Below are positions 1 through 64,000 of a DNA stretch of 64,000 nucleotides, one piece after another. Source of the stretch: Erythrobacteraceae bacterium (GTDB lineage Bacteria; Pseudomonadota; Alphaproteobacteria; Sphingomonadales; Sphingomonadaceae); assembly GCA_027486035.1 (NCBI GenBank), contig JAIXPX010000017.1, forward strand, positions 1-64,000, in the 5' to 3' direction. How positions within the stretch are numbered: position 1 is the first letter of the stretch; each line of letters starts with the position of its first letter. A model generated the notes under the pieces. The model was not told the DNA's origin. It was given only the letters and a program-made list of their open reading frames with translations, and made no database searches. The translations under genes were made by a program, and so were the position numbers.

Positions 1-602
1 TGCCGCCGCAGGGCGGGCGCAAGCATCCGCAGCAGGAATTCCTGCAGGTCGACACGACCAACATCCTGTTCATCTGCGGCGGCGCCTTCGCGGGCCTCGA
101 CAAGATCATCGCCGACCGCCTCCAGAAGCGCTCGATCGGCTTTGGCGCCCATGTCGCCGATCCCGACAAGCGGCGCGTGGGCGAGCTGCTCGAAAAGTCC
201 GAGCCCGAGGATCTGCTCAAGTTCGGCCTGATCCCCGAATTCGTCGGCCGCCTGCCGGTGATCGCCACGCTGCACGATCTCGACGTGCCGGCGCTGGTGA
301 CGATCCTCAAGGAGCCTAAGAACGCGCTGGTGAAGCAGTACCGCAAGCTCTTCGAGCTCGAGGACGTGGAGCTGACCTTCACCGACGACGCCCTCCAGGC
401 GATCGCCGAGCGCGCGATCAAGCGCAAGACCGGCGCGCGGGGCTTGCGTTCCATCGTTGAAGGCCTGCTGCTCGACACGATGTTCGACCTGCCCGACATG
501 GAAGGCGTCACCGAAATCGTGATCGACGCCGATGTGGTCGCGGGCAAGAAGGAACCAATCCGCGTCCACGGCGGCGAGGCGAAGAAGGAAGAGGCGGCGT
601 AA
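1..602 (+). CDS. clpX: ClpX, ATP-binding subunit of ClpXP protease (3' part)
   Basis: ClpX is the AAA+ unfoldase that feeds substrates to the ClpP peptidase in the cytoplasm. The reading frame is open from base 3, so the 5' part lies outside the window; about 199 C-terminal residues are present. Visible landmarks are the stretch [14 protein letters not shown], the RSIGFG segment, the sensor-1/arginine-finger region around [11 protein letters not shown], and the small C-terminal domain with [10 protein letters not shown] (sensor 2) and the acidic, lysine-rich end KKEEAA. In alphaproteobacteria ClpXP degrades cell-cycle regulators such as CtrA, which fits the chpT gene 8 kb away, though they are not adjacent. 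The identification is very secure; only the start is missing. Confidence 0.97.
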
Positions 603-747
603 CCCGTTTCGCCCTCAAGCGGCGGGCGCGGGCCATCCGGCCTGCTTGCCTTTCCTCGCATAGGCTCGGGCGGCCGTTCGGCCTTGCGGTCCCTGCGCGA
701 CCGAGGTCCGAACTTGCCTGTATTCTGTCCCGATCATCGAACTGAAA

Positions 748-780
748 CCCCGCCCGGCCCTGGAGGTAGGCCGGACGGGG
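748..780. terminator. Hairpin in the clpX/fasciclin convergent gap
   Basis: A strong GC hairpin (CCCCG-C-CCGGCC paired with GGCCGG-A-CGGGG) sits between two convergent genes in a 245-base gap (603-847). There is no clear U-tract on either side, so it may be a factor-dependent or bidirectional terminator. Nothing else coding was seen in the gap; the ORFs crossing it have no recognisable family. Confidence 0.5.
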
Positions 781-847
781 TCGGAGAAGCGCTGCCACCC
801 GGGATGGGGGGATGGGGAGTGAGCGGCAGCGCCAGCTCGGGAACCGG

Positions 848-1408
848 TTACGCGGGCAGGAACACGCCGTCGGTGACGTGAATCACGCCGTTGGCGGTGA
901 TGACGTCAGCCTTGGTCACGGCGGTCATGCCGCCCTTGGCGTCGGTGATCACGATCTTGTCGCCAGAAAGGCGCGCGGTCAGCTTTTCGCCCGCGACGGT
1001 GGTGATGGTAGCCATGCCGCCGCTTTTCTTGATCAGCGCGACGAGATCGGCGCTGGTCACCTTGCCGGCGACCGCGTGATAGGTGAGGATCTTGGTCAGC
1101 GTGGCCTTGTTCTCGGGCTTCACCAGCGTTGCGACGGTGCCTTCCGGCAGCTTGGCGAAGGCGGTGTCGGTGGGGGCGAAGACGGTGAAGGGGCCGGGGC
1201 CGCTCAGCGTTTCGACGAGGCCGGCCGCCTTTACGGCGGCGACCAGCGTGTTGTGGACCCCCGTGCTCACCGCGACTTCGACGATGTTCGGCGCCGGGGT
1301 GGGCGCGTGATGGCCGTGCTGGTGCGCGAGAGCGGGAAGCGCGGCAAGGCCGGTGGTCGCGGCGAGCGCGGCAGCGGCGAGCGCGGTGAGGGTGGTTTTC
1401 GAGGTCAT
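848..1408 (-). CDS. Secreted fasciclin (FAS1) domain protein
   Basis: This is a 186-residue exported protein. It has a signal peptide (MTSKTTLTALAAAALAATTG... cleaved near ALPALA-HQHG), a short His-rich linker, and one FAS1 domain covering roughly residues 45-185. FAS1 hallmarks are NIVEVAVSTGVHNTLVAAVKAAG, PGPFTVFAPTDTAFAKLP and the terminal NGVIHVTDGVFLP. FAS1 domains are adhesion or ligand-binding modules; no catalytic role is implied. The start at 1408 is chosen because it begins the signal peptide and has GGAG about 9 bases upstream; the longer frame adds a non-signal extension. It lies 143 bases downstream of an ECF sigma/anti-sigma pair on the same strand and may be a target of that sigma factor (inference). 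Confidence 0.93.
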   Translation of the reverse strand: MTSKTTLTALAAAALAATTGLAALPALAHQHGHHAPTPAPNIVEVAVSTGVHNTLVAAVKAAGLVETLSGPGPFTVFAPTDTAFAKLPEGTVATLVKPENKATLTKILTYHAVAGKVTSADLVALIKKSGGMATITTVAGEKLTARLSGDKIVITDAKGGMTAVTKADVITANGVIHVTDGVFLPA

Positions 1409-1551
1409 CAGGGGGATCTCCGTCAAGGGATTGTCACGTCTGCAAGCCCCTCCCGCTTGCACGAGAGGTTACGCAGCCAGCGGCGTGGCGGATGCGATCT
1501 GCCGGATTTTACAGGTGAATTGCCCCCGGGGAGCGATGGGCCGAGCGGGCT

Positions 1552-2331
1552 TCAGACGCGGCTGAAGGCACCCTTGGCGACAACCGGGCCGGCATCCTTG
1601 CCCTCGGGCTTTCCACCCAGCGGCTCGCGGGTGAGGACCAGGCTGGCCCCCTCCCCGAGCTTCGCTGTCACCGCAGCTGGCAGAGCAATGCTGCGCACCT
1701 CGCCGGGCACGACGAGGCCCAGCGATTGCAGCGGCGTGCCGTCGGCGGGGACCAGCCACAGCTCGTGATCGTGAACGCCGTCAGCTGTCAGCCCGATCGC
1801 GGTGACAACCATGCGCTCGCTTTCGGGAATGTAGGTGACATCGAGCCTGAGGCCGGTCTCGCCGATGGGCACGGTGGCGACCATCGGCGCGGAGGCGGCG
1901 AGTTGGGCCGGTGCAGGGGCATCCGTCACGCGCGAGGGGGCAAGCGCGAAGCTCCACACCAGCGCCAGCGCGGCAGCGGCGCTGGCGATACCGGCGGTCC
2001 ATTGCCAGCGGCGCACCCGCGCTTCGAGCGCGACGAGGTTCGGTGCCGGAGCCTCGGGCGCATCAGCGGTGGCCTGCTGTGCCGCCACGCGCGCCGCGAT
2101 GCCGTCCCACACGTGGTCGCCCGGCTCTGCGCCCGGGATGGCGTCGGAGAGCGGGACGAACCAATCGTCCCACCATTCCTTGCGCCAGGCAAAGGCCGGA
2201 TCGGTCGCATATTTGCCGCGCGCGGCGAGCAGCTCCTCACCTTCGAGCAGGCCCAGTGCCCACTCGGCCGCGATCATCGGATCGTCGCGGGTCACGCCGT
2301 CTTCCGGCACGGTATCCTCGGGCCCGCTCAT
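1552..2331 (-). CDS. Anti-sigma factor, RskA-like membrane protein
   Basis: This 259-residue protein has a cytosolic N-terminal helical region (about 1-105, including IAAEWALGLLEGEE, typical of RskA/ChrR-like anti-sigma domains), one membrane segment near 110-130 (WTAGIASAAAALALVWSFAL), and a C-terminal extracytoplasmic RskA-type domain ending in LTREPLGGKPEGKDAGPVVAKGAF. No zinc-binding HxxxCxxC motif is seen. It is predicted to hold the upstream ECF sigma factor inactive at the membrane. The start codon overlaps the sigma gene stop (ATGA, 2328-2331), which implies translational coupling and fixes the start; the longer open frame upstream is antisense-like sequence inside the sigma gene. Confidence 0.9.
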   Translation of the reverse strand: MSGPEDTVPEDGVTRDDPMIAAEWALGLLEGEELLAARGKYATDPAFAWRKEWWDDWFVPLSDAIPGAEPGDHVWDGIAARVAAQQATADAPEAPAPNLVALEARVRRWQWTAGIASAAAALALVWSFALAPSRVTDAPAPAQLAASAPMVATVPIGETGLRLDVTYIPESERMVVTAIGLTADGVHDHELWLVPADGTPLQSLGLVVPGEVRSIALPAAVTAKLGEGASLVLTREPLGGKPEGKDAGPVVAKGAFSRV

Positions 2332-2915
2332 GCCGCCTCGCTCGCTTCGAGACAGGTGCGCAGGCGTTGCAGCCCGCGGCGGATCCAGCTCTTCATCGTG
2401 CCGAGCGGAACGTCGGCGCTTTCCGCGAGCTGGGCATAGGTGTAGCCCTCGAAGAAGGCGGCGCGGATATGGCTCTGCGTCCTTGCGTCGAGCGCGCTCA
2501 GGCACTTGTGGATCTGCGCGGTCTGCTCGGCATCGACCAGCAGCGCATCGGCCAGCGGACTCTCGTCGGGCAGGGGCGCCGCCTCCTCGACCGGCACCGC
2601 CCCGCCCCGCACCTTGCCGGTGCGCAGGCGGTCGATCGCGCGGTTGCGCGCAAACGCCGCCAGCCACGCGATCGGGCTGGCGCGCGCGGGGTCGTAGCGG
2701 TCGGCCCGCTGCCACAAATTCACATAGACGTCCTGCAAGGCGTCCTCGGCTTCCTTCCTGTCGCCCAAGATACGCAAGGTGATGCCGAACAGCTTCACCC
2801 GCGTGGCGCGGTAGATGTCCTCGAGCGCGTCACTGTCGCCTGCGGCGAGCCGCACCATCGCCTCGCGCAGCGCCTCGCGCGCCTCGTCGGCGGATTGTCG
2901 GGGGAGGGCAGCCAT
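2328..2915 (-). CDS. ECF-type sigma factor (SigK-like, paired with RskA)
   Basis: This is a 195-residue extracytoplasmic-function sigma factor. The sigma-2 region is at about 20-90 (LEDIYRATRVKLFGITLRIL, DALQDVYVNLWQRA, SPIAWLAAFARNRAIDRLR). The sigma-4 region is at about 130-190 (LDARTQSHIRAAFFEGYTYAQLAESADVPLGTMKSWIRRGLQRLR) and holds the helix-turn-helix. The ATG at 2915 is preferred because the preceding CDF gene ends in TGATG at the same spot; an in-frame ATG at 2933 would add six residues. It is the middle member of a chain of overlapping genes with a metal exporter upstream and its anti-sigma downstream, so transport and signalling genes may be co-expressed. Confidence 0.92.
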   Translation of the reverse strand: MAALPRQSADEAREALREAMVRLAAGDSDALEDIYRATRVKLFGITLRILGDRKEAEDALQDVYVNLWQRADRYDPARASPIAWLAAFARNRAIDRLRTGKVRGGAVPVEEAAPLPDESPLADALLVDAEQTAQIHKCLSALDARTQSHIRAAFFEGYTYAQLAESADVPLGTMKSWIRRGLQRLRTCLEASEAA

Positions 2916-3862
2916 CAGCAGTCCGCTCCGCAAGGCTGGCAGGGCTGCTCGCCGCTCTCGATCTGGATCGTCGCATGGCCGACCCCGAAGCGGTGCTGGA
3001 GGCTTTCGGCGAGATCCCGCAGGAAGCTGTCCCCGGCCGGGCGGCCCGGCATGACGAGATGGACGGTCAGCGCGACCTCGGTTGTGGACATGGGCCAGAC
3101 GTGCAGATCATGCACCCCAGTTACCCCGTCTAAAGAAGCAAGATGCTGTTTTACATGGGAAAGATCGATCCGCTCCGGCGCGGCCAGCAGCCCCATCGCA
3201 AAGCTGTCGCGCGCCAGGCCCCAGGTGCCCCAGCCGATCACCCCGAGAATGGCGAGGCTCACCACCGGGTCGATCCATGCCATGCCGGTCAGCACGATGG
3301 CGAGACCCGCCACCACCACGCCGAGCGACACTGCGGCATCGGCGGCCATGTGGAGATAGGCCCCCCGGATATTGAGATCGTCCTGGCCCCGCACAAACAG
3401 CATGGCCGTTAACGCGTTGATCGCGATCCCGATCCCGGCGACCACCATCATCGCATAACCCTCTGGATTCACGGGATTCATCATCCGGTGGAGGGTCTCG
3501 AATCCGATCGCCCCGATCGCCGCCGCCAGCAGCAGCGCGTTGGCAAGGGCGGCAAGAATGGTCGAGCTCTTGTAGCCGTAGGTGAAGCGCCCCGAGGCCG
3601 GGCGCCTCGCGGCGATGCTCGCGCCCCAGGCCAGAGCCAGCGCCAGAACGTCGGACAGGTTGTGGCCCGCATCGGCGATCAGCGCCATCGAGCCATAGGC
3701 CAGCCCCGCGCCCGCCTCCAACAGCACGAAAGCGGTGTTGAGCGCGATGCCTACAGCAAAGGCGCGGCCGAAATCGGCAGGCGCGTGATGGTGGTGGTGA
3801 TGCCCGTGCCCATGCCCATGCCCGTGGCCCTGATGGTCATGAGGATGGGCGTGCGCGTGCAT
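2915..3862 (-). CDS. Cation diffusion facilitator (Zn/Co/Cd exporter, CzcD/ZitB type)
   Basis: This 315-residue inner-membrane antiporter exports divalent metals. The N-terminus is a His-rich loop (HAHAHPHDHQGHGHGHGHGH region, residues 2-27) of the kind that binds zinc. Six membrane helices follow. The transport-site motifs are DAGHNLSD in helix II (about residue 84) and HMAAD in helix V (about residue 185). A cytosolic C-terminal ferredoxin-like domain follows (LDGVTGVHDLHVWPMSTTEVALTVHLV), ending in cysteine-rich PCQPCGADC, which could be a further metal ligand. The gene lies 6 bases after mtgA and its stop overlaps the ECF sigma start, so all appear to be one transcription unit. The exact metal cannot be told from sequence. 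Confidence 0.95.
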   Translation of the reverse strand: MHAHAHPHDHQGHGHGHGHGHHHHHHAPADFGRAFAVGIALNTAFVLLEAGAGLAYGSMALIADAGHNLSDVLALALAWGASIAARRPASGRFTYGYKSSTILAALANALLLAAAIGAIGFETLHRMMNPVNPEGYAMMVVAGIGIAINALTAMLFVRGQDDLNIRGAYLHMAADAAVSLGVVVAGLAIVLTGMAWIDPVVSLAILGVIGWGTWGLARDSFAMGLLAAPERIDLSHVKQHLASLDGVTGVHDLHVWPMSTTEVALTVHLVMPGRPAGDSFLRDLAESLQHRFGVGHATIQIESGEQPCQPCGADC

Positions 3863-3868
3863 GGCGGG

Positions 3869-4540
3869 TCAGTTGTAGACGCAGGCGTCGAGCCCGTCAC
3901 GCCTGACAATGCCGATGCGCCGCTCGATACGATTGCCATGGCGCGCGATCCAGCCGCTCACGCCTTTCACCGCGCGCTTCTTGGGGCTGGGCAGAGCCGC
4001 CGCCATCCGGCTCGCCTCGTCGCGGCTCATGCGCGCCGCGGAGTGGCCGAAATAGCGCTGCGATCCCGCTTCGGCGCCATAGGTGCCGATCCCGGTCTCG
4101 GCGACGTTGAGATAGACTTCCATGATCCGCTGCTTGCCCCACACCAGCTCGATCCAGAAGGTGAACCAGGCCTCCAGACCTTTCCGGAAATAGCCGCCGC
4201 CCTGCCACAGGAAGACGTTCTTCGCGGTCTGCTGGCTGATGCTCGATCCCCCGCGGATCTTGCCGCCTTCAAGGTTCTCGCGCATCGCCTGCTCGATCGC
4301 CTCGGTGTCGAAGCCGCTGTGCGAACAGAACCGCTGGTCTTCCGCCGCGATCACCGCGCTCACCAGATCGCGGTCGATATTGTCGAGGCTCTCCCAGTCC
4401 TTGGTGATCCCGTTCTCGTCCATCAGCATGGTCGCCGTGACCGGCACCGGAAGCCACTTGAACACCACCACCAGCACCAGCGTGAGGCCGATGAAGCCGG
4501 CGATAGCCTTGGCAAGAAAGCGGAGGATGGTGCGGGCCAT
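3869..4540 (-). CDS. mtgA: Monofunctional biosynthetic peptidoglycan transglycosylase
   Basis: This is a GT51 enzyme that polymerises lipid II into glycan strands on the periplasmic face of the inner membrane. It has 223 residues: one N-terminal membrane anchor (about 8-28) and a GT51 domain with the canonical motifs EDQRFCSHSGFD (catalytic Glu, about residue 67), GGSSISQQTAKN, RKGLEAW and KQRIMEVYLN. There is no transpeptidase domain, so it is the MtgA form rather than a class A PBP. It is the first gene of the run mtgA-CDF-sigma-anti-sigma; whether it shares their promoter is not shown. Confidence 0.96.
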   Translation of the reverse strand: MARTILRFLAKAIAGFIGLTLVLVVVFKWLPVPVTATMLMDENGITKDWESLDNIDRDLVSAVIAAEDQRFCSHSGFDTEAIEQAMRENLEGGKIRGGSSISQQTAKNVFLWQGGGYFRKGLEAWFTFWIELVWGKQRIMEVYLNVAETGIGTYGAEAGSQRYFGHSAARMSRDEASRMAAALPSPKKRAVKGVSGWIARHGNRIERRIGIVRRDGLDACVYN

Positions 4541-4644
4541 GGAGCGGCTCTAGCGCAGCATCGCGGGGCAGGGAAGCATCGGTGCTTGCAGGCAGCGGCC
4601 AAGGGGGGTTAGCTAGTCGCAACACCAAGAGGGGAGATTTTCCG

Positions 4645-5973
4645 ATGCGCCTGTTCCACATCGCTGCCAGCGCCCTGGCCGTCGCGCTGGCCGCCCAGTC
4701 TGCCCATGCCGAGGACCCGGCGACCCGCAAGGCGATCGAGGCCGATTACGACAGCTATCTCGCCCCGCTGTTCCTCGACTTCCACGCACACCCCGAACTG
4801 GGCTTTCTCGAAAAGCGCACCGCGGGCAAGATGGCTGCCGAACTGCGCGCGGCAGGGCTCGAGGTGACCGAGGGCGTGGGCGGCACCGGGGTGGTCGGCA
4901 TCGTCCGCAACGGCAAGGGCCCGGTGATCCTGATCCGCGCCGACATGGACGGCCTGCCGGTCGAGGAAAAGAGCGGCCTTGCCTATGCCTCGCGCGCGAA
5001 GCAGATCGGCGAGGACGGCAAGGAATACCCCACGATGCACGCCTGCGGGCATGATACCCACATCACCGCGATGGTCGGCACGGCGCGGCGGCTGATGGCG
5101 ATGAAGGACAAGTGGAAGGGCACCTTGATGTTCGTCGTCCAGCCCGCCGAGGAAGGCGTGCGCGGCGCCAAGGCGATGATGAAGGACGGGCTCTACACCC
5201 GCTTCGGCAAGCCCGACTATGCGCTCGCCTTCCATGTCGCCGCCGAACTGGAGACGGGCAAGGTCTCGGCCTCGGAGGGCATCCAGTATTCAAGCTCGGA
5301 TTCGCTCGACATCATGGTACCCGGCATCGGCACCCACGGCGCCGCGCCGCACCTGGGGCGCGATCCGGTTTACATCGCCTCGCAGATCGTCACCGCGCTG
5401 CAATCGATCGACAGCCGCGAGATCTCGCCGGTGAAGCCGGTGGTGGTGACGGTCGGCAGCTTCCACGCAGGCTCCAAGCACAACATCATCTCGGACGAGG
5501 CGCGGCTGCAAGTCACCGTGCGCGCCAATGACGAGGAAACCCGCGAACAGGTGATCGCCACGGTCGAGCGGATCGCGGTCAATATCGGCAAGGCGCATGG
5601 CCTGCCCGATAACCTGCCGGTCAAGGTGATTCGCGGTTCGGGTACGCCGACGACGATCAACGATGCCGCGCTGGCCCGCCGCCTCAATGCGGTGATGAAG
5701 CGCGAGCTGGGCGAGGGCGCGGTGGTGCCCTTCGAGCAGCGCAATATGGGCGCGGAGGACTTCACCTATTTCGTCGGCCCCGATACGGGCGTGCCGGGCT
5801 ACTACTTCGCGGTCGGCGGCACCACGCCCGAACGGATCGCGGCGGCCAAGGCGGGCGGCCCGCCGATCGCCGGGCATCACTCCCCGCTGTTCCAGGTCGC
5901 CCCGCGCGAAAGCGTGACGCTGGGCACACGGGCGATGGTCGCAGCGGTGCTGGACCTTGCCAAGGGCAAGTGA
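4645..5973 (+). CDS. Secreted M20 family metallo-amidohydrolase
   Basis: This 442-residue member of the peptidase M20D/hippurate hydrolase-like group has a signal peptide (MRLFHIAASALAVALAAQSAHA), so it acts in the periplasm or outside. Metal-site landmarks are HACGHDTHITAM (about residue 130), QPAEEGVRG (catalytic Glu, about 168) and GAEDFTYF near 370; the dimerisation insert GTHGAAPHLGRDPVYIASQIV is present. Such enzymes hydrolyse N-acyl amino acids or amide conjugates; the substrate is not deducible. The start is set by GAGGGGAG 9-16 bases upstream of ATG 4645 and by the signal peptide. It appears to be monocistronic, followed 12 bases later by a parS-like site. Confidence 0.94.
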   Translation: MRLFHIAASALAVALAAQSAHAEDPATRKAIEADYDSYLAPLFLDFHAHPELGFLEKRTAGKMAAELRAAGLEVTEGVGGTGVVGIVRNGKGPVILIRADMDGLPVEEKSGLAYASRAKQIGEDGKEYPTMHACGHDTHITAMVGTARRLMAMKDKWKGTLMFVVQPAEEGVRGAKAMMKDGLYTRFGKPDYALAFHVAAELETGKVSASEGIQYSSSDSLDIMVPGIGTHGAAPHLGRDPVYIASQIVTALQSIDSREISPVKPVVVTVGSFHAGSKHNIISDEARLQVTVRANDEETREQVIATVERIAVNIGKAHGLPDNLPVKVIRGSGTPTTINDAALARRLNAVMKRELGEGAVVPFEQRNMGAEDFTYFVGPDTGVPGYYFAVGGTTPERIAAAKAGGPPIAGHHSPLFQVAPRESVTLGTRAMVAAVLDLAKGK

Positions 5974-5984
5974 CGTTCTGCAAA

Positions 5985-6000
5985 TGTTTCACGTGAAACA
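5985..6000. other. parS-like ParB-binding site 1
   Basis: TGTTTCACGTGAAACA is a perfect 16-bp palindrome and an exact match to the bacterial parS consensus TGTTNCACGTGAAACA; the dyad extends to 20 bp (5983-6002). parS is bound by ParB and organises the origin region for segregation. It lies just after the M20 gene stop in a long intergenic stretch (5974-6422). parA/parB are not in this window. Confidence 0.85.
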
Positions 6001-6230
6001 TTGCCGCTGAAAGGGCGCTGGAGGATTTCCGGCGCCCTTCTGGCGCGGCGTGGCGGTCGGTGACGGCCTGCTCTGCCTGTTCCAGGGCGTTCAAAAAAAT
6101 ATTGTTTTTCAGCAGCTTCCGGTCATGGCGACCGGCCGGCTTGCGGCGCTTGGCGGGCGCGGGCCGGGTGCCAGGCCCGGGCTGCTGTCGTCCAACCGCC
6201 GCCATTGACTGCGCAAGCACGCCGCAGAAC

Positions 6231-6282
6231 GGGTCTGGAACGGGTCTGGAGGGGGTCTGGATCGATATGGCGCCGGTCTGGA
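6231..6282 (+). repeat. 11-bp-phased GGTCTGGA direct repeats
   Basis: Within the 449-base intergenic stretch between the M20 gene and rpoH, the word GGGTCTGGA occurs at 6231, 6242 and 6253 (exactly 11 bp apart), with a fourth copy GGTCTGGA at 6275. The segment 6242-6259 recurs as an exact 18-bp reverse-complement match next to the second parS-like site at 56515-56532. The rest of the stretch holds the parS-like palindrome, a short A/T run near 6090, and the rpoH terminator; no gene was recognised. Confidence 0.7.
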
Positions 6283-6367
6283 TCGCGCTGGGGCCGGGCG
6301 ATGGGCGACCAACAGATCGGCGAATTCGTGCGGCCTTGCGTCCTACCGGCGAAACCGGCGCCCACGA

Positions 6368-6401
6368 AAAAGCCCCCCGATCCTGCGACCGGGGGGCTTT
6401 T
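6368..6401 (-). terminator. Rho-independent terminator of rpoH
   Basis: A 12-bp perfect stem (AAAAGCCCCCCG / CGGGGGGCTTTT) with a ten-base loop lies 22 bases beyond the rpoH stop. Read on the minus strand it ends in a U-run, and it is symmetric enough to work in both directions. Confidence 0.85.
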
Positions 6402-6422
6402 CATGTTCCAGCCCTATCCGCC

Positions 6423-7343
6423 TCAGGCGATGCCCGGCAGCAGGCGCTCGCCCGCGATGCGCTGCATCGCCTTCTGGAGCTTTTCGAAGGCGCGCACTTC
6501 GATCTGGCGGATGCGTTCGCGGCTGACGTCGTATTCCTGGCTGAGTTCCTCCAGCGTCTGCGGCTTGTCGGTCAACCGGCGCTCGGTGAGGATGTGGCGT
6601 TCGCGTTCATTGAGGCTGTTCATCGCCTCGGCCAGCATCGCCATGCGCATCTGGCTTTCCTCGGCCTCGGCGACGGTCTCGTCCTGAAGCGGGCGATCAT
6701 CCGCCAGCCAGTCCTGCCATTCGCCCGAGCCTTCCTCGGCGCCGCGCAGGCTGACGTTGAGCGAGGCATCGCCGCCCATCATCATGCGCCGGTTCATGTT
6801 GACGACTTCCTGCTCGGGCACGCCGAGATCGGTCGCGATCTTGGTCACGTCTTCCGGGCTGAGGTCGGAGTCCTCATAGGCCTCGAGCTGCTTCTTCATC
6901 CGGCGAAGGTTGAAGAACAGCTTCTTCTGGGCTGCCGTGGTGCCCATCTTCACGAGGCTCCACGAGCGCAGGATGAACTCCTGGATCGAGGCCTTGATCC
7001 ACCACATCGCATAGGTCGCAAGGCGGAAGCCGCGATCGGGTTCGAACTTCTTGACGCCCTGCATCAGGCCGACATTCCCTTCGGAAATCAGGTCGGAGAC
7101 GGGCAGGCCATAGCCGCGGTAACCCATCGCGATCTTGGCGACGAGGCGCAGGTGGCTGGAGACGAGCTGGGCGGCAGCTTCGGGATCTTCGTGTTCTTGG
7201 TAACGCTTGGCGAGCATGTATTCCTGCTCGGCAGTGAGGACCGGGAACTTGCGGATTTCCGAGAGATAGCGGTTGAGGCTCTGCTCACCGCTCAGCGCCG
7301 GGACCGAAGGCGACTTCGATCGGGCGGTTTGGGACTTGGTCAC
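6423..7343 (-). CDS. rpoH: Heat-shock sigma factor RpoH (sigma-32)
   Basis: RpoH directs RNA polymerase to heat-shock promoters. The protein of about 306 residues shows sigma region 1.2 (SLNRYLSEIRKFPVLTAEQEYMLAKRY), region 2 (HLRLVAKIAMGYRGYGLPVSDLISEGNVGLMQ, then ATYAMWWIKASIQEFILRSWSLVK), the RpoH-box-like QKKLFFNLRRMKK, and region 4 with LNERERHILTERRL and DVSRERIRQIEVRAFEKLQ. The proposed start is GTG 7343 (MTKSQTARSK), which has AGG upstream and gives the usual length; an ATG at 7415 would add 24 unconserved residues. It is transcribed alone and ends at a strong terminator. Confidence 0.96.
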   Translation of the reverse strand: MTKSQTARSKSPSVPALSGEQSLNRYLSEIRKFPVLTAEQEYMLAKRYQEHEDPEAAAQLVSSHLRLVAKIAMGYRGYGLPVSDLISEGNVGLMQGVKKFEPDRGFRLATYAMWWIKASIQEFILRSWSLVKMGTTAAQKKLFFNLRRMKKQLEAYEDSDLSPEDVTKIATDLGVPEQEVVNMNRRMMMGGDASLNVSLRGAEEGSGEWQDWLADDRPLQDETVAEAEESQMRMAMLAEAMNSLNERERHILTERRLTDKPQTLEELSQEYDVSRERIRQIEVRAFEKLQKAMQRIAGERLLPGIA

Positions 7344-7458
7344 TTCGTACCTAACCTTTCTGACGTCGACCGCGTTTGGCAGGACCCCTGATGGGCATCC
7401 CGCGCTGTGGGCCACGGGTTATGCATATACGCGAAAAATCAGCAGATGGTTGCGCTTT

Positions 7459-8412
7459 TCATCGATCAATATGGCGCAGTTGGTCGATCAATTGCGCCAT
7501 GTCCGCCGGAAGATCGCTCCGGAATTGCATGAATTCGCCGGTGAGGGGGTGGGCGAACCCCAGCTCGGCGGCGTGGAGGGCCTGCCGGGCAAAGCCGAGT
7601 CGGTCGAGCGCCGGGCGCAGGGATTTCGGTGTCTTGCCATAGGCCGGGTCCCCCAATAGCGGGTGGCCGATTGACGCGCAGTGAACGCGCACCTGGTGGG
7701 TGCGACCGGTTTCCAACCGGCATTCGATCACGGCGGCATCATCCAGCCGTTCCAGCACCTTGTAATGGGTGATGGCGCTTTTGCCGCGCGAGGAATTGTT
7801 GGGCAGCACCGTCATTTTCTTTCGGTCGCCGTCCGAGCGGCCGATGCGCGCCTCGATCCGGCCCTCGCCCGGGGCAGGATGCCCGGCGCAGACCGCGATG
7901 TAGCGGCGGTGGACGGTGTGGGCGGCGAACTGCACCGCGAGGCCTTCATGCGCGGCATCGGACTTGGCGACCACGATCAGCCCCGAGGTGTCCTTGTCGA
8001 TGCGGTGGACAATCCCCGGCCGGGCAATGCCATTGATGCCCGACAGCCTGCCGCGGCAGTGGTGCAGCAGGGCGTTGACCAGCGTGCCGGTGATGTTGCC
8101 GACCGCCGGGTGGACGACCATCCCCGCCGGCTTGTCGACCACGATCAGGTGCTCGTCCTCGAAGGCGATGGACAGCGGGATGTCCTCGGGCGCGGCCTCG
8201 GCCGGCATGGCGGCGGCCAGGAGGATGCGGAAGGGCGTGCCGGCGACGACCTTGGCCGACGCGCTGGTCGCGGTCTTGCCCGCCAGATCGACCCGCCCTT
8301 CCTCGATCAATCCCTGCACCCGCGCGCGCGACAGACCCGTAGCATCCGCCAGCGCCTTGTCGAGGCGGGCGGGGGTTTCGAGGGTGCCGGTGATGATTTC
8401 GTTCGCGGACAT
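7459..8412 (-). CDS. rluD: 23S rRNA pseudouridine synthase, RluD family
   Basis: This 317-residue RluA/RluD-type enzyme has an N-terminal S4 RNA-binding domain (about 10-70: RLDKALADATGLSRARVQGLIEEGRV) and a catalytic domain with the HRIDKDTSG motif (catalytic Asp, about residue 137) and ETGRTHQVRVH. It isomerises uridines in 23S rRNA helix 69 if truly RluD; RluC/RluA paralogues cannot be fully excluded, and a second family member lies at 30.7-31.9 kb. The start at 8412 (MSANEII) is only 16 bases from the divergent JAMM gene start, so the promoters of both must lie within each other's coding sequence. Confidence 0.9.
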   Translation of the reverse strand: MSANEIITGTLETPARLDKALADATGLSRARVQGLIEEGRVDLAGKTATSASAKVVAGTPFRILLAAAMPAEAAPEDIPLSIAFEDEHLIVVDKPAGMVVHPAVGNITGTLVNALLHHCRGRLSGINGIARPGIVHRIDKDTSGLIVVAKSDAAHEGLAVQFAAHTVHRRYIAVCAGHPAPGEGRIEARIGRSDGDRKKMTVLPNNSSRGKSAITHYKVLERLDDAAVIECRLETGRTHQVRVHCASIGHPLLGDPAYGKTPKSLRPALDRLGFARQALHAAELGFAHPLTGEFMQFRSDLPADMAQLIDQLRHIDR

Positions 8413-8428
8413 GCTATGGCCATGCGCG

Positions 8429-8824
8429 ATGAGGCTCGAAGTGACAAGCGAAGCTCTCGCCGCGATGCGTGCCGCCGCTGCGGCCGCGCATCCGCACGAG
8501 GCCTGCGGGATCCTGCTCGGGGAGGGCGGGCGGATCACCGCCTTGCGCGAGACCCGCAATGTCCATCCCTCGCCCGCGAGCCATTTCGAGATCGACCCGC
8601 AGGCGCTGATCGACGCGCACCGTGCCGCGCGCGCCGGGGGGGCTGAGGTGCTCGGCTATTTCCACTCCCACCCCTCCGGTCCGGCCGCCCCCTCAGCCAC
8701 CGACCGCGCCTCGGCCAGCGGGGACGGCCGGGTCTGGGCGATCAGTGGGGCGGGGGACATCACGTTCTGGAGAGACGGGGAAGCGGGTTTCGCCGCACTT
8801 TCCTTCTGCCTCGCCGGTGGTTAG
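8429..8824 (+). CDS. M67 (JAMM/MPN+) family metallopeptidase
   Basis: This 131-residue stand-alone JAMM domain has the full catalytic set: an upstream Glu in HEACGILLGE (about residue 26-35) and the zinc motif HSHPSGPAAPSATD, which matches HxHx7SxxD exactly. Prokaryotic JAMM proteins cleave isopeptide bonds, process sulfur-carrier proteins or act in tail assembly. No ubiquitin-like/ThiS or E1-like partner is nearby, so the substrate is unknown. It starts with ATG 8429, divergent from rluD, and is followed 10 bases later by chpT; co-transcription is likely. Confidence 0.88.
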   Translation: MRLEVTSEALAAMRAAAAAAHPHEACGILLGEGGRITALRETRNVHPSPASHFEIDPQALIDAHRAARAGGAEVLGYFHSHPSGPAAPSATDRASASGDGRVWAISGAGDITFWRDGEAGFAALSFCLAGG

Positions 8825-8834
8825 GACAGCGCCC

Positions 8835-9488
8835 ATGATGTCCCAGACCGATCTTGCCGCGATGCTGTGCTCGCGCCTGTGCCACGATATGCTCTCGCCG
8901 GTCGGCGCGATCGCCAACGGGCTCGAACTGCTCGCCGACGAGCCCGATCCCGAGATGCGCGCCAAGGTCATCGAGCTGCTCGAGCAATCGGCGCGGATCA
9001 GCACCGACAAGCTCAAGTTCTTCCGCCTCGCCTTCGGGGCGGCGGGCGGCTTTGGCGAGGCGATCCCGGTCGACGAGGCCAAGGCCGTGATCCAGGCGCT
9101 GGCATCGGACGCCAAGCGCGTCGAGGTCCACTGGGCCATTGCCGAGCCGAGCCTGCCCAAGCCCGCGGTCAAGGTGCTGCTCAACCTCGCGCAGATCGCG
9201 CTTGATGCCCTGGTCCGCGGCGGCACGCTCGACATCGGGGCGGAGCGGCGCGACGGAGCGGTCGAGATCGTCGCCCGCGCCCGGGCCGAGCGGATCGCCT
9301 TCGACGAGACCATCGGCCGCGCGTTGCAAGGCGATCTCGACGAGACCGAGATCACCAGCCGCACCGCTGCCGCGCATATGATCGCGGTCCTTGCCGACGA
9401 GATGAACGGCGGCCTCCAGTACAAGCTGGGCGACGGCGCGCTGGTGCTGGGCGCGGTCCTGCCCGAGCCAGACGGAATGATCGGCTAG
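8835..9488 (+). CDS. chpT: Histidine phosphotransferase ChpT
   Basis: This 217-residue protein resembles a degenerate dimeric histidine kinase. An N-terminal DHp-like helical hairpin carries the phospho-acceptor His in SRLCHDMLSPVGAIANGLELL (about residue 17), and a C-terminal ATPase-like fold lacks kinase boxes. In Caulobacter ChpT relays phosphate from CckA to CtrA and CpdR, controlling the cell cycle. Two start codons are adjacent (ATG 8835 and 8838). It probably shares a transcript with the JAMM gene upstream and the amidase downstream (11-base gap). Confidence 0.9.
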   Translation: MMSQTDLAAMLCSRLCHDMLSPVGAIANGLELLADEPDPEMRAKVIELLEQSARISTDKLKFFRLAFGAAGGFGEAIPVDEAKAVIQALASDAKRVEVHWAIAEPSLPKPAVKVLLNLAQIALDALVRGGTLDIGAERRDGAVEIVARARAERIAFDETIGRALQGDLDETEITSRTAAAHMIAVLADEMNGGLQYKLGDGALVLGAVLPEPDGMIG

Positions 9489-9498
9489 GATCGCGGGC

Positions 9499-10227
9499 GT
9501 GTCGGGGGGCATGAGAGACGAGCTGGTCCACCGCGAGGTGCTCTCGCCCAATCACGGGACACGGACGCTGCCGATCTCGATGGTGGTGATCCACTATACC
9601 GAGATGAAGCCGGTCGAGGCGGCCATCGCCCGGATGTGCGACCCGGCCAGTTCGGTCAGCGCGCATTACTGCATCACGGAAGCGGGCGAGGTGATCCGCC
9701 TCGTCCCCGAGGATCGCCGCGCGTGGCACGCCGGGGCGAGCTACTGGCGCGGCATCCCCGACGTGAACTCCGCGAGCATCGGGATCGAGCTCGACCATCC
9801 CGGCCACGCGCCGGAGAACGGGGGCTACCGCGGCTTTGCCGCAGCGCAGATCGACGCGCTGATCCCCCTGCTCGCGCGCATCGTGAAGCAATACGACATC
9901 CCGCGCGCCAATGTCGTGGGCCATTCCGATGTCGCGCCGATGCGCAAGATCGATCCGGGCGAGCTGTTCCCGTGGGACCGCCTCGCCGAATACCGCCTGT
10001 GCCTGCCCCGGCCCGCGTGCCTCGCCGCCGGCAATCCCTTTCACAACGAGGGCAGCTTCTTTCTCGCGCTGGAACGCTTCGGCTACGACATCACCGATTC
10101 CGCCAAGGCGGTCGAGGCCTTCGAGCGGCGCTGGCGGCCCGGGCGGATCACCGGCGTGCCCGATGGCGAGGTGGCGGCGATCCTGTGGCAATTGCTGCTC
10201 GACCGCGACCAGGGACGCACGCGCTAG
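9499..10227 (+). CDS. N-acetylmuramoyl-L-alanine amidase, AmpD/Amidase_2 family
   Basis: This 242-residue zinc amidase cleaves the lactyl-amide bond of muropeptides. Zinc-ligand and active-site segments are MVVIHYTEM (His, about residue 32), the central SASIGIELDHPG, and VVGHSDVAPMRKIDPGELFPWDRLA with the His and Lys/Asp of the AmpD family (about 142-160). No signal peptide or membrane anchor is visible, which suggests cytosolic anhydro-muropeptide recycling rather than cell-wall cleavage. The C-terminal 70 residues carry a peptidoglycan-binding-like helical region (FFLALERFGYDI). The start is GTG 9499; ATG 9511 is an alternative. Confidence 0.92.
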   Translation: MSGGMRDELVHREVLSPNHGTRTLPISMVVIHYTEMKPVEAAIARMCDPASSVSAHYCITEAGEVIRLVPEDRRAWHAGASYWRGIPDVNSASIGIELDHPGHAPENGGYRGFAAAQIDALIPLLARIVKQYDIPRANVVGHSDVAPMRKIDPGELFPWDRLAEYRLCLPRPACLAAGNPFHNEGSFFLALERFGYDITDSAKAVEAFERRWRPGRITGVPDGEVAAILWQLLLDRDQGRTR

Positions 10228-10260
10228 CTATTCCCCGGTTTCACGCCTATAGTCCCGCTG

Positions 10261-10697
10261 TCAGGGGGCCCGAGGCAGCCGCGTGCGCTTTCGTGTGTAA
10301 ACATGGGGGGCGCGAGGAAAGTCCGGGCTCCACGAAACAAGGGTGGCGGGTAACGCCCGCCGGTCGCCTGCAAGGGCGGCAAGGGAAAGTGCCACAGAGA
10401 GCAGACCGCCGATGGCTCCCGGAAACGGGGCACAGGCAAGGGTGAAAGGGTGCGGTAAAAGCGCACCGGGGGGTCGGCAACGGCAACCGCATGGCAAACC
10501 CCACCCGGAGCAAGGCCGAATAGGGGCCGCGCGTCCCGGATCATGTCCGGGACAGGGGAGTTTCGCCCCGAGCGGCCCGGGTTGGCTGCTAGAGCGCCGG
10601 AGCAATCCGGCGACCAGATGAATGGCTGCCACCGTGCGGCAGGTCCCTTCGGGATACCGTGTACGGAGACAGAACCCGGCTTATGACGGCCCCCTGA
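10261..10697 (+). ncRNA. rnpB: RNase P RNA, bacterial type A
   Basis: This is the catalytic RNA that matures tRNA 5' ends. The ends pair as helix P1 (TCAGGGGGCC at 10261-10270 with GGCCCCCTGA at 10688-10697). Conserved core CR-I is seen as GAGGAAAGTCCGGGCTCC (from about 10313), followed by CACAGAGAGCAGACCGCC (P10/P11 region) and AAGGGTGAAAGGGTGCGGTAAAAGCGCACC (P12). The closing core CR-V is ACAGAACCCGGCTTA (about 10670-10684). A run of T follows P1 (10700-10705). The ORFs drawn across it have no protein family. About 437 nt, typical for alphaproteobacteria. Confidence 0.97.
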
Positions 10698-10794
10698 CGT
10701 TTTTGTTGTCCTATCGCTTCGCTACTTGAGGACGGTTTGTTGTCCTGTTCCCGCGCCACATGGGTGATGAAATGAGAGAAGGAGTTTCCTCCCC

Positions 10795-11625
10795 ATGCAG
10801 GTGATCGGCTCGACCATCATGCCGCGCCCCTCGGTCAACCGCCCCATCGCCCAGCGCTGGGCGGTGATCCTGGCGGTGGTGGTGCAGATCGGCGCAGGCT
10901 TCCTGCCGCGCTTCGGGATCGGAGAGTTCATCGGCGACCGCTCGGATGCGGTGCGCACGCTCATCACCCCGGCCGGCTGGGCCTTCGCCATCTGGGGGCC
11001 GCTGTTCCTGCTCTCGATCATCTATGCCGTGTGGCAGGCGCTGCCCGCCCAGCGCAGCAACGCGCTGCTGGCGCGGATCGCCTGGCCCGCCGCTGTGGCG
11101 CTCGCGGCGCAGGGATTGTGGTCGACCTATACCCAGCTTGCCAACCTCACCTTCGTCTCGGTGCTCATCATCCTCCTCTCCCTCGGCGCACTCCTTGTCG
11201 TGATGCGCGCGCTGGTGGAAGAAGTCTCGCTCTCGCGCGCCGAGCGCCTGCTGGTCGCCCCGGCCTTCAGTGCGCTGGCCGCCTGGCTCACTGCGGCCAG
11301 CATCGTCAATGTCGCCGCGAGCCTCAGATACCACGGGCTCGGCGGCGGCGAGCCGACCCCGCTGCTGGCGGCAGCGATGATCGGGATCGGCGCGCTGATC
11401 GCCGCACGCGCCGCCGTCGGCCTGCGCGGAGCACCGCTCTACGGGCTGGTCTTCGCCTATGCCCTTGTCGCCATCAATGCCTCGGGCGGCCAGCGCTTTG
11501 CCGAAGTCGGCTGGGCGGCGCTGGGCGGCGCGGCGCTGGTGCTGGCCGCGACCCTGTGGCGCCTGTGGCAGCCGGATAGCCGGCGCCTCTGGCTGGGCGG
11601 TCAGGGCCGGCCCACGCTCACATAA
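10795..11625 (+). CDS. TspO/MBR-like (tryptophan-rich sensory) membrane protein
   Basis: This 276-residue polytopic membrane protein has about eight predicted helices. The segment TPAGWAFAIWGPLFLLSIIYAVWQALP near residues 61-87 resembles the conserved aromatic core of TspO/MBR proteins, and WSTYTQLANL resembles the family's second aromatic loop. The length is greater than classical five-helix TspO (about 160), matching long bacterial relatives. Ligand and role are unknown; TspO proteins bind porphyrins and affect stress responses. GAAGGAG lies just upstream of ATG 10795. Its last 25 bases overlap the convergent ugd gene. Confidence 0.6.
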   Translation: MQVIGSTIMPRPSVNRPIAQRWAVILAVVVQIGAGFLPRFGIGEFIGDRSDAVRTLITPAGWAFAIWGPLFLLSIIYAVWQALPAQRSNALLARIAWPAAVALAAQGLWSTYTQLANLTFVSVLIILLSLGALLVVMRALVEEVSLSRAERLLVAPAFSALAAWLTAASIVNVAASLRYHGLGGGEPTPLLAAAMIGIGALIAARAAVGLRGAPLYGLVFAYALVAINASGGQRFAEVGWAALGGAALVLAATLWRLWQPDSRRLWLGGQGRPTLT

Positions 11626-12923
11626 TCAAAGCCGGCCGCGCGCATGTCGTCGGGCTTGTAGATGTTCCTGAGGTCGACCATCACCGGCGCCCTGGCGAGC
11701 TCCTTGACGCGCTTGAGATCGAGCGCGCGGAAGGCGTCCCACTCGGTCACGATCACCACCACATCGGTGCCGGTGATCGCGGCATAGGGGCTGTCGCACA
11801 TGGTCACGCCGGGGAGCATCGGGGCGGCCGCCTCCATGCCTTCGGGGTCATAGGCAGCGACCTCGACCCCTGCATCCATCAGCGTCTGTGCCACCACGAT
11901 CGAGGGGCTGTCGCGCATGTCGTCGGTGTTGGGCTTGAAGGTCAGGCCAAGCAGCGCCGCCCGCTTGCCGCGCGCCGCTTCGATCCCGCCCAGCGCGTCG
12001 ACGACCTTGCGGCCCATCGCCCGCTTGCGGGCCTCGTTGACCTTGACCACCGCCTCGACGATCCGCGTCGGGCTGTCATAGTCCTCGGCGGTCTTGAGCA
12101 GGGCGATGGTGTCCTTGGGGAAGCACGAGCCGCCATAGCCGGGCCCTGCGTGCAGGAACTTGGAACCGATGCGCTTGTCCATGCCGATCCCGCGGCTGAC
12201 ATCCTGCACATTCGCGCCGACCTTCTCGCACAGGTCCGCCATCTCGTTGATGAAGGTGATCTTGGTGGCAAGGAAGGCATTGGCGGCGTATTTGATCAGC
12301 TCGCTGGTGCGCCGGCTGGTGAACAGGATGGGCGATTCGTTGAGGAACAGCGGGCGATAGACCTCGCGCATCACCTCGCGGCCGAAATCGTCCTCGGCGC
12401 CGATGACGATGCGGTCGGGACGCTTGAAATCGCCGATCGCCGCGCCCTCGCGCAGGAATTCGGGGTTGGAGACGACCGATACCCTGTGCCCCCTTTCGCC
12501 TGACGCGCCGGTCTCCGCGATGATCCGCTCGACCTCGTCGCCGGTGCCCACGGGCACGGTCGACTTGGTGACGACCACCGCGTCACCCGACAGCCTCTCG
12601 CCGACCTCGCGCGCGACCTCGTAGACGAAGGTGAGGTCAGCGTGCCCGTCGCCCCGGCGGCTCGGCGTGCCGACGGCGATGAAGATCGCCTCCGCCCCGG
12701 CGATGCCCTCGCCAAGGTCGGTGGTGAAGGAGAGGCGGCCCGCCTTCACATTGCTTTCGACCAGCGCATCGAGGCCGGGCTCGTAGATCGGCATGACCCC
12801 GGCGTGGAGCCGGTCGATCTTGGCCTGGTCCTTGTCGATGCAGACCACGTCATGGCCGAAATCGGCAAAACAGGCACCCGACACGAGCCCGACATAACCC
12901 GAACCAACCATCGCAATCTTCAT
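11601..12923 (-). CDS. ugd: UDP-glucose 6-dehydrogenase
   Basis: This cytosolic enzyme oxidises UDP-glucose to UDP-glucuronate for polysaccharide synthesis. The 440-residue protein starts MKIAMVGSGYVGLVSGACFADFGHDVV (Rossmann GxGxxG). It carries KSTVPVGTGDEV, the NPEFLREGAAI motif, the catalytic Cys in GPGYGGSCFPKD (about residue 260), and LTFKPNTDDMRDSPS. The start at 12923 removes a 13-residue unconserved extension. It lies 50 bases downstream of a metallophosphatase on the same strand; the NfrB-like glycosyltransferase nearby is on the other strand. Confidence 0.96.
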   Translation of the reverse strand: MKIAMVGSGYVGLVSGACFADFGHDVVCIDKDQAKIDRLHAGVMPIYEPGLDALVESNVKAGRLSFTTDLGEGIAGAEAIFIAVGTPSRRGDGHADLTFVYEVAREVGERLSGDAVVVTKSTVPVGTGDEVERIIAETGASGERGHRVSVVSNPEFLREGAAIGDFKRPDRIVIGAEDDFGREVMREVYRPLFLNESPILFTSRRTSELIKYAANAFLATKITFINEMADLCEKVGANVQDVSRGIGMDKRIGSKFLHAGPGYGGSCFPKDTIALLKTAEDYDSPTRIVEAVVKVNEARKRAMGRKVVDALGGIEAARGKRAALLGLTFKPNTDDMRDSPSIVVAQTLMDAGVEVAAYDPEGMEAAAPMLPGVTMCDSPYAAITGTDVVVIVTEWDAFRALDLKRVKELARAPVMVDLRNIYKPDDMRAAGFDYVSVGRP

Positions 12924-12972
12924 ATCACTGCCCTTGCGCGAATAGAGGGTGCCGGCAGGCACCCGGCTGGCG

Positions 12973-13782
12973 TCAGTCTGGCCGATCGCCGGTGATGATC
13001 TGGACCGCCCCGTCCTCCCCGGCGCGGGCCTGGAGGATGCGGCGCTGCTCGCCCTCGAGCACCAGCGCGGTTAGCACGCCGGATCGGAAGGCACCGGTGT
13101 CTATACCGATCCGGCTGCCGCAGTCCATGACGTGCTCGAAGATGGTGTGGCCGTGCACGACCACCTTTTTCAGCGGTCCCTTGTGGTCGAGAAAGCCCTT
13201 GCGAATCCACAACAAGTCGCCGCGCTCCTGTTCGGCGAGCGGGCGGGCCGGATCGATGCCGGCATGGACAAAGACATAGTCGCCCGCCGCAATCATGGTC
13301 TCGAAGCCCGCGACATAATCGCGCACCTCGCCCGGAACCACTTCGCAGGCGCGCTTGTGGATGTCCTCGATGTCGAGCCTGGCAAGGTCTTCAGTGGTGA
13401 CGCCGAAGCTCAGCAGGGTTTCGTAGCCGCCATGCTTGAGGAAGTGGCGCATGCCCTCGACCCGCTCGAAGGCGGCCAGGAACATGTCCTCGTGATTGCC
13501 GGCGAGGATGCGCAGATTGCGCTCTTCCTGCCACTGGCGGGCGCGGGCGATCACGGCGGCGCTGTCGGGCCCGCGATCGACCAGATCGCCCAGCAGCACG
13601 ATGCGGTGGTCGAGGCTGGGCGCCCCGGCGATCTCGGCCTCGATGGCCGCGATCATCGCCGCGAACAGGTCGAGCCGTCCGTGAATGTCGCCGATCGCGT
13701 ACCAGCGTGTGCCGTCCGGCACCGCCGGCGGCGGGGCAGCCGGCGCGGAAAAGCCGAGAATTTCGCGCAATCGCTGGAACAT
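12973..13782 (-). CDS. Metallophosphoesterase (serine/threonine protein phosphatase-like)
   Basis: This 269-residue PPP-family phosphatase has the dinuclear-metal motifs GDIHGR (about residue 31), GDLVDRGPDS (about 65), GNHEDM (about 93) and the late histidines VHAGIDP and VVVHGHTIFE. Such bacterial enzymes dephosphorylate proteins or act on Ap4A-like nucleotides. The start MFQRLREILGF at 13782 is chosen over the longer frame because the upstream residues look like non-coding translation. No partner kinase is nearby. Confidence 0.88.
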   Translation of the reverse strand: MFQRLREILGFSAPAAPPPAVPDGTRWYAIGDIHGRLDLFAAMIAAIEAEIAGAPSLDHRIVLLGDLVDRGPDSAAVIARARQWQEERNLRILAGNHEDMFLAAFERVEGMRHFLKHGGYETLLSFGVTTEDLARLDIEDIHKRACEVVPGEVRDYVAGFETMIAAGDYVFVHAGIDPARPLAEQERGDLLWIRKGFLDHKGPLKKVVVHGHTIFEHVMDCGSRIGIDTGAFRSGVLTALVLEGEQRRILQARAGEDGAVQIITGDRPD

Positions 13783-14007
13783 GGGGCTCGAGAGAATCCC
13801 GGACGGTTGGCCCCTCGGGGGCGCGAGAGGACGCATAATTCGCGCAAAGGTCACAGGCAACCGGTGCTCTTGCCTCAGCGCCCGGCCGTGTCAAATTATC
13901 GCCGGATGGCCCGGCGGGGGCACCGGGCCGGTCGCGGTCCGGGGGCGCTGCCGGCTCGGCGTGTTTGGCGGTTGCAACTCGGCATGGGTCGTCGCATGGT
14001 CGCGCCC

Positions 14008-14445
14008 ATGGTCAAATATCTCCACAGCATGATCCGTGTCGCCGATCCCGATGCGACGATCGCCTTCTTCAAGCTGATCGGTCTCGAGGAGGTGCGGCGG
14101 TTCGACAGCGAGGCCGGGCGCTTCACGCTGATCTTTCTTGCCGCGCCCGGGCAGGAAGGCCTTGCCGAGGTCGAACTCACCCATAACTGGCCCCCCGCGG
14201 ACGGCAGCGCCCCGGAGGAATATGGCGGCGGGCGCAATTTCGGCCACCTCGCCTACCGGGTGGACGATATCTACGCGACCTGCCAGCGCCTGCTGGATGC
14301 AGGGCACACCATCCACCGCCCGCCGCGCGACGGGCACATGGCCTTCGTCAAGTCGCCCGACGGCATCTCGATCGAGCTGCTCCAGGAAGGACACCTGCCC
14401 CCCGCCGAGCCATGGGCAAGCATGCCCAACAGCGGCACGTGGTAA
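14008..14445 (+). CDS. gloA: Glyoxalase I-like (lactoylglutathione lyase) protein
   Basis: This 145-residue vicinal oxygen chelate enzyme is predicted to convert the glutathione-methylglyoxal hemithioacetal to S-lactoylglutathione in the cytosol. All four metal ligands of GloA can be placed: His in LHSMIRVAD, Glu in AEVELTHNW, His in NFGHLAYRVDDIYATCQRL and Glu in GISIELLQEG. ATG 14008 (MVKYLHSM) matches the usual GloA start; in-frame ATGs at 13996 and 13984 are possible. It stands alone, with a 113-base AT-rich gap before the next gene. Confidence 0.9.
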   Translation: MVKYLHSMIRVADPDATIAFFKLIGLEEVRRFDSEAGRFTLIFLAAPGQEGLAEVELTHNWPPADGSAPEEYGGGRNFGHLAYRVDDIYATCQRLLDAGHTIHRPPRDGHMAFVKSPDGISIELLQEGHLPPAEPWASMPNSGTW

Positions 14446-14558
14446 ACAAGCAGTGAATGGAATCTGGATTAAGTAATTAATCTAAATCAGTTTTTCGTTG
14501 CTCTAGGGAAAATTGCCAAGTAAATTGCCGACTTAATAGGTAAGGAGGGGGTCGCACC

Positions 14559-15977
14559 TTGTCCTATACGGCACTTGGCCTGTGGCAGTGGCTTGCGCTG
14601 CTGCAACACGAACTTCTGATGTTCGCGGGGGTGTTCTTCCTCGTCGGCGCGCTTGATGATCTGGGGATCGACGGCTTGTGGCTGTGGATGCGGGCGACCG
14701 GCCGGGTCCGCACCCCGAAGCGCAGCCGCCTCCCGCTCCAGAACCGTCCGCTGTCAGGCCCGGTCGCGGTGGTCATACCTGCCTGGCGCGAAGCCGCCGT
14801 GATCGGCCAGACCATCCGCCACCTGCTCGAAACCTGGCCGCAGCCGGCCTTGCGGCTCTATGTCGGGTGCTACCGCAACGACCCCGCCACGCTGGAAGCC
14901 GGCATGGCCGCGGCGCGCTGCGATCCGCGCCTGAGGCTGGTGATCGTCGATGCCGACGGACCGACCACCAAGGCCGACTGCCTCAATCGCCTCTACGCCG
15001 CCCTGGTGACCGACGAGGAGCGATCCGGGCGAAGGTTCGGGGCGATCGTGTTCCACGACGCCGAAGACATCGTCGATCCGGGCGCGCTCGGCCTGCTCGA
15101 CGAATCCATCGCCGGGGGTGCGGACTTCGTGCAGATCCCGGTCGAGCCGCTCGTGCCGCACCATCGCCCCTTCTTCTCGCGCCTTGTGGGGAGCCATTAC
15201 TGCGAGGAATTCGCCGAGGCGCATGGCAAGTCGATGGTGGTGCGCGGCGCGCTCGGGGCAGCGCTGCCGGGCGCGGGGGTGGGGTGCGCGGCCTCGCGCC
15301 GCGCGCTCGACTGGCTGGTCGCGCGGCAGGAAGACGGGCGCCCTTTCGCGACCGATTCGCTCACAGAGGATTACGAGTTCGGCCTCGCCATCGCCGCTGC
15401 GGGGGGGCGGTGCCGCTTCGTGCGCGAGCGCGGCGATGACGGGCGGCTGATCGCCACGCGGGCCTATTTCCCGCACTCGGTCGCCACGGCCGTGCGCCAG
15501 AAGAGCCGCTGGGTGCTGGGCATTGCCCTGCAAGGCTGGGACCGGGTCGGCTGGGCGGGCGGAGCGACGGGGCGCTGGATGCTCGCGCGGGATCGCCGCG
15601 GGCCGCTGACCGCGCTGGTGATGCTGATCGGCTATGTGCTGGTGTTTCTCACCGGACTGATGGGCCTGTTGATGCTGGTCGGCTTTGCCGAGCCGCTGCC
15701 GCTCGGCGGGCCGCTTATGACGGTGCTGATCCTCAATGCCACGGCCTTCGGCTGGCGGATCGCATTGCGGTTCGCTTTCACCGCACGCGAATACGGGTGC
15801 GCCGAGGGGCTGCGCGCCGTGGCACGCCTGCCGCTCGCCAATGTGCTTGCGATCATGGCCGGAAGGCGGGCGCTGTTCACCTATGTCAGCACGCTGGCAG
15901 GGCGGGCGGCGGCCTGGGACAAGACCGATCACGAGGCCCATCCCCGCCCCGGCACCAGGGCGGGCCTCGCGCGGTGA
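14559..15977 (+). CDS. NfrB-like membrane glycosyltransferase (family 2)
   Basis: This 472-residue inner-membrane GT2 protein resembles NfrB, the partner of the phage N4 receptor NfrA. It has N-terminal helices, then a catalytic domain with VAVVIPAWREAAVIG (about 70), the metal motif HDAED (about 166), a TEDYEFGLAIAAAGG segment (about 270) and QKSRWVLGIALQGWDRVGW (about 313-331, the QxxRW-type motif). C-terminal helices follow. In E. coli the NfrB system makes a secreted surface glycan. The start is a rare TTG at 14559 preceded by TAAGGAGGGG; no better ATG is in frame. The next gene begins inside its stop codon. Upstream 14446-14558 is unusually AT-rich and probably holds the promoter. Confidence 0.82.
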   Translation: MSYTALGLWQWLALLQHELLMFAGVFFLVGALDDLGIDGLWLWMRATGRVRTPKRSRLPLQNRPLSGPVAVVIPAWREAAVIGQTIRHLLETWPQPALRLYVGCYRNDPATLEAGMAAARCDPRLRLVIVDADGPTTKADCLNRLYAALVTDEERSGRRFGAIVFHDAEDIVDPGALGLLDESIAGGADFVQIPVEPLVPHHRPFFSRLVGSHYCEEFAEAHGKSMVVRGALGAALPGAGVGCAASRRALDWLVARQEDGRPFATDSLTEDYEFGLAIAAAGGRCRFVRERGDDGRLIATRAYFPHSVATAVRQKSRWVLGIALQGWDRVGWAGGATGRWMLARDRRGPLTALVMLIGYVLVFLTGLMGLLMLVGFAEPLPLGGPLMTVLILNATAFGWRIALRFAFTAREYGCAEGLRAVARLPLANVLAIMAGRRALFTYVSTLAGRAAAWDKTDHEAHPRPGTRAGLAR

Positions 15978-16378
15978 GGGGCGACGTGCCGCGTCGCCTG
16001 AAGCCGCGCGGCGGCCCGCTGCTCACGCTGGTTGCGGTCTTTGTCGGCTGGGGCGTGCTGCGCGCGGCGGCATGGGAGAACCCCTTCGCTCCGCCCGTGG
16101 CCGCACTCGAGCATGGCGCGTCCGGCCTTGCCTATGCGCCCCGCTCGCTGGCGGACCCCTATCTTCTCGCCGCGTTCACATCCCCGAACGCGGCAGAAGG
16201 CGCAGCGGTAAGCAACCCGTCTGCGCCGCGCCGCGCGCGACCCCTTGCGCGCGGCGCCCCCCGTTCCGCCCGGAGCGCCGCCCGCCAGGCACCGCCCGGG
16301 CCCGACCATTCCGTCCTTTCCGGCCCGCGCCTGCCGGACGCGAGAGAGAGCCCGTGGCGCAGCCCGGCGCTGGGGTGA
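15974..16378 (+). CDS. Short membrane-anchored ORF after nfrB-like gene (possible nfrA 5' remnant)
   Basis: The frame starts with GTG overlapping the glycosyltransferase stop (GTGA, 15974-15977), which suggests translational coupling. The 134 residues have a basic N-terminus, one membrane segment (LLTLVAVFVGWGVLRAAAW, about 15-33), and then ENPFAPPVAALEHGASGLAYAPRSLADPYLLAAF. After about residue 68 the sequence becomes an Arg/Ala/Pro-rich run with no family resemblance, as expected after a frameshift or fusion to non-coding DNA. I read it as the 5' remnant of the outer-membrane partner of the NfrB-like protein, but a genuine short protein cannot be excluded. Confidence 0.45.
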   Translation: MRGDVPRRLKPRGGPLLTLVAVFVGWGVLRAAAWENPFAPPVAALEHGASGLAYAPRSLADPYLLAAFTSPNAAEGAAVSNPSAPRRARPLARGAPRSARSAARQAPPGPDHSVLSGPRLPDARESPWRSPALG

Positions 16379-16398
16379 TCGGTGCGGATGGTGCGGCA

Positions 16399-16533
16399 AT
16401 GGATGAACCGATGATCCGCCTGCGCGCCGCCTTTGACCGGGTGAAGGAATTGCCCGATTTCAACCCGAATGAGCGGGCGCACTGGCCGGAGCTGCGCGTA
16501 GCGGTCGAGAAGGTACTGGAGCGCACGGCCTAA
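16399..16533 (+). CDS. Small hypothetical ORF (44 aa)
   Basis: The peptide MDEPMIRLRAAFDRVKELPDF... ends in VEKVLERTA and has a balanced, helical, charged composition unlike the arginine-rich shadow frames around it. This suggests a real small protein or the tail of a lost gene. There is no clear ribosome-binding site and no recognised family. Confidence 0.3.
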   Translation: MDEPMIRLRAAFDRVKELPDFNPNERAHWPELRVAVEKVLERTA

Positions 16534-16613
16534 CATGCAACGCTCTGTTTCCCCTTGACTATCCGATAGGCGGGAGTTCACATTGCGCCACTGTCAAACG
16601 GAGAATTATTTGG

Positions 16614-16946
16614 ATGCGCCACTATCTCGCCGCCGCTTTGGGCCTCGCACTCACCAGCTGCGCTTCGACGCAGGCTGTACTGGACAAGGCTCCGACCGAA
16701 GTTTTCTTCACCGAGAAAAGCCAGAACGAAGTGGCCTTCTGCCTGGCGAACAAGAACAACACGGCCGCGCTTGATCGGGATGATGGTTCGAAGGTTATCT
16801 TGATCAAGAACGGTTATGGCGGCGTCTCGATGGCCTTCAACGTCTATCCTGATCCCAAGGGCAGCCGCGTCGAATACCGTAAGCAGTTCGGCACGATCGG
16901 CGGCATCTGGAAGCAGTGTATCGGAATCGAAGCAGACGCGAAGTAG
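16614..16946 (+). CDS. Small putative lipoprotein, unknown function
   Basis: The 110-residue protein begins MRHYLAAALGLALTSCAST, a lipoprotein signal with lipobox LTSC (Cys about residue 16). The mature part (KAPTEVFFTEKSQNEVAFCLANKNN..., later GGVSMAFNVYPDPKG and FGTIGGIWKQCIGIEADAK) contains two further cysteines that could form a disulfide. GGAGAATTATTTGG precedes the ATG. It lies between the two fragments of a suspected nfrA-like gene and is less GC-rich than its neighbours, so it may have been inserted. No family recognised. Confidence 0.7.
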   Translation: MRHYLAAALGLALTSCASTQAVLDKAPTEVFFTEKSQNEVAFCLANKNNTAALDRDDGSKVILIKNGYGGVSMAFNVYPDPKGSRVEYRKQFGTIGGIWKQCIGIEADAK

Positions 16947-16955
16947 ATCCGCTAG

Positions 16956-17405
16956 AACAGCTCCAGCGCCTTGCGCTTCGACTTCTTCACGGCCTCCCGG
17001 TCCCGTTCCTCACACCGTTCGACGATCCCGATCGCGGCCGCTGTGCGCTATACTGACGGGGCGTTCAGCGACTCGTTTCGCCAAGCCGCCTATGTCGTCA
17101 GCGAGCTTGGGGCCGTGCCGCTTCCCTATGGCGCGCGGCTGGAAGCCGACGGGCAGGCGAGCCTCACGCGCGAGCTGCCCTTCGCGGGCCGGCTCAGCAA
17201 GGATGCGGTGCGGATCAGCATCGGTGCGGGCGCCTGGGGCGGAGCACAGAAGGACGCCCAGCGGCTCGATGTCGGCCCGACGCTGAGAGCCGATGTCGGG
17301 ATCGGCGGCTTTCCCGCCCGCCTGTCGGTCGACTGGCGCGCACGGGTGGCGGGCGACGCCGCGCCCGGATCGGGCGTCGCGGCAACGCTTTCGGCCGGGT
17401 TCTAG
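16956..17405 (+). pseudogene. Beta-barrel C-terminal remnant (possible nfrA-like 3' end)
   Basis: An open frame with no plausible start (in-frame stop at 16953) encodes about 120 residues of alternating hydrophobic/polar strands. It runs from AAVRYTDGAFSDSFRQAAYVVSELGAV and LTRELPFAG through VRISIGAGAWGGAQKD and LSVDWRARVAG to a terminal ATLSAGF. A final Phe is the sorting signal of outer-membrane barrels. It begins abruptly after non-coding-looking sequence. Position downstream of an NfrB-like gene makes a truncated NfrA-like receptor or secretin the best guess. It is possibly expressed only as a relic. Confidence 0.5.
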
Positions 17406-17540
17406 GGGGAGCGGGGCGGGGCTCTGCGCCGCCCCCGGCGGCTCGCAAGCAAGCGCTCCGGCGCGATCCCCGACAAACACCATCGAACAACTGGCGCCTG
17501 TGTCTTTAAGTCGCCGGACACCTCGGCTAGCCTGCCGCGC

Positions 17541-18458
17541 ATGGATGTCTACCTGCCCATCGCGAATCTCTCGGTCAACGGGCTCTACATCGTCTTGCTC
17601 GGCGGGTTGACGGGGATCCTGTCCGGCCTGTTCGGGGTCGGCGGCGGATTTCTGACAACGCCGCTCCTCATCTTCTACGGCATCCCGCCAACGGTCGCTG
17701 CTGCCTCGGCGGCGACGCAGGTGACGGGCGCGAGTGTCTCGGGCGTGCTCGCCCATTCACGGCGCAAGGGCGTGGACTATCGCATGGGCGCGGTGATGGT
17801 CGGCGGCGGGATGATCGGCGCGCTGATCGGTGCGGGCCTGTTCAGCCTGCTCCAGAGGCTCGGCCAGATCGACGTGGTGATCTCGGTGCTTTACGTCCTG
17901 ATGCTCGGCTCGATCGGCACGCTGATGCTGCGCGAGGCGGTGAGCGCGCTGCGGCCCGGCCTGTTCGGGGCCAGCCGCCCGCAGGTCCGCAAGCGCCGCC
18001 ACCACCCGCTGGTCGCCAGCCTGCCCTATCGCTGGCGGTTCTACGCCTCGGGGCTCTACATCTCGCCGCTTGCACCGCTGCTGCTGGGCGCGGGCGTGGG
18101 CATCCTCACCATGCTGATGGGCATCGGCGGCGGCTTCCTGCTGGTTCCGGCGATGCTCTACATCCTGGGCATGAGCGGCAATGTCGTGGTCGGCACCTCG
18201 CTGTTCCAGATCCTGTTCGTGACGATGGTGACGACCATGACCCACGCGCTCACAACCCGCGCGGTCGATCTGGTGCTGGCGGGCCTGCTGCTGCTGGGAT
18301 CGGTGCTCGGCGCACAGTTCGGCACCCAGATCGCATTGAAGGCCAGGCCCGAATATCTGCGCCTCGCGCTCGCCGCGCTGGTGCTGCTGATCGCCTTGCG
18401 GATGCTCTACGGGCTCGGGGTGCAGCCCGACGAGATCTACACGGTGGAGCAATTGTGA
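17541..18458 (+). CDS. TauE/SafE family sulfite/sulfonate exporter
   Basis: This 305-residue inner-membrane permease is built of two homologous halves, as usual for the family: LTGILSGLFGVGGGFLTTPLLIFYGIPP (about 17-44) and ILTMLMGIGGGFLLVPAMLYILGM (about 190-213). About eight membrane segments are visible. Members export sulfite, sulfonates or sulfoacetate. It is followed 10 bases later by a TIGR02186 gene, a recurring alphaproteobacterial pairing that suggests the two work together. Confidence 0.93.
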   Translation: MDVYLPIANLSVNGLYIVLLGGLTGILSGLFGVGGGFLTTPLLIFYGIPPTVAAASAATQVTGASVSGVLAHSRRKGVDYRMGAVMVGGGMIGALIGAGLFSLLQRLGQIDVVISVLYVLMLGSIGTLMLREAVSALRPGLFGASRPQVRKRRHHPLVASLPYRWRFYASGLYISPLAPLLLGAGVGILTMLMGIGGGFLLVPAMLYILGMSGNVVVGTSLFQILFVTMVTTMTHALTTRAVDLVLAGLLLLGSVLGAQFGTQIALKARPEYLRLALAALVLLIALRMLYGLGVQPDEIYTVEQL

Positions 18459-18468
18459 GGGCAGCGGC

Positions 18469-19254
18469 GTGAGCTTGCCTGCGCGCCTCGCCGTGCTGCC
18501 GGTGTTGCTGGTGCTCGCGCTCGGCCTGCGCGGCGCGCCTGCCTTTGCCCAGCGCGAGCCGGTGCTGGTTCCCGAGGTCAGCCAGTCGCTGATCGAGGTG
18601 CGCCAGGGCTTCACCGGCGCGCGGCTGCTGCTCTACGGCGCGGTGATCGATCCCGAGGCGGGGCGCGGCGGGGACTATGACATCATCGTTGTCCTGAAGG
18701 GACCGACCGAAGCGGTGCGCATCCGCGAGAAGGAGCGCATCGCGGGCATGTGGATGAACGCCGGATCCTCCGACTTCCGCTCCGCCCCGGCCTTTTTCGC
18801 GGTCGCTTCCTCGCGCCCGATCAGCCAGATCGTCGATGAACGCACTGCGGCGATCTTCGAGCTTGGCACAAGGTTCATCCAGCTTTCGCCATCCGGCGAG
18901 ATGGAGCCCGAGGAGCAGGACCGCTTTGCCCGCGGGCTGGTCGAGCTGCGGCGGCGGCAGGGGCTCTATCAGGAGAACCCGGGCGGCGTCAGGATCAGCG
19001 AGAAGGTGCTCTATCAGGCGCGCATCAATCTGCCCTCCAATGTCACCACCGGGCGCTACACTGCCGAGACCTTCGCCGTCTCGCGCGGGCGCGTGGTGGC
19101 GAGCGCGACGGCGCGGATCGAGGTGGTGAAGGCGGGGCTTGAGGGACAGGTGGTGACCGCTGCCCAGCGCTGGTCGTTCTTCTATGGCCTGGGCGCGATT
19201 GCCCTCTCCCTCGGCATGGGATGGATGGCCGGACGCATGTTCGCCCGCGCCTGA
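18469..19254 (+). CDS. TIGR02186 family membrane-anchored periplasmic protein
   Basis: This 261-residue protein has a signal peptide (to about residue 27, ...APAFAQ). A large periplasmic domain begins REPVLVPEVSQSLIEVRQGFTGARLLLYGAV and includes YDIIVVLKGP and RIAGMWMNA. A C-terminal membrane helix is at about 235-257 (FFYGLGAIALSLGMGWMAGRMF). The family is of unknown function and is typically encoded beside TauE/SafE-type permeases, as here. The start is GTG 18469. Confidence 0.85.
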   Translation: MSLPARLAVLPVLLVLALGLRGAPAFAQREPVLVPEVSQSLIEVRQGFTGARLLLYGAVIDPEAGRGGDYDIIVVLKGPTEAVRIREKERIAGMWMNAGSSDFRSAPAFFAVASSRPISQIVDERTAAIFELGTRFIQLSPSGEMEPEEQDRFARGLVELRRRQGLYQENPGGVRISEKVLYQARINLPSNVTTGRYTAETFAVSRGRVVASATARIEVVKAGLEGQVVTAAQRWSFFYGLGAIALSLGMGWMAGRMFARA

Positions 19255-19357
19255 CGGGCCTGCGGCCCCGTCGGCGAATGGGCGCAGCGTTGACCCGTTC
19301 TTAACCTCGTTGCCCCTATGCGTGCCGCGTGCCGTGACGGTACAGGGAAAGGCGCAG

Positions 19358-21061
19358 ATGACCGATAACGCGAGGCAGGATTTCGAACGCCTTACCGACA
19401 CCGACCTGGGAGCCGACGAAGAGCCGGCGCCCCTCTCCCCGGGCGATGCGCCGCCGCGCCATAACGCGCGCCTGCCGATCGGCGTGGTGCTCGAGGTTGC
19501 CGGATCGGGATCACAGATCGCGCTCGACCTGCAGCGCATCAACGACTGCATGAAGGATGCCGACCCCTCGGTCGCACTCGCCGGGCAGGTCGCCAGCCAG
19601 ATCAAGATCCGCGTCGGCGATGCCTGGCTGCTCGCCAGCGTGCGCGACCAGCGCAAGGACCGCCGCACCGAGGGCGGGATCATCGCCAACGTCGACTTTC
19701 TGGGCGAAGGCAACGAGGAGCGGCTGACCGGGCGCATCAACGGCTTCCGCCGCGGCGTCACCCGCTATCCGATCCCCGGCGCGCTGATCTATCCTGCCGC
19801 CACCAGCGATCTCGAACAGATCTATGCCAGCGACGGGCGGGCGAGCATCACCGTGGGCAAGGTGTTCCCGACCAAGGATATCCGTGCAGGCCTCTATATC
19901 GACGCGATGCTCGGCAAGCACTTTGCCCTGCTCGGCTCGACCGGCACTGGCAAGTCGACCGGTACCGCGCTGATCCTCCACCGCATCTGCGAGGCCGCGC
20001 CCAAGGGTCACATCGTCATGATCGACCCCCACGGCGAATATGCCGCCGCGTTTCGCACCATCGGCCAGATCCTCGACGTCTCGAACCTCCAGATGCCCTA
20101 TTGGCTGATGAACTTCGAGGAACATTGCGAGGTGCTGCTCACCAGCAGCGGCAACGAGCGCCAGACCGACGCCGACATTCTCGCCAAATGCCTGCTCGCC
20201 GCGCGCGCTAAGAACCGGCTGGCGCAGAGCCTCGGCAAGATCACGGTGGATTCGCCGATCCCCTATCTGCTGTCCGATTTCAACAACGTGCTGCAGGACG
20301 AGATGGGCCGGCTCGACAAGGCCACCTCGAGCGCGCCCTATATGCGCATCAACCAGAAGCTCGACGAGCTGAAGGCCGATCCGCGCTACCAGTTCATGTT
20401 CTCCGGGATGCTGGTCGGCGACACGATGGCCGAGTTCATCAGCAAGGTGTTCCGGATGCCGTCGAACGGCAAGCCGATCTCGATCATCGACGTCTCGGGC
20501 GTGCCGTCCGACATCACCTCGACGGTGGTGGCGGTGCTCAGCCGCCTGGTCTTCGACTTTGCGATCTGGGGCCGCGACGACAAGACCCACCCCGTGCTGC
20601 TGGTGTGCGAGGAAGCGCACCGCTATGTCCCCAACGAGAAGAACGCCGATGGCTCCTCGGTCGGCAAGATCCTGAGCCGCATCGCCAAGGAAGGGCGCAA
20701 ATACGGGATCTCGCTGGGGCTCGTCACCCAGCGCCCCTCGGACCTTGCCGAAGGCGTGCTGTCGCAATGCGGCACGATCATCGCGATGCGCCTGAACAAC
20801 GAGCGCGACCAGGCCTTCGTCAAGGCGGCGATGCCCGAAGGCGCGCGCGGATTTCTCGATTCGATCCCCGCGCTCAGGAACCGCGAATGCATCATCTGCG
20901 GCGAGGGCGTGGCGATCCCGATCCGCGTGAACTTCGACACCCTCGAGGAACACAGGCGCCCGGCCTCCGAAGACCCGAGCTTCGCCGAACTGTGGAGCAG
21001 GAACGGCGGCGAGGATGAATTGGTCGAGCGCGTCGTGAGGCGCTGGAGAAGTCAAGGTTGA
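19358..21061 (+). CDS. HerA-type ATP-binding protein (DUF87)
   Basis: This 567-residue FtsK/HerA superfamily ATPase has an N-terminal HAS-barrel-like region (about 40-170: LPIGVVLEVAGSGSQIALD...). The ATPase core shows Walker A GSTGTGKST (about residue 192), Walker B with glutamate VLLVCEEAHRYVPNEK (about 415), sensor LVTQRPSDL (about 455) and an arginine-finger-type MRLNNERDQAFV. HerA normally pairs with the NurA nuclease in DNA end processing. No NurA, SIR2 or other nuclease gene is adjacent, so the role here is open. ATG 19358 follows AAAGGCGCAG. It appears monocistronic. Confidence 0.85.
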   Translation: MTDNARQDFERLTDTDLGADEEPAPLSPGDAPPRHNARLPIGVVLEVAGSGSQIALDLQRINDCMKDADPSVALAGQVASQIKIRVGDAWLLASVRDQRKDRRTEGGIIANVDFLGEGNEERLTGRINGFRRGVTRYPIPGALIYPAATSDLEQIYASDGRASITVGKVFPTKDIRAGLYIDAMLGKHFALLGSTGTGKSTGTALILHRICEAAPKGHIVMIDPHGEYAAAFRTIGQILDVSNLQMPYWLMNFEEHCEVLLTSSGNERQTDADILAKCLLAARAKNRLAQSLGKITVDSPIPYLLSDFNNVLQDEMGRLDKATSSAPYMRINQKLDELKADPRYQFMFSGMLVGDTMAEFISKVFRMPSNGKPISIIDVSGVPSDITSTVVAVLSRLVFDFAIWGRDDKTHPVLLVCEEAHRYVPNEKNADGSSVGKILSRIAKEGRKYGISLGLVTQRPSDLAEGVLSQCGTIIAMRLNNERDQAFVKAAMPEGARGFLDSIPALRNRECIICGEGVAIPIRVNFDTLEEHRRPASEDPSFAELWSRNGGEDELVERVVRRWRSQG

Positions 21062-21063
21062 TT

Positions 21064-21086
21064 GCGGGCCCGCCTCCGCGGGCCCG
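21064..21086. terminator. Hairpin after herA-like gene
   Basis: CGGGCCCGC and GCGGGCCCG form a 9-bp GC stem with a four-base loop 3 bases after the stop. A weak T-rich tail follows (GTCCTCGG). It probably terminates the herA transcript. The 252-base convergent gap (21062-21313) holds no gene. Confidence 0.6.
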
Positions 21087-21284
21087 TCCTCGGTGCTATT
21101 CCCTTTGCTGCGCTACGGGGCACCTGCGGCTCGCGCGCGTGCGCTCGCGGTCGCTGGCGCGACCGAGACCGGTGCCACACTCTCCGTATGATGGCAGTGC
21201 ATCGTCCCGCCAACGGACGGGCCGCAAGGGCGACTGCCCGCCCGCAGGTGCTCAAGCCTGAAAGGCTTGAAACGCACCGAGGAC

Positions 21285-21304
21285 GACCCCGCGGAGGCGG
21301 GGTC
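21285..21304. terminator. Hairpin after queE
   Basis: GACCCCGC pairs with GCGGGGTC across four bases, 10 bases beyond the queE stop on the minus strand. It is likely the terminator of the valS-queE transcript, although no U-run follows. Confidence 0.5.
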
Positions 21305-21313
21305 GCAAACCAA

Positions 21314-22048
21314 CTACGTCCCCCGCGTATCCCCGTAGAGGTGGATATGCAGCCGGTCGCTCATGCGGAAGCCATGCTTCAGACACAGGTCCGATAGCCA
21401 CGCCTGCCGCGCGCGCAGGGTGGTGCTGTCGGTGCCCTCCGCCATCAGGAACACGCGCTCGGGGCGGAAGCGGTAACGGCGGTGGAGGGCCAGCACCTCC
21501 TCCACATCCGCAGGGCTCGCGATCACGAACTTGAGGAAGGCACGCGGCTCGGTCGCCCAGGCATCGAGCCGCTCGGGGATCAGCGCCAGCGCGGCGGGGT
21601 TGCCGCTATGCGAAAGCTTGGGGCTGACATTGTACTGGTCGACCCGCACATCGAGCCTTGGCGGAGGGGCCACGGTGCCGTTGGTCTCGATCTCGACCGC
21701 GATGTCGGGCAGGTGGGCCAGCATCTCCGCCAGCGCCGGGGCCTGAAGCAAAGGCTCGCCCCCGGTGATGACAAGGCGCTTCTGGCCCAGCGCCGCGATC
21801 CTTTGGGCCGTATCCTCGGCCGAAAGCGTGACCTGATTGGCTTTGCGGTCGAACGCGATCCCATCGCGATGCGGCCGGTTATCGCCCTCGAACCGCCATG
21901 TATAGGCCGTGTCGCACCAGGTGCAGGCGAGATTGCAGCGGCTGAGGCGCACGAAGGCGACCGGCACGCCGATGCTTGGCCCCTCGCCTTGCAAGGAGGC
22001 GAAGATCTCCGGCCCGCCGGTGTCGTCGGTGGCGAGGGTGAGGTCCAC
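21314..22048 (-). CDS. queE: 7-carboxy-7-deazaguanine synthase QueE
   Basis: This radical SAM enzyme of queuosine biosynthesis converts CPH4 to 7-carboxy-7-deazaguanine. The 244-residue protein shows the substrate lid start FASLQGEGPSIGVP, the 4Fe-4S motif CNLACTWC (CxxxCxxC, about residues 38-45), VITGGEPLLQ (SAM/GGE motif), and a C-terminal IHLYGDTRGT typical of QueE (HLYGD). It starts with GTG 22048 directly after the valS stop (TAAGTG), so it is probably translated from the valS transcript. Other que genes are not in the window. Confidence 0.95.
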   Translation of the reverse strand: MDLTLATDDTGGPEIFASLQGEGPSIGVPVAFVRLSRCNLACTWCDTAYTWRFEGDNRPHRDGIAFDRKANQVTLSAEDTAQRIAALGQKRLVITGGEPLLQAPALAEMLAHLPDIAVEIETNGTVAPPPRLDVRVDQYNVSPKLSHSGNPAALALIPERLDAWATEPRAFLKFVIASPADVEEVLALHRRYRFRPERVFLMAEGTDSTTLRARQAWLSDLCLKHGFRMSDRLHIHLYGDTRGT

Positions 22049-24838
22049 TTACCCCAGCCGCGCCAGTGCCGCGGTCAGCCGCTCGACCTCGCCCGCGTGG
22101 TGGGCGAGATCGGCGCGGGCCTTTTCGACCGCTTCGGGCTTGGCCTTTTCGGCGAAGGCGGGGTTGGACAGGCGGCCTTCCAGGCTCTTGGCTTCCTTGG
22201 TGCTTACCGCCAGCGCCTTTTCCAGCCGCGCCTTTTCCGCTGCGATATCGACGATCCCTTCGAGCGGGATGACGAACACGTCTTCGCCTGCGGTCACCTG
22301 CATCGCAGGGCCTGCGGGGGCCTCGCCGATGGTCACCGGGGTGAGGCGCGCAAGGCGCTCGATCGCGGCGCTGGAACGCTCGATGGTGCGCGCGGCGACG
22401 TCCGAGGGGCTCGCCAGCCACGCCGCCAGCTTGGCGCCGGGCGCGATGCCGAGCTCGTTCTTGGCCGAGCGGGTGTTGGTGGTGAGGTCGATCACCCAGT
22501 CGATCGCGTCGGTCGCTTCCTTGTTCACCTCGGCTTCCGGCTTGGGCCACTGCGCCACGATCAGCTCGTAATCGCGCGCGCCCAGCTTGTGCCACAGCTC
22601 TTCGGTGATGAAGGGCATGAAGGGATGGAGCATGACGAGGATCTGGTCCAATGCCCAACCGGCCACGGCCCGGGTCTCGACCGCGGGCGGGCTGTCGGCG
22701 TCACCGGCGAAGACCGGCTTGATCAGCTCCAGATACCAGTCGCAGAACTTCGACCACGTGAACTGGTAGATCGCATTGGCGGCGGCGTCGAAGCGCAGAT
22801 CGTCCATCGCGCGCTCGATCTCGGTCACGCAGGCCTGCACCTCGCCGATGATCCACTGGTTGGCGGCGAGCCGGGCAGGCGGGGCCTTGATCGTGTCGGA
22901 CGCCCCGATCCCGTTCGACTGGCAGAAGCGCGCCGCGTTCCACAGCTTGGTGGCGAAGTTGCGATACCCCTCGACCCGCTTTTCATCCATCTTGATGTCG
23001 CGGCCCTGGCTCTCCATCGCCGCCATGAAGAACCTGAGTGCATCCGCACCATACTGGTCGATCAGGCCGAGCGGATCGACCGCATTGCCCTTGGACTTCG
23101 ACATCTTCGCGCCATCGGCGGCGCGCACGAGGCCGTGGAGATAGAGCGTGTCCCACGGCTTTTGCCCCATGTTGTAGAAGCCCATCATCATCATCCGCGC
23201 ATCCCAGAAGAACAGGATGTCGAAGCCGGAGATGAGGAGGCTGTTGGGGAAGTGCTTATTCAACAGCGTCATGCCAGCGGAAGCTGGCACCTCGGGCGTC
23301 TGGTCACTGCCGCCTGAGGCCCCAGCTTTCGCTGGGGCGACGGACTGATTTTCTTCCGGCCACCCCAGCGTGGCGAAGGGCCACAGGGCGGAGGAGAACC
23401 ACGTGTCGAGGACGTCCTCGTCCTGCGTCAGCTTGACGCCTTCACCCGCCATCGCCTGCGCGGCCTCGGCGGTTTCCGCGACGAAGCAGCGGCCATCATC
23501 GGCAAACCACGCCGGAATTCGATGCCCCCACCATAGTTGGCGCGAGACGCACCAGGGCTGGATGTTCTCCATCCAGTTGAAGAAGGTCTTCTCCCAGGTC
23601 TTGGGCACGATCTGGATGTCGCCATTGCGCACCGCTGCGATCGGCTTCTTCGCCAGTTCTGCGGCGTTCACATACCACTGGTCGGTCAGCCACGGTTCGA
23701 TCACCACGCCGCCGCGGTCGCCGAAGGGGGTCTGGATCACGCGCGGTTCAGCGTCGAGCGCCACTTCCTCGCCGTCCTTGCCCTTGGTGATGTGGGGTAC
23801 CAGGAACCTGTCGGCATTCAGCCGCTCGACCACGGCCTTGCGCGCCTCGAACCGGTCGAGCCCGAGGTACTCCGCCGGGATCAGTCCGTCCGCCACCTGA
23901 CACACCGCCGCATCGGCATCGAGCATGTTGAGCATGTCGCCCGCCGCAATCCCGGCGCGCCGCCCCACCTCGAAGTCGTTGAAATCGTGCCCCGGGGTGA
24001 TCTTGACGCAGCCGCTCCCCAGCGCCGGATCGGCGTGTTCATCGGCTATGATCGGAATGCGCCGCCCGGTGATCGGCAGGATGATATGCTTGCCCACGAC
24101 GCTGGCATAGCGTTCGTCCGCCGGGTTCACCGCCACCGCCATGTCGGCGAGCATGGTTTCCGGACGGGTGGTGGCGACGATCAGGTGATCGTCCCCGGCA
24201 TCGGTCAGCACGCCATCGGCCAGCGGATAGCGGAAGCGCCAGAAATGGCCCTGAATTTCGCGCGTTTCCACCTCAAGGTCGGAAATCGCCGTCTTGAGCT
24301 TGGGGTCCCAGTTCACCAGCCGCTTGTCGCGGTAGATCAGCCCGTCGTTGTAGAGGTCGACGAAGGTCTTGATCACCGCGCGGGTGAAATGCGGGTCCAT
24401 GGTGAACTGTTCGCGGCTCCAGTCCATCGAGCAGCCGAGGCGCCTGAGCTGGTGGGTGATAGTGCCGCCGCTTTCCGCCTTCCACTCCCACACCTTCTCG
24501 ACGAAGGCCTCGCGCGAATAATTGGTGCGCTTGTCCTGCCGGGCTTCCATCTGGCGCTCGACCACCATCTGCGTGGCGATCCCGGCGTGGTCGGTGCCGA
24601 CCACCCAGAGCGCGTCCTTGCCGCGCAGGCGCTCGTAGCGGATCACGACGTCCTGCAAGGTGTTGTCGAGCGCGTGGCCGATATGCAGGCTCCCCGTCAC
24701 GTTCGGCGGCGGGTTGACGATGGTGAAGGCTTCCGCGTCCGGGCGGGCCGGGCGGAAGCAGCCGTTCGTTTCCCAGTGGGAATACCAGCGCGTCTCGATC
24801 TCGGCGGGGTCGAAAGTGGTGGGCAGGTTGTCGCTCAT
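22049..24838 (-). CDS. valS: Valyl-tRNA synthetase
   Basis: This class I synthetase charges tRNA-Val. Of its 929 residues, landmarks include the HIGH motif as [16 protein letters not shown] (about residue 45), the CP1 editing domain, the KMSKS motif in [15 protein letters not shown], an anticodon-binding domain, and a C-terminal coiled coil ([23 protein letters not shown]). The start [15 protein letters not shown] at 24838 is standard. Unusually, about 28 residues rich in PAKAG/PASAGMT interrupt the catalytic domain between LGWPEE and [15 protein letters not shown], encoded by a palindromic repeat (23267-23342) that keeps the frame. Confidence 0.97.
23267..23342. repeat. Palindromic repeat inserted in frame in valS
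   Basis: Two imperfect inverted arms (23267-23293 and 23316-23342) each contain their own small hairpin: CCAGCGGAAGCTGG and CCCAGCTTTCGCTGGG. Read through on the minus strand they encode the PAKAG...PASAGMT peptide within ValS. Related arms occur at 35544-35648. This is the PAKAG-type repeat found widely in proteobacteria, normally between genes. Confidence 0.85.
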
Positions 24839-24895
24839 GATGGCAGCGCCCATGCCAGCACCCATGTTGCGATGCAATGATGGAGGTGGGCCGCC

Positions 24896-26059
24896 ATGCC
24901 CGAGAGAGCCTTGCGAGGCGCGCGAAACTCTCATACCTTCAATCCGATGCAAAGCGCTGCGCAACATGTGCTGATCGACGGGGGCGCAGACGGCACCCGG
25001 CTGGCGCTGTCGGGGCAGCTCACGCTGGCGCATATCGGCCCGCTTGAGGTCGCGCTCAGGGCCATGGAAGGTCCGGTCCGCGTTGTCGATCTCGCCGGTG
25101 TGGAGGAAATCGACACGGTCGGTGCCTATGTAGTGTGCCGGCTGGCGCGTCTCCATGACAGCCGGATCACCGGCGCCAGCCCGGAGGCCGGACGCCTGCT
25201 CGCCGCCGTGCGCGAGATCGACAAGGTCGGCGACAACCACCCCCACCGCCTGCCGGTGTGGGAACGCGTGCCGACCAAGCTCGGCGAGCACGTCTTCCAT
25301 GCGCGCAGCGGCATTTACGGGGTGGTCGCCTTCTTCGGCCAGATCCTGATCGGTGCAGGATCACTGCTGCGCCACCCGACGCGTTTTCCGCTGAAGGCGC
25401 TGGTCCACCAGATGGAGCTGGTCGGGGTCTCGGCCCTGCCGATCATCGGCCTGATGAGCTTCCTCATCGGCATCGTCATCGCCCAGCAGGGCTCGGTGCA
25501 GCTCGAACAGTTCGGCGCCGAGGCGCTGACGGTGAACCTCGTCGGGCGCATCACCTTGCGCGAGCTTGGTGTACTGATGACCGCGATCATGGTTGCGGGC
25601 CGTTCGGGCAGCGCCTTTGCCGCGCAACTGGGCACGATGAAGCTCACCGAGGAGATCGACGCAATGCGCACCATCGGCATCTCGCCGATCGAGGTGCTGG
25701 TCATCCCCCGCATCCTGGCGGCGACCTTCATGATGATCCTCCTGGGCTTCTACGCCTCGGTGGTGGCGATCATCGGTGGGGCAGTGGTCGGGCAGGCCTC
25801 GCTCGGCATCAACTTCGTCACCTTCCTGCTGCGCATCCAGGAAGTGGTGCCGACGCATGACCTATGGGTCGGGCTGATCAAGGCGCCGGTGTTCGGGCTG
25901 ATCGTGGCGCTGGCGGGCTGCTATAACGGCCTGCAGGTGCGCGGCAATTCCGAGGAAGTCGGCCGCCGCACGACGATGGCGGTGGTCTCCGCGATCTTCG
26001 CGGTGATCGTGCTCGATGCCTTCTTCGCGGTGTTCTTCACCGAAGTGGGCTGGGGCTGA
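24896..26059 (+). CDS. mlaE: MlaE-type lipid ABC permease with N-terminal STAS domain
   Basis: This is the inner-membrane permease of an Mla/MCE phospholipid transporter. Of its 387 residues, about 20-110 form a STAS/MlaB-like domain ([38 protein letters not shown]). The rest is the MlaE permease with [25 protein letters not shown], the [29 protein letters not shown] signature and [20 protein letters not shown]. The usually separate MlaB subunit is thus fused. Start 24896 is supported by GGAGGT 8 bases upstream; ATG 24947 would remove 17 residues. It heads a four-gene operon and diverges from valS (57-base gap). Confidence 0.94.
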
Positions 26060-26063
26060 GGCG

Positions 26064-26873
26064 ATGCGCATCAACGCCCATCCCGACGACGACAGCCCGG
26101 CCATCGTGGTCGAGGGTCTCGTCAACCGCTTCGGCGATTTCACCGTGCATGACGGGCTCGACCTGACCGTGCGGCGCGGCGAGATCCTGGGCGTGGTGGG
26201 CGGCTCGGGCAGCGGCAAATCGGTGCTGATGCGATCGATCATCGGCCTCCAGACCCCGGCCGAGGGGCGGATCGGCGTGCTCGGCCGCAATCTGCGGGGC
26301 GAGGAGGGGGACGAGGCCGACCGCGATGTGCGCGCGCGCTGGGGCGTACTGTTTCAGGGCGGCGCATTGTTCTCGACCCTCTCGGTGGGTGAGAACGTGG
26401 AGGTGCCGATCAAGCAGTTCTACCCCGATCTCGACCCCGCCTTTCGCGCCGAGATCGCGCGCTACAAGGTGATGCTGACGGGGCTGCCCGAGGACGCGGT
26501 GCAGAAATATCCCGCCGAACTGTCAGGCGGCATGAAGAAACGCGCCGGCCTCGCCCGCGCGCTGGCGCTCGATCCGGAGCTCTTGTTCCTCGACGAGCCG
26601 ACCGCCGGGCTCGACCCCATCGGCGCGGCCAAGTTCGACCGCCTGACCCGCGAGCTTCAGGAAACGCTCGGGCTGACGGTGTTTCTCATAACCCATGATC
26701 TCGATACGCTCTACGAGATCTGCGACCGGGTCGCGGTGATCGCCGACAAGCGGATCATCTCGGTCGGCACCATCCCGGAACTGATCGCCACCGGCCATCC
26801 GTGGATCGAGGAATATTTCAACGGCCCGCGCGGCCGCTCGGCGCACGACGCGCATATGCAGGGTGAGGCGTGA
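26064..26873 (+). CDS. mlaF: MlaF-type ABC transporter ATPase
   Basis: This cytosolic ATPase of the lipid transporter has 269 residues. Motifs: Walker A GGSGSGKS (about residue 45), Q-loop VLFQGGALFSTLSVGENV, signature ELSGGMKKRAGLARALALDP (about 155), Walker B LLFLDEPTAGLDP and H-loop FLITHDLDTLYEICDRV. The HPWIEEYFNGPRGR tail is typical of MlaF. It starts 4 bases after mlaE. Confidence 0.95.
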   Translation: MRINAHPDDDSPAIVVEGLVNRFGDFTVHDGLDLTVRRGEILGVVGGSGSGKSVLMRSIIGLQTPAEGRIGVLGRNLRGEEGDEADRDVRARWGVLFQGGALFSTLSVGENVEVPIKQFYPDLDPAFRAEIARYKVMLTGLPEDAVQKYPAELSGGMKKRAGLARALALDPELLFLDEPTAGLDPIGAAKFDRLTRELQETLGLTVFLITHDLDTLYEICDRVAVIADKRIISVGTIPELIATGHPWIEEYFNGPRGRSAHDAHMQGEA

Positions 26874-26936
26874 GCCTGATAATGTTGGACAACCGCAGCC
26901 GCCGGGCCGCATAGGGACAGGGCATGGAGAGCCTTC

Positions 26937-27884
26937 TTGGAAACTAGGGCCAATCATCTGTGGGTCGGAGCGGTGACGCTGGTGCTGCTGGCGGCGCTGG
27001 CGGCGTTCATCGTGTGGATTGCGCGCCTGGGGCAGGGCGATCTCGACGAATATGACATCTTCTACAACCAGTCGGTCTCCGGCCTTGCCAATGGCAGTCA
27101 GGTCACGTTTGCCGGCGTCCCGGTCGGCCAGGTGACCGAGATCGCGCTTGCCAAGGACAACCCCGAATTCGTGCGCGTGCGCATCAAGGTGAAGCAGGAC
27201 GTGCCGATCCTCGTCGGGACGCAGGCGACGATCCAGGCGAGCTTCACCGGCGTCTCGACAATCCTGCTCGACGGCGCGCGCAAGGACAATCCGCCGATCA
27301 CCTGCGAGACCACCGCCTGCCCGGAAGGCCGCCCGGTGATCCCGCCCGGGCGCGGCGGCTTCGGCGAGATCGTGGCCAACGCGCCGCTGCTGCTCGAGCG
27401 GCTGGCGACCCTGACCGAGCAGCTCAATGTCATCCTCGGCCCCGACAACCAGGCCGAGATCGCCGGCATCCTGCGCAACACCAACCGGTTGACCGCAGGC
27501 CTTGCCGATGCGAGCCCGGAGCTGACGCAGAACCTCAAGGATTTCCGCACCACCCTTGCCGAGCTCAACCAGACCCTCGATGCGGTCGAGAAGCTGGCCA
27601 TCACCACCAACGGCGTGCTCGACAAGGAAGGCGAGCCCCTCGCCCGGGAGCTGCGCGAGACGCTGCGGGGCGCCAACAATGCGCTTGCCTCGCTCTCGGC
27701 GACGCTCGAGGACACCCGTCCCGCCGCGCGCCAGCTGCGCACCACCACGCTGCCCGCCGCCGAAGCCACGCTGGAGGACCTGCGCGCCACCAGCCGGTCC
27801 TTGCGCACCATCACCGAAAAGCTCGAGAGTGAAGGTGCGCGCTCGCTGGTCGGGGGCAAGTCGCTGCCCGACTACAAGCCCTGA
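26937..27884 (+). CDS. mlaD: MCE-domain protein (MlaD-like lipid-binding subunit)
   Basis: This periplasmic lipid-handling subunit is anchored by one N-terminal helix (LWVGAVTLVLLAALAAFIVWIARL, about 8-31). A single MCE domain (about 38-115: YDIFYNQSVSGLANGSQVTFAGVPVGQV ... VSTILLDG) is followed by a long helical tail of about 170 residues (LLERLATLTEQLN..., LKDFRTTLAELNQTLDAVEKL..., LREtLRGANNALASLSATLE in the same register), typical of PqiB/Mce-like needle-forming proteins. The start is TTG 26937 with GGAG 7 bases upstream; no in-frame ATG fits. Confidence 0.92.
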   Translation: METRANHLWVGAVTLVLLAALAAFIVWIARLGQGDLDEYDIFYNQSVSGLANGSQVTFAGVPVGQVTEIALAKDNPEFVRVRIKVKQDVPILVGTQATIQASFTGVSTILLDGARKDNPPITCETTACPEGRPVIPPGRGGFGEIVANAPLLLERLATLTEQLNVILGPDNQAEIAGILRNTNRLTAGLADASPELTQNLKDFRTTLAELNQTLDAVEKLAITTNGVLDKEGEPLARELRETLRGANNALASLSATLEDTRPAARQLRTTTLPAAEATLEDLRATSRSLRTITEKLESEGARSLVGGKSLPDYKP

Positions 27885-27895
27885 GGAAAGACGCC

Positions 27896-28495
27896 ATGCC
27901 CCGCATGACCCGGCCTGCCCTGTTCGCTCTCCCGCTGCTGCTTGCCCTCGGCGGATGCATCAGTCTTGGCGGCAAGCCGCCGGAAAGCCTCCTGACCTTG
28001 AGCCCGCAGACGAGCGCGCCAGTCGGCGCGGGTGCCGGGAGCGCCGCGAACGAGCGGGTCATTGCGATCCTCGCCATCGACACGCCCGCCAAGCTCGACG
28101 TGCTGCGCGTTCCGGTGGCGGTGAGCGACACCGAGCTTGCCTATCTCCAGGAGGCTTACTGGGTGGAAAAGCCTGCGCGCCTGTTCCGGCGGCTGATCGG
28201 GGAAACGATCCGCGCGCGCGGCAATGCGCTGGTGATCGACAGCGAGAACACGGCGATATTGGCAACACAGACCTTGCGCGGCACCCTTATCGACATGGGC
28301 TATGACGCGCCCACCGCCTCGGTGGTGGTGCGCTTCGATGCGGTGAAGATCGCCGATGGCGGTGCACTTGCAAGCCGCCGCTTCGAGGCGCGCGAGAGCG
28401 GCGTTGCCGCGGAACCGCGCGCGGTGGGTGCAGCGCTCAATGTGGCGGCGAACAAGGTCGCTGCGGAAGTGGCCGAATGGGTGGCGGGGGGCTGA
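27896..28495 (+). CDS. ABC-type transport auxiliary lipoprotein (PqiC-like)
   Basis: This 199-residue outer-membrane lipoprotein has the lipobox LALGGC (Cys about residue 20). The mature domain contains RVIAILAIDTPAKLDVLRVPVAVSDTELAYLQEAYWVEKPARLFRRLIGETI, typical of the PqiC/LptE-like auxiliary family that links MCE transporters to the outer membrane. It is the last gene of the mlaE-mlaF-mlaD operon (11-base gap). It ends 1 base before the convergent ATP12 gene stop. Confidence 0.88.
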   Translation: MPRMTRPALFALPLLLALGGCISLGGKPPESLLTLSPQTSAPVGAGAGSAANERVIAILAIDTPAKLDVLRVPVAVSDTELAYLQEAYWVEKPARLFRRLIGETIRARGNALVIDSENTAILATQTLRGTLIDMGYDAPTASVVVRFDAVKIADGGALASRRFEARESGVAAEPRAVGAALNVAANKVAAEVAEWVAGG

Positions 28496-28496
28496 T

Positions 28497-29201
28497 CTAG
28501 CCCTTTCCCATCCGCGCAAAGGCGCAGGCGCGCAGGAAATCGGCCTCGCGCCGTTCGCGGCGCTCCTCGGCCTCCCAGTCGCGCCCCCAGAGTTCGGCCT
28601 GCCATTCCTCTTCCAGACAGGCGGCCTGCCACAGCGCCAGCGGCTCCTCCTCGCCGCGAGCATTCAGCGCAGCGAGCGCGGTGACGAGCGAGGCGGCGAG
28701 TTTGGTCATCGCCTCGACGCCTGCCAGCGCGAAGGGATCGAGCGCCGTGAGCCGCGCTTCCAGCCTGGCGAGGGTCTCGGGCGGCTGCGGGCGGTGGAGC
28801 ACGCCGCTCACGCGTACCAGGCTGATGCCGTGCTCGGCCTCGAAGGCGTTTAGCAGCGGCTCCCACACGGCCTGCTGGCGGGCATGGAGCGGCTCGTCGG
28901 GGTCGGCGCGGTAACACAGCGTATCGGTCTCGGCGTAAGCGATCAGACCGCGCGCGACGGCGGCGGGATCGGGCGCGACCACATCGATCGCGTAGTCCGC
29001 CATGTCGCGCAAGGGGAGGCTCGCGGGATCGATTTTTTCGCCCTGCCGCCGCCATTCCGCCGCGAGCGCCTCGCCCAGCGCCTCGGTCGGCACGATCTGC
29101 GCGGCACCGCCGACGGTCTTGATCCCGCGTCCGTCGAGCATCGCCTGCCATCCGCCGGAGACTGTCCCCAGCGTCACGTCCTTGTAGAAGCGGCGGATCA
29201 T
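28497..29201 (-). CDS. ATP12 family F1-ATPase assembly chaperone
   Basis: This 234-residue homologue of mitochondrial Atp12 chaperones the F1 alpha subunit. Family landmarks are RRFYKDVTLG near the start, the GWQAMLDGRGIKTVGGAAQIVPTEALGEALAAEWRRQGEKIDP segment (about 16-58), and DTLCYRADPDEPLHARQQAVWEPLLNAFEAEHG (about 92-125). The C-terminus is acidic and charged. The start at 29201 overlaps the upstream gene stop (ATGA). It is the last member of a minus-strand operon beginning at crcB. Confidence 0.93.
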   Translation of the reverse strand: MIRRFYKDVTLGTVSGGWQAMLDGRGIKTVGGAAQIVPTEALGEALAAEWRRQGEKIDPASLPLRDMADYAIDVVAPDPAAVARGLIAYAETDTLCYRADPDEPLHARQQAVWEPLLNAFEAEHGISLVRVSGVLHRPQPPETLARLEARLTALDPFALAGVEAMTKLAASLVTALAALNARGEEEPLALWQAACLEEEWQAELWGRDWEAEERRERREADFLRACAFARMGKG

Positions 29202-29437
29202 GCCTTCGTCCCGGCTCCGGCATTCCAGCGGCGCGCGATGAAGCGCGGCACGAAGAAGAAGTCGAAGAAGCCCGCCACCGCGACAATGACGCCGACGGCG
29301 TAGGGCAGGTCGATGATTCCGCGCACGATGGCAAAGCCGAGCATCACCATGGCGATCCCGCCAAAACGCACGGCGGTGATGATGATGTGGCCCGTGCGGG
29401 CGCGCGCTTCCTCGGTCGCGCGTCGGGACTGGGTCAT
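29198..29437 (-). CDS. Small two-helix membrane protein
   Basis: This 79-residue protein has a basic N-terminus (SRRATEEARARTG) and two hydrophobic helices (IIITAVRFGGIAMVMLGFAIV and YAVGVIVAVAGFFDFFFVPRFIA), ending with a short cytosolic tail. Start and stop both overlap neighbours by ATGA, which confirms it as a coupled real gene. The family is conserved in sphingomonads next to ATP12 (recalled, not checked). Function unknown. Confidence 0.8.
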   Translation of the reverse strand: MTQSRRATEEARARTGHIIITAVRFGGIAMVMLGFAIVRGIIDLPYAVGVIVAVAGFFDFFFVPRFIARRWNAGAGTKA

Positions 29438-30108
29438 GGCAGCGTCTCCTCCAGTGCGGCGGCGAGACCGGCGGCAGTCCCCACGACCTGCGCCGCGCCG
29501 CTCGCCAGCAGTTCATCGGCGCCGTGATAGCCCCAGCCGACGCCGATCGCCGCAACCCCGATGCTGCGCGCCATGATCATGTCGAAGCTGGTGTCGCCGA
29601 TCATCACCGTTTGCTCGCGCGCCGCGCCGGCCTCGAACAGCGCGGCTTCAAGCATGGCCGGGTGGGGCTTTGAAGGGTGGCGGTCGGCGGTCTGGAGCGA
29701 GGTGAACAGGTCGGCGATGCCGTGGGTGGCAAGGCAGGCGGCAAGCCCGCGATCGGACTTGCCGGTGGCGACCGCGAGGCTCCAGCCATCGGCATGAAGG
29801 GCGCGCAGCAGTTCGGCGATCCCGTCATAGAGCGGCTCATCGAGCAGGCCATCCTCGCGCCGGGCGCGGAAGCTGGAGCGGTAGAATTCGGTGACGGCGC
29901 GGTTCTGCTCCTCGCTCAGGGCAGGTGCGAGGGCGCGGACAGCGGCGGGCAGACTGAGGCCGACGATCCGGCGCACGGCGTGATTGTCGGGCGCGGCCAA
30001 CCCTGCGCGGGTGAAGGCGCGTTCCATCGCCCAGCACACGTCGGCCTGCCCATCGACCAGCGTGCCGTCGCAGTCGAACACGGCAAGGCGCACGGGGCGA
30101 CGGGTCAT
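29434..30108 (-). CDS. HAD family hydrolase (phosphoglycolate phosphatase-like)
   Basis: This 224-residue cytosolic phosphatase has HAD motif I DCDGTLVDGQ (about residue 11), motif II VATGKSDRGL (about 110), a Lys-containing motif III in HPSKPHPAMLEAAL and motif IV GDTSFDMIMARSIGVAAIGV (about 170). It has a helical cap, as in Gph/PGPase. Substrate assignment is by similarity only. The start overlaps the stop of the PaiB-like gene (ATGA, 30105-30108). Confidence 0.9.
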   Translation of the reverse strand: MTRRPVRLAVFDCDGTLVDGQADVCWAMERAFTRAGLAAPDNHAVRRIVGLSLPAAVRALAPALSEEQNRAVTEFYRSSFRARREDGLLDEPLYDGIAELLRALHADGWSLAVATGKSDRGLAACLATHGIADLFTSLQTADRHPSKPHPAMLEAALFEAGAAREQTVMIGDTSFDMIMARSIGVAAIGVGWGYHGADELLASGAAQVVGTAAGLAAALEETLP

Positions 30109-30704
30109 TCCGGCAGCTCCCGCACGAGATGGGCTAGGGCGGCATGGCCGGCAGCGTCCAGCCCCTCGGCGATCCGCGCGCGATCTTCGGCGGTCTTGTT
30201 CTGCGACAGCTTGAGCGTCGGGCGCCAGGCCAGCACCTCCATCTCGAACCCGGTGATGCCGCGAAACAGCCCGCTCCACACCCTGGCCGAGGACTCCTCT
30301 GCCCGCCATGGTTCGCCTTCGAGCCGCTCCTCGTGCTTGGCGATGGCGGCGTGGAGGAAGGCTTCGAGCCCCTCGTCGGCCATGCGCCGCACCCGGCCTT
30401 CGAGCTCGAGCGCGACGTAGTCCCACGTCGGCACCGTGTCGCGGCCCGCATACCAGCGGGGCGAGACATAGGCATCGGGGCCATTGACCACGATCAGCGC
30501 CGTGCTGCCGTCGAGGTGGCGCGTCAGGGTATTGCCGCGCGCGAGGTGGAACTGCACCGCCCCGTCGCCCGTGGTCAGAAGCGGGGTGTGGGCGACCCGG
30601 GGCCCGTCCGGGGTCTGGGCGAAGACCATGCCGAAGCCGATTTCCGCGATCAGGCTCTCGCACAGGGCGCGGTCATCGGTGCGGTAGAGCGGGTTGGGGT
30701 GCAT
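30105..30704 (-). CDS. PaiB-like FMN-binding split-barrel protein
   Basis: This 199-residue protein of the FMN-binding negative transcriptional regulator (PaiB) family begins MHPNPLYRTDDRALCESLIAEIGFGMVFA. It has the split-barrel segments TPLLTTGDGAVQFHLARGNTLTRHLDGSTALIVVNGPDAYVSPRWYAG and a GITGFEMEVLAWRPTLKLSQNKTAEDRARIAEGL tail, typical of the family. Whether it acts as a regulator or as a flavin-dependent enzyme is unknown. TGATG overlap with rluC supports the start. Confidence 0.9.
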   Translation of the reverse strand: MHPNPLYRTDDRALCESLIAEIGFGMVFAQTPDGPRVAHTPLLTTGDGAVQFHLARGNTLTRHLDGSTALIVVNGPDAYVSPRWYAGRDTVPTWDYVALELEGRVRRMADEGLEAFLHAAIAKHEERLEGEPWRAEESSARVWSGLFRGITGFEMEVLAWRPTLKLSQNKTAEDRARIAEGLDAAGHAALAHLVRELPE

Positions 30705-31891
30705 CAGCGCCCCTTGCTCTTGGGCTTGCCCTTCGGCTTCGCCTTGGGCTTGGCATTGGCAGCGCCGCGGGCCCGGCGAGGGGCGCGGGTTTCCTTCCTC
30801 GCCTGCTTGAAGTGGCGGCGGGCGGCCTGCTTTTTCTCCTCGGCGGTCTTCTCCGGCACTTCCTCGCGCAAGGGCGAAGCGTCGGAGAGCGCCGGGTCGA
30901 AGCCCAGCACTTCCATGCTCGCCGCGAAGTGCGGCGGAAGCTCTGCCGTCACGTCGAGCTTGCCGCCGGTTCCCTCTCTCGCCTTGGGCTCGGAGATGAT
31001 GAGTCGCCGCGCGTGCAGGTGCATCTTGCGGCTGACCGCGCCGGTGAGGAAGGCGTCCGGCCCGCCATACTTGCCGTCGCCCACGATCGGATGGCCGATC
31101 GCCGCCATGTGGACGCGCAGCTGGTGGGTGCGGCCGGTGAGCGGTTCGAGCTCGACCCAGGCGGCGCGCTGGCCGGCGCGCTCGACCACGCGGTAGCGGG
31201 TCTTGGCTGCCGCGCCGTTTTCCTCGTCGATATGCATCTTCTCGCCGCCCGTGCCCGGCTGCTTGGCGAGAGGGGCGTCGATCACGCCCTCGGCGAGGCT
31301 CGGGACACCGACGACCAGTGCCCAATAGACCTTTCGCGCGCTGCGGCTCGCAAACCTCTTGGAAAAACTCGCCGCGCTGCCCGGCGTGCGGGCGATCAGC
31401 AGCACGCCCGAGGTGTCCTTGTCGAGCCGGTGGACGAGGCGGGGGCGAGGGGTGCGCTCGTCCTCGACGAAGGCATCGAGCAGGCCATCGACGTGCTTGG
31501 TCGTCTTGCTCCCGCCTTGCGTGGCGAGGCCGGGGGGCTTGTTGAGCACGATCGCGGTGGGCGTCTCGCGGATCACCATGTCGCGCGCCTCGGCGATCTG
31601 TTCGGGCGTTAGCGGACGCGCGCGCGGAGTTGCTACCTTGCGCGGGGCATCCTCGCCGTTCCCCGGTCCCTGGGGCGGCACGCGCAGCACCTGCCCCGCC
31701 GCGAGGCGATCCTCTGGCTTGGCGCGCTTGCCGTCGACCCGGATCTGGCCGGTGCGTGCCCAGCGCGAGACCGTGGCAAAGCCGATCTGCGGCAGATTGC
31801 GCTTGAACCAGCGGTCGAGGCGGATGCCCTCGTCATCCTCGCCCACGGTGAACTGGCGGACGTTGTCGGAAGGGGTGCCCGGGTCGGTCAT
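30704..31891 (-). CDS. rluC: RluC-like 23S rRNA pseudouridine synthase with long basic tail
   Basis: This 395-residue RluA-family enzyme has an N-terminal S4 domain (IRLDRWFKRNLPQIGFATVSRWARTGQIRVDG), the catalytic motif HRLDKDTSGVLLIAR (about residue 155) and TGRTHQLRVHMAAIGHP. Beyond the catalytic domain is a tail of about 70 residues ending in a Lys/Pro/Ala repeat (KPKAKPKGKPKSKGR), unusually long and basic, probably RNA- or ribosome-binding. The start overlaps the crcB stop (ATGA). Confidence 0.9.
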   Translation of the reverse strand: MTDPGTPSDNVRQFTVGEDDEGIRLDRWFKRNLPQIGFATVSRWARTGQIRVDGKRAKPEDRLAAGQVLRVPPQGPGNGEDAPRKVATPRARPLTPEQIAEARDMVIRETPTAIVLNKPPGLATQGGSKTTKHVDGLLDAFVEDERTPRPRLVHRLDKDTSGVLLIARTPGSAASFSKRFASRSARKVYWALVVGVPSLAEGVIDAPLAKQPGTGGEKMHIDEENGAAAKTRYRVVERAGQRAAWVELEPLTGRTHQLRVHMAAIGHPIVGDGKYGGPDAFLTGAVSRKMHLHARRLIISEPKAREGTGGKLDVTAELPPHFAASMEVLGFDPALSDASPLREEVPEKTAEEKKQAARRHFKQARKETRAPRRARGAANAKPKAKPKGKPKSKGR

Positions 31892-32301
31892 TGGACGCTC
31901 TGTGCGGCGAGCAGGCCGACGATCACGGCCGCCATCCCGGCCGCCAGAGAGGCCGCGGCATAGCCTGCCGCAAGTCCCATCTGCCCCCGGTGGAGCAACG
32001 TCACCAGTTCGGAGGAAAAGGCGCTGAAAGTGGTAAAGCCGCCGAGCAGTCCGACGCCGACCAGCAGGTGCGCGCTTTCGGCGCTCTGCTCGGCCATGGT
32101 GCCGCGCGCGAGCCAGCCGAGCAGCGCTCCCATCGCCAGGCTGCCCGCGACGTTGACCGCGAGCGTCCCCCAGGGGAAGGTATTGCCCTGCCCTGCTAGT
32201 GTGCTCACCGCACGGCCGACATGATAGCGCAGCAGCGAGCCCACCGCGCCGCCCAAGGCGACGTTCAATGAGGCTGCGATTGGGGAGATTTCACCTGCCA
32301 T
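31888..32301 (-). CDS. crcB: Fluoride exporter CrcB/Fluc
   Basis: This 137-residue inner-membrane dual-topology fluoride channel has four helices. Signature parts are ALGGAVGSLLRYHVGR (about 16-31), FPWGTLAVNVAGSLAMG (conserved Asn and Gly, about 42-58) and GLLGGFTTFSAFSSELVTLL (the TTFSTF-type motif, about 84-103). It is the first gene of the six-gene minus-strand operon. I looked for a fluoride riboswitch in the 220 bases upstream (32302-32521) and did not recognise one. Confidence 0.95.
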   Translation of the reverse strand: MAGEISPIAASLNVALGGAVGSLLRYHVGRAVSTLAGQGNTFPWGTLAVNVAGSLAMGALLGWLARGTMAEQSAESAHLLVGVGLLGGFTTFSAFSSELVTLLHRGQMGLAAGYAAASLAAGMAAVIVGLLAAQSVQ

Positions 32302-32521
32302 TGCGCGGCCATAGCGAGGGCGGGGCGCTCTGCCTAGCGCAGCGAGGGCGCTTTCGCGCTGCCTGACGGCTTGCCTTTGGAGCGCTGTTGGACTATCGGG
32401 GCGCGGTTTGGAGGGCGGCTCCCCTGGAGAATCGCCCGGTTTTCATTGGAAATTCATCGCGCACCCCCGCGCAGAATCACGGCGGGGCTCTGCGCGTTTG
32501 GACATGAGGTAGTCGTCGTTT

Positions 32522-32728
32522 ATGCAAATCATGGTTCGGGATAACAATGTCGATCAGGCCCTGCGCGCGCTCAAGAAGAAGCTGCAGCGCGAAGGCGTTT
32601 ATCGCGAAATGAAGCTGCGTCGCCACTACGAGAAGCCGTCGGAGAAGCGCGCCCGCGAAAAGGCGGCTGCCGTGCGCCGCGCCCGCAAGATGGAGCGCAA
32701 GCGGATGGAGCGCGACGGGAGCAAGTAA
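32522..32728 (+). CDS. rpsU: Ribosomal protein bS21
   Basis: This 68-residue 30S subunit protein, very basic, has [53 protein letters not shown], the classic alphaproteobacterial S21 sequence. ATG 32522 with GAGGTAG upstream is chosen; ATG 32531 is an alternative. The coding sequence is monocistronic and is followed by a terminator at 32792-32820. Confidence 0.97.
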
Positions 32729-32791
32729 TCCCGTCCTCGGGCGTGTCTCCTTCGCGGGAACCGCTTGAATCCCCCTTTCCGATCAGCCATC

Positions 32792-32820
32792 AGGGCGCGG
32801 TTTCAACCCCGCGCCCTTTT
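32792..32820 (+). terminator. Rho-independent terminator after rpsU
   Basis: AGGGCGCGG and CCGCGCCCT form a 9-bp stem followed by TTTTGTCGT, about 63 bases after the rpsU stop and 50 bases before the FKBP gene. Confidence 0.85.
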
Positions 32821-32870
32821 GTCGTCATAAAACCGCAGCGCCTGTCGCGCGGACCAGCAGGACCCAGACC

Positions 32871-33458
32871 ATGACCGAGATTACCCGCGTTCCCATCCAG
32901 CCTGTCGCCAAGGGCTCGCTCACCAAGCTGTGGATCGGCGTTGTTCTCGCCGTGCTGGTCGGGGCGGGTATCGCCTGGTCGGCGGTGCCGCGCGGCCTTA
33001 GCGTCGATACCGAGGTTGCCGGCACCGGGCCGAAGGTGGCGGTCGGCGACGTGGTCTTCATCAAGTACAAGGGCAAGCTCGCCAAGGACGGGACGGTGTT
33101 CGACGAATCGCAGGACATCCCCCTGCCGATCGAGGGCCTGTTCCCGGCCGGCAATCCCTTCCCGGTCGAGGAAGGTGCCACGATCCCGGGCTTCTTCAAC
33201 GGCCTCCAGCAGATGCAGAAGGGCGGCAAGTATACGCTCTTCATTCCTGCCGATCAGGCCTATGGCGCCTCGCCGCAACCGGGCTCGCCGATCCCGCCCA
33301 ACGCCGATCTCGAATTCGAGATCGAGGTGGTGGACATCATGAGCCGCGCGACCTTCGACCGGAACCTCAAGATCCTCCAGCAGGCGATGCAGGAGCGTAT
33401 GGGGCAGCAGCAGGGCGGCGCTCCGGCTGGTGCGCCCGCCGCCCCCCCGGTCCAGTAA
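32871..33458 (+). CDS. Membrane-anchored FKBP-type peptidyl-prolyl isomerase
   Basis: This 195-residue protein has a cytosolic N-terminus, one anchor helix ([20 protein letters not shown], about 20-39) and a periplasmic FKBP domain (about 50-160): [62 protein letters not shown] and [15 protein letters not shown]. The C-terminal tail is Gln/Gly/Ala/Pro-rich ([19 protein letters not shown]). It acts in folding of exported proteins. It is 13 bases upstream of gatC and may be cotranscribed. Confidence 0.93.
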
Positions 33459-33471
33459 GGGCGAGGGCCAG

Positions 33472-33774
33472 ATGTCGGTCGACAAGGCAACCGTGGCCAA
33501 GATCGCGAACCTCGCGCGTATCCGCATGGATGACGCCGCGCTCGAGCGCATGGTGCCCGAGCTCAACGGGATCCTGCAATGGGTCGAGCAGCTTGGTGAG
33601 GTGAACACGGCGGGCATCGAGCCGATGGCCGCGGTGATCCCCAACACCCTGCGCCTGCGCGAGGACGTGGTCGATGCCGACCCGCTGACCGGTGGCGGCA
33701 GGCAGGCCGATGTGCTCGCCAATGCGCCCGCTGCCGAGCACGGCTTCTTCGGGGTTCCGAAGGTGATCGAGTGA
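33472..33774 (+). CDS. gatC: Asp-tRNA(Asn)/Glu-tRNA(Gln) amidotransferase subunit C
   Basis: This 100-residue small structural subunit of Gat[55 protein letters not shown], is a textbook GatC. It stabilises GatA in the complex that amidates misacylated tRNAs. It is the first of gatC-gatA-gatB, separated from gatA by a repeat pair. Confidence 0.96.
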
Positions 33775-33796
33775 TTTTCCGGTGTCCGCCCTTATC

Positions 33797-33894
33797 CCCC
33801 TCCCGCTCGCGGGAGGGGTAAGGGGTGGGCACGAACAACAAAACCCCCGCGTGCGGTCAGGCCCAACCCCGGCCCCTCCCGCAGGCGGGAGGGG
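33797..33894. repeat. Inverted PLPLAGG-type palindromic repeat between gatC and gatA
   Basis: Two nearly identical 22-bp hairpins, CCCCTCCCGC-TC-GCGGGAGGGG at 33797-33818 and CCCCTCCCGC-AG-GCGGGAGGGG at 33873-33894, flank 54 bases. They are the mobile short-palindrome type common in alphaproteobacteria. Inside the operon they could attenuate transcription or stabilise RNA. Confidence 0.85.
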
Positions 33895-33901
33895 AGATAA
33901 A

Positions 33902-35383
33902 ATGACTGACCTCACCTCTCTCGGCGTCAAGGACATCCGCGATGGTGTCGCCAAGGGCGATTTCACCGCGCGCGAAGTGGCCGAGGCGTTCAATACCGCC
34001 GTGGCCGAGGCTGCGGCCCTGAACGCCTTCATCGTCACCACCCCCGACCACGCGCTCGCTGCTGCCGACAAGGTCGACGCGGCGCGTGCGGCGGGCGAGA
34101 CGCTGGGCGCGATGGCGGGCGTGCCGATCGGCATGAAGGACCTGTTCGCCACGAACGGCGTCCAGACCACCGCGGCGAGCCACATCCTCGAAGGCTTCAC
34201 CCCCCGCTACGAAAGCACCGTCAGCCAGAAGCTGTGGGATGCAGGCGCGGGGATGCTGGGCAAGCTCAACCTCGACCAGTTCGCCATGGGCTCGTCCAAC
34301 GAGACCTCCTATTTCGGCAATGTCACCTCGCCGTGGAAGAAGGCCGGGTCGAACGCCGCCATGTCGCCCGGCGGCTCTTCGGGTGGCTCCTCCGCTGCCG
34401 TCGCCGCGCGCATTGCACCGGCTGCGACCGGGACCGACACCGGCGGCTCGATCCGCCAGCCTGCGGCCTTCACCGGCATCTGCGGGATCAAGCCGACCTA
34501 TGGCCGCTGCTCGCGCTGGGGCGTTGTCGCCTTTGCCTCCAGCCTCGATCAGGCCGGCCCCATGGCGCGCTCGGTCGAGGACTGCGCGATCATGCTCGGC
34601 GCGATGGCGGGCTTTGATCCGAAGGATGCGACCAGCCTCCAGATGGACGTGCCCGACTGGGAAGCTGCCCTGAACTCCGACCTGCGCGGCAAGAAGGTCG
34701 GCATCCCGCGCGAATACCGCATGGAGGGCACCGATCAGGCGATCCTCGATTCGTGGGAGCAGGGCAAGGCGTGGCTCAAGGACGCGGGCGCCGAGATCGT
34801 CGATGTTGCGCTGCCGCACACCAAATATGCGCTCCCCGCCTATTACATCGTCGCGCCTGCCGAAGCGTCGAGCAACCTCGCCCGCTATGACGGGGTGCGT
34901 TACGGCCTTCGTGACCTTCCCGATGGTGTCGGCCTTCAGGACATGTACGCCGCCACCCGCGCCGCCGGCTTCGGCGACGAGGTCAAGCGCCGCATCCTGA
35001 TCGGCACCTATGTGCTCTCGGCGGGCTTCTATGATGCCTATTACACCCAGGCCCAGAAGATCCGCGCTCTCGTGGCCCGGGATTTCGAGCGGGCGTTCCA
35101 GGAGTGCGACGTGATCCTTGCGCCGACGACGCCGACGGCGAGCTTCCCGCTGGGGTCGATGAACGAAGACCCGCTGACGATGTATCTCAACGACGTCTTC
35201 GCCGTGCCCGCCAGCCTAGCAGGCCTCCCGGCAATGAGCGTGCCTGCGACGCTCAACGCCGACGGGTTGCCCCTCGGCCTCCAGCTGGTCGGACGACCCT
35301 TCGACGAGCAGGGCGTGCTGAACGCGGGCCTCGCCATCCAGCAGCGCGCGGGCTTCACCGCGAAGCCGGAGAAGTGGTGGTGA
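33902..35383 (+). CDS. gatA: Asp-tRNA(Asn)/Glu-tRNA(Gln) amidotransferase subunit A
   Basis: This amidase subunit releases ammonia from glutamine. The 493-residue protein carries the Ser-cisSer-Lys triad: Lys in [11 protein letters not shown] (about residue 79), the Gly/Ser loop [16 protein letters not shown] with the cis-Ser (about 158) and the nucleophile Ser in [16 protein letters not shown] (about 182). The start ATG 33902 lies 7 bases after the palindromic repeat. A 53-residue gene overlaps its stop. Confidence 0.97.
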
Positions 35384-35541
35384 TCGCCGACACGCCGCTG
35401 TGGATCGCCGGGATCGGCATCATGTTGGCGGTGCCGCTGACCTTCATGGTCGCCAATTGGGTGAGAAAACACGTCGATCACGGCGAAATGCGCTTCGGGC
35501 CGGATGGCAAGGTGATCGAGGACGACAAGAACAAGTCCTGA
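35380..35541 (+). CDS. Small single-helix membrane protein overlapping gatA
   Basis: The GTG at 35380 overlaps the gatA stop (GTGA). The 53 residues contain one membrane helix ([23 protein letters not shown], about 5-27) followed by a basic then acidic cytosolic tail ([25 protein letters not shown]). Composition and coupling argue for a real gene. Function unknown. Confidence 0.7.
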
Positions 35542-35543
35542 CC

Positions 35544-35648
35544 GTCACCCCAGCGGTTGCGAAGCACAACCAAAGGTTGAACGCTGGGGCCTAGGGCGGC
35601 AAGGGCAACGCGTATTGGCTTGAGGTCCCAGCTTTCGCTGGGATGACG
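35544..35648. repeat. PAKAG-type palindromic repeat before gatB
   Basis: The left arm (35544-35592, CACCCCAGCG ... CGCTGGGGCC with an expanded loop) and the right arm (35622-35648, CCCAGCTTTCGCTGGGATGACG) are inverted. The right arm closely matches the repeat inside valS at 23316-23342. It lies in the 118-base gap before gatB. Confidence 0.8.
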
Positions 35649-35659
35649 AGGAAAGTGCT

Positions 35660-37156
35660 ATGACGAGTTACCGCATCCAGGGCGCAACCGGCGAATGGGA
35701 GGTCGTGATCGGCCTTGAAGTCCATGCGCAGGTCACCTCCAACGCCAAGCTGTTCAGCGGCGCTGCGACCGCCTTTGGCGCAGAACCCAACGCGCAGGTC
35801 TCCCTTGTCGATGCCGCGATGCCGGGGATGCTGCCCGTGCCCAACCGCGAATGCATCCGCCAGGCGGTGCGCACCGGGATGGCGATCGAGGCGGAGATCA
35901 ACCGCTGGAGCCGCTTCGACCGCAAGAACTACTTCTATGCCGACCTGCCGCAGGGCTACCAGATCAGCCAGCTTTATCATCCGCTGGTGGGCGAAGGCTC
36001 GCTGCTGGTCGAGGCGGACGAGAAGGCCGGCATCGCGCAAGACAAGGTGATCGGGATCGAGCGCATCCATGTCGAGCAGGACGCGGGCAAGCTGATGCAC
36101 GACCAGCATCCGACCATGTCCTATGTCGATCTCAACCGTTCGGGCGTGGCGCTGATGGAGATCGTCTCCAAGCCCGACATGCGCTCGCCCGCCGAGGCGG
36201 GGGCCTACCTGCGCAAGCTGCGCGCGATCCTGCGCTATGTCGGCTCGTGCGATGGGAACATGGAAGAAGGCTCGATGCGCGCCGACGTCAACGTCTCGGT
36301 GCGCAAGGTGGGCGAGCCCTTCGGCACGCGGACCGAGACGAAGAACGTGAACTCGGTGCGCTTCGTCATGCAGGCGATCGAGCATGAGGCGATGCGGCAG
36401 GTCGATGTGCTGGAAGCGGGCGGAACGGTGGTCCAGGAGACGCGCCTGTTCGATCCCGGCACCGGCACGACCCGCACGATGCGCAGCAAGGAAGACGCGC
36501 ACGACTACCGCTACTTCCCCGATCCCGATCTGCTCCCGCTGGTGCTCGAGGATGATTTCCTCGCGGAATGCCGCGCCTCGCTTCCCGAGCTGCCCGACGC
36601 CAAGCGCAAGCGCTATGTCGAGGTGCTCGGCCTCACCCCCTACAATGCCCGCGAGCTGACCGCCGAGGTGGAAACTTTTGCCCGGTTTGAAACCCTGCTG
36701 GCCGAAACCGCCAAGGTGACGGGCAAGGGCGATGCGGATGTGGCGACGCAGGTCGCCAACTGGTCGCTTTCGGTTGCGCCGGGGGTGGTGAAGGCTTTGG
36801 GTGACGAAGCCGACCTCGCCAACGCCACGGCCGCCGCACAGGCGAGCATCCTCGCGATGGCCGACAAGGGCGAGATCAGCGGCGGTCAGGCCAAGGAGAT
36901 CTTCGAAATCGTCCTCAAGTCCGGCCGCGCGCCGGACGAGATCGCCGAGGCCGAGGGGTTGAAGCAGGTTTCCGACACCGGCGCGATCGAAGCCGCCGTC
37001 GATACGATCATCGCCGCCAATGCTGACAAGGTCGAACAGTACCGCGCCGGCAAGGAAGCGCTGTTCGGCTTCTTCGTCGGCCAGGTGATGAAGGCGATGC
37101 AGGGCAAGGCCAATCCGGGTGTGGTGAACCAGCTCCTCAAGGGCAAGCTGGGCTAG
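35660..37156 (+). CDS. gatB: Asp-tRNA(Asn)/Glu-tRNA(Gln) amidotransferase subunit B
   Basis: This subunit phosphorylates and amidates the misacylated tRNA. The 498-residue protein contains [13 protein letters not shown], the Cys-less [43 protein letters not shown] and the [20 protein letters not shown] motif. A C-terminal YqeY-like tail domain ends [30 protein letters not shown]. No internal anomalies were seen. Confidence 0.97.
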
Positions 37157-37170
37157 GGCGAGGCACCCGC

Positions 37171-37641
37171 GTGGGCCTCGCCCCGAAACTGGCGATCATC
37201 CTCGTCCAGCCCGAGATCCCCGGCAACACCGGCGCGGTCGGGCGCACCTGCGTGGCGCTCGATCTGGAGCTGATCCTGATCCACCCGCTGGGCTTCGAGA
37301 TCAGCGACAAGCGGGTCAAGCGCTCGGGCCTCGACTACTGGCCGCATGTGCAGCTCACCGAATATGCCAGCTGGGACGCCTTCCTTGAAGCGCGCGCGCC
37401 GCGCGAGGACCAGCTGTTCCTGTTCGAGGAGTTCGGCGCGCGCTCGTTCTATGAGCCCGACTATCCCGAGGACGCCTTCCTGGTCTTCGGGCAGGAAACG
37501 AAGGGTATCCCGGAAGCGATCCTCGAACGGCACGAAGGGCGCCTGTTCAAGCTGCCGATGCGTTCGGACGTCATCCGCTCATTGAACCTTGCCAACACCG
37601 TTGCGGCGGCGGCCTATCAGGCGCTCAGAGGAAAGTTCTAG
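37171..37641 (+). CDS. trmL: tRNA (cytidine/uridine-34-2'-O)-methyltransferase TrmL
   Basis: This 156-residue SPOUT methyltransferase modifies the wobble base of tRNA-Leu. Knot motifs: ILVQPEIPGNTGAVGRTCVAL, LIHPLGFEISDKRVKRSGLDYW, LVFGQETKGIPEAIL and the C-terminal IRSLNLANTVAAAAYQAL. It starts with GTG 37171, 14 bases after gatB. Confidence 0.95.
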   Translation: MGLAPKLAIILVQPEIPGNTGAVGRTCVALDLELILIHPLGFEISDKRVKRSGLDYWPHVQLTEYASWDAFLEARAPREDQLFLFEEFGARSFYEPDYPEDAFLVFGQETKGIPEAILERHEGRLFKLPMRSDVIRSLNLANTVAAAAYQALRGKF

Positions 37642-37654
37642 GGCGAGGCAAGCT

Positions 37655-37816
37655 CTAGGCGCGCCGCTTGCCGACCAGCAGCCCCTTGGTGCCCGCGCCT
37701 TCATAGTGCCAGTCGAAATCGGGCCAGTTCTGCTTCCAGCGCCGCGCCACGTAACGCTCGCCGGGCCGCGCGGGCTCGATCACATCGACGATCCTGTGGA
37801 GCAGGTAGGCGTCGGC
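37655..37816 (-). pseudogene. Truncated 3' end of an unidentified gene
   Basis: On the minus strand a 53-codon frame reads ADAYLLHRIVDVIEPARPGE... WKQNWPDFDWHYEGAGTKGLLVGKRRA and a stop. The composition is strongly protein-like, but an in-frame TAG (37817-37819) and then AT-rich foreign-looking DNA replace its 5' part. No start is available. I do not recognise the family. It marks the left edge of the AT-rich cassette. The rest of the 305-base interval to 37946 holds only the candidate promoter. Confidence 0.6.
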
Positions 37817-37896
37817 CTATCCCGCGCTGCGGGGTCGCATCTGATCGGGTGAGCGCTGCAGCGAGCATGCCTGAATCTCAACAAACCAGGGGTGAC

Positions 37897-37924
37897 TTGA
37901 CAAATTCAACGATGAAATCACAAT
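37897..37924 (+). promoter_or_regulatory. Candidate promoter of the AT-rich cassette
   Basis: TTGACA at 37897 is a perfect -35 box. Sixteen bases later CACAAT could serve as a weak -10 (four of six). GGAGGA about 4 bases before ATG 37947 provides the ribosome-binding site. Confidence 0.4.
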
Positions 37925-37946
37925 CACTTACGAGATTGGAGGACGC

Positions 37947-38354
37947 ATGACCAAGCTTACCAGAATGTCCATCGGGGCCATGGCATTTGCAGCCATGACA
38001 GCGTGCACCACGCCGGGACCGGGTCCAGTCGATCAAAGAAATAGCGCGTTAACCCAAGGTAACGTTCAGCTAAATCTGAAGGTCGGTGAAACCAGTAAGG
38101 CCGAGGTTTTGGAGAAATTTGGCTCGCCGAACATCACCACCCGTGATGCCTCTGGAAGCGAGGTATGGTCGTATCAGCGTCATGCGACAGTTTCTCAGAG
38201 TTCAAAATCGAGCAATTATTGGACAATTCTTCTCCTTGGAGGAAGCTCTTCGGTTTCTGGATTTTCTCAAAATACGAGAACCATGACTCTAATTATTAAA
38301 TTTGATAAAAGCGATATCGTTTCAGATTTTCGGAGTCGTTCGAGTGACTTCTAA
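37947..38354 (+). CDS. Lipoprotein with SmpA/OmlA (BamE-like) fold
   Basis: This 135-residue protein has signal peptide and lipobox MSIGAMAFAAMTACTT (Cys about 20). The mature part shows LNLKVGETSKAEVLEKFGSPNITTRDASGSEVWSYQR, which is the SmpA/OmlA-type BamE pattern (GxTxxxVxxxFGxPxxxxxDxxGxExWxY). A Ser/Gly-rich glycine-zipper-like stretch follows (TILLLGGSSSVSGFS), and the end is ITLIIKFDKSDI-like. Bases are far more AT-rich than in neighbouring genes. It is the first gene of a three-gene run; the next starts 10 bases after its stop. Confidence 0.8.
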   Translation: MTKLTRMSIGAMAFAAMTACTTPGPGPVDQRNSALTQGNVQLNLKVGETSKAEVLEKFGSPNITTRDASGSEVWSYQRHATVSQSSKSSNYWTILLLGGSSSVSGFSQNTRTMTLIIKFDKSDIVSDFRSRSSDF

Positions 38355-38364
38355 GAGATTCCTG

Positions 38365-39015
38365 ATGCGGATTTTTTCTTTCCTGTTTTTGGGACTGCTG
38401 ATGGTGTCGTCCCCTTCGTATGCGACGAAGGAAAAAAGGCTAACCCCGATGGAACTGCAAGCGATACAATCGCGTGAATTTGAGGTTTCAAAGGAAATGG
38501 CCTTTGGGGCGGTTATGACCGTAATTCAAGACTTGGGTTATACAGTAGAGTCGGCCGACCTGATTTCGGGCTTTGTGACTGCTGTAAGCCTAACCCAAGA
38601 CAAAACAAACTTCCTTCAAGCTATCGTAGGCACAAGCGCTTCAGGCAATACGATCATGACTGTGTTTCTCATGGAGATGCCCAACGGGATGACGAAGATC
38701 CGATTGAATTTCGTCAATTCAAATTCGGTTTCGACAGAAAACGGACGAGCATCTAGAAGGGACCAGTCGATATTGGATCCCGCCGTTTACAATAACGCTT
38801 GGGAGCGGATCGACGAAGCTCTTTTCGTTATGGGAGCGCTGGCCGATACCTCAACCCCGACGGGACCGGCTGCAAGCGCCAAGCCGTCTGCCCCGGCGCA
38901 AAATGGTAATGCCAATCCCCGCGATACCCATTCCTCTGGCAGCAAGCCTGCGCCGGAAAGTACTGAGGGAAGGGTGAGAAACAACGAGGTGGAGGCCGAT
39001 GGCGGCGTGAAGTAA
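38365..39015 (+). CDS. Secreted protein of unknown function, AT-rich cassette gene 2
   Basis: This 216-residue protein has a signal peptide (MRIFSFLFLGLLMVSSPSYA). The domain at about 28-150 contains LTPMELQAIQSREFEVSKEMAFGAVMTVIQDLGYTVESADLISGFVTAVS, a pattern found in many uncharacterised envelope proteins in which a predicted helix precedes the GYTVE strand. A Pro/Ala/Ser-rich, low-complexity tail follows (TSTPTGPAASAKPSAPAQ...). The start at 38365 is chosen for its signal peptide and AAGAG upstream; GTG 38344 is an alternative. No catalytic motif seen. Confidence 0.75.
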   Translation: MRIFSFLFLGLLMVSSPSYATKEKRLTPMELQAIQSREFEVSKEMAFGAVMTVIQDLGYTVESADLISGFVTAVSLTQDKTNFLQAIVGTSASGNTIMTVFLMEMPNGMTKIRLNFVNSNSVSTENGRASRRDQSILDPAVYNNAWERIDEALFVMGALADTSTPTGPAASAKPSAPAQNGNANPRDTHSSGSKPAPESTEGRVRNNEVEADGGVK

Positions 39016-39028
39016 TTGAGGGGGCGCA

Positions 39029-39559
39029 ATGGCTTTGCTGGGTTTCAAAGCTTTCGTTTCAGCATTGATTTTTCTTCAGGCGGTTGAAATAGCGACGCCT
39101 GACGAAGGCAAAATTCAGTCCTCAGCCGCAGCCATTTCAGAGCCAGATGTAAGTGTCGCTATTCTGCGTCGCGCAAATGTTGGTAAAAGAAAGGCAGGCT
39201 TTTTCTGCGCTCCTAATGGTAAATTTAAAGTCGAAGATTTTATTGCGTCAGATAATACCTTAAAGGTATTCATCTTGTCGGCTTTTAGAGAAAGAGAATT
39301 GGTTCGCACTCAGGGCAAAATTAGATCCATTTCGCTAACGCACATGAATGCAAGCCTCTGTGCACGAGACTATATTTCTGACAAGAATTTGTATAGTGGC
39401 GAGGTTAACTTTACATTTTTGATAACATCGCGCGATGGGATCGAGAGTGTCGAAACGGTGGACCTGAAGATTGGAAAGCAACAATCGCTGTCCGAAATCG
39501 AAATCGTGGAATTGGCCGCGAACACTTTGATCGATCGCATAGCCGCCCATATTCCTTAA
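39029..39559 (+). CDS. Secreted protein of unknown function, AT-rich cassette gene 3
   Basis: This 176-residue protein has an N-terminal hydrophobic signal (MALLGFKAFVSALIFLQAV) with likely cleavage near EIATP. The mature part has two cysteines (FFCAPNGKFKVEDF, SLCARDYISD) that may form a disulfide, beta-strand-rich middle sections (VNFTFLITSRDGIESVETVDLKIG) and a C-terminal helix (IEIVELAANTLIDRIAAHI). Very AT-rich, 13 bases after the preceding gene. No family recognised. Confidence 0.7.
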   Translation: MALLGFKAFVSALIFLQAVEIATPDEGKIQSSAAAISEPDVSVAILRRANVGKRKAGFFCAPNGKFKVEDFIASDNTLKVFILSAFRERELVRTQGKIRSISLTHMNASLCARDYISDKNLYSGEVNFTFLITSRDGIESVETVDLKIGKQQSLSEIEIVELAANTLIDRIAAHIP

Positions 39560-39585
39560 GCTTGCTGCAATTTGGCCAGCGCCAT

Positions 39586-41085
39586 TTACTCCAGCCCAAG
39601 CGCGTCGAGGTTCATCGTCGCGGCATTGTAGCTGGCTTCCGCGAGCCGCCCTGCGAGCTGGGCGCGGATTGCGCCGATCTGGGCGTTGGCGGCGGTCTCC
39701 TCGCGGGCGTTGACGAGGAAGAACTCCCCCGCGCCGAGGCGGAAGCGGGTGCGTTCGGCCTGGACCATCTGGTTCGCCTGCTTGACCTCGGCATCGGCCA
39801 GGTCGGCGAGCTTCAGCGCCGCGCCGAGGTTGGCGAGAATGTTGGCGACCTCGGTGGTGATCTGATCGGCGATGCGGCGCTGGCGCAGCTCGGTCTCGCG
39901 CAGTTCGGCTTCGGCGCGCTGCAGCCGTCCCCGGGCCTCGCGGCGTTGCAGCGGCACCTTGAAGGTCAGGCCGACCACGGTATCGGTCGAATCGAAGCCC
40001 GGACCGCCGGGGCCGATCTGCCCGAAATCGCGCGACAGCTCGACCTTGGCATCGAGCGTCGGCTGGAGGTCGTTCCGGCGCAGCGCCACGCGATTGTTGG
40101 CCCGCTCGAGCGCAAGGCGGAAGGTCTGGAGCTCGGGCCGCGTCTGGATCGTCTCGGACAGCGGGGCGGCAGCAAGCATCTCTGCCGGCGGCACGGGCTT
40201 CATGCGGCTGAGATCGGGCAGCATCTCGCGGGTTGGCACGACCATCTGGCCGTCGGACCCGCGAAGATAGAAGCCGAGCGAGTTCGCGGCCGTCGCAAAA
40301 TCACGCCGCGCCTGTTCCAGCAGGGTGCGGCGGCGCAGCAGGTTCTGCTCGTTCTCGGTAAGGGCAATGCGGGCGCGCGCGCCTTCCCTGACCTCGCGGC
40401 CGAGCCCGATCTGGCGGGCCTCGGCGATCTCGAGCAGCTCCTCGAAAACCCGGATTTCCTCGCCGGCAGCGACCCAGCGCCAATAGGCACGCAGCGCCTC
40501 GTGCTGGACGTTCAATTGCACCAGCATCACATCGAGCCGGGCTTGGCTGGCGGCGAGCCGGGTGTCCTCGATCCCGAAGCGGCGGCTGTCGATGTCGCGG
40601 TTGCGCAGCAGCGAGAACAGCGCGCCGACCTTCGCCTCGCCCAGCGCGTTGGTGTAGTCGTAATTCTCGTAGATCGGGAAATCGCCCGAGGAGACGCGGT
40701 AGGAACCGAAAACTTCGGCGCCATAGAGCCGCAATGGCTGGCGCGCCTCGACCTTGCCGAACCCGCCCGAATAAAAGCCGGTCAGCCGGTCGTAATATTC
40801 GCCCTTGAGCATCAGGTCGAAGGCACCGTCCGCCGCCACCTGGTCGGCACGCGCGGCCGCCTCGCGCTCGAAGGCTTCGAGCACCTGCGGGAAGGTCAGC
40901 GCCGAGGAGCGCAGCACTTCCTCGGGTAGCAGCGGCCCGGTCTTTAGCGCGACGTCGAGCGGTTCGGCATTGGGGACGACATCCTGCGCGAGGGCCGGGG
41001 TGCCGACGACGGCCAGCGCGAGCCCCAGCGCAAGCGCTGCCGCGCCCGCCAAGCTCCTGCCGATGCCGCCGGATGCCGGGGTCAC
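39586..41085 (-). CDS. TolC family outer-membrane efflux protein
   Basis: This 499-residue protein forms the outer-membrane exit duct of a tripartite exporter. It has a signal peptide (to about residue 34, VGTPALAQ). Two TolC repeats follow, with long amphipathic helices (about 60-250 and 290-495), for example LTFPQVLEAFEREAAARADQV, RIALTENEQNLLRRRTLLEQARRDFATAANSLG, LQTFRLALERANNRVALRRNDLQPTLDAKVELS and the C-terminal RLGAGEFFLVNAREETAANAQIGAIRAQ. The start overlaps the HlyD stop (ATGA), so it is coupled to the upstream genes. Confidence 0.92.
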   Translation of the reverse strand: MTPASGGIGRSLAGAAALALGLALAVVGTPALAQDVVPNAEPLDVALKTGPLLPEEVLRSSALTFPQVLEAFEREAAARADQVAADGAFDLMLKGEYYDRLTGFYSGGFGKVEARQPLRLYGAEVFGSYRVSSGDFPIYENYDYTNALGEAKVGALFSLLRNRDIDSRRFGIEDTRLAASQARLDVMLVQLNVQHEALRAYWRWVAAGEEIRVFEELLEIAEARQIGLGREVREGARARIALTENEQNLLRRRTLLEQARRDFATAANSLGFYLRGSDGQMVVPTREMLPDLSRMKPVPPAEMLAAAPLSETIQTRPELQTFRLALERANNRVALRRNDLQPTLDAKVELSRDFGQIGPGGPGFDSTDTVVGLTFKVPLQRREARGRLQRAEAELRETELRQRRIADQITTEVANILANLGAALKLADLADAEVKQANQMVQAERTRFRLGAGEFFLVNAREETAANAQIGAIRAQLAGRLAEASYNAATMNLDALGLE

Positions 41086-42113
41086 TTGCTCTTTCCGGTG
41101 CTCGTCGCTGCCGGCAGCTGCGGCGGGAAATTGTTGAGCTGGCGCCAGATCTCGTAGCCGACGGGCACGGTTTCGAGCAGGATGAAGGCCTGCACCGCCG
41201 CGCCGAAACGCACGTAGCGCTCCTCGGGCCAGCCGTAGCCGTCGAACTCCTCTTCGGCGATCAGCACGCGGAAGCGGCCGTCGATCTGGGCCGAGCGGTC
41301 GACGGCGATGACGCGGCCCCCGAAGGTGCCGATCGCGACCGAGGGCCAGCCCGAGAACTGCACCGCAGGCCAGCCTTCGAACTGGATCCGCGCCTTGTCG
41401 CCCGGCCGCACCAGCGCGACATCGCGTCCGTCAATGAAGATCTCCACCACCCGCACCGCACCGTCCGGCACAAAGGTCGCAAGCACGTCGCCCGCCTTGA
41501 TGAAGGTCGCGGCATCGCCCGCATTGAGGCTTTGGATGAAGCCGTCGCGCGGGGCCCGCACGATCTGTTCGGACTGGCGCGCGATGCCGACGTCGGCGCG
41601 GTTGAGGTCAGCCTCCGAGGCAGCGACCTTGCCGCGCAGGTCCGCGACCTTGATCAGCGCGAGTTCGTAGTCGCGCCGGGCGGCCAGCCCTGTCTCGAAC
41701 AGCTCGCGCGAGCGGCGCACATCGATCTCGGCAGTCGCCAGCGCCGATTGCGCGGCCCGCAATTGCAGCTCGATCTGGCGGCGCTCGGATTGCAGGCGCT
41801 CGATCAGGTTGGGGTCGATGTCGGCGATGCGCACGATCGGATCGCCTTTCTTCACCGAGCTGCCGTCGCGCACGTACCATTCCACGATCCGGCCGGGCAC
41901 CAGCGCGTTGATATCCTGCTTGCGCTCGTTGGGGCTGAGCGTGGTGACGACACCGGGGCCCGAGGTGGTCTGCACCCAGGGGACATAGACGAGGAACGCC
42001 ACCCCGATCACGACGGCGGCGAGGATCAGGTAGAACACCACGCGCATGACCCGCGGCACGCGGATCGAGGCGAGGGTGGTGAAGTGCGCCATGTCTTCCT
42101 TCAGCGTCGCCAT
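41082..42113 (-). CDS. HlyD-type membrane fusion protein
   Basis: This 343-residue periplasmic adaptor has an inner-membrane anchor at about 22-44 (MRVVFYLILAAVVIGVAFLVYV). A lipoyl/barrel-sandwich half-motif follows (INALVPGRIVEWYVRDGSSVKKGDPIVRIAD). A coiled-coil hairpin (about 100-165, ERLQSERRQIELQLRAAQSALATAEIDVRRSRELFETGL...) and the second lipoyl half (QIVRAPRDGFIQSLNAGDAATFIKAGDVLATFVPDG) come next. It links the ABC protein and TolC. It starts 1 base after the ABC stop. Confidence 0.93.
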   Translation of the reverse strand: MATLKEDMAHFTTLASIRVPRVMRVVFYLILAAVVIGVAFLVYVPWVQTTSGPGVVTTLSPNERKQDINALVPGRIVEWYVRDGSSVKKGDPIVRIADIDPNLIERLQSERRQIELQLRAAQSALATAEIDVRRSRELFETGLAARRDYELALIKVADLRGKVAASEADLNRADVGIARQSEQIVRAPRDGFIQSLNAGDAATFIKAGDVLATFVPDGAVRVVEIFIDGRDVALVRPGDKARIQFEGWPAVQFSGWPSVAIGTFGGRVIAVDRSAQIDGRFRVLIAEEEFDGYGWPEERYVRFGAAVQAFILLETVPVGYEIWRQLNNFPPQLPAATSTGKSK

Positions 42114-42114
42114 G

Positions 42115-43839
42115 TCACTGCCCTCCCTTCGCGCCAGACTGGTTCATCGCGGCGGCGAAGGCATCGAAGTTGTCGAAGAAGCGCTGCCGTGCGGGCTCGA
42201 GATAGAGGAAGCGGTCGAAGCCGAGATCGGCGCGGCGGTTCGAGAAATAGATCACCGTCGTGTAGGCTTGGGCGCGCAGTTCGGCGACGGCGCGGGCGAT
42301 CGGCTCGGGGTCGAGCAGGTCGAACAGGCGGCTGAGAACGAGAATGCGCGGGCGCTCGAGCAGGGCGTTGGCAAGCTTCAACTGCTGGAGCTCGACGGCT
42401 GAGAGCGGATAGCCTGTCGAGGCAAGCGGCGTGTCGAGCCCCTTGGGCAGGGTGGCGATGGTTTCGTCCAGCCCCACGGTCTCGAGCGCTGCGACCATGC
42501 GTTGCGGCGCGGTTTCGGGGCAGGACAGGCCGAGATATTCGCGCACCGTCATCTCGACGATGGTCGGGCGGTCGAGGACATGGACGTTCTTGCGCAGGTG
42601 GTGCGCCTCGATCGCCTTGATGTCGATGCCCCCCAGGGTCGCGATGCCGCCCTGCGGCAGATCGTGCAGCTTGAGCACGTTGTTGAACAGGCGCTGCACC
42701 CCGTGCTGGCTGGCGGCCGCCATGATGATCGAGCCCGAGGGGATCTCGAGATCGAACTGCACATCCTCGTGCCGCGCCCGTCCGCCGACGCCGCGCATCA
42801 CGATCGTGTGGTCCGGCCCGTCGAAGGGGTCGGCGCCCTTGGGCTGTTCCTGCTCGACCTCGTAGAACTGCGAGATCTCCTCGACCGCAGCGAAGAGGTC
42901 GTAGAAGTAGCCGAGATAGCCGCCGAGCTGCGACACGCCGGCGAAGGCGGCGGAGAGCACCAGTTCGGCGGCGACGAGCTGGCCGAGGGTCAGCTCGTTC
43001 TCGATCACCAGCCAGCCGCCAAGGCCGAGCAGCGCGGCGCTCGCAGCGGCATACATGACGAGGAAGGTCAGCGTCTGGGAGAACAGGTGACGGAAGTGGC
43101 GCTTGCGATCGGTGATATAGGCACGGGTGTGCGCGTCGCTCTTGTCGAGCGCGTAATCGATGCGGCGCTGCGACTTGAAGAAGCCGTTCGAGTTGCCGAT
43201 CGTCTCGAGCCAGGCGGCGGTGGAGTGCTTGGCGTGGCTCAGATCGACCCCGGTGCGCAGCGCCCGCGCGCCCCACACCATCCACACGATCCAGATCAGC
43301 GCGATCATCACCAGCGTGAAGCCGAGGAAATAGGGATGGTAGAGGCTCACCAGCGTGAAGCCGACCGCGATCTGGAGCAGGGTCGTGAAACCGCCGATCA
43401 TCAGGATCGGGATGGCGGTCTGGACATAGACTACGTCGAAATAGCGGTTGAACAGCGCGCTCTTCTTGGCGTCGCCGAAGAAGGGGTTCTGCGCATAGAC
43501 CGAGATCAGGGTGATCTCCGCCACCATGCGCGCATAGAACCGCCGCGCGAACAGCTCCATCAGGTGAACCCGCAAGGCGTAGAGCAGGCTCGAGATCAGC
43601 AGCAGGCTGAACAGGCTCAGCGAGAGCATCACCAGCGGCGCGGTGAGCGCGGTGCTGGCGATGGTGTTGATCAGCATCTGCACCGAGATCGGCGTCGCGA
43701 GGCTCAGCAGGCTGATGCCGATCCCGTAGACGGCGGCCAGCCAGTAGAAACTCGCCTCGGGCTTCAGGATGTCGAAGAAAATCCTGAAGAACTTCACCAG
43801 CGAAATCTGAGAGCCGTAAGTTTGGCCTTCCCCTGCCAT
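42115..43839 (-). CDS. ABC exporter-like protein with degenerate nucleotide-binding domain
   Basis: This 574-residue protein has a type I exporter transmembrane domain (six helices, about 15-310, including YWLAAVYGIGISLLSLATPISVQMLINTI) and a C-terminal ABC-fold domain (about 345-560). The ATPase motifs are all lost. The Walker A site reads MAAASQHGVQR (about 370), the Q-loop VLDRPTIVEMT, the signature LSAVELQQ instead of LSGGQ (about 478), Walker B RILVLSRLFDLLD without the catalytic Asp-Glu (about 493), and the H-loop YFSNRRADL with Asn for His. It is therefore predicted not to hydrolyse ATP. Intact length and regular codons argue against simple decay. It heads the unit ABC-HlyD-TolC. Confidence 0.9.
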   Translation of the reverse strand: MAGEGQTYGSQISLVKFFRIFFDILKPEASFYWLAAVYGIGISLLSLATPISVQMLINTIASTALTAPLVMLSLSLFSLLLISSLLYALRVHLMELFARRFYARMVAEITLISVYAQNPFFGDAKKSALFNRYFDVVYVQTAIPILMIGGFTTLLQIAVGFTLVSLYHPYFLGFTLVMIALIWIVWMVWGARALRTGVDLSHAKHSTAAWLETIGNSNGFFKSQRRIDYALDKSDAHTRAYITDRKRHFRHLFSQTLTFLVMYAAASAALLGLGGWLVIENELTLGQLVAAELVLSAAFAGVSQLGGYLGYFYDLFAAVEEISQFYEVEQEQPKGADPFDGPDHTIVMRGVGGRARHEDVQFDLEIPSGSIIMAAASQHGVQRLFNNVLKLHDLPQGGIATLGGIDIKAIEAHHLRKNVHVLDRPTIVEMTVREYLGLSCPETAPQRMVAALETVGLDETIATLPKGLDTPLASTGYPLSAVELQQLKLANALLERPRILVLSRLFDLLDPEPIARAVAELRAQAYTTVIYFSNRRADLGFDRFLYLEPARQRFFDNFDAFAAAMNQSGAKGGQ

Positions 43840-44103
43840 GTCAGCCTTTCCGTGCCCAACCGGTCTGTGCGCGTGTCGCCGCCCCGCCGGATGGCGCGCG
43901 TGCGTGACCATTTGCTTCTATGGCAACCGCGCCGCGCCGCAAGCCCTCAATGGCCCAGGCGCGCAGCGGTTCCGTGCGCAGGAAATCTCTGCAAATTCTT
44001 GAAGGTATGATCATGAACTGAGAGGTGGTGTCATCTTGTACCGCCGCCGCGTTAGTGGTCGAAGCTTGCGCTTGCCTGAACGGGCCGCGATGAAGCCGGT
44101 GCG
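43840..44103. promoter_or_regulatory. Divergent intergenic region with a weak 10-bp-spaced TGCAA/TTG motif
   Basis: These 264 bases separate the minus-strand exporter from the plus-strand oxidoreductase operon, so they must hold both promoters. At 43989-44004 the sequence CTGCAAATTCTTGAAG resembles the TTGCAA-N4-TTGCAA sites of the maltodextrin locus, with mismatches in the second half. It may be coincidence. Confidence 0.3.
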
Positions 44104-45231
44104 ATGAGCGGATTTCAAGCTTCGGGCGAAAGCAGGGCAGCGCGGTTGCTGCTGGTTGGCGGGGGCCATGCCCAAGTCGCGGTTCTCGCGGATTTCGTGC
44201 AGCGGGGCGTGCCCGGCGGCGCGCGCTGCCTGCTCCTCACGCCGGAGCCTGCCTTGCGCTATTCGGGCATGGTGCCCGGCTGGCTGGCGGGACAGCATGG
44301 CAGGGATGACGGGCTGGTCGATCTTGCAGGGCTTGCCGCGCGGGCCGGGGTGGAGCTGGTGCTCGATCGCTGCATCGGCCTTGATCCCGATGCGCGGGTG
44401 GTGCGCACCGCGGGCGGCGGTCAAATCGGTTTCGACCTTGCCGCGTTCGACACGGGCGGGGAGGGGCAGGCAGCGGACCTGCTGGGCGAGGATCCGCGTC
44501 TCCTCGATGTGCGGCCTATCGATGCCCTGGTGGATCGCCTCGCCGCCCTGCCCGCGCCCGGGCGCGTGGTGGTGGCGGGGGGCGGGGCGGGGGGCGTGGA
44601 GCTTGCTTTCGGTCTGCGCAACCGCGCCGGAGCCTCGCCCGGGCAGGTGACGCTCGTCACGGGCGAGGGCGGCCTGCTCCCCGGCTTTTCGGGCGCGGTG
44701 CGGCGGCGGGTCGCAAGGGCGCTTGCGAGGCAAGCCATTGTGGTCATCCATGAGGACCTTCGCTTCACCCAAGGCGCGCTGGTCGCCGGCGTCCGCTCGC
44801 TCGAGCCCGCCGACCTCGTCATCGCCGCGCTCGGCAGTGCGGCGCCGGCATGGGTGCGCGACAGCGGCATCGCGGCGGACGCGGACGGCTTTCTGCTGGT
44901 CGATGCGCATCACCGCTCGGTGTCGCACCCCCACGTCTTCGCCGCAGGAGACGTCGCGGCGCGTGCCGACCGGCAGCTTGCCCATTCGGGCGTTCACGCC
45001 GTGATGGCCGGGACGGTGCTCGCCGCCAATTTGCGCGCCGCGCTGGCCGGACGGCCCCCGCCGCGCACCTATCGCCCGCGCCGCCACAGCCTCTACCTCC
45101 TCAACACCGGCGATGGCTCCGCGATTGCCAGCTACGGCCCGCTCGCGGCGCAGGGTGCTCGCGTGCTTGCCCTCAAGCACCGCATCGACAAAGCGTGGAT
45201 CGCCCGATACGCCCGCCTGACGAAGCCTTGA
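44104..45231 (+). CDS. FAD-dependent pyridine nucleotide-disulfide oxidoreductase family protein (TIGR03169-like)
   Basis: This 375-residue flavoprotein resembles NDH-2/sulfide:quinone reductase folds and the TIGR03169 family, whose members are sometimes fused to SelD. Visible are the FAD-binding start RLLLVGGGHAQVAVLADF (about 14-31), the mid GRVVVAGGGAGGVELAFGLR NAD site (about 160) and the second FAD contact HPHVFAAGDVA (about 278). No redox-active CxxxxC pair is seen. No selD lies next to it; instead it is followed after 10 bases by a TVP38-oxidoreductase fusion. The electron acceptor is unknown. Confidence 0.8.
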   Translation: MSGFQASGESRAARLLLVGGGHAQVAVLADFVQRGVPGGARCLLLTPEPALRYSGMVPGWLAGQHGRDDGLVDLAGLAARAGVELVLDRCIGLDPDARVVRTAGGGQIGFDLAAFDTGGEGQAADLLGEDPRLLDVRPIDALVDRLAALPAPGRVVVAGGGAGGVELAFGLRNRAGASPGQVTLVTGEGGLLPGFSGAVRRRVARALARQAIVVIHEDLRFTQGALVAGVRSLEPADLVIAALGSAAPAWVRDSGIAADADGFLLVDAHHRSVSHPHVFAAGDVAARADRQLAHSGVHAVMAGTVLAANLRAALAGRPPPRTYRPRRHSLYLLNTGDGSAIASYGPLAAQGARVLALKHRIDKAWIARYARLTKP

Positions 45232-45241
45232 GGGATCATTC

Positions 45242-47383
45242 TTGAAAAAGCTCGCCATCCTTGCCGCGCTTGCCGCGATCATCGCTGCCTATTTCGGTCT
45301 CGACCTCGGGCAATATCTGACCCTTGCCGGGATCAAGGCCGGGGTGGCCGAATGGGAGGCCTTCTACGCCGCCCACCCCGCCGCCGTGATCGCCGGCTTC
45401 TTCGCGGTCTATGTCGCGGTCACCGCAGCCTCGCTGCCGGGGGCGGCGCTGATGACGCTGGCGGCGGGCGCATTGTTCGGGGTGATGACGGGGACGATCA
45501 TCGTCTCCTTCGCGTCGACGCTCGGGGCGACGCTCGCCTTTCTCTCCTCGCGCTACGTGCTGCGGGACAGCATCGAGGCGCGCTTCGGAGAGCGATTGAA
45601 GGCGATCAACGCCGGGGTCGAACGCGACGGGGCCTTCTACCTCTTCACCCTGCGGATGATCCCGGCCTTCCCCTTCTTCGTCGTCAATCTCGTGATGGGC
45701 CTCACCCGCATCCACACCTCGACCTATATGTGGGTGAGCCAGGCGGGGATGCTGCTGGGGACGGTGGTCTATGTGAACGCGGGCACGCAGCTTGCGCGGA
45801 TCGAAAGCCTCTCCGGGATTGCCTCGCCGGGGGTGCTGGGCAGCTTCGTGCTGCTGGGTATCGCGCCGTGGCTCGCCAGGCTGGTGATCGGCGCGCTCCA
45901 GCGCCGCAAGGCCTATGCGGGCTTCAAGCGCCCCCGGAAGTTCGACCGCAATATGGTGGTGATCGGTGCGGGCGCGGCGGGGCTGGTCAGCGCCTATATC
46001 GCCGCAACGGTGAAGGCCAAGGTCACGCTGGTCGAGGCCAAGGACATGGGCGGCGATTGCCTCAACACCGGCTGCGTGCCGTCCAAGGCCCTGATCAAGA
46101 GCGCCAAGGTCGCCAGCATGATGCGCCACGCCGATACCTACGGCCTTGCGCCGGTGGAGCCCGAGGTGCCCTTCAAGGCGATGATCGCCCGGGTGCTGGC
46201 GGCGGTGAAGGCGATCGAGCCGAATGATTCCGTCGAGCGCTACACCGGTCTCGGGGTCGATGTGGTCAAAGGCTATGCGACCATCATCGACCCGTGGACG
46301 GTGGAGATCGCGGGCAATGACGGCACCACGCAGCGCCTCACCACCCGCAGCATCGTGATCGCCAGCGGCGCGGAGCCGGTGGTGCCGCCGATCCCCGGCA
46401 TCGAGGGATCGGGCTACCTCACCAGCGAGACCATGTGGGCGGCCTTTGCCGAGATGGACGCTGCCCCGGCGTGCGTCGCGGTGCTGGGCGGCGGGCCGAT
46501 CGGGTGCGAATTGTCGCAGGCGCTGGCGCGGCTCGGCTCGAAGGTCACGCTGGTCGAGATGGCCGATGCCCTGCTGGGGCGCGAGGATGCGGATGTCTCG
46601 GCGCTCGCCAAGGCGGTGCTGGAGGCGGACGGGGTGCAGGTGCTCACCGGCCACAAGGCGGTGCGGATCGAGGGGCGCACGCTGATCGCCGAACGGGCCG
46701 GGGCCGAAGTCGAGGTGCCATTCGACACGCTGATCGTCGCGGTCGGCCGCCGCGCGCGGATGACCGGCTTCGGGCTGGAGGCGCTGGGGGTCGACACCGC
46801 CAGCACCATCGTCACCGACGAATTCCTCGCCACCAAGTTCCCCAACATCGTCGCGGCCGGAGACGTCGCGGGGCCCTACCAGTTCACCCACACCGCCAGC
46901 CACCAGGCCTGGTACGCCAGCGTCAACGCGCTGTTCGGACAGCTGCGCCGCTTCAAGGCCGATTACCGCGTGATCCCGGCGGTGACCTTCCTCGACCCCG
47001 AATTCGCGCGCGTCGGGCTGAACGAGCGCGAGGCCGAGGAGCAGGGGATCGCGGTGGAAGTCACCCGCTACGAGTTGGACGACCTCGACCGCGCCATCGC
47101 CGAGAGCGAGACGAAGGGCTTCGTCAAGGTGCTGACCCCGGCAGGCGGCAAGGACACGATCCTGGGCGCAACCATCATCGGCGCGCACGCGGGCGAACTC
47201 ATTGCCGAATATGTGCTGGCGATGAAGCACGGGATCGGCCTCGGCAAGATCCTCGGCACGATCCACGCCTATCCGACCTTCGCCGAGGCCAACAAATACG
47301 CCGCAGGCAAATGGAAGAAGGCGCACAAGCCCGAAGGCCTGCTCAAGTGGGTCGAACGCTACCACGATTGGCGGCGCGGATGA
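45242..47383 (+). CDS. TVP38/TMEM64 membrane domain fused to a dihydrolipoamide dehydrogenase/MerA-like oxidoreductase
   Basis: This 713-residue fusion has a DedA/VTT-type membrane domain at residues 1-225 (VTAASLPGAALMTLAAGALFG and RMIPAFPFFVVNLVMGLTRI). A class I flavoprotein disulfide reductase follows. It carries the FAD site VVIGAGAAGLVSAYIA (about 240), the redox pair GGDCLNTGCVPSKAL (about 276-281), the NAD site VAVLGGGPIGCELSQAL (about 418), the second FAD site VAAGDVAGPYQFTH, and the C-terminal His-Glu pair in IHAYPTFAEANKY. MerA's extra C-terminal cysteines are absent, so mercury reduction is unlikely. The start is TTG 45242 with AGGGA upstream. The next gene overlaps its stop. Confidence 0.9.
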   Translation: MKKLAILAALAAIIAAYFGLDLGQYLTLAGIKAGVAEWEAFYAAHPAAVIAGFFAVYVAVTAASLPGAALMTLAAGALFGVMTGTIIVSFASTLGATLAFLSSRYVLRDSIEARFGERLKAINAGVERDGAFYLFTLRMIPAFPFFVVNLVMGLTRIHTSTYMWVSQAGMLLGTVVYVNAGTQLARIESLSGIASPGVLGSFVLLGIAPWLARLVIGALQRRKAYAGFKRPRKFDRNMVVIGAGAAGLVSAYIAATVKAKVTLVEAKDMGGDCLNTGCVPSKALIKSAKVASMMRHADTYGLAPVEPEVPFKAMIARVLAAVKAIEPNDSVERYTGLGVDVVKGYATIIDPWTVEIAGNDGTTQRLTTRSIVIASGAEPVVPPIPGIEGSGYLTSETMWAAFAEMDAAPACVAVLGGGPIGCELSQALARLGSKVTLVEMADALLGREDADVSALAKAVLEADGVQVLTGHKAVRIEGRTLIAERAGAEVEVPFDTLIVAVGRRARMTGFGLEALGVDTASTIVTDEFLATKFPNIVAAGDVAGPYQFTHTASHQAWYASVNALFGQLRRFKADYRVIPAVTFLDPEFARVGLNEREAEEQGIAVEVTRYELDDLDRAIAESETKGFVKVLTPAGGKDTILGATIIGAHAGELIAEYVLAMKHGIGLGKILGTIHAYPTFAEANKYAAGKWKKAHKPEGLLKWVERYHDWRRG

Positions 47384-48660
47384 GCGGGGCCGAGCTGTTC
47401 GACCAGCTGCGAGGGCTGATCGGCATCGCTGCGCTGATGGGCCTCGCCTGGGCCTTCAGCGAGAACCGGCGCGGGCATCCGGGCTGGACATGGATCGCGG
47501 GCGCGCTCGTGATGCAGGGGCTGCTTGCGGTGCTGATCGTGCGTGTGCCGCTGGTGTGGGAGGCGGTCGGCCTCGTCAACAGCGCGGTCAGCGCGGTCGA
47601 GGCAGCGACGCTCAAGGGCTCGTCCTATATGTTCGGCTATCTCGGCGGCGCGGAGCTGCCCTTCGCGCTCAAGCCGGGCGCGCAGCCGCCGCTCGTGATC
47701 GCCTTCCAGATCCTGCCGCTGGTGATCGTCTTTTCCGCGCTCTCGGCGCTGCTGTGGCACTGGGGGGTGCTGCGCTGGATCGTCAATGGCCTCGGCTTCC
47801 TGCTGCGCCGCTCGCTCGGCGTTTCGGGCGTGGTCGGCCTGTCGGGCGGTGCAAGCATCTTCCTCGGCGTGGTGGAGGCACCGCTCGTCACGCGTGCCTA
47901 TTTCGCCCGCGTCAGCCGCTCGGAACTGTTCCAGATCATGACGCTCACGATGGCGACGATCTCGGGTGCGATCCTGATCCTCTACGCCACCACTCTGCGC
48001 AACACTGTCCCCGATGCGGTCGGCCACATGATTACCGCCTCGCTGATCTCGCTGCCCGCCGCGCTGCTGATCGCCCGGCTCATGGTTCCGCCCGGCGCCG
48101 ACGACACCGCAACCGAGGTCGAGAAAGAGGATCCGGGCATGCGCTATGACGGCAGCATCGACGCCATTATCAAGGGGACGATGGACGGCCTCCAGCTGTT
48201 TCTCGCAGTGATCGCGGTGATCATCACCGTCTTTGCGCTGGTGGCGCTGGTCGACATGGTGCTGGCACTGCTGCCGCTTGTCGATGGCGATCCGCTGACG
48301 CTCAAGCGGTTGCTCGGCTGGGCGCTGGCGCCGCTGATGTGGCTGATCGGCGTGCCTTGGGGCGAGGCGCAGGCGGCAGGGGCGCTGATGGGCACCAAGG
48401 CGGTGCTCAACGAATATGTCGCCTACCTCGAACTGGCTGCGCTTCCTGCCGGGACACTGGGGCCACGCAGCCTGCTGATCGTCACCTATGCCCTGTGCGG
48501 CGTCGCCAACCTCGCCAGCGTCGGCCTGCTGGTCTCGACCATCGGCACGCTGTGCCCCGAGCGCCGCGCCGAGGCGGCGGGGCTGGGCATGAAGAGCTGG
48601 ATCAGCGGCAACCTCGCCACCGCCATGACCGGCGCGTGGATCGGGCTGGTGACGTGGTGA
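47380..48660 (+). CDS. Concentrative nucleoside transporter (CNT/NupC family)
   Basis: This 426-residue inner-membrane nucleoside:cation symporter carries the CNT signatures FALKPGAQPPLVIAFQILPLVIVFSALSALLWHWG (about 100), SGGASIFLGVVEAPLVTRAYF (about 160), GEAQAAGALMGTKAVLNEYVAYLEL and the C-terminal ALCGVANLASVGLLVSTIGTLCPERR. The start overlaps the oxidoreductase stop (ATGA), an odd functional pairing that may reflect operon rearrangement. About ten helices predicted. Confidence 0.94.
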   Translation: MSGAELFDQLRGLIGIAALMGLAWAFSENRRGHPGWTWIAGALVMQGLLAVLIVRVPLVWEAVGLVNSAVSAVEAATLKGSSYMFGYLGGAELPFALKPGAQPPLVIAFQILPLVIVFSALSALLWHWGVLRWIVNGLGFLLRRSLGVSGVVGLSGGASIFLGVVEAPLVTRAYFARVSRSELFQIMTLTMATISGAILILYATTLRNTVPDAVGHMITASLISLPAALLIARLMVPPGADDTATEVEKEDPGMRYDGSIDAIIKGTMDGLQLFLAVIAVIITVFALVALVDMVLALLPLVDGDPLTLKRLLGWALAPLMWLIGVPWGEAQAAGALMGTKAVLNEYVAYLELAALPAGTLGPRSLLIVTYALCGVANLASVGLLVSTIGTLCPERRAEAAGLGMKSWISGNLATAMTGAWIGLVTW

Positions 48661-48681
48661 GGGCAGCGATTTCCTCCCGCC

Positions 48682-48765
48682 GCCCCGGGCCTGAACCGGG
48701 GCCCGGCTTCCTTTGGCGTGGCTTGGGTCTGCAGATAGCCGGACCCCGGATCAAGTCCGGGGCCG
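48682..48765. repeat. Pair of GC-rich palindromes (REP-like)
   Basis: Two hairpins, GCCCCGG-N7-CCGGGGC (48682-48702) and CCCCGGA-TCAAG-TCCGGGG (48744-48762), fill the 120-base gap between the nucleoside transporter and the next gene. The second is of the GGATCAAGTCC type found at many intergenic sites in proteobacteria. They may serve as terminators. Confidence 0.7.
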
Positions 48766-48780
48766 GCCAGGGGACGACCA

Positions 48781-49386
48781 ATGCTTGATGCCAGGCTGCG
48801 CCCGCTGATCGACCCGCCCTTGAACCGCATCGGAGCGATGCTCGCGCGCCGCGGCGTCACCGCCAACGCCCTCACTTGCACCGGCCTTGCGCTCGGGCTC
48901 GGGGGCGCAGCTGCAGTTGCCTTCGGTCACCTCGGCTGGGGCCTCGCGCTGATCCTCGCCAATCGGCTGCTCGACGGGCTCGACGGCGCGGTGGCGCGGG
49001 TGCGGGGCCCTTCCGACCTCGGGGGCTATTTCGACATCGTGGCCGACTTCGCCTTTTACGTCAGCGTGCCGCTCGGCTTCGGTCTCCTCGCGCCCGCCAA
49101 CGCGCTCCCGGCGCTGGTGCTGGTGGCGAGCTTCGTGCTCACGGGGGTGAGTTTCCTTGCCTTTGCGGTGATCGCCGCCAAGCGCGGGCAGACGACCGAG
49201 GCCCATGGGCGCAAGAGCTTCTTCTATTCGACCGGCCTTGCCGAGGGGACCGAGACGATCGCCGTCTTCATCGTCATGTGCATCGCGCCCGCATGGTTCG
49301 GCGCCATCGCCTATGCCTATGCGGCGCTGTGCGGGCTCACGGTGATCCAGCGCAGCGCGATGGCGGTATCGGCCTTCAGCGACTAG
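48781..49386 (+). CDS. CDP-alcohol phosphatidyltransferase family protein
   Basis: This 201-residue inner-membrane enzyme transfers a phosphatidyl or phospho-alcohol group from a CDP-linked donor. The family motif DGx2ARx8Gx3Dx3D is present as DGAVARVRGPSDLGGYFDIVAD (about residues 67-88). About six helices. The acceptor (glycerol phosphate, inositol, serine or other) cannot be told from the motif. Its last 11 bases overlap the convergent DUF1499 gene. Confidence 0.9.
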   Translation: MLDARLRPLIDPPLNRIGAMLARRGVTANALTCTGLALGLGGAAAVAFGHLGWGLALILANRLLDGLDGAVARVRGPSDLGGYFDIVADFAFYVSVPLGFGLLAPANALPALVLVASFVLTGVSFLAFAVIAAKRGQTTEAHGRKSFFYSTGLAEGTETIAVFIVMCIAPAWFGAIAYAYAALCGLTVIQRSAMAVSAFSD

Positions 49387-50188
49387 CCGCGCCGAGCTGC
49401 GCCCCGGTGCGCTGCCGCAATTCGATGATCCGCGCCGTGTTGGCGCCAAGATCGCTGATGCCCACGCGGCTGACCGAGCGGAAATCGATCTGCGTCTCGC
49501 CGACCCGGGCCACGACATCGTCCCTGAAGCCGAACCAGAAGGTCTCGGCCACGCCCTCGACCATGCCCGTGGCAGGATCGGGGCGGATATCGGTGAGGCC
49601 CATCTGGCCCATCGCCGCCGCGACGGCCGCAACGCCTTCGGCCCTGCTCGCGCCGCCCAGCGGGAGCGGAGCGGGGCGATCGGGCCGGGCGGTGATGATC
49701 TGCGCGTGGTTCTTGACCGCGAGTTCGGGCGAAACGCGCTCCTTGAAAAGCGCGAGCTGGCCCAGCGGGGTCTGGTAATCGGCAAGCGGGTTGGCGCCTG
49801 CCGCCGCGCGCGCGGCCATCGTACCGGCCGAAAAGGCGGGCGGGTTGCCGGTGTCGGTGGCGATGTCATGGATCGGGTTTGCAGCGCCCTTGGCGCCGGC
49901 GGCGAGAAACAGGGCAAGGGCTGCGAGCGGGGCCACAAGCCCGATGATGCCGACTGTCACCAGCCCCTTGCGCCGCGGCCTTGCGCGCCAGGCAAGCACC
50001 AGCGAGACCAGCGCCGCGATGCCGACCAGCGCCAGCAGGATCATCCCGCCGCTCAGCGTCATCGTCAGCAGGCCGAACTGCCAGCCCCAGATCCCGAATT
50101 TGGTGCCGAGCGAGGCGACGAGGAACCACGCGGGCAGAAGAGCCAGAAGGGCAAGGACGAGCTTGGTGTGCCAGGGCAGGTTTTTCAT
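49376..50188 (-). CDS. DUF1499 family membrane protein
   Basis: This 270-residue protein has three N-terminal membrane helices (about 9-30, 38-66, 75-98) and a C-terminal domain with VAETFWFGFRDDVVARVG and RSVSRVGISDLGANTARIIELRQRT, the conserved DUF1499 core. Function unknown; the domain is common in proteobacteria and plants. The start MKNLPWHTKLV at 50188 is preferred; MVARMKN at 50200 is possible. Confidence 0.85.
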   Translation of the reverse strand: MKNLPWHTKLVLALLALLPAWFLVASLGTKFGIWGWQFGLLTMTLSGGMILLALVGIAALVSLVLAWRARPRRKGLVTVGIIGLVAPLAALALFLAAGAKGAANPIHDIATDTGNPPAFSAGTMAARAAAGANPLADYQTPLGQLALFKERVSPELAVKNHAQIITARPDRPAPLPLGGASRAEGVAAVAAAMGQMGLTDIRPDPATGMVEGVAETFWFGFRDDVVARVGETQIDFRSVSRVGISDLGANTARIIELRQRTGAQLGAASR

Positions 50189-50390
50189 GCGCGCGACCAT
50201 AGCGCCTGACCTGCGCAAGGCAATCTTTGCGCGAGGCCGGAAACCTTTGGGCCGTCGCGCGTTATCGGGCTTGCGGCACCCGGGGAGAGGGGCATTAACC
50301 TTGGGTGAAGTCCCGCTTTCCATGCCCGAAAATCTGGTTTATGGCCCGCGGGGATGCGGGAGGAACTGAATGTTCAGAGGACAAACGACC

Positions 50391-50891
50391 ATGAAGCGTA
50401 ATTTTCTGATGGGCGCTGCGGCGCTGGCGAGCCTTGCCACCCTTTCGGCTTGCGGCGGCGGTGCCGGCAGCGATGCCAATGCTCCGGCCCCGGCCGAAAC
50501 CACTGCTGCTGTCGAAGCTCCGGCTGCGACCGAGACCCCGGCCGCTGCCGCTGCCGGTGCGACGCTCGAATATGCCAGCTTCACCACCGACGCTGCTGCG
50601 GGCGAGAAGGCTTTCGCCGCTTGCCGCACCTGCCACGTCTTCGACGAAGGCGTGAACCGCGTCGGCCCGTCGCTGCACAAGATCGTCGGCCGCAAGTCGG
50701 GCTCGGTCGCCGGCTTCAGCTATTCGGACGCCAACAAGAACAGCGGCATCACCTGGACGCCGCAGGTCCTGTTCGAATACCTCAAGGACCCGAAGGCTTA
50801 TGTTCCGGGCACCAAGATGGCCTTCCCGGGCGTCAAGGATGACCAGAAGCGCGCTGACCTCGTGGCCTATCTGGAAGCCCAGTCGAAGTAA
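50391..50891 (+). CDS. Lipoprotein-type c-type cytochrome (class I)
   Basis: This 166-residue periplasmic electron carrier has signal peptide and lipobox ATLSAC (Cys about 21). An Ala/Pro/Glu-rich linker (about 22-60) precedes a class I cytochrome c domain with heme motif CRTCH (about 80), GPSLHKIVGRKSGSVAGFSYSDANKNSGITWTPQVLFEYLKDPKAYVPGTKMAF and the axial Met in TKMAF. It is probably tethered to the membrane to shuttle electrons to an oxidase. AGAGGAC precedes the start. Confidence 0.92.
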   Translation: MKRNFLMGAAALASLATLSACGGGAGSDANAPAPAETTAAVEAPAATETPAAAAAGATLEYASFTTDAAAGEKAFAACRTCHVFDEGVNRVGPSLHKIVGRKSGSVAGFSYSDANKNSGITWTPQVLFEYLKDPKAYVPGTKMAFPGVKDDQKRADLVAYLEAQSK

Positions 50892-50920
50892 TCCGGTTGC
50901 CCCTCGGGGCGAGGATAGAA

Positions 50921-50952
50921 GGGGCGGCGCGGGTGACTGCGCCGCCCTTTTT
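50921..50952 (+). terminator. Rho-independent terminator of the cytochrome c gene
   Basis: GGGCGGCGC pairs with GCGCCGCCC across a short loop and is followed by TTTTT, 30 bases after the stop. It lies just before the convergent halogenase gene end. Confidence 0.85.
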
Positions 50953-50975
50953 CATGTGTTCGAGGGGTCTGCGGA

Positions 50976-52496
50976 TCAGGCAGCCAGCAGCGCCGGGTCG
51001 ACCGGGCAGTGGCGCGCCAAATAGTCCTCGTGGGCAGGCAGGCTGGCGACCGCCCGGGCGGTGAGGGCCTTCACGTTGGCAAGGAACTCGGCAAGCTGCG
51101 CGGGTGCCACCTGATCGGCCATCGGGTCGTGATCGGCCGGCGTGATGCCCTGGCCGAGCATTACCTGCACCCAGCTCGCATCGCGGAACAGGTCATCGAC
51201 ATCCCGGCCGACCCGCCCCGAGGCAGCGAAGAGCGCGATCTTGTGGGTGAGGCTGTCCGGCACCGCCATGTTCCGGCAATAGCGCCAGAACTCCGAATCC
51301 TCGCGGTCTGTCCGGTGGTAGTGGAGGATCAGGAAATCGCGGATCTGCGCGAACTCGTCGGCGCAGCGGCGGTTGTATTCCTCGCGCATCGCCGAAGGGT
51401 CGCCGACGCGCGGGAAGAGCTGAATCAGCCGGCTGACATGCGACTGGATGAGGTGGATCGAGGTCGATTCGAGCGGCTCGAGAAAGCCGCTCGACAGGCC
51501 GATCGCGGCACAATTGTGCGCCCAGAAGGTCTCGCGCCGCCCGGTGGTGAAGCGGATCGGGCGCGGATCGCCGAGCGGCTTCGTGTCGAGCCCGGCCATC
51601 AGCGTATCGGCCGCCGCTGCGTCGCTGGTGAACCCCGAGGAATAGACATGGCCGTTGCCGGTGCGGTGCTGGAGCGGGATTCGCCATTGCCAGCCCGCAT
51701 CCTTCGCGGTTGCGCGGGTATAGGGCACCAGCACCGGCAGCCGCTCGCTCGGCACCGCGAGCGCGCGGTCGCAGGGGAGCCACTTCGACCAGTCCCGATA
51801 GCCCACGCCCAGCGTCTCCCCGAGCAGAAGGCTGCGAAAGCCGGTGCAGTCGATGAAGAAGTCGCCCTCGACCTGCTTGCCACCCTTGAGCGTGATGCCG
51901 GTCAGGTCGCCGCTCTCGCCATCGCGCTGGACACTCTCGACGATCCCCTCGGTGCGGGTGACGCCGCGCCCTTCGGCATAGGCGCGCAGGAACAGGGCAT
52001 AGCGGCTCGCGTCGAAGTGGTAGGCATAGGCCAGCCCGGTCATGCTGGTGTTGCCGACGCGGTCGAGCTTGCCGAAGCGCGCCTGGTCGGCGGCCATCTG
52101 GTGGAGCGAGAAGTCCCACAGGCTCGACGGCGCGCCCTCCGCGACGCTCCTCCTCCAGTAATGGTGGAAGCCGACATTGCCCAGCGCCATCCCGGTATCG
52201 CCGAAGGTGTGGAGATAGCGGCTGCCCTTGCGGCCCCAGTCGACGAATTCGATCCCGAGCTTGAAGGTGCCCGCGGTGGCGCGCAGGAATGCGTTCTCGT
52301 CGAGGCCGAGGATCGCGTTGAGCCGGATGATCTGCGGGATCGTCGCCTCGCCCACGCCGACCGTGCCGATCGCCTCGCTCTCGACCAGCTCGATCCCGAG
52401 CCTGCCGCCAAGCAGCCGTGCGAAGGCGGCCGCGGTGATCCACCCCGCGGTCCCCCCGCCGACGATCACCAGCTTGCGCACTTCAGGCTTTCCCAT
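50976..52496 (-). CDS. Tryptophan halogenase-like flavin-dependent halogenase 1
   Basis: This 506-residue FADH2-dependent halogenase-like protein has the FAD-binding GGGTAGW (residues 13-19). Lys79 in TFKLGIEF sits at the position of the catalytic lysine of PrnA. The WxWxIP signature appears as GWQWRIPLQ (about 270), and the glutamate-bearing GFLEPLESTSIHLIQ (about 345) is also conserved. Cluster position beside a TonB receptor and glycan genes suggests an indole or peptide substrate, but this is not decided by sequence. It follows the DUF6445 gene by 18 bases on the same strand. Confidence 0.9.
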   Translation of the reverse strand: MGKPEVRKLVIVGGGTAGWITAAAFARLLGGRLGIELVESEAIGTVGVGEATIPQIIRLNAILGLDENAFLRATAGTFKLGIEFVDWGRKGSRYLHTFGDTGMALGNVGFHHYWRRSVAEGAPSSLWDFSLHQMAADQARFGKLDRVGNTSMTGLAYAYHFDASRYALFLRAYAEGRGVTRTEGIVESVQRDGESGDLTGITLKGGKQVEGDFFIDCTGFRSLLLGETLGVGYRDWSKWLPCDRALAVPSERLPVLVPYTRATAKDAGWQWRIPLQHRTGNGHVYSSGFTSDAAAADTLMAGLDTKPLGDPRPIRFTTGRRETFWAHNCAAIGLSSGFLEPLESTSIHLIQSHVSRLIQLFPRVGDPSAMREEYNRRCADEFAQIRDFLILHYHRTDREDSEFWRYCRNMAVPDSLTHKIALFAASGRVGRDVDDLFRDASWVQVMLGQGITPADHDPMADQVAPAQLAEFLANVKALTARAVASLPAHEDYLARHCPVDPALLAA

Positions 52497-52514
52497 GTCC
52501 CGTTCCCTCTTGTG

Positions 52515-53249
52515 TCATCCCGCCACCGGGCGGAAGAAGGCGTTGATTGTCAGCCGCCCCGCGCGGGGGTCGGCGCTGAGCGGCGCATCATTGTCGATAA
52601 CGCCGCTGTGAAGAATATTGCCGCGGTAGAACACCGCCTCGTTGAAATGGCCGGGCACGGCATGGGTGCGCGCGAAATGCGGCGCGCCGTCGGTCGGATA
52701 GGCGGCGGGCGGCAGGCCGGTGCGGCCATATTCGGCCTGCACCGCTGCGGCGTAGCGCGGGTAGTCCTGCGCGGTGAGCGACTCGAGCCCGGTCGACAGG
52801 TGACGGAAGAAGGCGGTTCCCCCGTGGCCGGTGCGGTGGAGGTAGAGCATCATCGCGATCTGCGCGGGATCGGTCCCGTCGACATGCGGAAGGCGCTGGA
52901 TCGGCAGAAGTTCGCCTGGCGGGGTGGTGACGAGCGAGAACCACGCCTGCATCTGCCAACCCCGCGGCGCTGCGCCGAACCACGCGTCGAGCCGCGGCCC
53001 GAGCACGGCCAGCCAGGCGGCGCAGACCGCCGGATCAAGCGGCGCCCGCACCCCGGGATATTGCGGCGTGATTTTTGCAAATTTTTGCAAAACAGCGCCG
53101 GCAATGACCTTTTCAGGCTGATCGAGGAAGCCCGGAACTGTCACCAGAGCGTGGGGCCCGGCGGAAAACTGCCCGATCTGCGCGCCTTCGGGCGCAATCG
53201 CCCAGCCATCGGGGGCATCCGGGATCGACAGGGCAGGGCGAACGGTCAT
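52515..53249 (-). CDS. DUF6445 family protein (2OG-Fe(II) oxygenase-like)
   Basis: This 244-residue protein has conserved pieces QMQAWFSLVTTPPGELLPIQRLPHVDGTDPAQIAMMLYLHRTGHGGTAFFRHLSTGLE and EAVFYRGNILHSGVI. The HxD (PHVDG) and distal His (LHSG) look like the metal ligands of a 2-oxoglutarate/Fe(II) oxygenase-type double-stranded beta helix. Members are typically found beside tryptophan-halogenase and TonB-receptor genes, as here. Substrate unknown. An operator-like site lies within its coding sequence (53075-53090). Confidence 0.75.
   Translation of the reverse strand: MTVRPALSIPDAPDGWAIAPEGAQIGQFSAGPHALVTVPGFLDQPEKVIAGAVLQKFAKITPQYPGVRAPLDPAVCAAWLAVLGPRLDAWFGAAPRGWQMQAWFSLVTTPPGELLPIQRLPHVDGTDPAQIAMMLYLHRTGHGGTAFFRHLSTGLESLTAQDYPRYAAAVQAEYGRTGLPPAAYPTDGAPHFARTHAVPGHFNEAVFYRGNILHSGVIDNDAPLSADPRAGRLTINAFFRPVAG
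53075..53090. promoter_or_regulatory. LacI-type operator-like site inside the DUF6445 gene
   Basis: TTGCAAATTTTTGCAA consists of two palindromic TTGCAA blocks exactly 10 bp apart, part of a tandem ATTTTTGCAA duplication (53071-53090). The same geometry occurs twice in the amylase/MFS intergenic region. The site encodes LQKFAKI with AT-rich codons unusual for this gene, which suggests a selected DNA site. Confidence 0.45.
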
Positions 53250-53609
53250 CGCGCGAGCCTAACAAAGTCGCCGGGACAGTCCATGGGGATTGGGTAAGCC
53301 ACTCGTTTGAAGCGATAAAAGTGAATCCCGGCGCTGTCTTCGCCGCAGCGGGTCCTGCTGCGCGCCGGGCGGGCAGGGCGCCCGGGAAAAACTGTGACAA
53401 TCACGCAACAAATTCGCGCGCGCCGCTGCGGGAGGATACAGGCTGGCGACACAGGGTGGACCAAAAAAAGACCTATATACAACAGTTTACAGACGAATCC
53501 ACCGCCTCGCCGCCAAACCGGCGATTGGCGATTTACCTGCAGTTTATGTTGGGCTATGAAAAAACCTGCAAAAGCGCTGCTGAATGGTGCTTGCCGGAGG
53601 GGACTTCTG
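53250..53609. promoter_or_regulatory. Divergent promoter region of the TonB receptor and DUF6445-halogenase unit
   Basis: These 360 bases hold no convincing gene. The half nearest the receptor is AT-rich (around TATATACAACAGTTTACAG, 53473-53491), a likely promoter zone, and GGAGGGG precedes the receptor start. No complete TTGCAA-N4-TTGCAA site was found here. An open frame runs through it into the receptor but lacks a signal-peptide start. Confidence 0.5.
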
Positions 53610-56390
53610 ATGAAAACGAACGGGATCAATGCGAGCGCGCGCCTGCTGTGCGGAGCCGCGACTTTTCTGGCGCTGTCTGTCACCGGGGTTCCGGTGCTGG
53701 CGCAGGAACAGACCGATGAACAGGCTGCGGCCGCTGTAGAGGGCCAGGGCGAGGACGCGATTGTCGTCACCGGCATCCGCAGCTCGATCCAGACCTCGCT
53801 CGACGCCAAGAAGAAGGCCACCTCGATCGTCGAAGTGATCGCGGCCGAAGACATCGGCCTCCTGCCCGACCAGTCGATCGCCGATACCCTCGCCCGCCTC
53901 CCCGGCGTGACCGCCCAGCGCGTGCGCGGCCGTTCGCAGCAGATCTCGATCCGCGGCCTTGGCCCGGACTTCAGCCTTGCCCTGCTGAACGGACGTGAAA
54001 TCGTCTCCGCCGGCAACAACCGCGGCATCGAATTCGACCAATTCCCGTCCGAGCTGATCGGTTCGGGTGTGGTCTACAAGACCGGTGACGCCCAGCTCGC
54101 CGCGATCGGTATTGCCGGCGCCGTCGACCTGCGCACCATCCGCCCGCTCGATTCCAAGAAGCGCCAGATCACCGCCGCGGCCACCTACACCATCAACGAC
54201 AACGGCTCGCTCAACCCCGACGTGGCTGCCAATGGCTACCGCTTCTTCGGCAGCTACATCGACCAGAACGACGACGGCACGATCGGCTGGTCGCTCGGTG
54301 CCACGGTGCAGTCGATCCCGACCCAGTTCATCAGCCGCGAGCTGAAGACCAACCAGTTCCAGGTCGGCCGCACCGCGCAAGGGGTGATCTACCCCGCCGA
54401 CAACCCGCGTCAGGGCGTTGTCAGCCGCGAATTCCAGCGCACCTCGGTCGCCGGCAGCCTCCAGTTCGAGCCGACCGACCGCTTCTCGCTGACCCTCGAC
54501 GGCTTCTACACCAAAACCAAGGACAGCGGCATCTTCCGCGGCACCGAAACCCCGATCGCTTCGTGGAGCGGTGCGAGCTTCGTCGGCGCGACCGGCACCG
54601 GCCCCTTCGCCGACAGCGCGACCTATTCGGGCGTGGTGCCGATCCTGCGCACCGACACGGAAGGCGCGGATTCGGACATCTATGCCTTCGGTGGCAACAT
54701 GGAGTGGAAGGCGACCGACAACCTCGGCTTCATCCTCGACTACGGCTATTCGACGCTCAACCGCAACGACATCGACTATGAAAGCTATGCCGGCACCGGC
54801 CGCGCCCGTTCGGGTGCGCAGGACCGCATCACCTTCACCTTCCCGCGCGATGGCGCCTACACCATGGCCGGCCAGGTCGATTACACCAACCCCGCCAACG
54901 TCCTGCTCACCGATCCGGGCGGCTGGGGCCAGGTCGGCTTCATCAAGCAGCCGATCATCGAGGACGAGCTGCACCAGCTGCGCGCCGAGACCTATTGGGA
55001 GTTCGATGGCGGCCTGATCGACCGGATCACGGTGGGCTGGCTCTATACCGACCGCGAGAAGAGCTTCGATTCGAACGAGAGCTTCCTGCGGCCGACCGCC
55101 GCCTTCGGCAATGGTCTGCGCGTGCCGACCAGCGCGATCCGCGGCACGACCGACACCAAGAGCCTGGGCAACAACATCCTTGCCTATGATCCCGCCAGCT
55201 TCCTGACCGACGGCACCTACCGGGTCGAGAAGGGGACCTTCGACACCCAGTGGCGCGTCGGCGAGAGGGTCCACAACTTCTACCTCCAGGCCAATATCGA
55301 CGGCGATCTGGGTTCGGTCCCGGTGCGCGGCAATATCGGCCTGCGCTATGCCGATACCAAGCAGGGTTCGACCGGCACCATCGCCGGCGGCGTCAACAGC
55401 GTCGATGCGAGCTTTGGCAACTGGCTGCCGAGCATGAACCTCGCCTTCGAGGTGATGCCCGACACCTTCATCCGCATCGCTGCCGCCAGGACGATCACCC
55501 GTCCGCGTCTCGACCAGATGACGGCGAACCAGAACATCGGCTTCAACCCGCTGAGCTGCGTCGACACCAACAACGACCAGCGCCCCGACCGGGTGATCGC
55601 CTTCAACCCGCCGGCGGTGGTCTGCTTCAACCTCGGCGGGGGCAACCCCGCGCTCCAGCCGTACCGTTCGACGGCCTATGACATCTCCCTCGAGAAGTAC
55701 TTCTCGCCGGGCACCGCGATCATCCTCGCTGCGTTCCACAAGGATCTGTCTGACTGGGTGATCGACTTCAGCGAGCTGACCAACCTCAGCCAGTCGATCC
55801 AGAACTTCGGCGCAGGCACCTTCCTGCAGGCCAACCCGCAGGTCGGGACCGGGATCTTCAACGGCCCGGTCAACTTCGCCGACGGCAAGATCTCCGGCGT
55901 CGAAGGCACGGTGCGGGTCAATTTCGGTGATGTGACCCCGGCGCTCGACGGGTTCGGCGGCTTTGCCAGCGTGACCTATGCCGATGCCGAGGTGCAGAAC
56001 CAGAACTTCAACGCGATCCGCATCCCGGGCTATTCGAATGTCACCTGGTCGGGCGACATCTATTACGAAAAGCACGGCTTCCGCGCCAAGCTGGCTGCCC
56101 GTCACCGCAGCGGCTTCCTGTCGGAAGTGCAGAACTTCGACGGCTCGCTCGCCGGGGCCCAGGCACAGCCGGAAACGATCCTCGACGCGCAGATCGGCTA
56201 CACCTTCGAGAAGGCCGACGGCTTCCTCAACGGGGTGCAGATCCTCGCGGAAGTGTTCAACCTGACCAACGAACCGCAGGTGACCGAGAACGACCTGTTC
56301 AACGCCGGCGGTCAGGTCATCGGCACCTTCCCGAGCCGCCACGAGCTGTTCGGGCGGACCTTCAACCTGACGATCCGCAAGAACTTCTGA
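53610..56390 (+). CDS. TonB-dependent outer-membrane receptor
   Basis: This 926-residue receptor is of the Xanthomonas/Caulobacter carbohydrate type. It has a signal peptide (to about residue 32, VPVLAQE) and a TonB-box-like region (DAIVVTGIRSSIQTSLDAKKKATSIVEVI). The plug domain contains LLPDQSIADTLARLPGVTAQRVRGRSQQISIRGLGPDFSLALLNGREI, and a 22-strand barrel ends in RTFNLTIRKNF with terminal Phe. The start 53610 has GGAGGGG 8 bases upstream. It is the likely entry route for malto-oligosaccharides or a related ligand, inferred from neighbours. About 930 residues is usual for this family. Confidence 0.95.
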   Translation: MKTNGINASARLLCGAATFLALSVTGVPVLAQEQTDEQAAAAVEGQGEDAIVVTGIRSSIQTSLDAKKKATSIVEVIAAEDIGLLPDQSIADTLARLPGVTAQRVRGRSQQISIRGLGPDFSLALLNGREIVSAGNNRGIEFDQFPSELIGSGVVYKTGDAQLAAIGIAGAVDLRTIRPLDSKKRQITAAATYTINDNGSLNPDVAANGYRFFGSYIDQNDDGTIGWSLGATVQSIPTQFISRELKTNQFQVGRTAQGVIYPADNPRQGVVSREFQRTSVAGSLQFEPTDRFSLTLDGFYTKTKDSGIFRGTETPIASWSGASFVGATGTGPFADSATYSGVVPILRTDTEGADSDIYAFGGNMEWKATDNLGFILDYGYSTLNRNDIDYESYAGTGRARSGAQDRITFTFPRDGAYTMAGQVDYTNPANVLLTDPGGWGQVGFIKQPIIEDELHQLRAETYWEFDGGLIDRITVGWLYTDREKSFDSNESFLRPTAAFGNGLRVPTSAIRGTTDTKSLGNNILAYDPASFLTDGTYRVEKGTFDTQWRVGERVHNFYLQANIDGDLGSVPVRGNIGLRYADTKQGSTGTIAGGVNSVDASFGNWLPSMNLAFEVMPDTFIRIAAARTITRPRLDQMTANQNIGFNPLSCVDTNNDQRPDRVIAFNPPAVVCFNLGGGNPALQPYRSTAYDISLEKYFSPGTAIILAAFHKDLSDWVIDFSELTNLSQSIQNFGAGTFLQANPQVGTGIFNGPVNFADGKISGVEGTVRVNFGDVTPALDGFGGFASVTYADAEVQNQNFNAIRIPGYSNVTWSGDIYYEKHGFRAKLAARHRSGFLSEVQNFDGSLAGAQAQPETILDAQIGYTFEKADGFLNGVQILAEVFNLTNEPQVTENDLFNAGGQVIGTFPSRHELFGRTFNLTIRKNF

Positions 56391-56393
56391 TCG

Positions 56394-56450
56394 AGGGCCC
56401 CTCAGCGGGGTTCGACGAGGGGCTCGCCGGCAACGGCGGGCCCTTTCCTT
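56394..56450 (+). terminator. Possible terminator after the TonB receptor
   Basis: AGGGCCC (56394) and GGGCCCT (56438) could close a branched GC-rich structure, followed by TTCCTTTG. The stem is interrupted, so this is a weak prediction. Confidence 0.4.
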
Positions 56451-56514
56451 TGTGCGCGGGCTATGCAGATCCCGCGGGGTTGCTGCGCAGGCCCAGGCGC
56501 GTTCAGAGGCCGGA

Positions 56515-56532
56515 CAGACCCCCTCCAGACCC
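56515..56532 (-). repeat. 18-bp repeat shared with the region beside parS 1
   Basis: The minus strand reads GGGTCTGGAGGGGGTCTG, identical to 6242-6259 on the plus strand, with two GGTCTG units 11 bp apart. It sits 24 bases before the second parS-like site. Confidence 0.7.
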
Positions 56533-56555
56533 CCTTCAGGGGCCTGCCGCAGCGA

Positions 56556-56571
56556 TGTTACACGTGAAACA
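56556..56571. other. parS-like ParB-binding site 2
   Basis: TGTTACACGTGAAACA fits the consensus TGTTNCACGTGAAACA exactly, with one off-dyad base compared with site 1. It lies 2 bases beyond the halogenase 2 stop codon, in the 183-base gap after the TonB receptor gene. Confidence 0.8.
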
Positions 56572-56573
56572 TT

Positions 56574-60799
<4,226 letters not shown>

Positions 60800-60800
<1 letters not shown>

Positions 60801-62641
60801 CAGTTGTCAGTCTCCAGAACGCAGGCTGCAAAGCCGAAGGCGGGCAGTGTGATCCTGACCGATCCCGGCGATACGAGGGCGGCAGGGCAGGGGCCTACCA
60901 GCGGCGCGACACCGCGCGCGCGGTAGCTGACCTCGACTGTCTGCGAAAGTGGCGTTTCGCCGGTATTGAACACCGCCAGCACGCGCTGGCCACTGTCCGG
61001 ATCGTGGCGCTCCACGGCAAGCAGGCCGGGCGCCGTTTCGGAAAAGCCGCGCAGGGTGCTGAGACCCCGGCGCAGGGCAGGGCTGGCGGTGCGCGCGGCG
61101 GAAAGCTCGGCGATCAGCCGGTAGAGCGGGTGGGCAGGATCGAAATTGCTTTGCGCCGTGGTGGCGTCGCTGCCGATCAGGTTGTTGTCGTTGTAGGCTG
61201 CGGTGAGGCTGGGGAACATGTCCTCGCGCGCGAGCTGGTCGTTGCCGTCGGAGATGAAGCCCTGCTCGTCGCCATAGTAGACCGTCGGCACGCCGCGCAG
61301 CAGGAACATCATCGCATGGCCAAGCTTCACGCGGGCAAGCAAGGTGGCCTCGTCGGCATTGCCGCTCATGGCGCGCACGAACATCGAGAAACGCCCGAAG
61401 TCGTGGTTGCCCAGAAAGGTCGGCAAGCCGGTCGCGGTTTTCGCGCCGCCCGGATAGATCGCGTCCTGCTGGAGGAACTCGGCCATCAGGCGCGGGCTTG
61501 CCTTGCCGCTCGCAACCATCTGTGCGGCTTTGGCAAAGCCCATATCGAGCGCATAGGGCAGGCCGCTTTCTGCCATCACCTGCGCAGCGAGGGTGGCGGT
61601 TGGTTCCTCATAGGCGATCTCGCCGAAAATGTGGAAGTGGCCGATACCCTTCGCCTCGGCGCGCTTCAGCATCGCGGGCACGAATTGCTGCCAGAACTCC
61701 GGGTTCACGTGCTTTGCGGTGTCGATCCGGAAGCCGTCGATGCCATAGTCGTCGATCCACTTGCCGAAGATGTCGATCATGCCGGAGACGACGCGCGGGT
61801 GCTCGGTGGCGAGGTCGTCGAGGCCGGAGAAGTCGCCGTAGACAGAGCTCTCGCCGATCCAGTGGGAATTTCCGCGGTTGTGGTAGAGCGTGACGTCATT
61901 GAGCCACGCCGGAACCTTCACGTTCTTCTCGGCCTCGGGCACCACTGGGGTGTAGGCGAAGCTCGGATCGGTGAGCTTGGCCCAGTTGGCCGGATCGGGG
62001 TTGTCGTCGCCCGCAAAGCCTTGGTTGATCACCTTGCCGCCCGGCCCGCCGCGACGCGAGAAGGGGTAATCGCCCTTGCCGCGATAGGCATAGCCGGTCG
62101 CCTCGCCTTCGGCATAGCCGATCACGTCGGCGGTGTGGTTGGTGATGATGTCCATATAGACCTTCATCCCGCGCGCATGGGCGGCATCGACGAAGGACTT
62201 GAACTCGGCATTGGTGCCGAAATGCGGATCGACGCTGGTGAAATCGGTCACCCAGTAGCCGTGGTATCCCGCGCTCTCCTCGCCGGGCTTGCCCTGCACG
62301 GGCTTGTTCTTGAAGATCGGCGCGAACCAGATCGCGGTGACGCCCATGTTCTGGATGTAGTCGAGCCGCGCGGTCAGGCCCTTGAGGTCGCCGCCATGGT
62401 AGAAGCCCTTGTGCGTGGGATCAAAGCCGTGCTGGAGCGGGCCGCCCTTCAGGCCGCCGCGATCATTGGCCGGATCGCCGTTTTCGAAGCGGTCGGGCAG
62501 AACGAAATAGATGATCTCGTCTTCCAGCTGGCGCTCGGCCAGGGGTGCCGGCGCTGCCGCTGCGTTACCCCTTGCCGGCGCTCCCGCCAGAGCGGTCTGC
62601 GCGCATAGCACAGCCGCCAGGCTCACGAAGATTCGTGTCAT
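60800..62641 (-). CDS. Secreted alpha-amylase family glycosidase (GH13, cyclomaltodextrinase/neopullulanase-like)
   Basis: This 613-residue exported enzyme has a signal peptide MTRIFVSLAAVLCAQTALAGA. The GH13 catalytic domain carries FVLPDRFENGDPANDRGG, MDIITNHTADV (region I), IDGFRIDTAKHV (nucleophile Asp, about 320), FHIFGEIAYEE (acid/base Glu) and FLGNHDFGRFS (about 405). A C-terminal beta domain ends the protein. Likely acts on starch or dextrins in the periplasm and is the first gene of the minus-strand maltodextrin unit. A TTGCAA-type operator begins 46 bases upstream. Confidence 0.95.
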
Positions 62642-62686
62642 GACCCAACTCCCTCTCGCTGACCTTGTGACATCTCAAGAGATTTT

Positions 62687-62702
62687 TTGCAAATCTTTGT
62701 GG
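62687..62702. promoter_or_regulatory. LacI-type operator-like site upstream of the amylase gene
   Basis: TTGCAAATCTTTGTGG has a perfect first TTGCAA block and a degenerate second block at the same 10-bp spacing as 53075-53090. It lies 46 bases upstream of the amylase start, a plausible repressor position. The 310-base divergent gap 62642-62951 contains no gene. Confidence 0.5.
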
Positions 62703-62811
62703 CACATCGAGCGGCGGCCAGGAGTCACATCGAACAATATGAAAATTAACGAAATATATCAGTAAAACTGTGCGGGCAGGAGATTTTTTCGATGGAATTC
62801 GGCAAAGATTC

Positions 62812-62827
62812 TTGCAAATTTTTGCAG
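62812..62827. promoter_or_regulatory. LacI-type operator-like site upstream of the MFS permease
   Basis: TTGCAAATTTTTGCAG differs in one base from 53075-53090 and keeps the 10-bp spacing. It is 125 bases upstream of the permease start; with the site at 62687 it brackets the divergent promoters, which suggests shared control by the LacI protein. Confidence 0.55.
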
Positions 62828-62951
62828 GGAGTCCAGACTGGCTTCGGCGGCGCGGGAGGCGCGGGCGGGCATCAGACCTGCCGAGCATAGGCGCTGTCGT
62901 GCGCCGCGTCACGTCCGCTCGGATGGCCGGCCGGGAGAGGGATGGACGACG

Positions 62952-64000
62952 ATGATCGAAGGCGGGCTCAAGCCTGCGCTGCGCGCGGGCCAGATCTGGA
63001 ACATGAGTTTCGGGTTCCTCGGGATCCAGATCGGCTTCGATCTCCAGAACGGCAATGTCAGCCGTATCTTCCAGACCCTCGGCGCCGAGGTCGACCAGCT
63101 TGCCATCCTGTGGATCGCAGCGCCCATGACCGGGCTGATCGTGCAGCCGATCATCGGTCACCTCTCGGACAAGACCTGGATCGGCATCGGGGGGCGATAC
63201 GGTCGCCGCCGCCCCTATTTCCTCATTGGCGCTTTGCTGGCGAGCTTGGCGCTGTTCATCATGCCCAACTCTCCCGTGCTGTGGGTCGCGGCGGGGACGC
63301 TGTGGCTGATGGACGCCTCGCTCAACATCACCATGGAGCCGTTCCGCGCCTTCGTCGGGGACAGCCTGCCGGACCGGCAGTCCACCATTGGTTACGCGAT
63401 GCAGAGCTTCTTCATCGGGGCGGGCGCGGTGATCGCGGGGGCCTTGCCGTGGATGATGACCAACTGGCTCGGCCTCAGCAATGTCGCGCCCGAGGGGCAG
63501 ATTCCGGAGACGGTGCGCTGGGCCTTCTATATCGGCGGCGCGGCGCTACTGGCCGCGGTGTGCTGGACGGTCTTCACCACTAAAGAGTATTCGCCGCAGG
63601 AACTCGCCGGCTTCGAGGCCGCGCGCAGGGAAACGCGGGCGGTGGCAGCGCGCCCGCGAAGCGCGGCGCAGTTCGTGCGCGGAAGCCTCGGCTGGATCGT
63701 CGCGGGGCTGCTGGTCGCTGCCTTCGTCGTGCTTGCCCGCAGCGATGCCCGGCCCGCTTTCCTCGGCACGATCGTCATCGCCCAGGAGCTTTACGTCCTT
63801 GCCGTGCTGCTGGGCAGCTTCGGGGTGATCCAGCTGGCCGCCGCCGCCCTGCGCGCCCGGGGCCAGAGCGAGAATGGTTTCATGGAGGTGGTGAGCGATC
63901 TCTACGCCATGCCCCGCACCATGCGCCAGCTTGCCGTGGTGCAGTTCTTCAGCTGGTTCGCGATGTTCGCGATGTGGATCTACGGCACGCCCGCAGTGGC
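62952..64000 (+). CDS. MFS sugar transporter (SLC45/MalY-like), 3' end outside window
   Basis: About 349 residues of an inner-membrane major facilitator are present, open to the window edge. The start region MIEGGLKPALRAGQIWNMSFGFLGIQIGFDLQNGNVSRIFQTLGA, the loop motif HLSDKTWIGIGGRYGRRRPYFLIG (about 77-100) and AFVGDSLPDRQSTIGYAMQSFFIGAGAVIAG are characteristic of sugar:proton symporters related to Caulobacter MalY and eukaryotic SLC45. Long inter-helix loop near 210-230. It diverges from the amylase operon and shares the operator region, so maltose/maltodextrin uptake is the likely role. An overlapping frame starting at 62942 has no family and is discarded. Confidence 0.9.
   Translation, partial: MIEGGLKPALRAGQIWNMSFGFLGIQIGFDLQNGNVSRIFQTLGAEVDQLAILWIAAPMTGLIVQPIIGHLSDKTWIGIGGRYGRRRPYFLIGALLASLALFIMPNSPVLWVAAGTLWLMDASLNITMEPFRAFVGDSLPDRQSTIGYAMQSFFIGAGAVIAGALPWMMTNWLGLSNVAPEGQIPETVRWAFYIGGAALLAAVCWTVFTTKEYSPQELAGFEAARRETRAVAARPRSAAQFVRGSLGWIVAGLLVAAFVVLARSDARPAFLGTIVIAQELYVLAVLLGSFGVIQLAAAALRARGQSENGFMEVVSDLYAMPRTMRQLAVVQFFSWFAMFAMWIYGTPAV

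What the first reader, a model, noticed from the sequence alone, without database searches (positions are those of the whole stretch)
42115..43839. ABC exporter whose nucleotide-binding domain has lost every ATPase motif
The transmembrane domain, HlyD and TolC partners look intact. In the ABC domain Walker A (AAASQHGVQR region), Q-loop, signature (LSAVE), Walker B (LVLSRLFD) and H-loop (FSNRR) all lack the catalytic residues. Regular coding and overlapping operon structure argue for selection, not decay. Either a second ATPase pairs with it, or the pump uses another energy source or has become a scaffold. This would be an unusual type I secretion-like system.
Basis: partly seen in the sequence, partly recalled or inferred. 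Interest (0 to 1): 0.75.

Follow-up and report, generated by a model that had tools for sequence, protein, structure and literature searches.

The report
ABC exporter that lost its ATPase
A three-part bacterial export pump has kept its membrane channel but lost every part needed to burn ATP, so have all its relatives that were read (many of them in light-harvesting bacteria), and one relative has dropped the dead motor domain altogether, so the pump probably runs on something other than its own ATPase.

Summary
Confirmed and extended. The 574-aa gene at 42115-43839 (- strand) is a type IV ABC exporter half followed by HlyD- and TolC-family genes. Its nucleotide-binding domain keeps the fold but lacks Walker A, Q-loop Gln, LSGGQ, Walker B Asp/Glu and H-loop His. 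This is inherited: none of 115 distinct sequences read (window included, down to 37% identity, Alpha- and Gammaproteobacteria) has a P-loop or LSGG. Median dN/dS is about 0.15 in both halves. 88 of 90 loci keep ABC-HlyD-TolC; two run off their contigs. No partner ATPase recurs beside it except UvrA in one clade. Conservation is inverted: the ATPase domain is the better conserved half in 1 of 861 family pairs, against 48 of 55 in intact type I secretion exporters. One relative (L152) has no ATPase domain. A membrane Glu, E292, is invariant. Carriers co-occur with reaction-centre genes pufLM (246 genomes: 26/14/15/191), and most genus members have an EcfG-type promoter motif. Best reading: an ancient tripartite exporter that does not hydrolyse ATP at its own domain, probably ion-driven or passive, used under light or oxidative stress. 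Energy source and substrate are inferred.

The parts
42115..43839 (-). ATPase-dead ABC exporter half (membrane domain plus pseudo nucleotide-binding domain), 574 aa
   Evidence: orthologues
42859..43800 (-). Transmembrane domain, residues 14-327, six long helices; type IV exporter fold
   Evidence: AlphaFold2 model; Foldseek best matches PCAT1, TmrAB, TM287/288, HlyB, TM-score 0.83-0.85 over the query
42175..42807 (-). Pseudo nucleotide-binding domain, residues 345-555; fold kept, catalytic motifs lost
42688..42723 (-). Former Walker A (residues 373-384, MAAASQHGVQRL); the Lys column is Gln382
42571..42573 (-). Former Q-loop Gln, now Asp423 (D/E/N in 107 of 115, Gln in none)
42391..42408 (-). 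Former signature motif, PLSAVE (residues 478-483)
42319..42342 (-). Former Walker B, LVLSRLFD (residues 500-507), Asp->Ser503, Glu->Arg504
42238..42240 (-). Former H-loop His, now Asn534
42964..42966 (-). E292 in transmembrane helix 6: Glu in 115 of 115 distinct sequences, also in the NBD-less one; Asn in 11 of 11 intact controls
43336..43338 (-). H168 between helices 3 and 4: His in 115 of 115, Ser in 11 of 11 controls
41082..42113 (-). HlyD/RND-MFP-type periplasmic adaptor, 343 aa
39586..41085 (-). TolC-family outer membrane factor (OEP), 499 aa
43949..43973 (-). EcfG-type promoter-like site GGAAC-N16-CATT about 110 bases upstream of the ABC start (loose form; the strict GGAAC-N16-CGTT occurs in the same region of other genus members)
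   Evidence: 1 loose match in the window, 1.73 expected by chance: only position and recurrence in relatives speak for it; consensus from PMC3892343

Best explanation
The gene belongs to an old, monophyletic family of tripartite exporters (ABC membrane domain + HlyD adaptor + TolC channel) whose ABC half stopped hydrolysing ATP before the family spread. The dead domain was kept as a folded scaffold or regulatory platform and was discarded in at least one lineage. The membrane dimer, adaptor and channel still form a conduit across the envelope. I think it most likely works as an ATP-free exporter, driven by an ion gradient (secondary-active, with the invariant TM6 glutamate E292 as the candidate coupling residue) or running downhill. 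It is probably switched on by the stress sigma factor EcfG in this genus and helps cells that live with light and reactive oxygen, perhaps by clearing photoreactive or oxidised small molecules. Shown: loss of the motifs, purifying selection, constant three-gene operon, inverted conservation, one natural NBD-less member, statistical co-occurrence with pufLM, recurrent promoter motif. Inferred: absence of any partner ATPase, ion coupling, stress induction, substrate. My step probabilities: no ATP hydrolysis at its own domain 0.95; functional 0.95; no partner ATPase 0.6; ion-coupled 0.4; light/oxidative-stress role 0.5.
For: None of 115 distinct sequences has [AG]xxxxGK[ST] or LSGG; Walker B Asp in 0 of 114 with the domain. 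88 of 90 loci have ABC-HlyD-TolC in order on one strand, two run off contigs. ATPase domain better conserved than membrane domain in 1 of 861 family pairs (0 of 163 pairs with membrane domains at least 60% identical), against 48 of 55 pairs of intact type I secretion controls. L152: 333-aa membrane-only protein followed at once by HlyD and TolC; its nearest relatives (60-63%) have divergent dead domains. dN/dS. E292 in 115 of 115. pufLM co-occurrence (both/family only/pufLM only/neither): genus sample of 100, 59/1/15/25, p=3.5e-12; order sample of 246, 26/14/15/191, p=6e-15; order without the genus 18/14/12/185, p=8e-11, with 5 of those 18 at least 600 kb apart on one contig. EcfG-type motif, loose form, in 32 of 78 upstream regions, 0.024 expected each (related sequences, so not independent). 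Precedent: NBD-less MsbA transports drugs with a proton gradient (PMC4979069, passages); LmrA needs Glu314 in TM6 for proton and drug transport (PMC6155054, passages).
Against: The dead domain is still under purifying selection within the genus and still folds in the model, so it does something. L152 is one fragmented genome (93% complete, 250 contigs). E292 need not be equivalent to LmrA Glu314: counted back from the Walker A Lys column it lies about 16 residues nearer the periplasm. PMC6155054 reports no current for LmrA-MD where full-length LmrA with Mg-ATP gave one. 14 of 40 carriers in the order sample lack pufLM and 15 of 41 pufLM genomes lack the family; of 47 distinct non-genus carriers taken from the top matches 19 lack pufLM. 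Co-occurrence counts ignore phylogeny. The window's own promoter site has the loose form only and 1.73 such matches per 64 kb are expected by chance; 46 of 78 upstream regions, most of them outside the genus, have none. No enrichment that points to PpsR. No substrate and no transport assay.
Confidence: 0.5

Rival explanations
1. A separate ATPase energises the pump in trans: an unlinked ABC half or free NBD docks on the membrane dimer, the dead domain serving as the inert half of a mixed dimer.
For: Exporters that pair one degenerate with one live site are common (PMC7756269, passages). The own genome holds 25 further ABC_tran matches over the cut-off. 17 of 80 flanks hold some P-loop ORF.
Against: No ATPase-like cluster recurs beside the operon except UvrA in one clade (not all neighbour clusters were annotated). 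All motifs are lost, also the signature that would serve a partner's site. L152 has no domain to pair with.
Confidence: 0.2
2. Passive gated conduit: the TMD-HlyD-TolC assembly is a diffusion channel with no energy coupling.
For: No energy source visible in the operon; NBD absent in L152.
Against: An invariant membrane Glu and other family-specific charged residues suggest more than a pore.
Confidence: 0.15
3. Scaffold or sensor rather than transporter: the ABC half is a membrane platform that gates or positions HlyD/TolC or signals stress.
For: Fold kept without catalysis; stress-type promoter motif; purifying selection on the dead domain.
Against: HlyD and TolC follow in 88 of 90 loci, which points to trans-envelope export; the membrane domain is the best conserved half.
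Confidence: 0.12
4. Local decay or a sequencing error of an ordinary type I secretion ABC gene.
For: Only the motif loss itself.
Against: Same losses in all relatives read, dN/dS about 0.15.
Confidence: 0.01

Closest known systems
Type I secretion ABC exporters (HlyB/LssB/PrtD)
   Same: Best NCBIfam match TIGR03375 LssB (83.9 bits against a cut-off of 693.1); type IV fold; HlyD and TolC partners
   Different: ATPase motifs lost, N-terminal part of the profile not matched, no recurrent secreted substrate gene
Heterodimeric exporters with one degenerate site (TmrAB, TM287/288, BmrCD)
   Same: Degenerate nucleotide site; TmrAB and TM287/288 among the best structural matches
   Different: There one site stays intact in the partner; here no intact partner is encoded nearby
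LmrA-MD and MsbA-MD, engineered NBD-less ABC membrane domains
   Same: ABC membrane domain without working NBD; TM6 Glu (LmrA) needed for ion coupling (PMC6155054, PMC4979069, passages)
   Different: Those are laboratory truncations of ATPase-active transporters; here the loss is natural and family-wide, and the system is tripartite
MacAB-TolC
   Same: Tripartite ABC efflux through TolC; expels photosensitising protoporphyrin in E. coli (PMC4263509, abstract and outline)
   Different: MacB has a fold distinct from other ABC transporters (PMC5985334, abstract in listing) and is ATP-driven (recalled); substrate here unknown

Membership tests
ABC exporter, ATPase-active | Walker A P-loop lysine | tested here: not met
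   0 of 115 distinct sequences has [AG]xxxxGK[ST]; Lys stands at the aligned column in 3, without the motif
ABC exporter, ATPase-active | Walker B Asp and catalytic Glu | tested here: not met
   Asp 0 of 114; Glu in 9 of 114, window Arg
ABC exporter, ATPase-active | LSGGQ signature, Q-loop Gln, H-loop His | tested here: not met
   LSGG 0 of 115; signature Gln 1 of 114; H-loop His 1 of 114; Q-loop Gln 0 of 114
ABC exporter fold (type IV) | Six-helix membrane domain plus NBD fold | tested here: met
   AlphaFold2 pLDDT 81.7, pTM 0.73; TM-score 0.85 to PCAT1
Type I secretion system | ABC, HlyD and TolC genes together | tested here: met
   88 of 90 loci, two truncated
Type I secretion system | Protein substrate, usually encoded nearby | tested here: inconclusive
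   No general recurrent neighbour outside the genus; remote substrates not excluded
Heterodimeric exporter with one degenerate site | Intact partner half encoded with it | tested here: not met
   No ABC-type neighbour recurs; an unlinked partner was not tested
Secondary-active ABC membrane domain (LmrA-MD type) | Transport without NBD, driven by ion gradient | not testable with these tools
   Only indirect: NBD-less member L152, invariant TM6 Glu
EcfG (general stress response) regulon | GGAAC-N16-CGTT promoter | tested here: inconclusive
   Strict form (N15-18 allowed) in 10 of 78 upstream regions, nine with N16 and one with N17 (0.0086 expected each); loose form in 32 of 78; the window has the loose form only

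The most novel reading that the evidence does not exclude
A natural, ancient and widespread family of ABC exporters has given up ATP: a secondary-active (ion-gradient-driven) tripartite pump built on an ABC membrane domain, with the dead ATPase domain kept only as a scaffold and lost outright in at least one lineage, and used by aerobic light-harvesting bacteria against light or oxygen stress.
Probability: 0.35. Interest if true: 0.9.

Novelty: new variant of a known kind. Interest (0 to 1): 0.75.

Why it matters
ABC transporters are defined by ATP hydrolysis. Whether their membrane domain alone can do useful transport has rested on engineered truncations such as those of LmrA and MsbA. A natural family that lost the catalytic residues, stayed under selection across two proteobacterial classes, and in one case lost the whole domain, would make that question testable in a native system. 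The link to aerobic anoxygenic phototrophs and to a stress promoter motif gives a first handle on function.

Tried and rejected
PpsR-type sites (TGT-N12-ACA, motif recalled) upstream: 2 of 23 regions, about 0.5 expected, so no sign of direct co-regulation with photosynthesis genes in the window. Rhodopsin as the common factor of pufLM-negative carriers: 3 of 20 carrier handles (19 distinct genomes; the three are Parvularcula, L068, L069, L081), 0 of 19 comparison genomes; too few. OxyR regulation: a LysR gene lies near the operon in 7 loci and its best NCBIfam match is OxyR, below cut-off, in the 6 tested, but the OxyR peroxide cysteine Cys199 (recalled) is not at the aligned place in those, so peroxide sensing by the OxyR way is rejected. 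Physical linkage to the photosynthesis genes as the whole explanation of co-occurrence: the two lie 31-53 kb apart in 16 genus genomes that I compared (122 kb in G019, different contigs in others), but elsewhere they are mostly not close. Intermediates with intact motifs: no match between E=1e-109 and 1e-30 in 246 genomes (up to 5 candidates scored per genome). In an even sample of 385 genomes of the class only 3 carry the family at E<=1e-60 (mostly up to 3 candidates scored per genome). A plasmid search found 15 records with relatives, all under 60% identity, in sphingomonads; not followed. One search used wrong columns for the Walker A Lys and the Q-loop Gln; searches give the right ones. 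One search counted 15 non-genus flanks with a P-loop ORF by a looser pattern; one search counts 12 by the stricter one. A second structure prediction was not run.

Full report
Observation. The ORF at 42115-43839 (- strand) is intact and codes for a 574-residue ABC exporter half. Pfam reports ABC_membrane over its cut-off and ABC_tran just under it, starting after Walker A; the genome scan scores the same place just over (26.7 bits, cut-off 25). Against 11 intact type I secretion ABC proteins of related genomes (12 fetched, the fragment L177 dropped) every catalytic position is replaced: Walker A Lys to Gln382, Q-loop Gln to Asp423, LSGGQ to LSAVE, Walker B Asp-Glu to Ser503-Arg504, H-loop His to Asn534. 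HlyD- and TolC-family genes follow on the same strand. The finding is confirmed.

It is a family, not an accident. Among 61 near genomes, the window's included, 29 hold the gene (the 28 others at 45-89% identity, one of them, G014, as a split gene); the other listed matches are at 34% or less (the list is cut). Of these 80, 78 could be read in full (L064 is partial, L105 split). I read 42 further loci from genome searches, 41 with an NBD. With duplicates removed, 115 distinct sequences remain, the window included: none has a P-loop ([AG]xxxxGK[ST]) or LSGG; of the 114 with an NBD, Walker B Asp is in 0, Q-loop Gln in 0, H-loop His in 1, signature Gln in 1, Walker B Glu in 9. A tree of 59 family rows and 3 intact controls separates the family with full support on a long stem, and the rows that branch off first are equally dead, so the loss predates the family's spread. 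Members are found in Alpha- and Gammaproteobacteria.

Selection. Over 78 pairs within the genus (13 sequences) the median dN/dS is 0.145 for the membrane domain and 0.152 for the dead domain, maximum 0.257. The model keeps a full exporter fold (pLDDT 81.7, pTM 0.73), closest to PCAT1, TmrAB, TM287/288, SAV1866 and HlyB. Over larger distances conservation is inverted: the ATPase domain is the better conserved half in 1 of 861 family pairs, whereas in intact type I secretion exporters it is so in 48 of 55 pairs. The controls are closer to each other than the family is, but among the 163 family pairs with membrane domains at least 60% identical it is 0 of 163.

A natural deletion. In G757 (L152) the protein is 333 residues: the membrane domain ends, and HlyD starts overlapping its stop codon by 4 bases, followed by TolC. 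Its nearest relatives (60-63%) still have a dead domain, which changes faster: 54-82% identical among five of them, against 74-88% for the membrane domain. This is one fragmented genome and needs confirmation, but a chance assembly join that leaves start and stop codons overlapping seems unlikely. No other membrane-only member was seen among 29 genomes of its family.

Operon and partners. In 88 of 90 loci ABC, HlyD and TolC lie in this order on one strand; the other two run off their contigs. Outside the genus (43 loci) no other neighbour is general. A LysR gene, best NCBIfam match OxyR (under the cut-off, 6 tested), lies 0.1-0.2 kb away in five loci and 0.8-0.9 kb away in two, without the peroxide cysteine (recalled) at the aligned place. 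A UvrA-like gene (named by recall) and two further genes neighbour four or five loci of one clade. 12 of 43 non-genus and 5 of 37 genus flanks hold some ORF with a P-loop pattern; only the UvrA-like cluster does so in more than two loci. Not all neighbour clusters were annotated.

Candidate coupling residue. Residues kept in the whole family but different in the intact controls include E292 in helix 6 and H168 between helices 3 and 4, each 115 of 115 against Asn and Ser in 11 of 11; L152 keeps both. LmrA needs Glu314 of helix 6 for proton and drug transport, and the membrane domain of MsbA transports with a proton gradient without any NBD (PMC6155054 and PMC4979069, passages read). The first paper also reports no current for the NBD-less LmrA where full-length LmrA with Mg-ATP gave one. 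Counting from the Walker A Lys column, E292 lies about 16 residues nearer the periplasm than Glu314 (90 against 74), so it is an analogy, not a homologous site.

Where it occurs. In a sample of 100 genomes of the genus the family is in 60 and pufLM in 74: 59 both, 1 the family only (G448, a fragmented genome), 15 pufLM only, 25 neither (Fisher p=3.5e-12). In 246 genomes of the order: 26/14/15/191 (p=6e-15). Without the genus: 18/14/12/185 (p=8e-11); of those 18, 5 have the two at least 600 kb apart on one contig, 1 about 52 kb apart, 12 on different contigs. In a gammaproteobacterial order of 145 genomes: 3/1/1/140 (p=3e-5), or 1/1/1/140 (p=0.03) without the two genomes known as carriers beforehand. 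Of 50 carrier handles chosen from the top matches 30 have pufLM; comparing contigs and coordinates, two are repeats (G524 of G038, G520 of G057) and one (G548) lies in the genus, which leaves 28 of 47. These tests do not correct for phylogeny. Inside the genus the operon sits 31-53 kb from pufLM in 16 genomes that I compared. A paper on 14 Erythrobacter genomes lists a 'toxin secretion ABC transporter' and an outer membrane protein downstream of the photosynthesis gene cluster of its Group I strains (PMC4919336, one section read), which I take to be this operon; that section does not mention lost motifs.

Regulation. Upstream of the operon 10 of 78 regions carry GGAAC-N15-18-CGTT (nine with N16, one with N17; nine in the genus, one in L102; 0.0086 expected each) and 32 of 78 a looser form ending NRTT (0.024 expected). 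The regions are related, so these are not independent. GGAAC-N16-CGTT is the EcfG1 promoter motif of Rhizobium etli (PMC3892343, passages). The window's copy (43949-43973) is of the loose form; it is the only such match in 64 kb, where 1.73 are expected by chance, so only its place and its recurrence in relatives speak for it. The general stress response of Erythrobacter litoralis is reported to be regulated by visible light (title only, seen in the reference list of PMC10674011; the paper is not held).

Interpretation. The domain lacks the residues by which ABC proteins bind and hydrolyse ATP. The membrane part is what selection keeps most, and the dead domain can be absent. I therefore favour an ATP-free exporter, ion-driven or passive, over a hidden partner ATPase. 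Its company (pufLM, a stress-type promoter motif) suggests a job under light or oxidative stress; clearing of photosensitising pigment intermediates is a guess prompted by protoporphyrin export through MacAB-TolC (PMC4263509, abstract).

Print. The searches that bear on the family turned up no description of it in their listings; the library lacks most subscription journals. Pfam and NCBIfam have no model over its cut-off for the ABC protein other than ABC_membrane (the NCBIfam list shows the best 25 of 29).

Noticed in passing
L152 (G757:C125), 4735-5736 -: NBD-less, membrane-domain-only relative with intact HlyD and TolC genes behind it.
   Followed up: partly
L115 and L118 (both in G542): Two diverged copies of the family in one genome; G542 is the genome of L103, Chromatocurvus halotolerans.
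   Followed up: no
L028 / L105 (G014:C259:3198-4912): The ABC gene of one close relative is split into two frames; described only.
   Followed up: no
L069, L078, L090, L098, L100, L109, L113: A LysR regulator most like OxyR, but without the peroxide cysteine (recalled) at the aligned place, lies near the operon in several clades.
   Followed up: partly
window 45242-47383 +: 713-aa protein: N-terminal part without an NCBIfam match, then an FAD/NAD disulfide oxidoreductase of the mercuric reductase / dihydrolipoyl dehydrogenase kind.
   Followed up: no
window 44104-45231 +: Oxidoreductase of the Nterm_to_SelD kind, under that model's cut-off, divergent from the ABC operon.
   Followed up: no
window 58091-62641 -: LacI-type regulator and alpha-glucosidase/amylase-type genes between the operon and the pufL/M gene of the contig.
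   Followed up: no
G000:C32:92926-93681 -: Reaction-centre (Photo_RC) gene at the end of the same contig, about 50 kb from the operon.
   Followed up: yes
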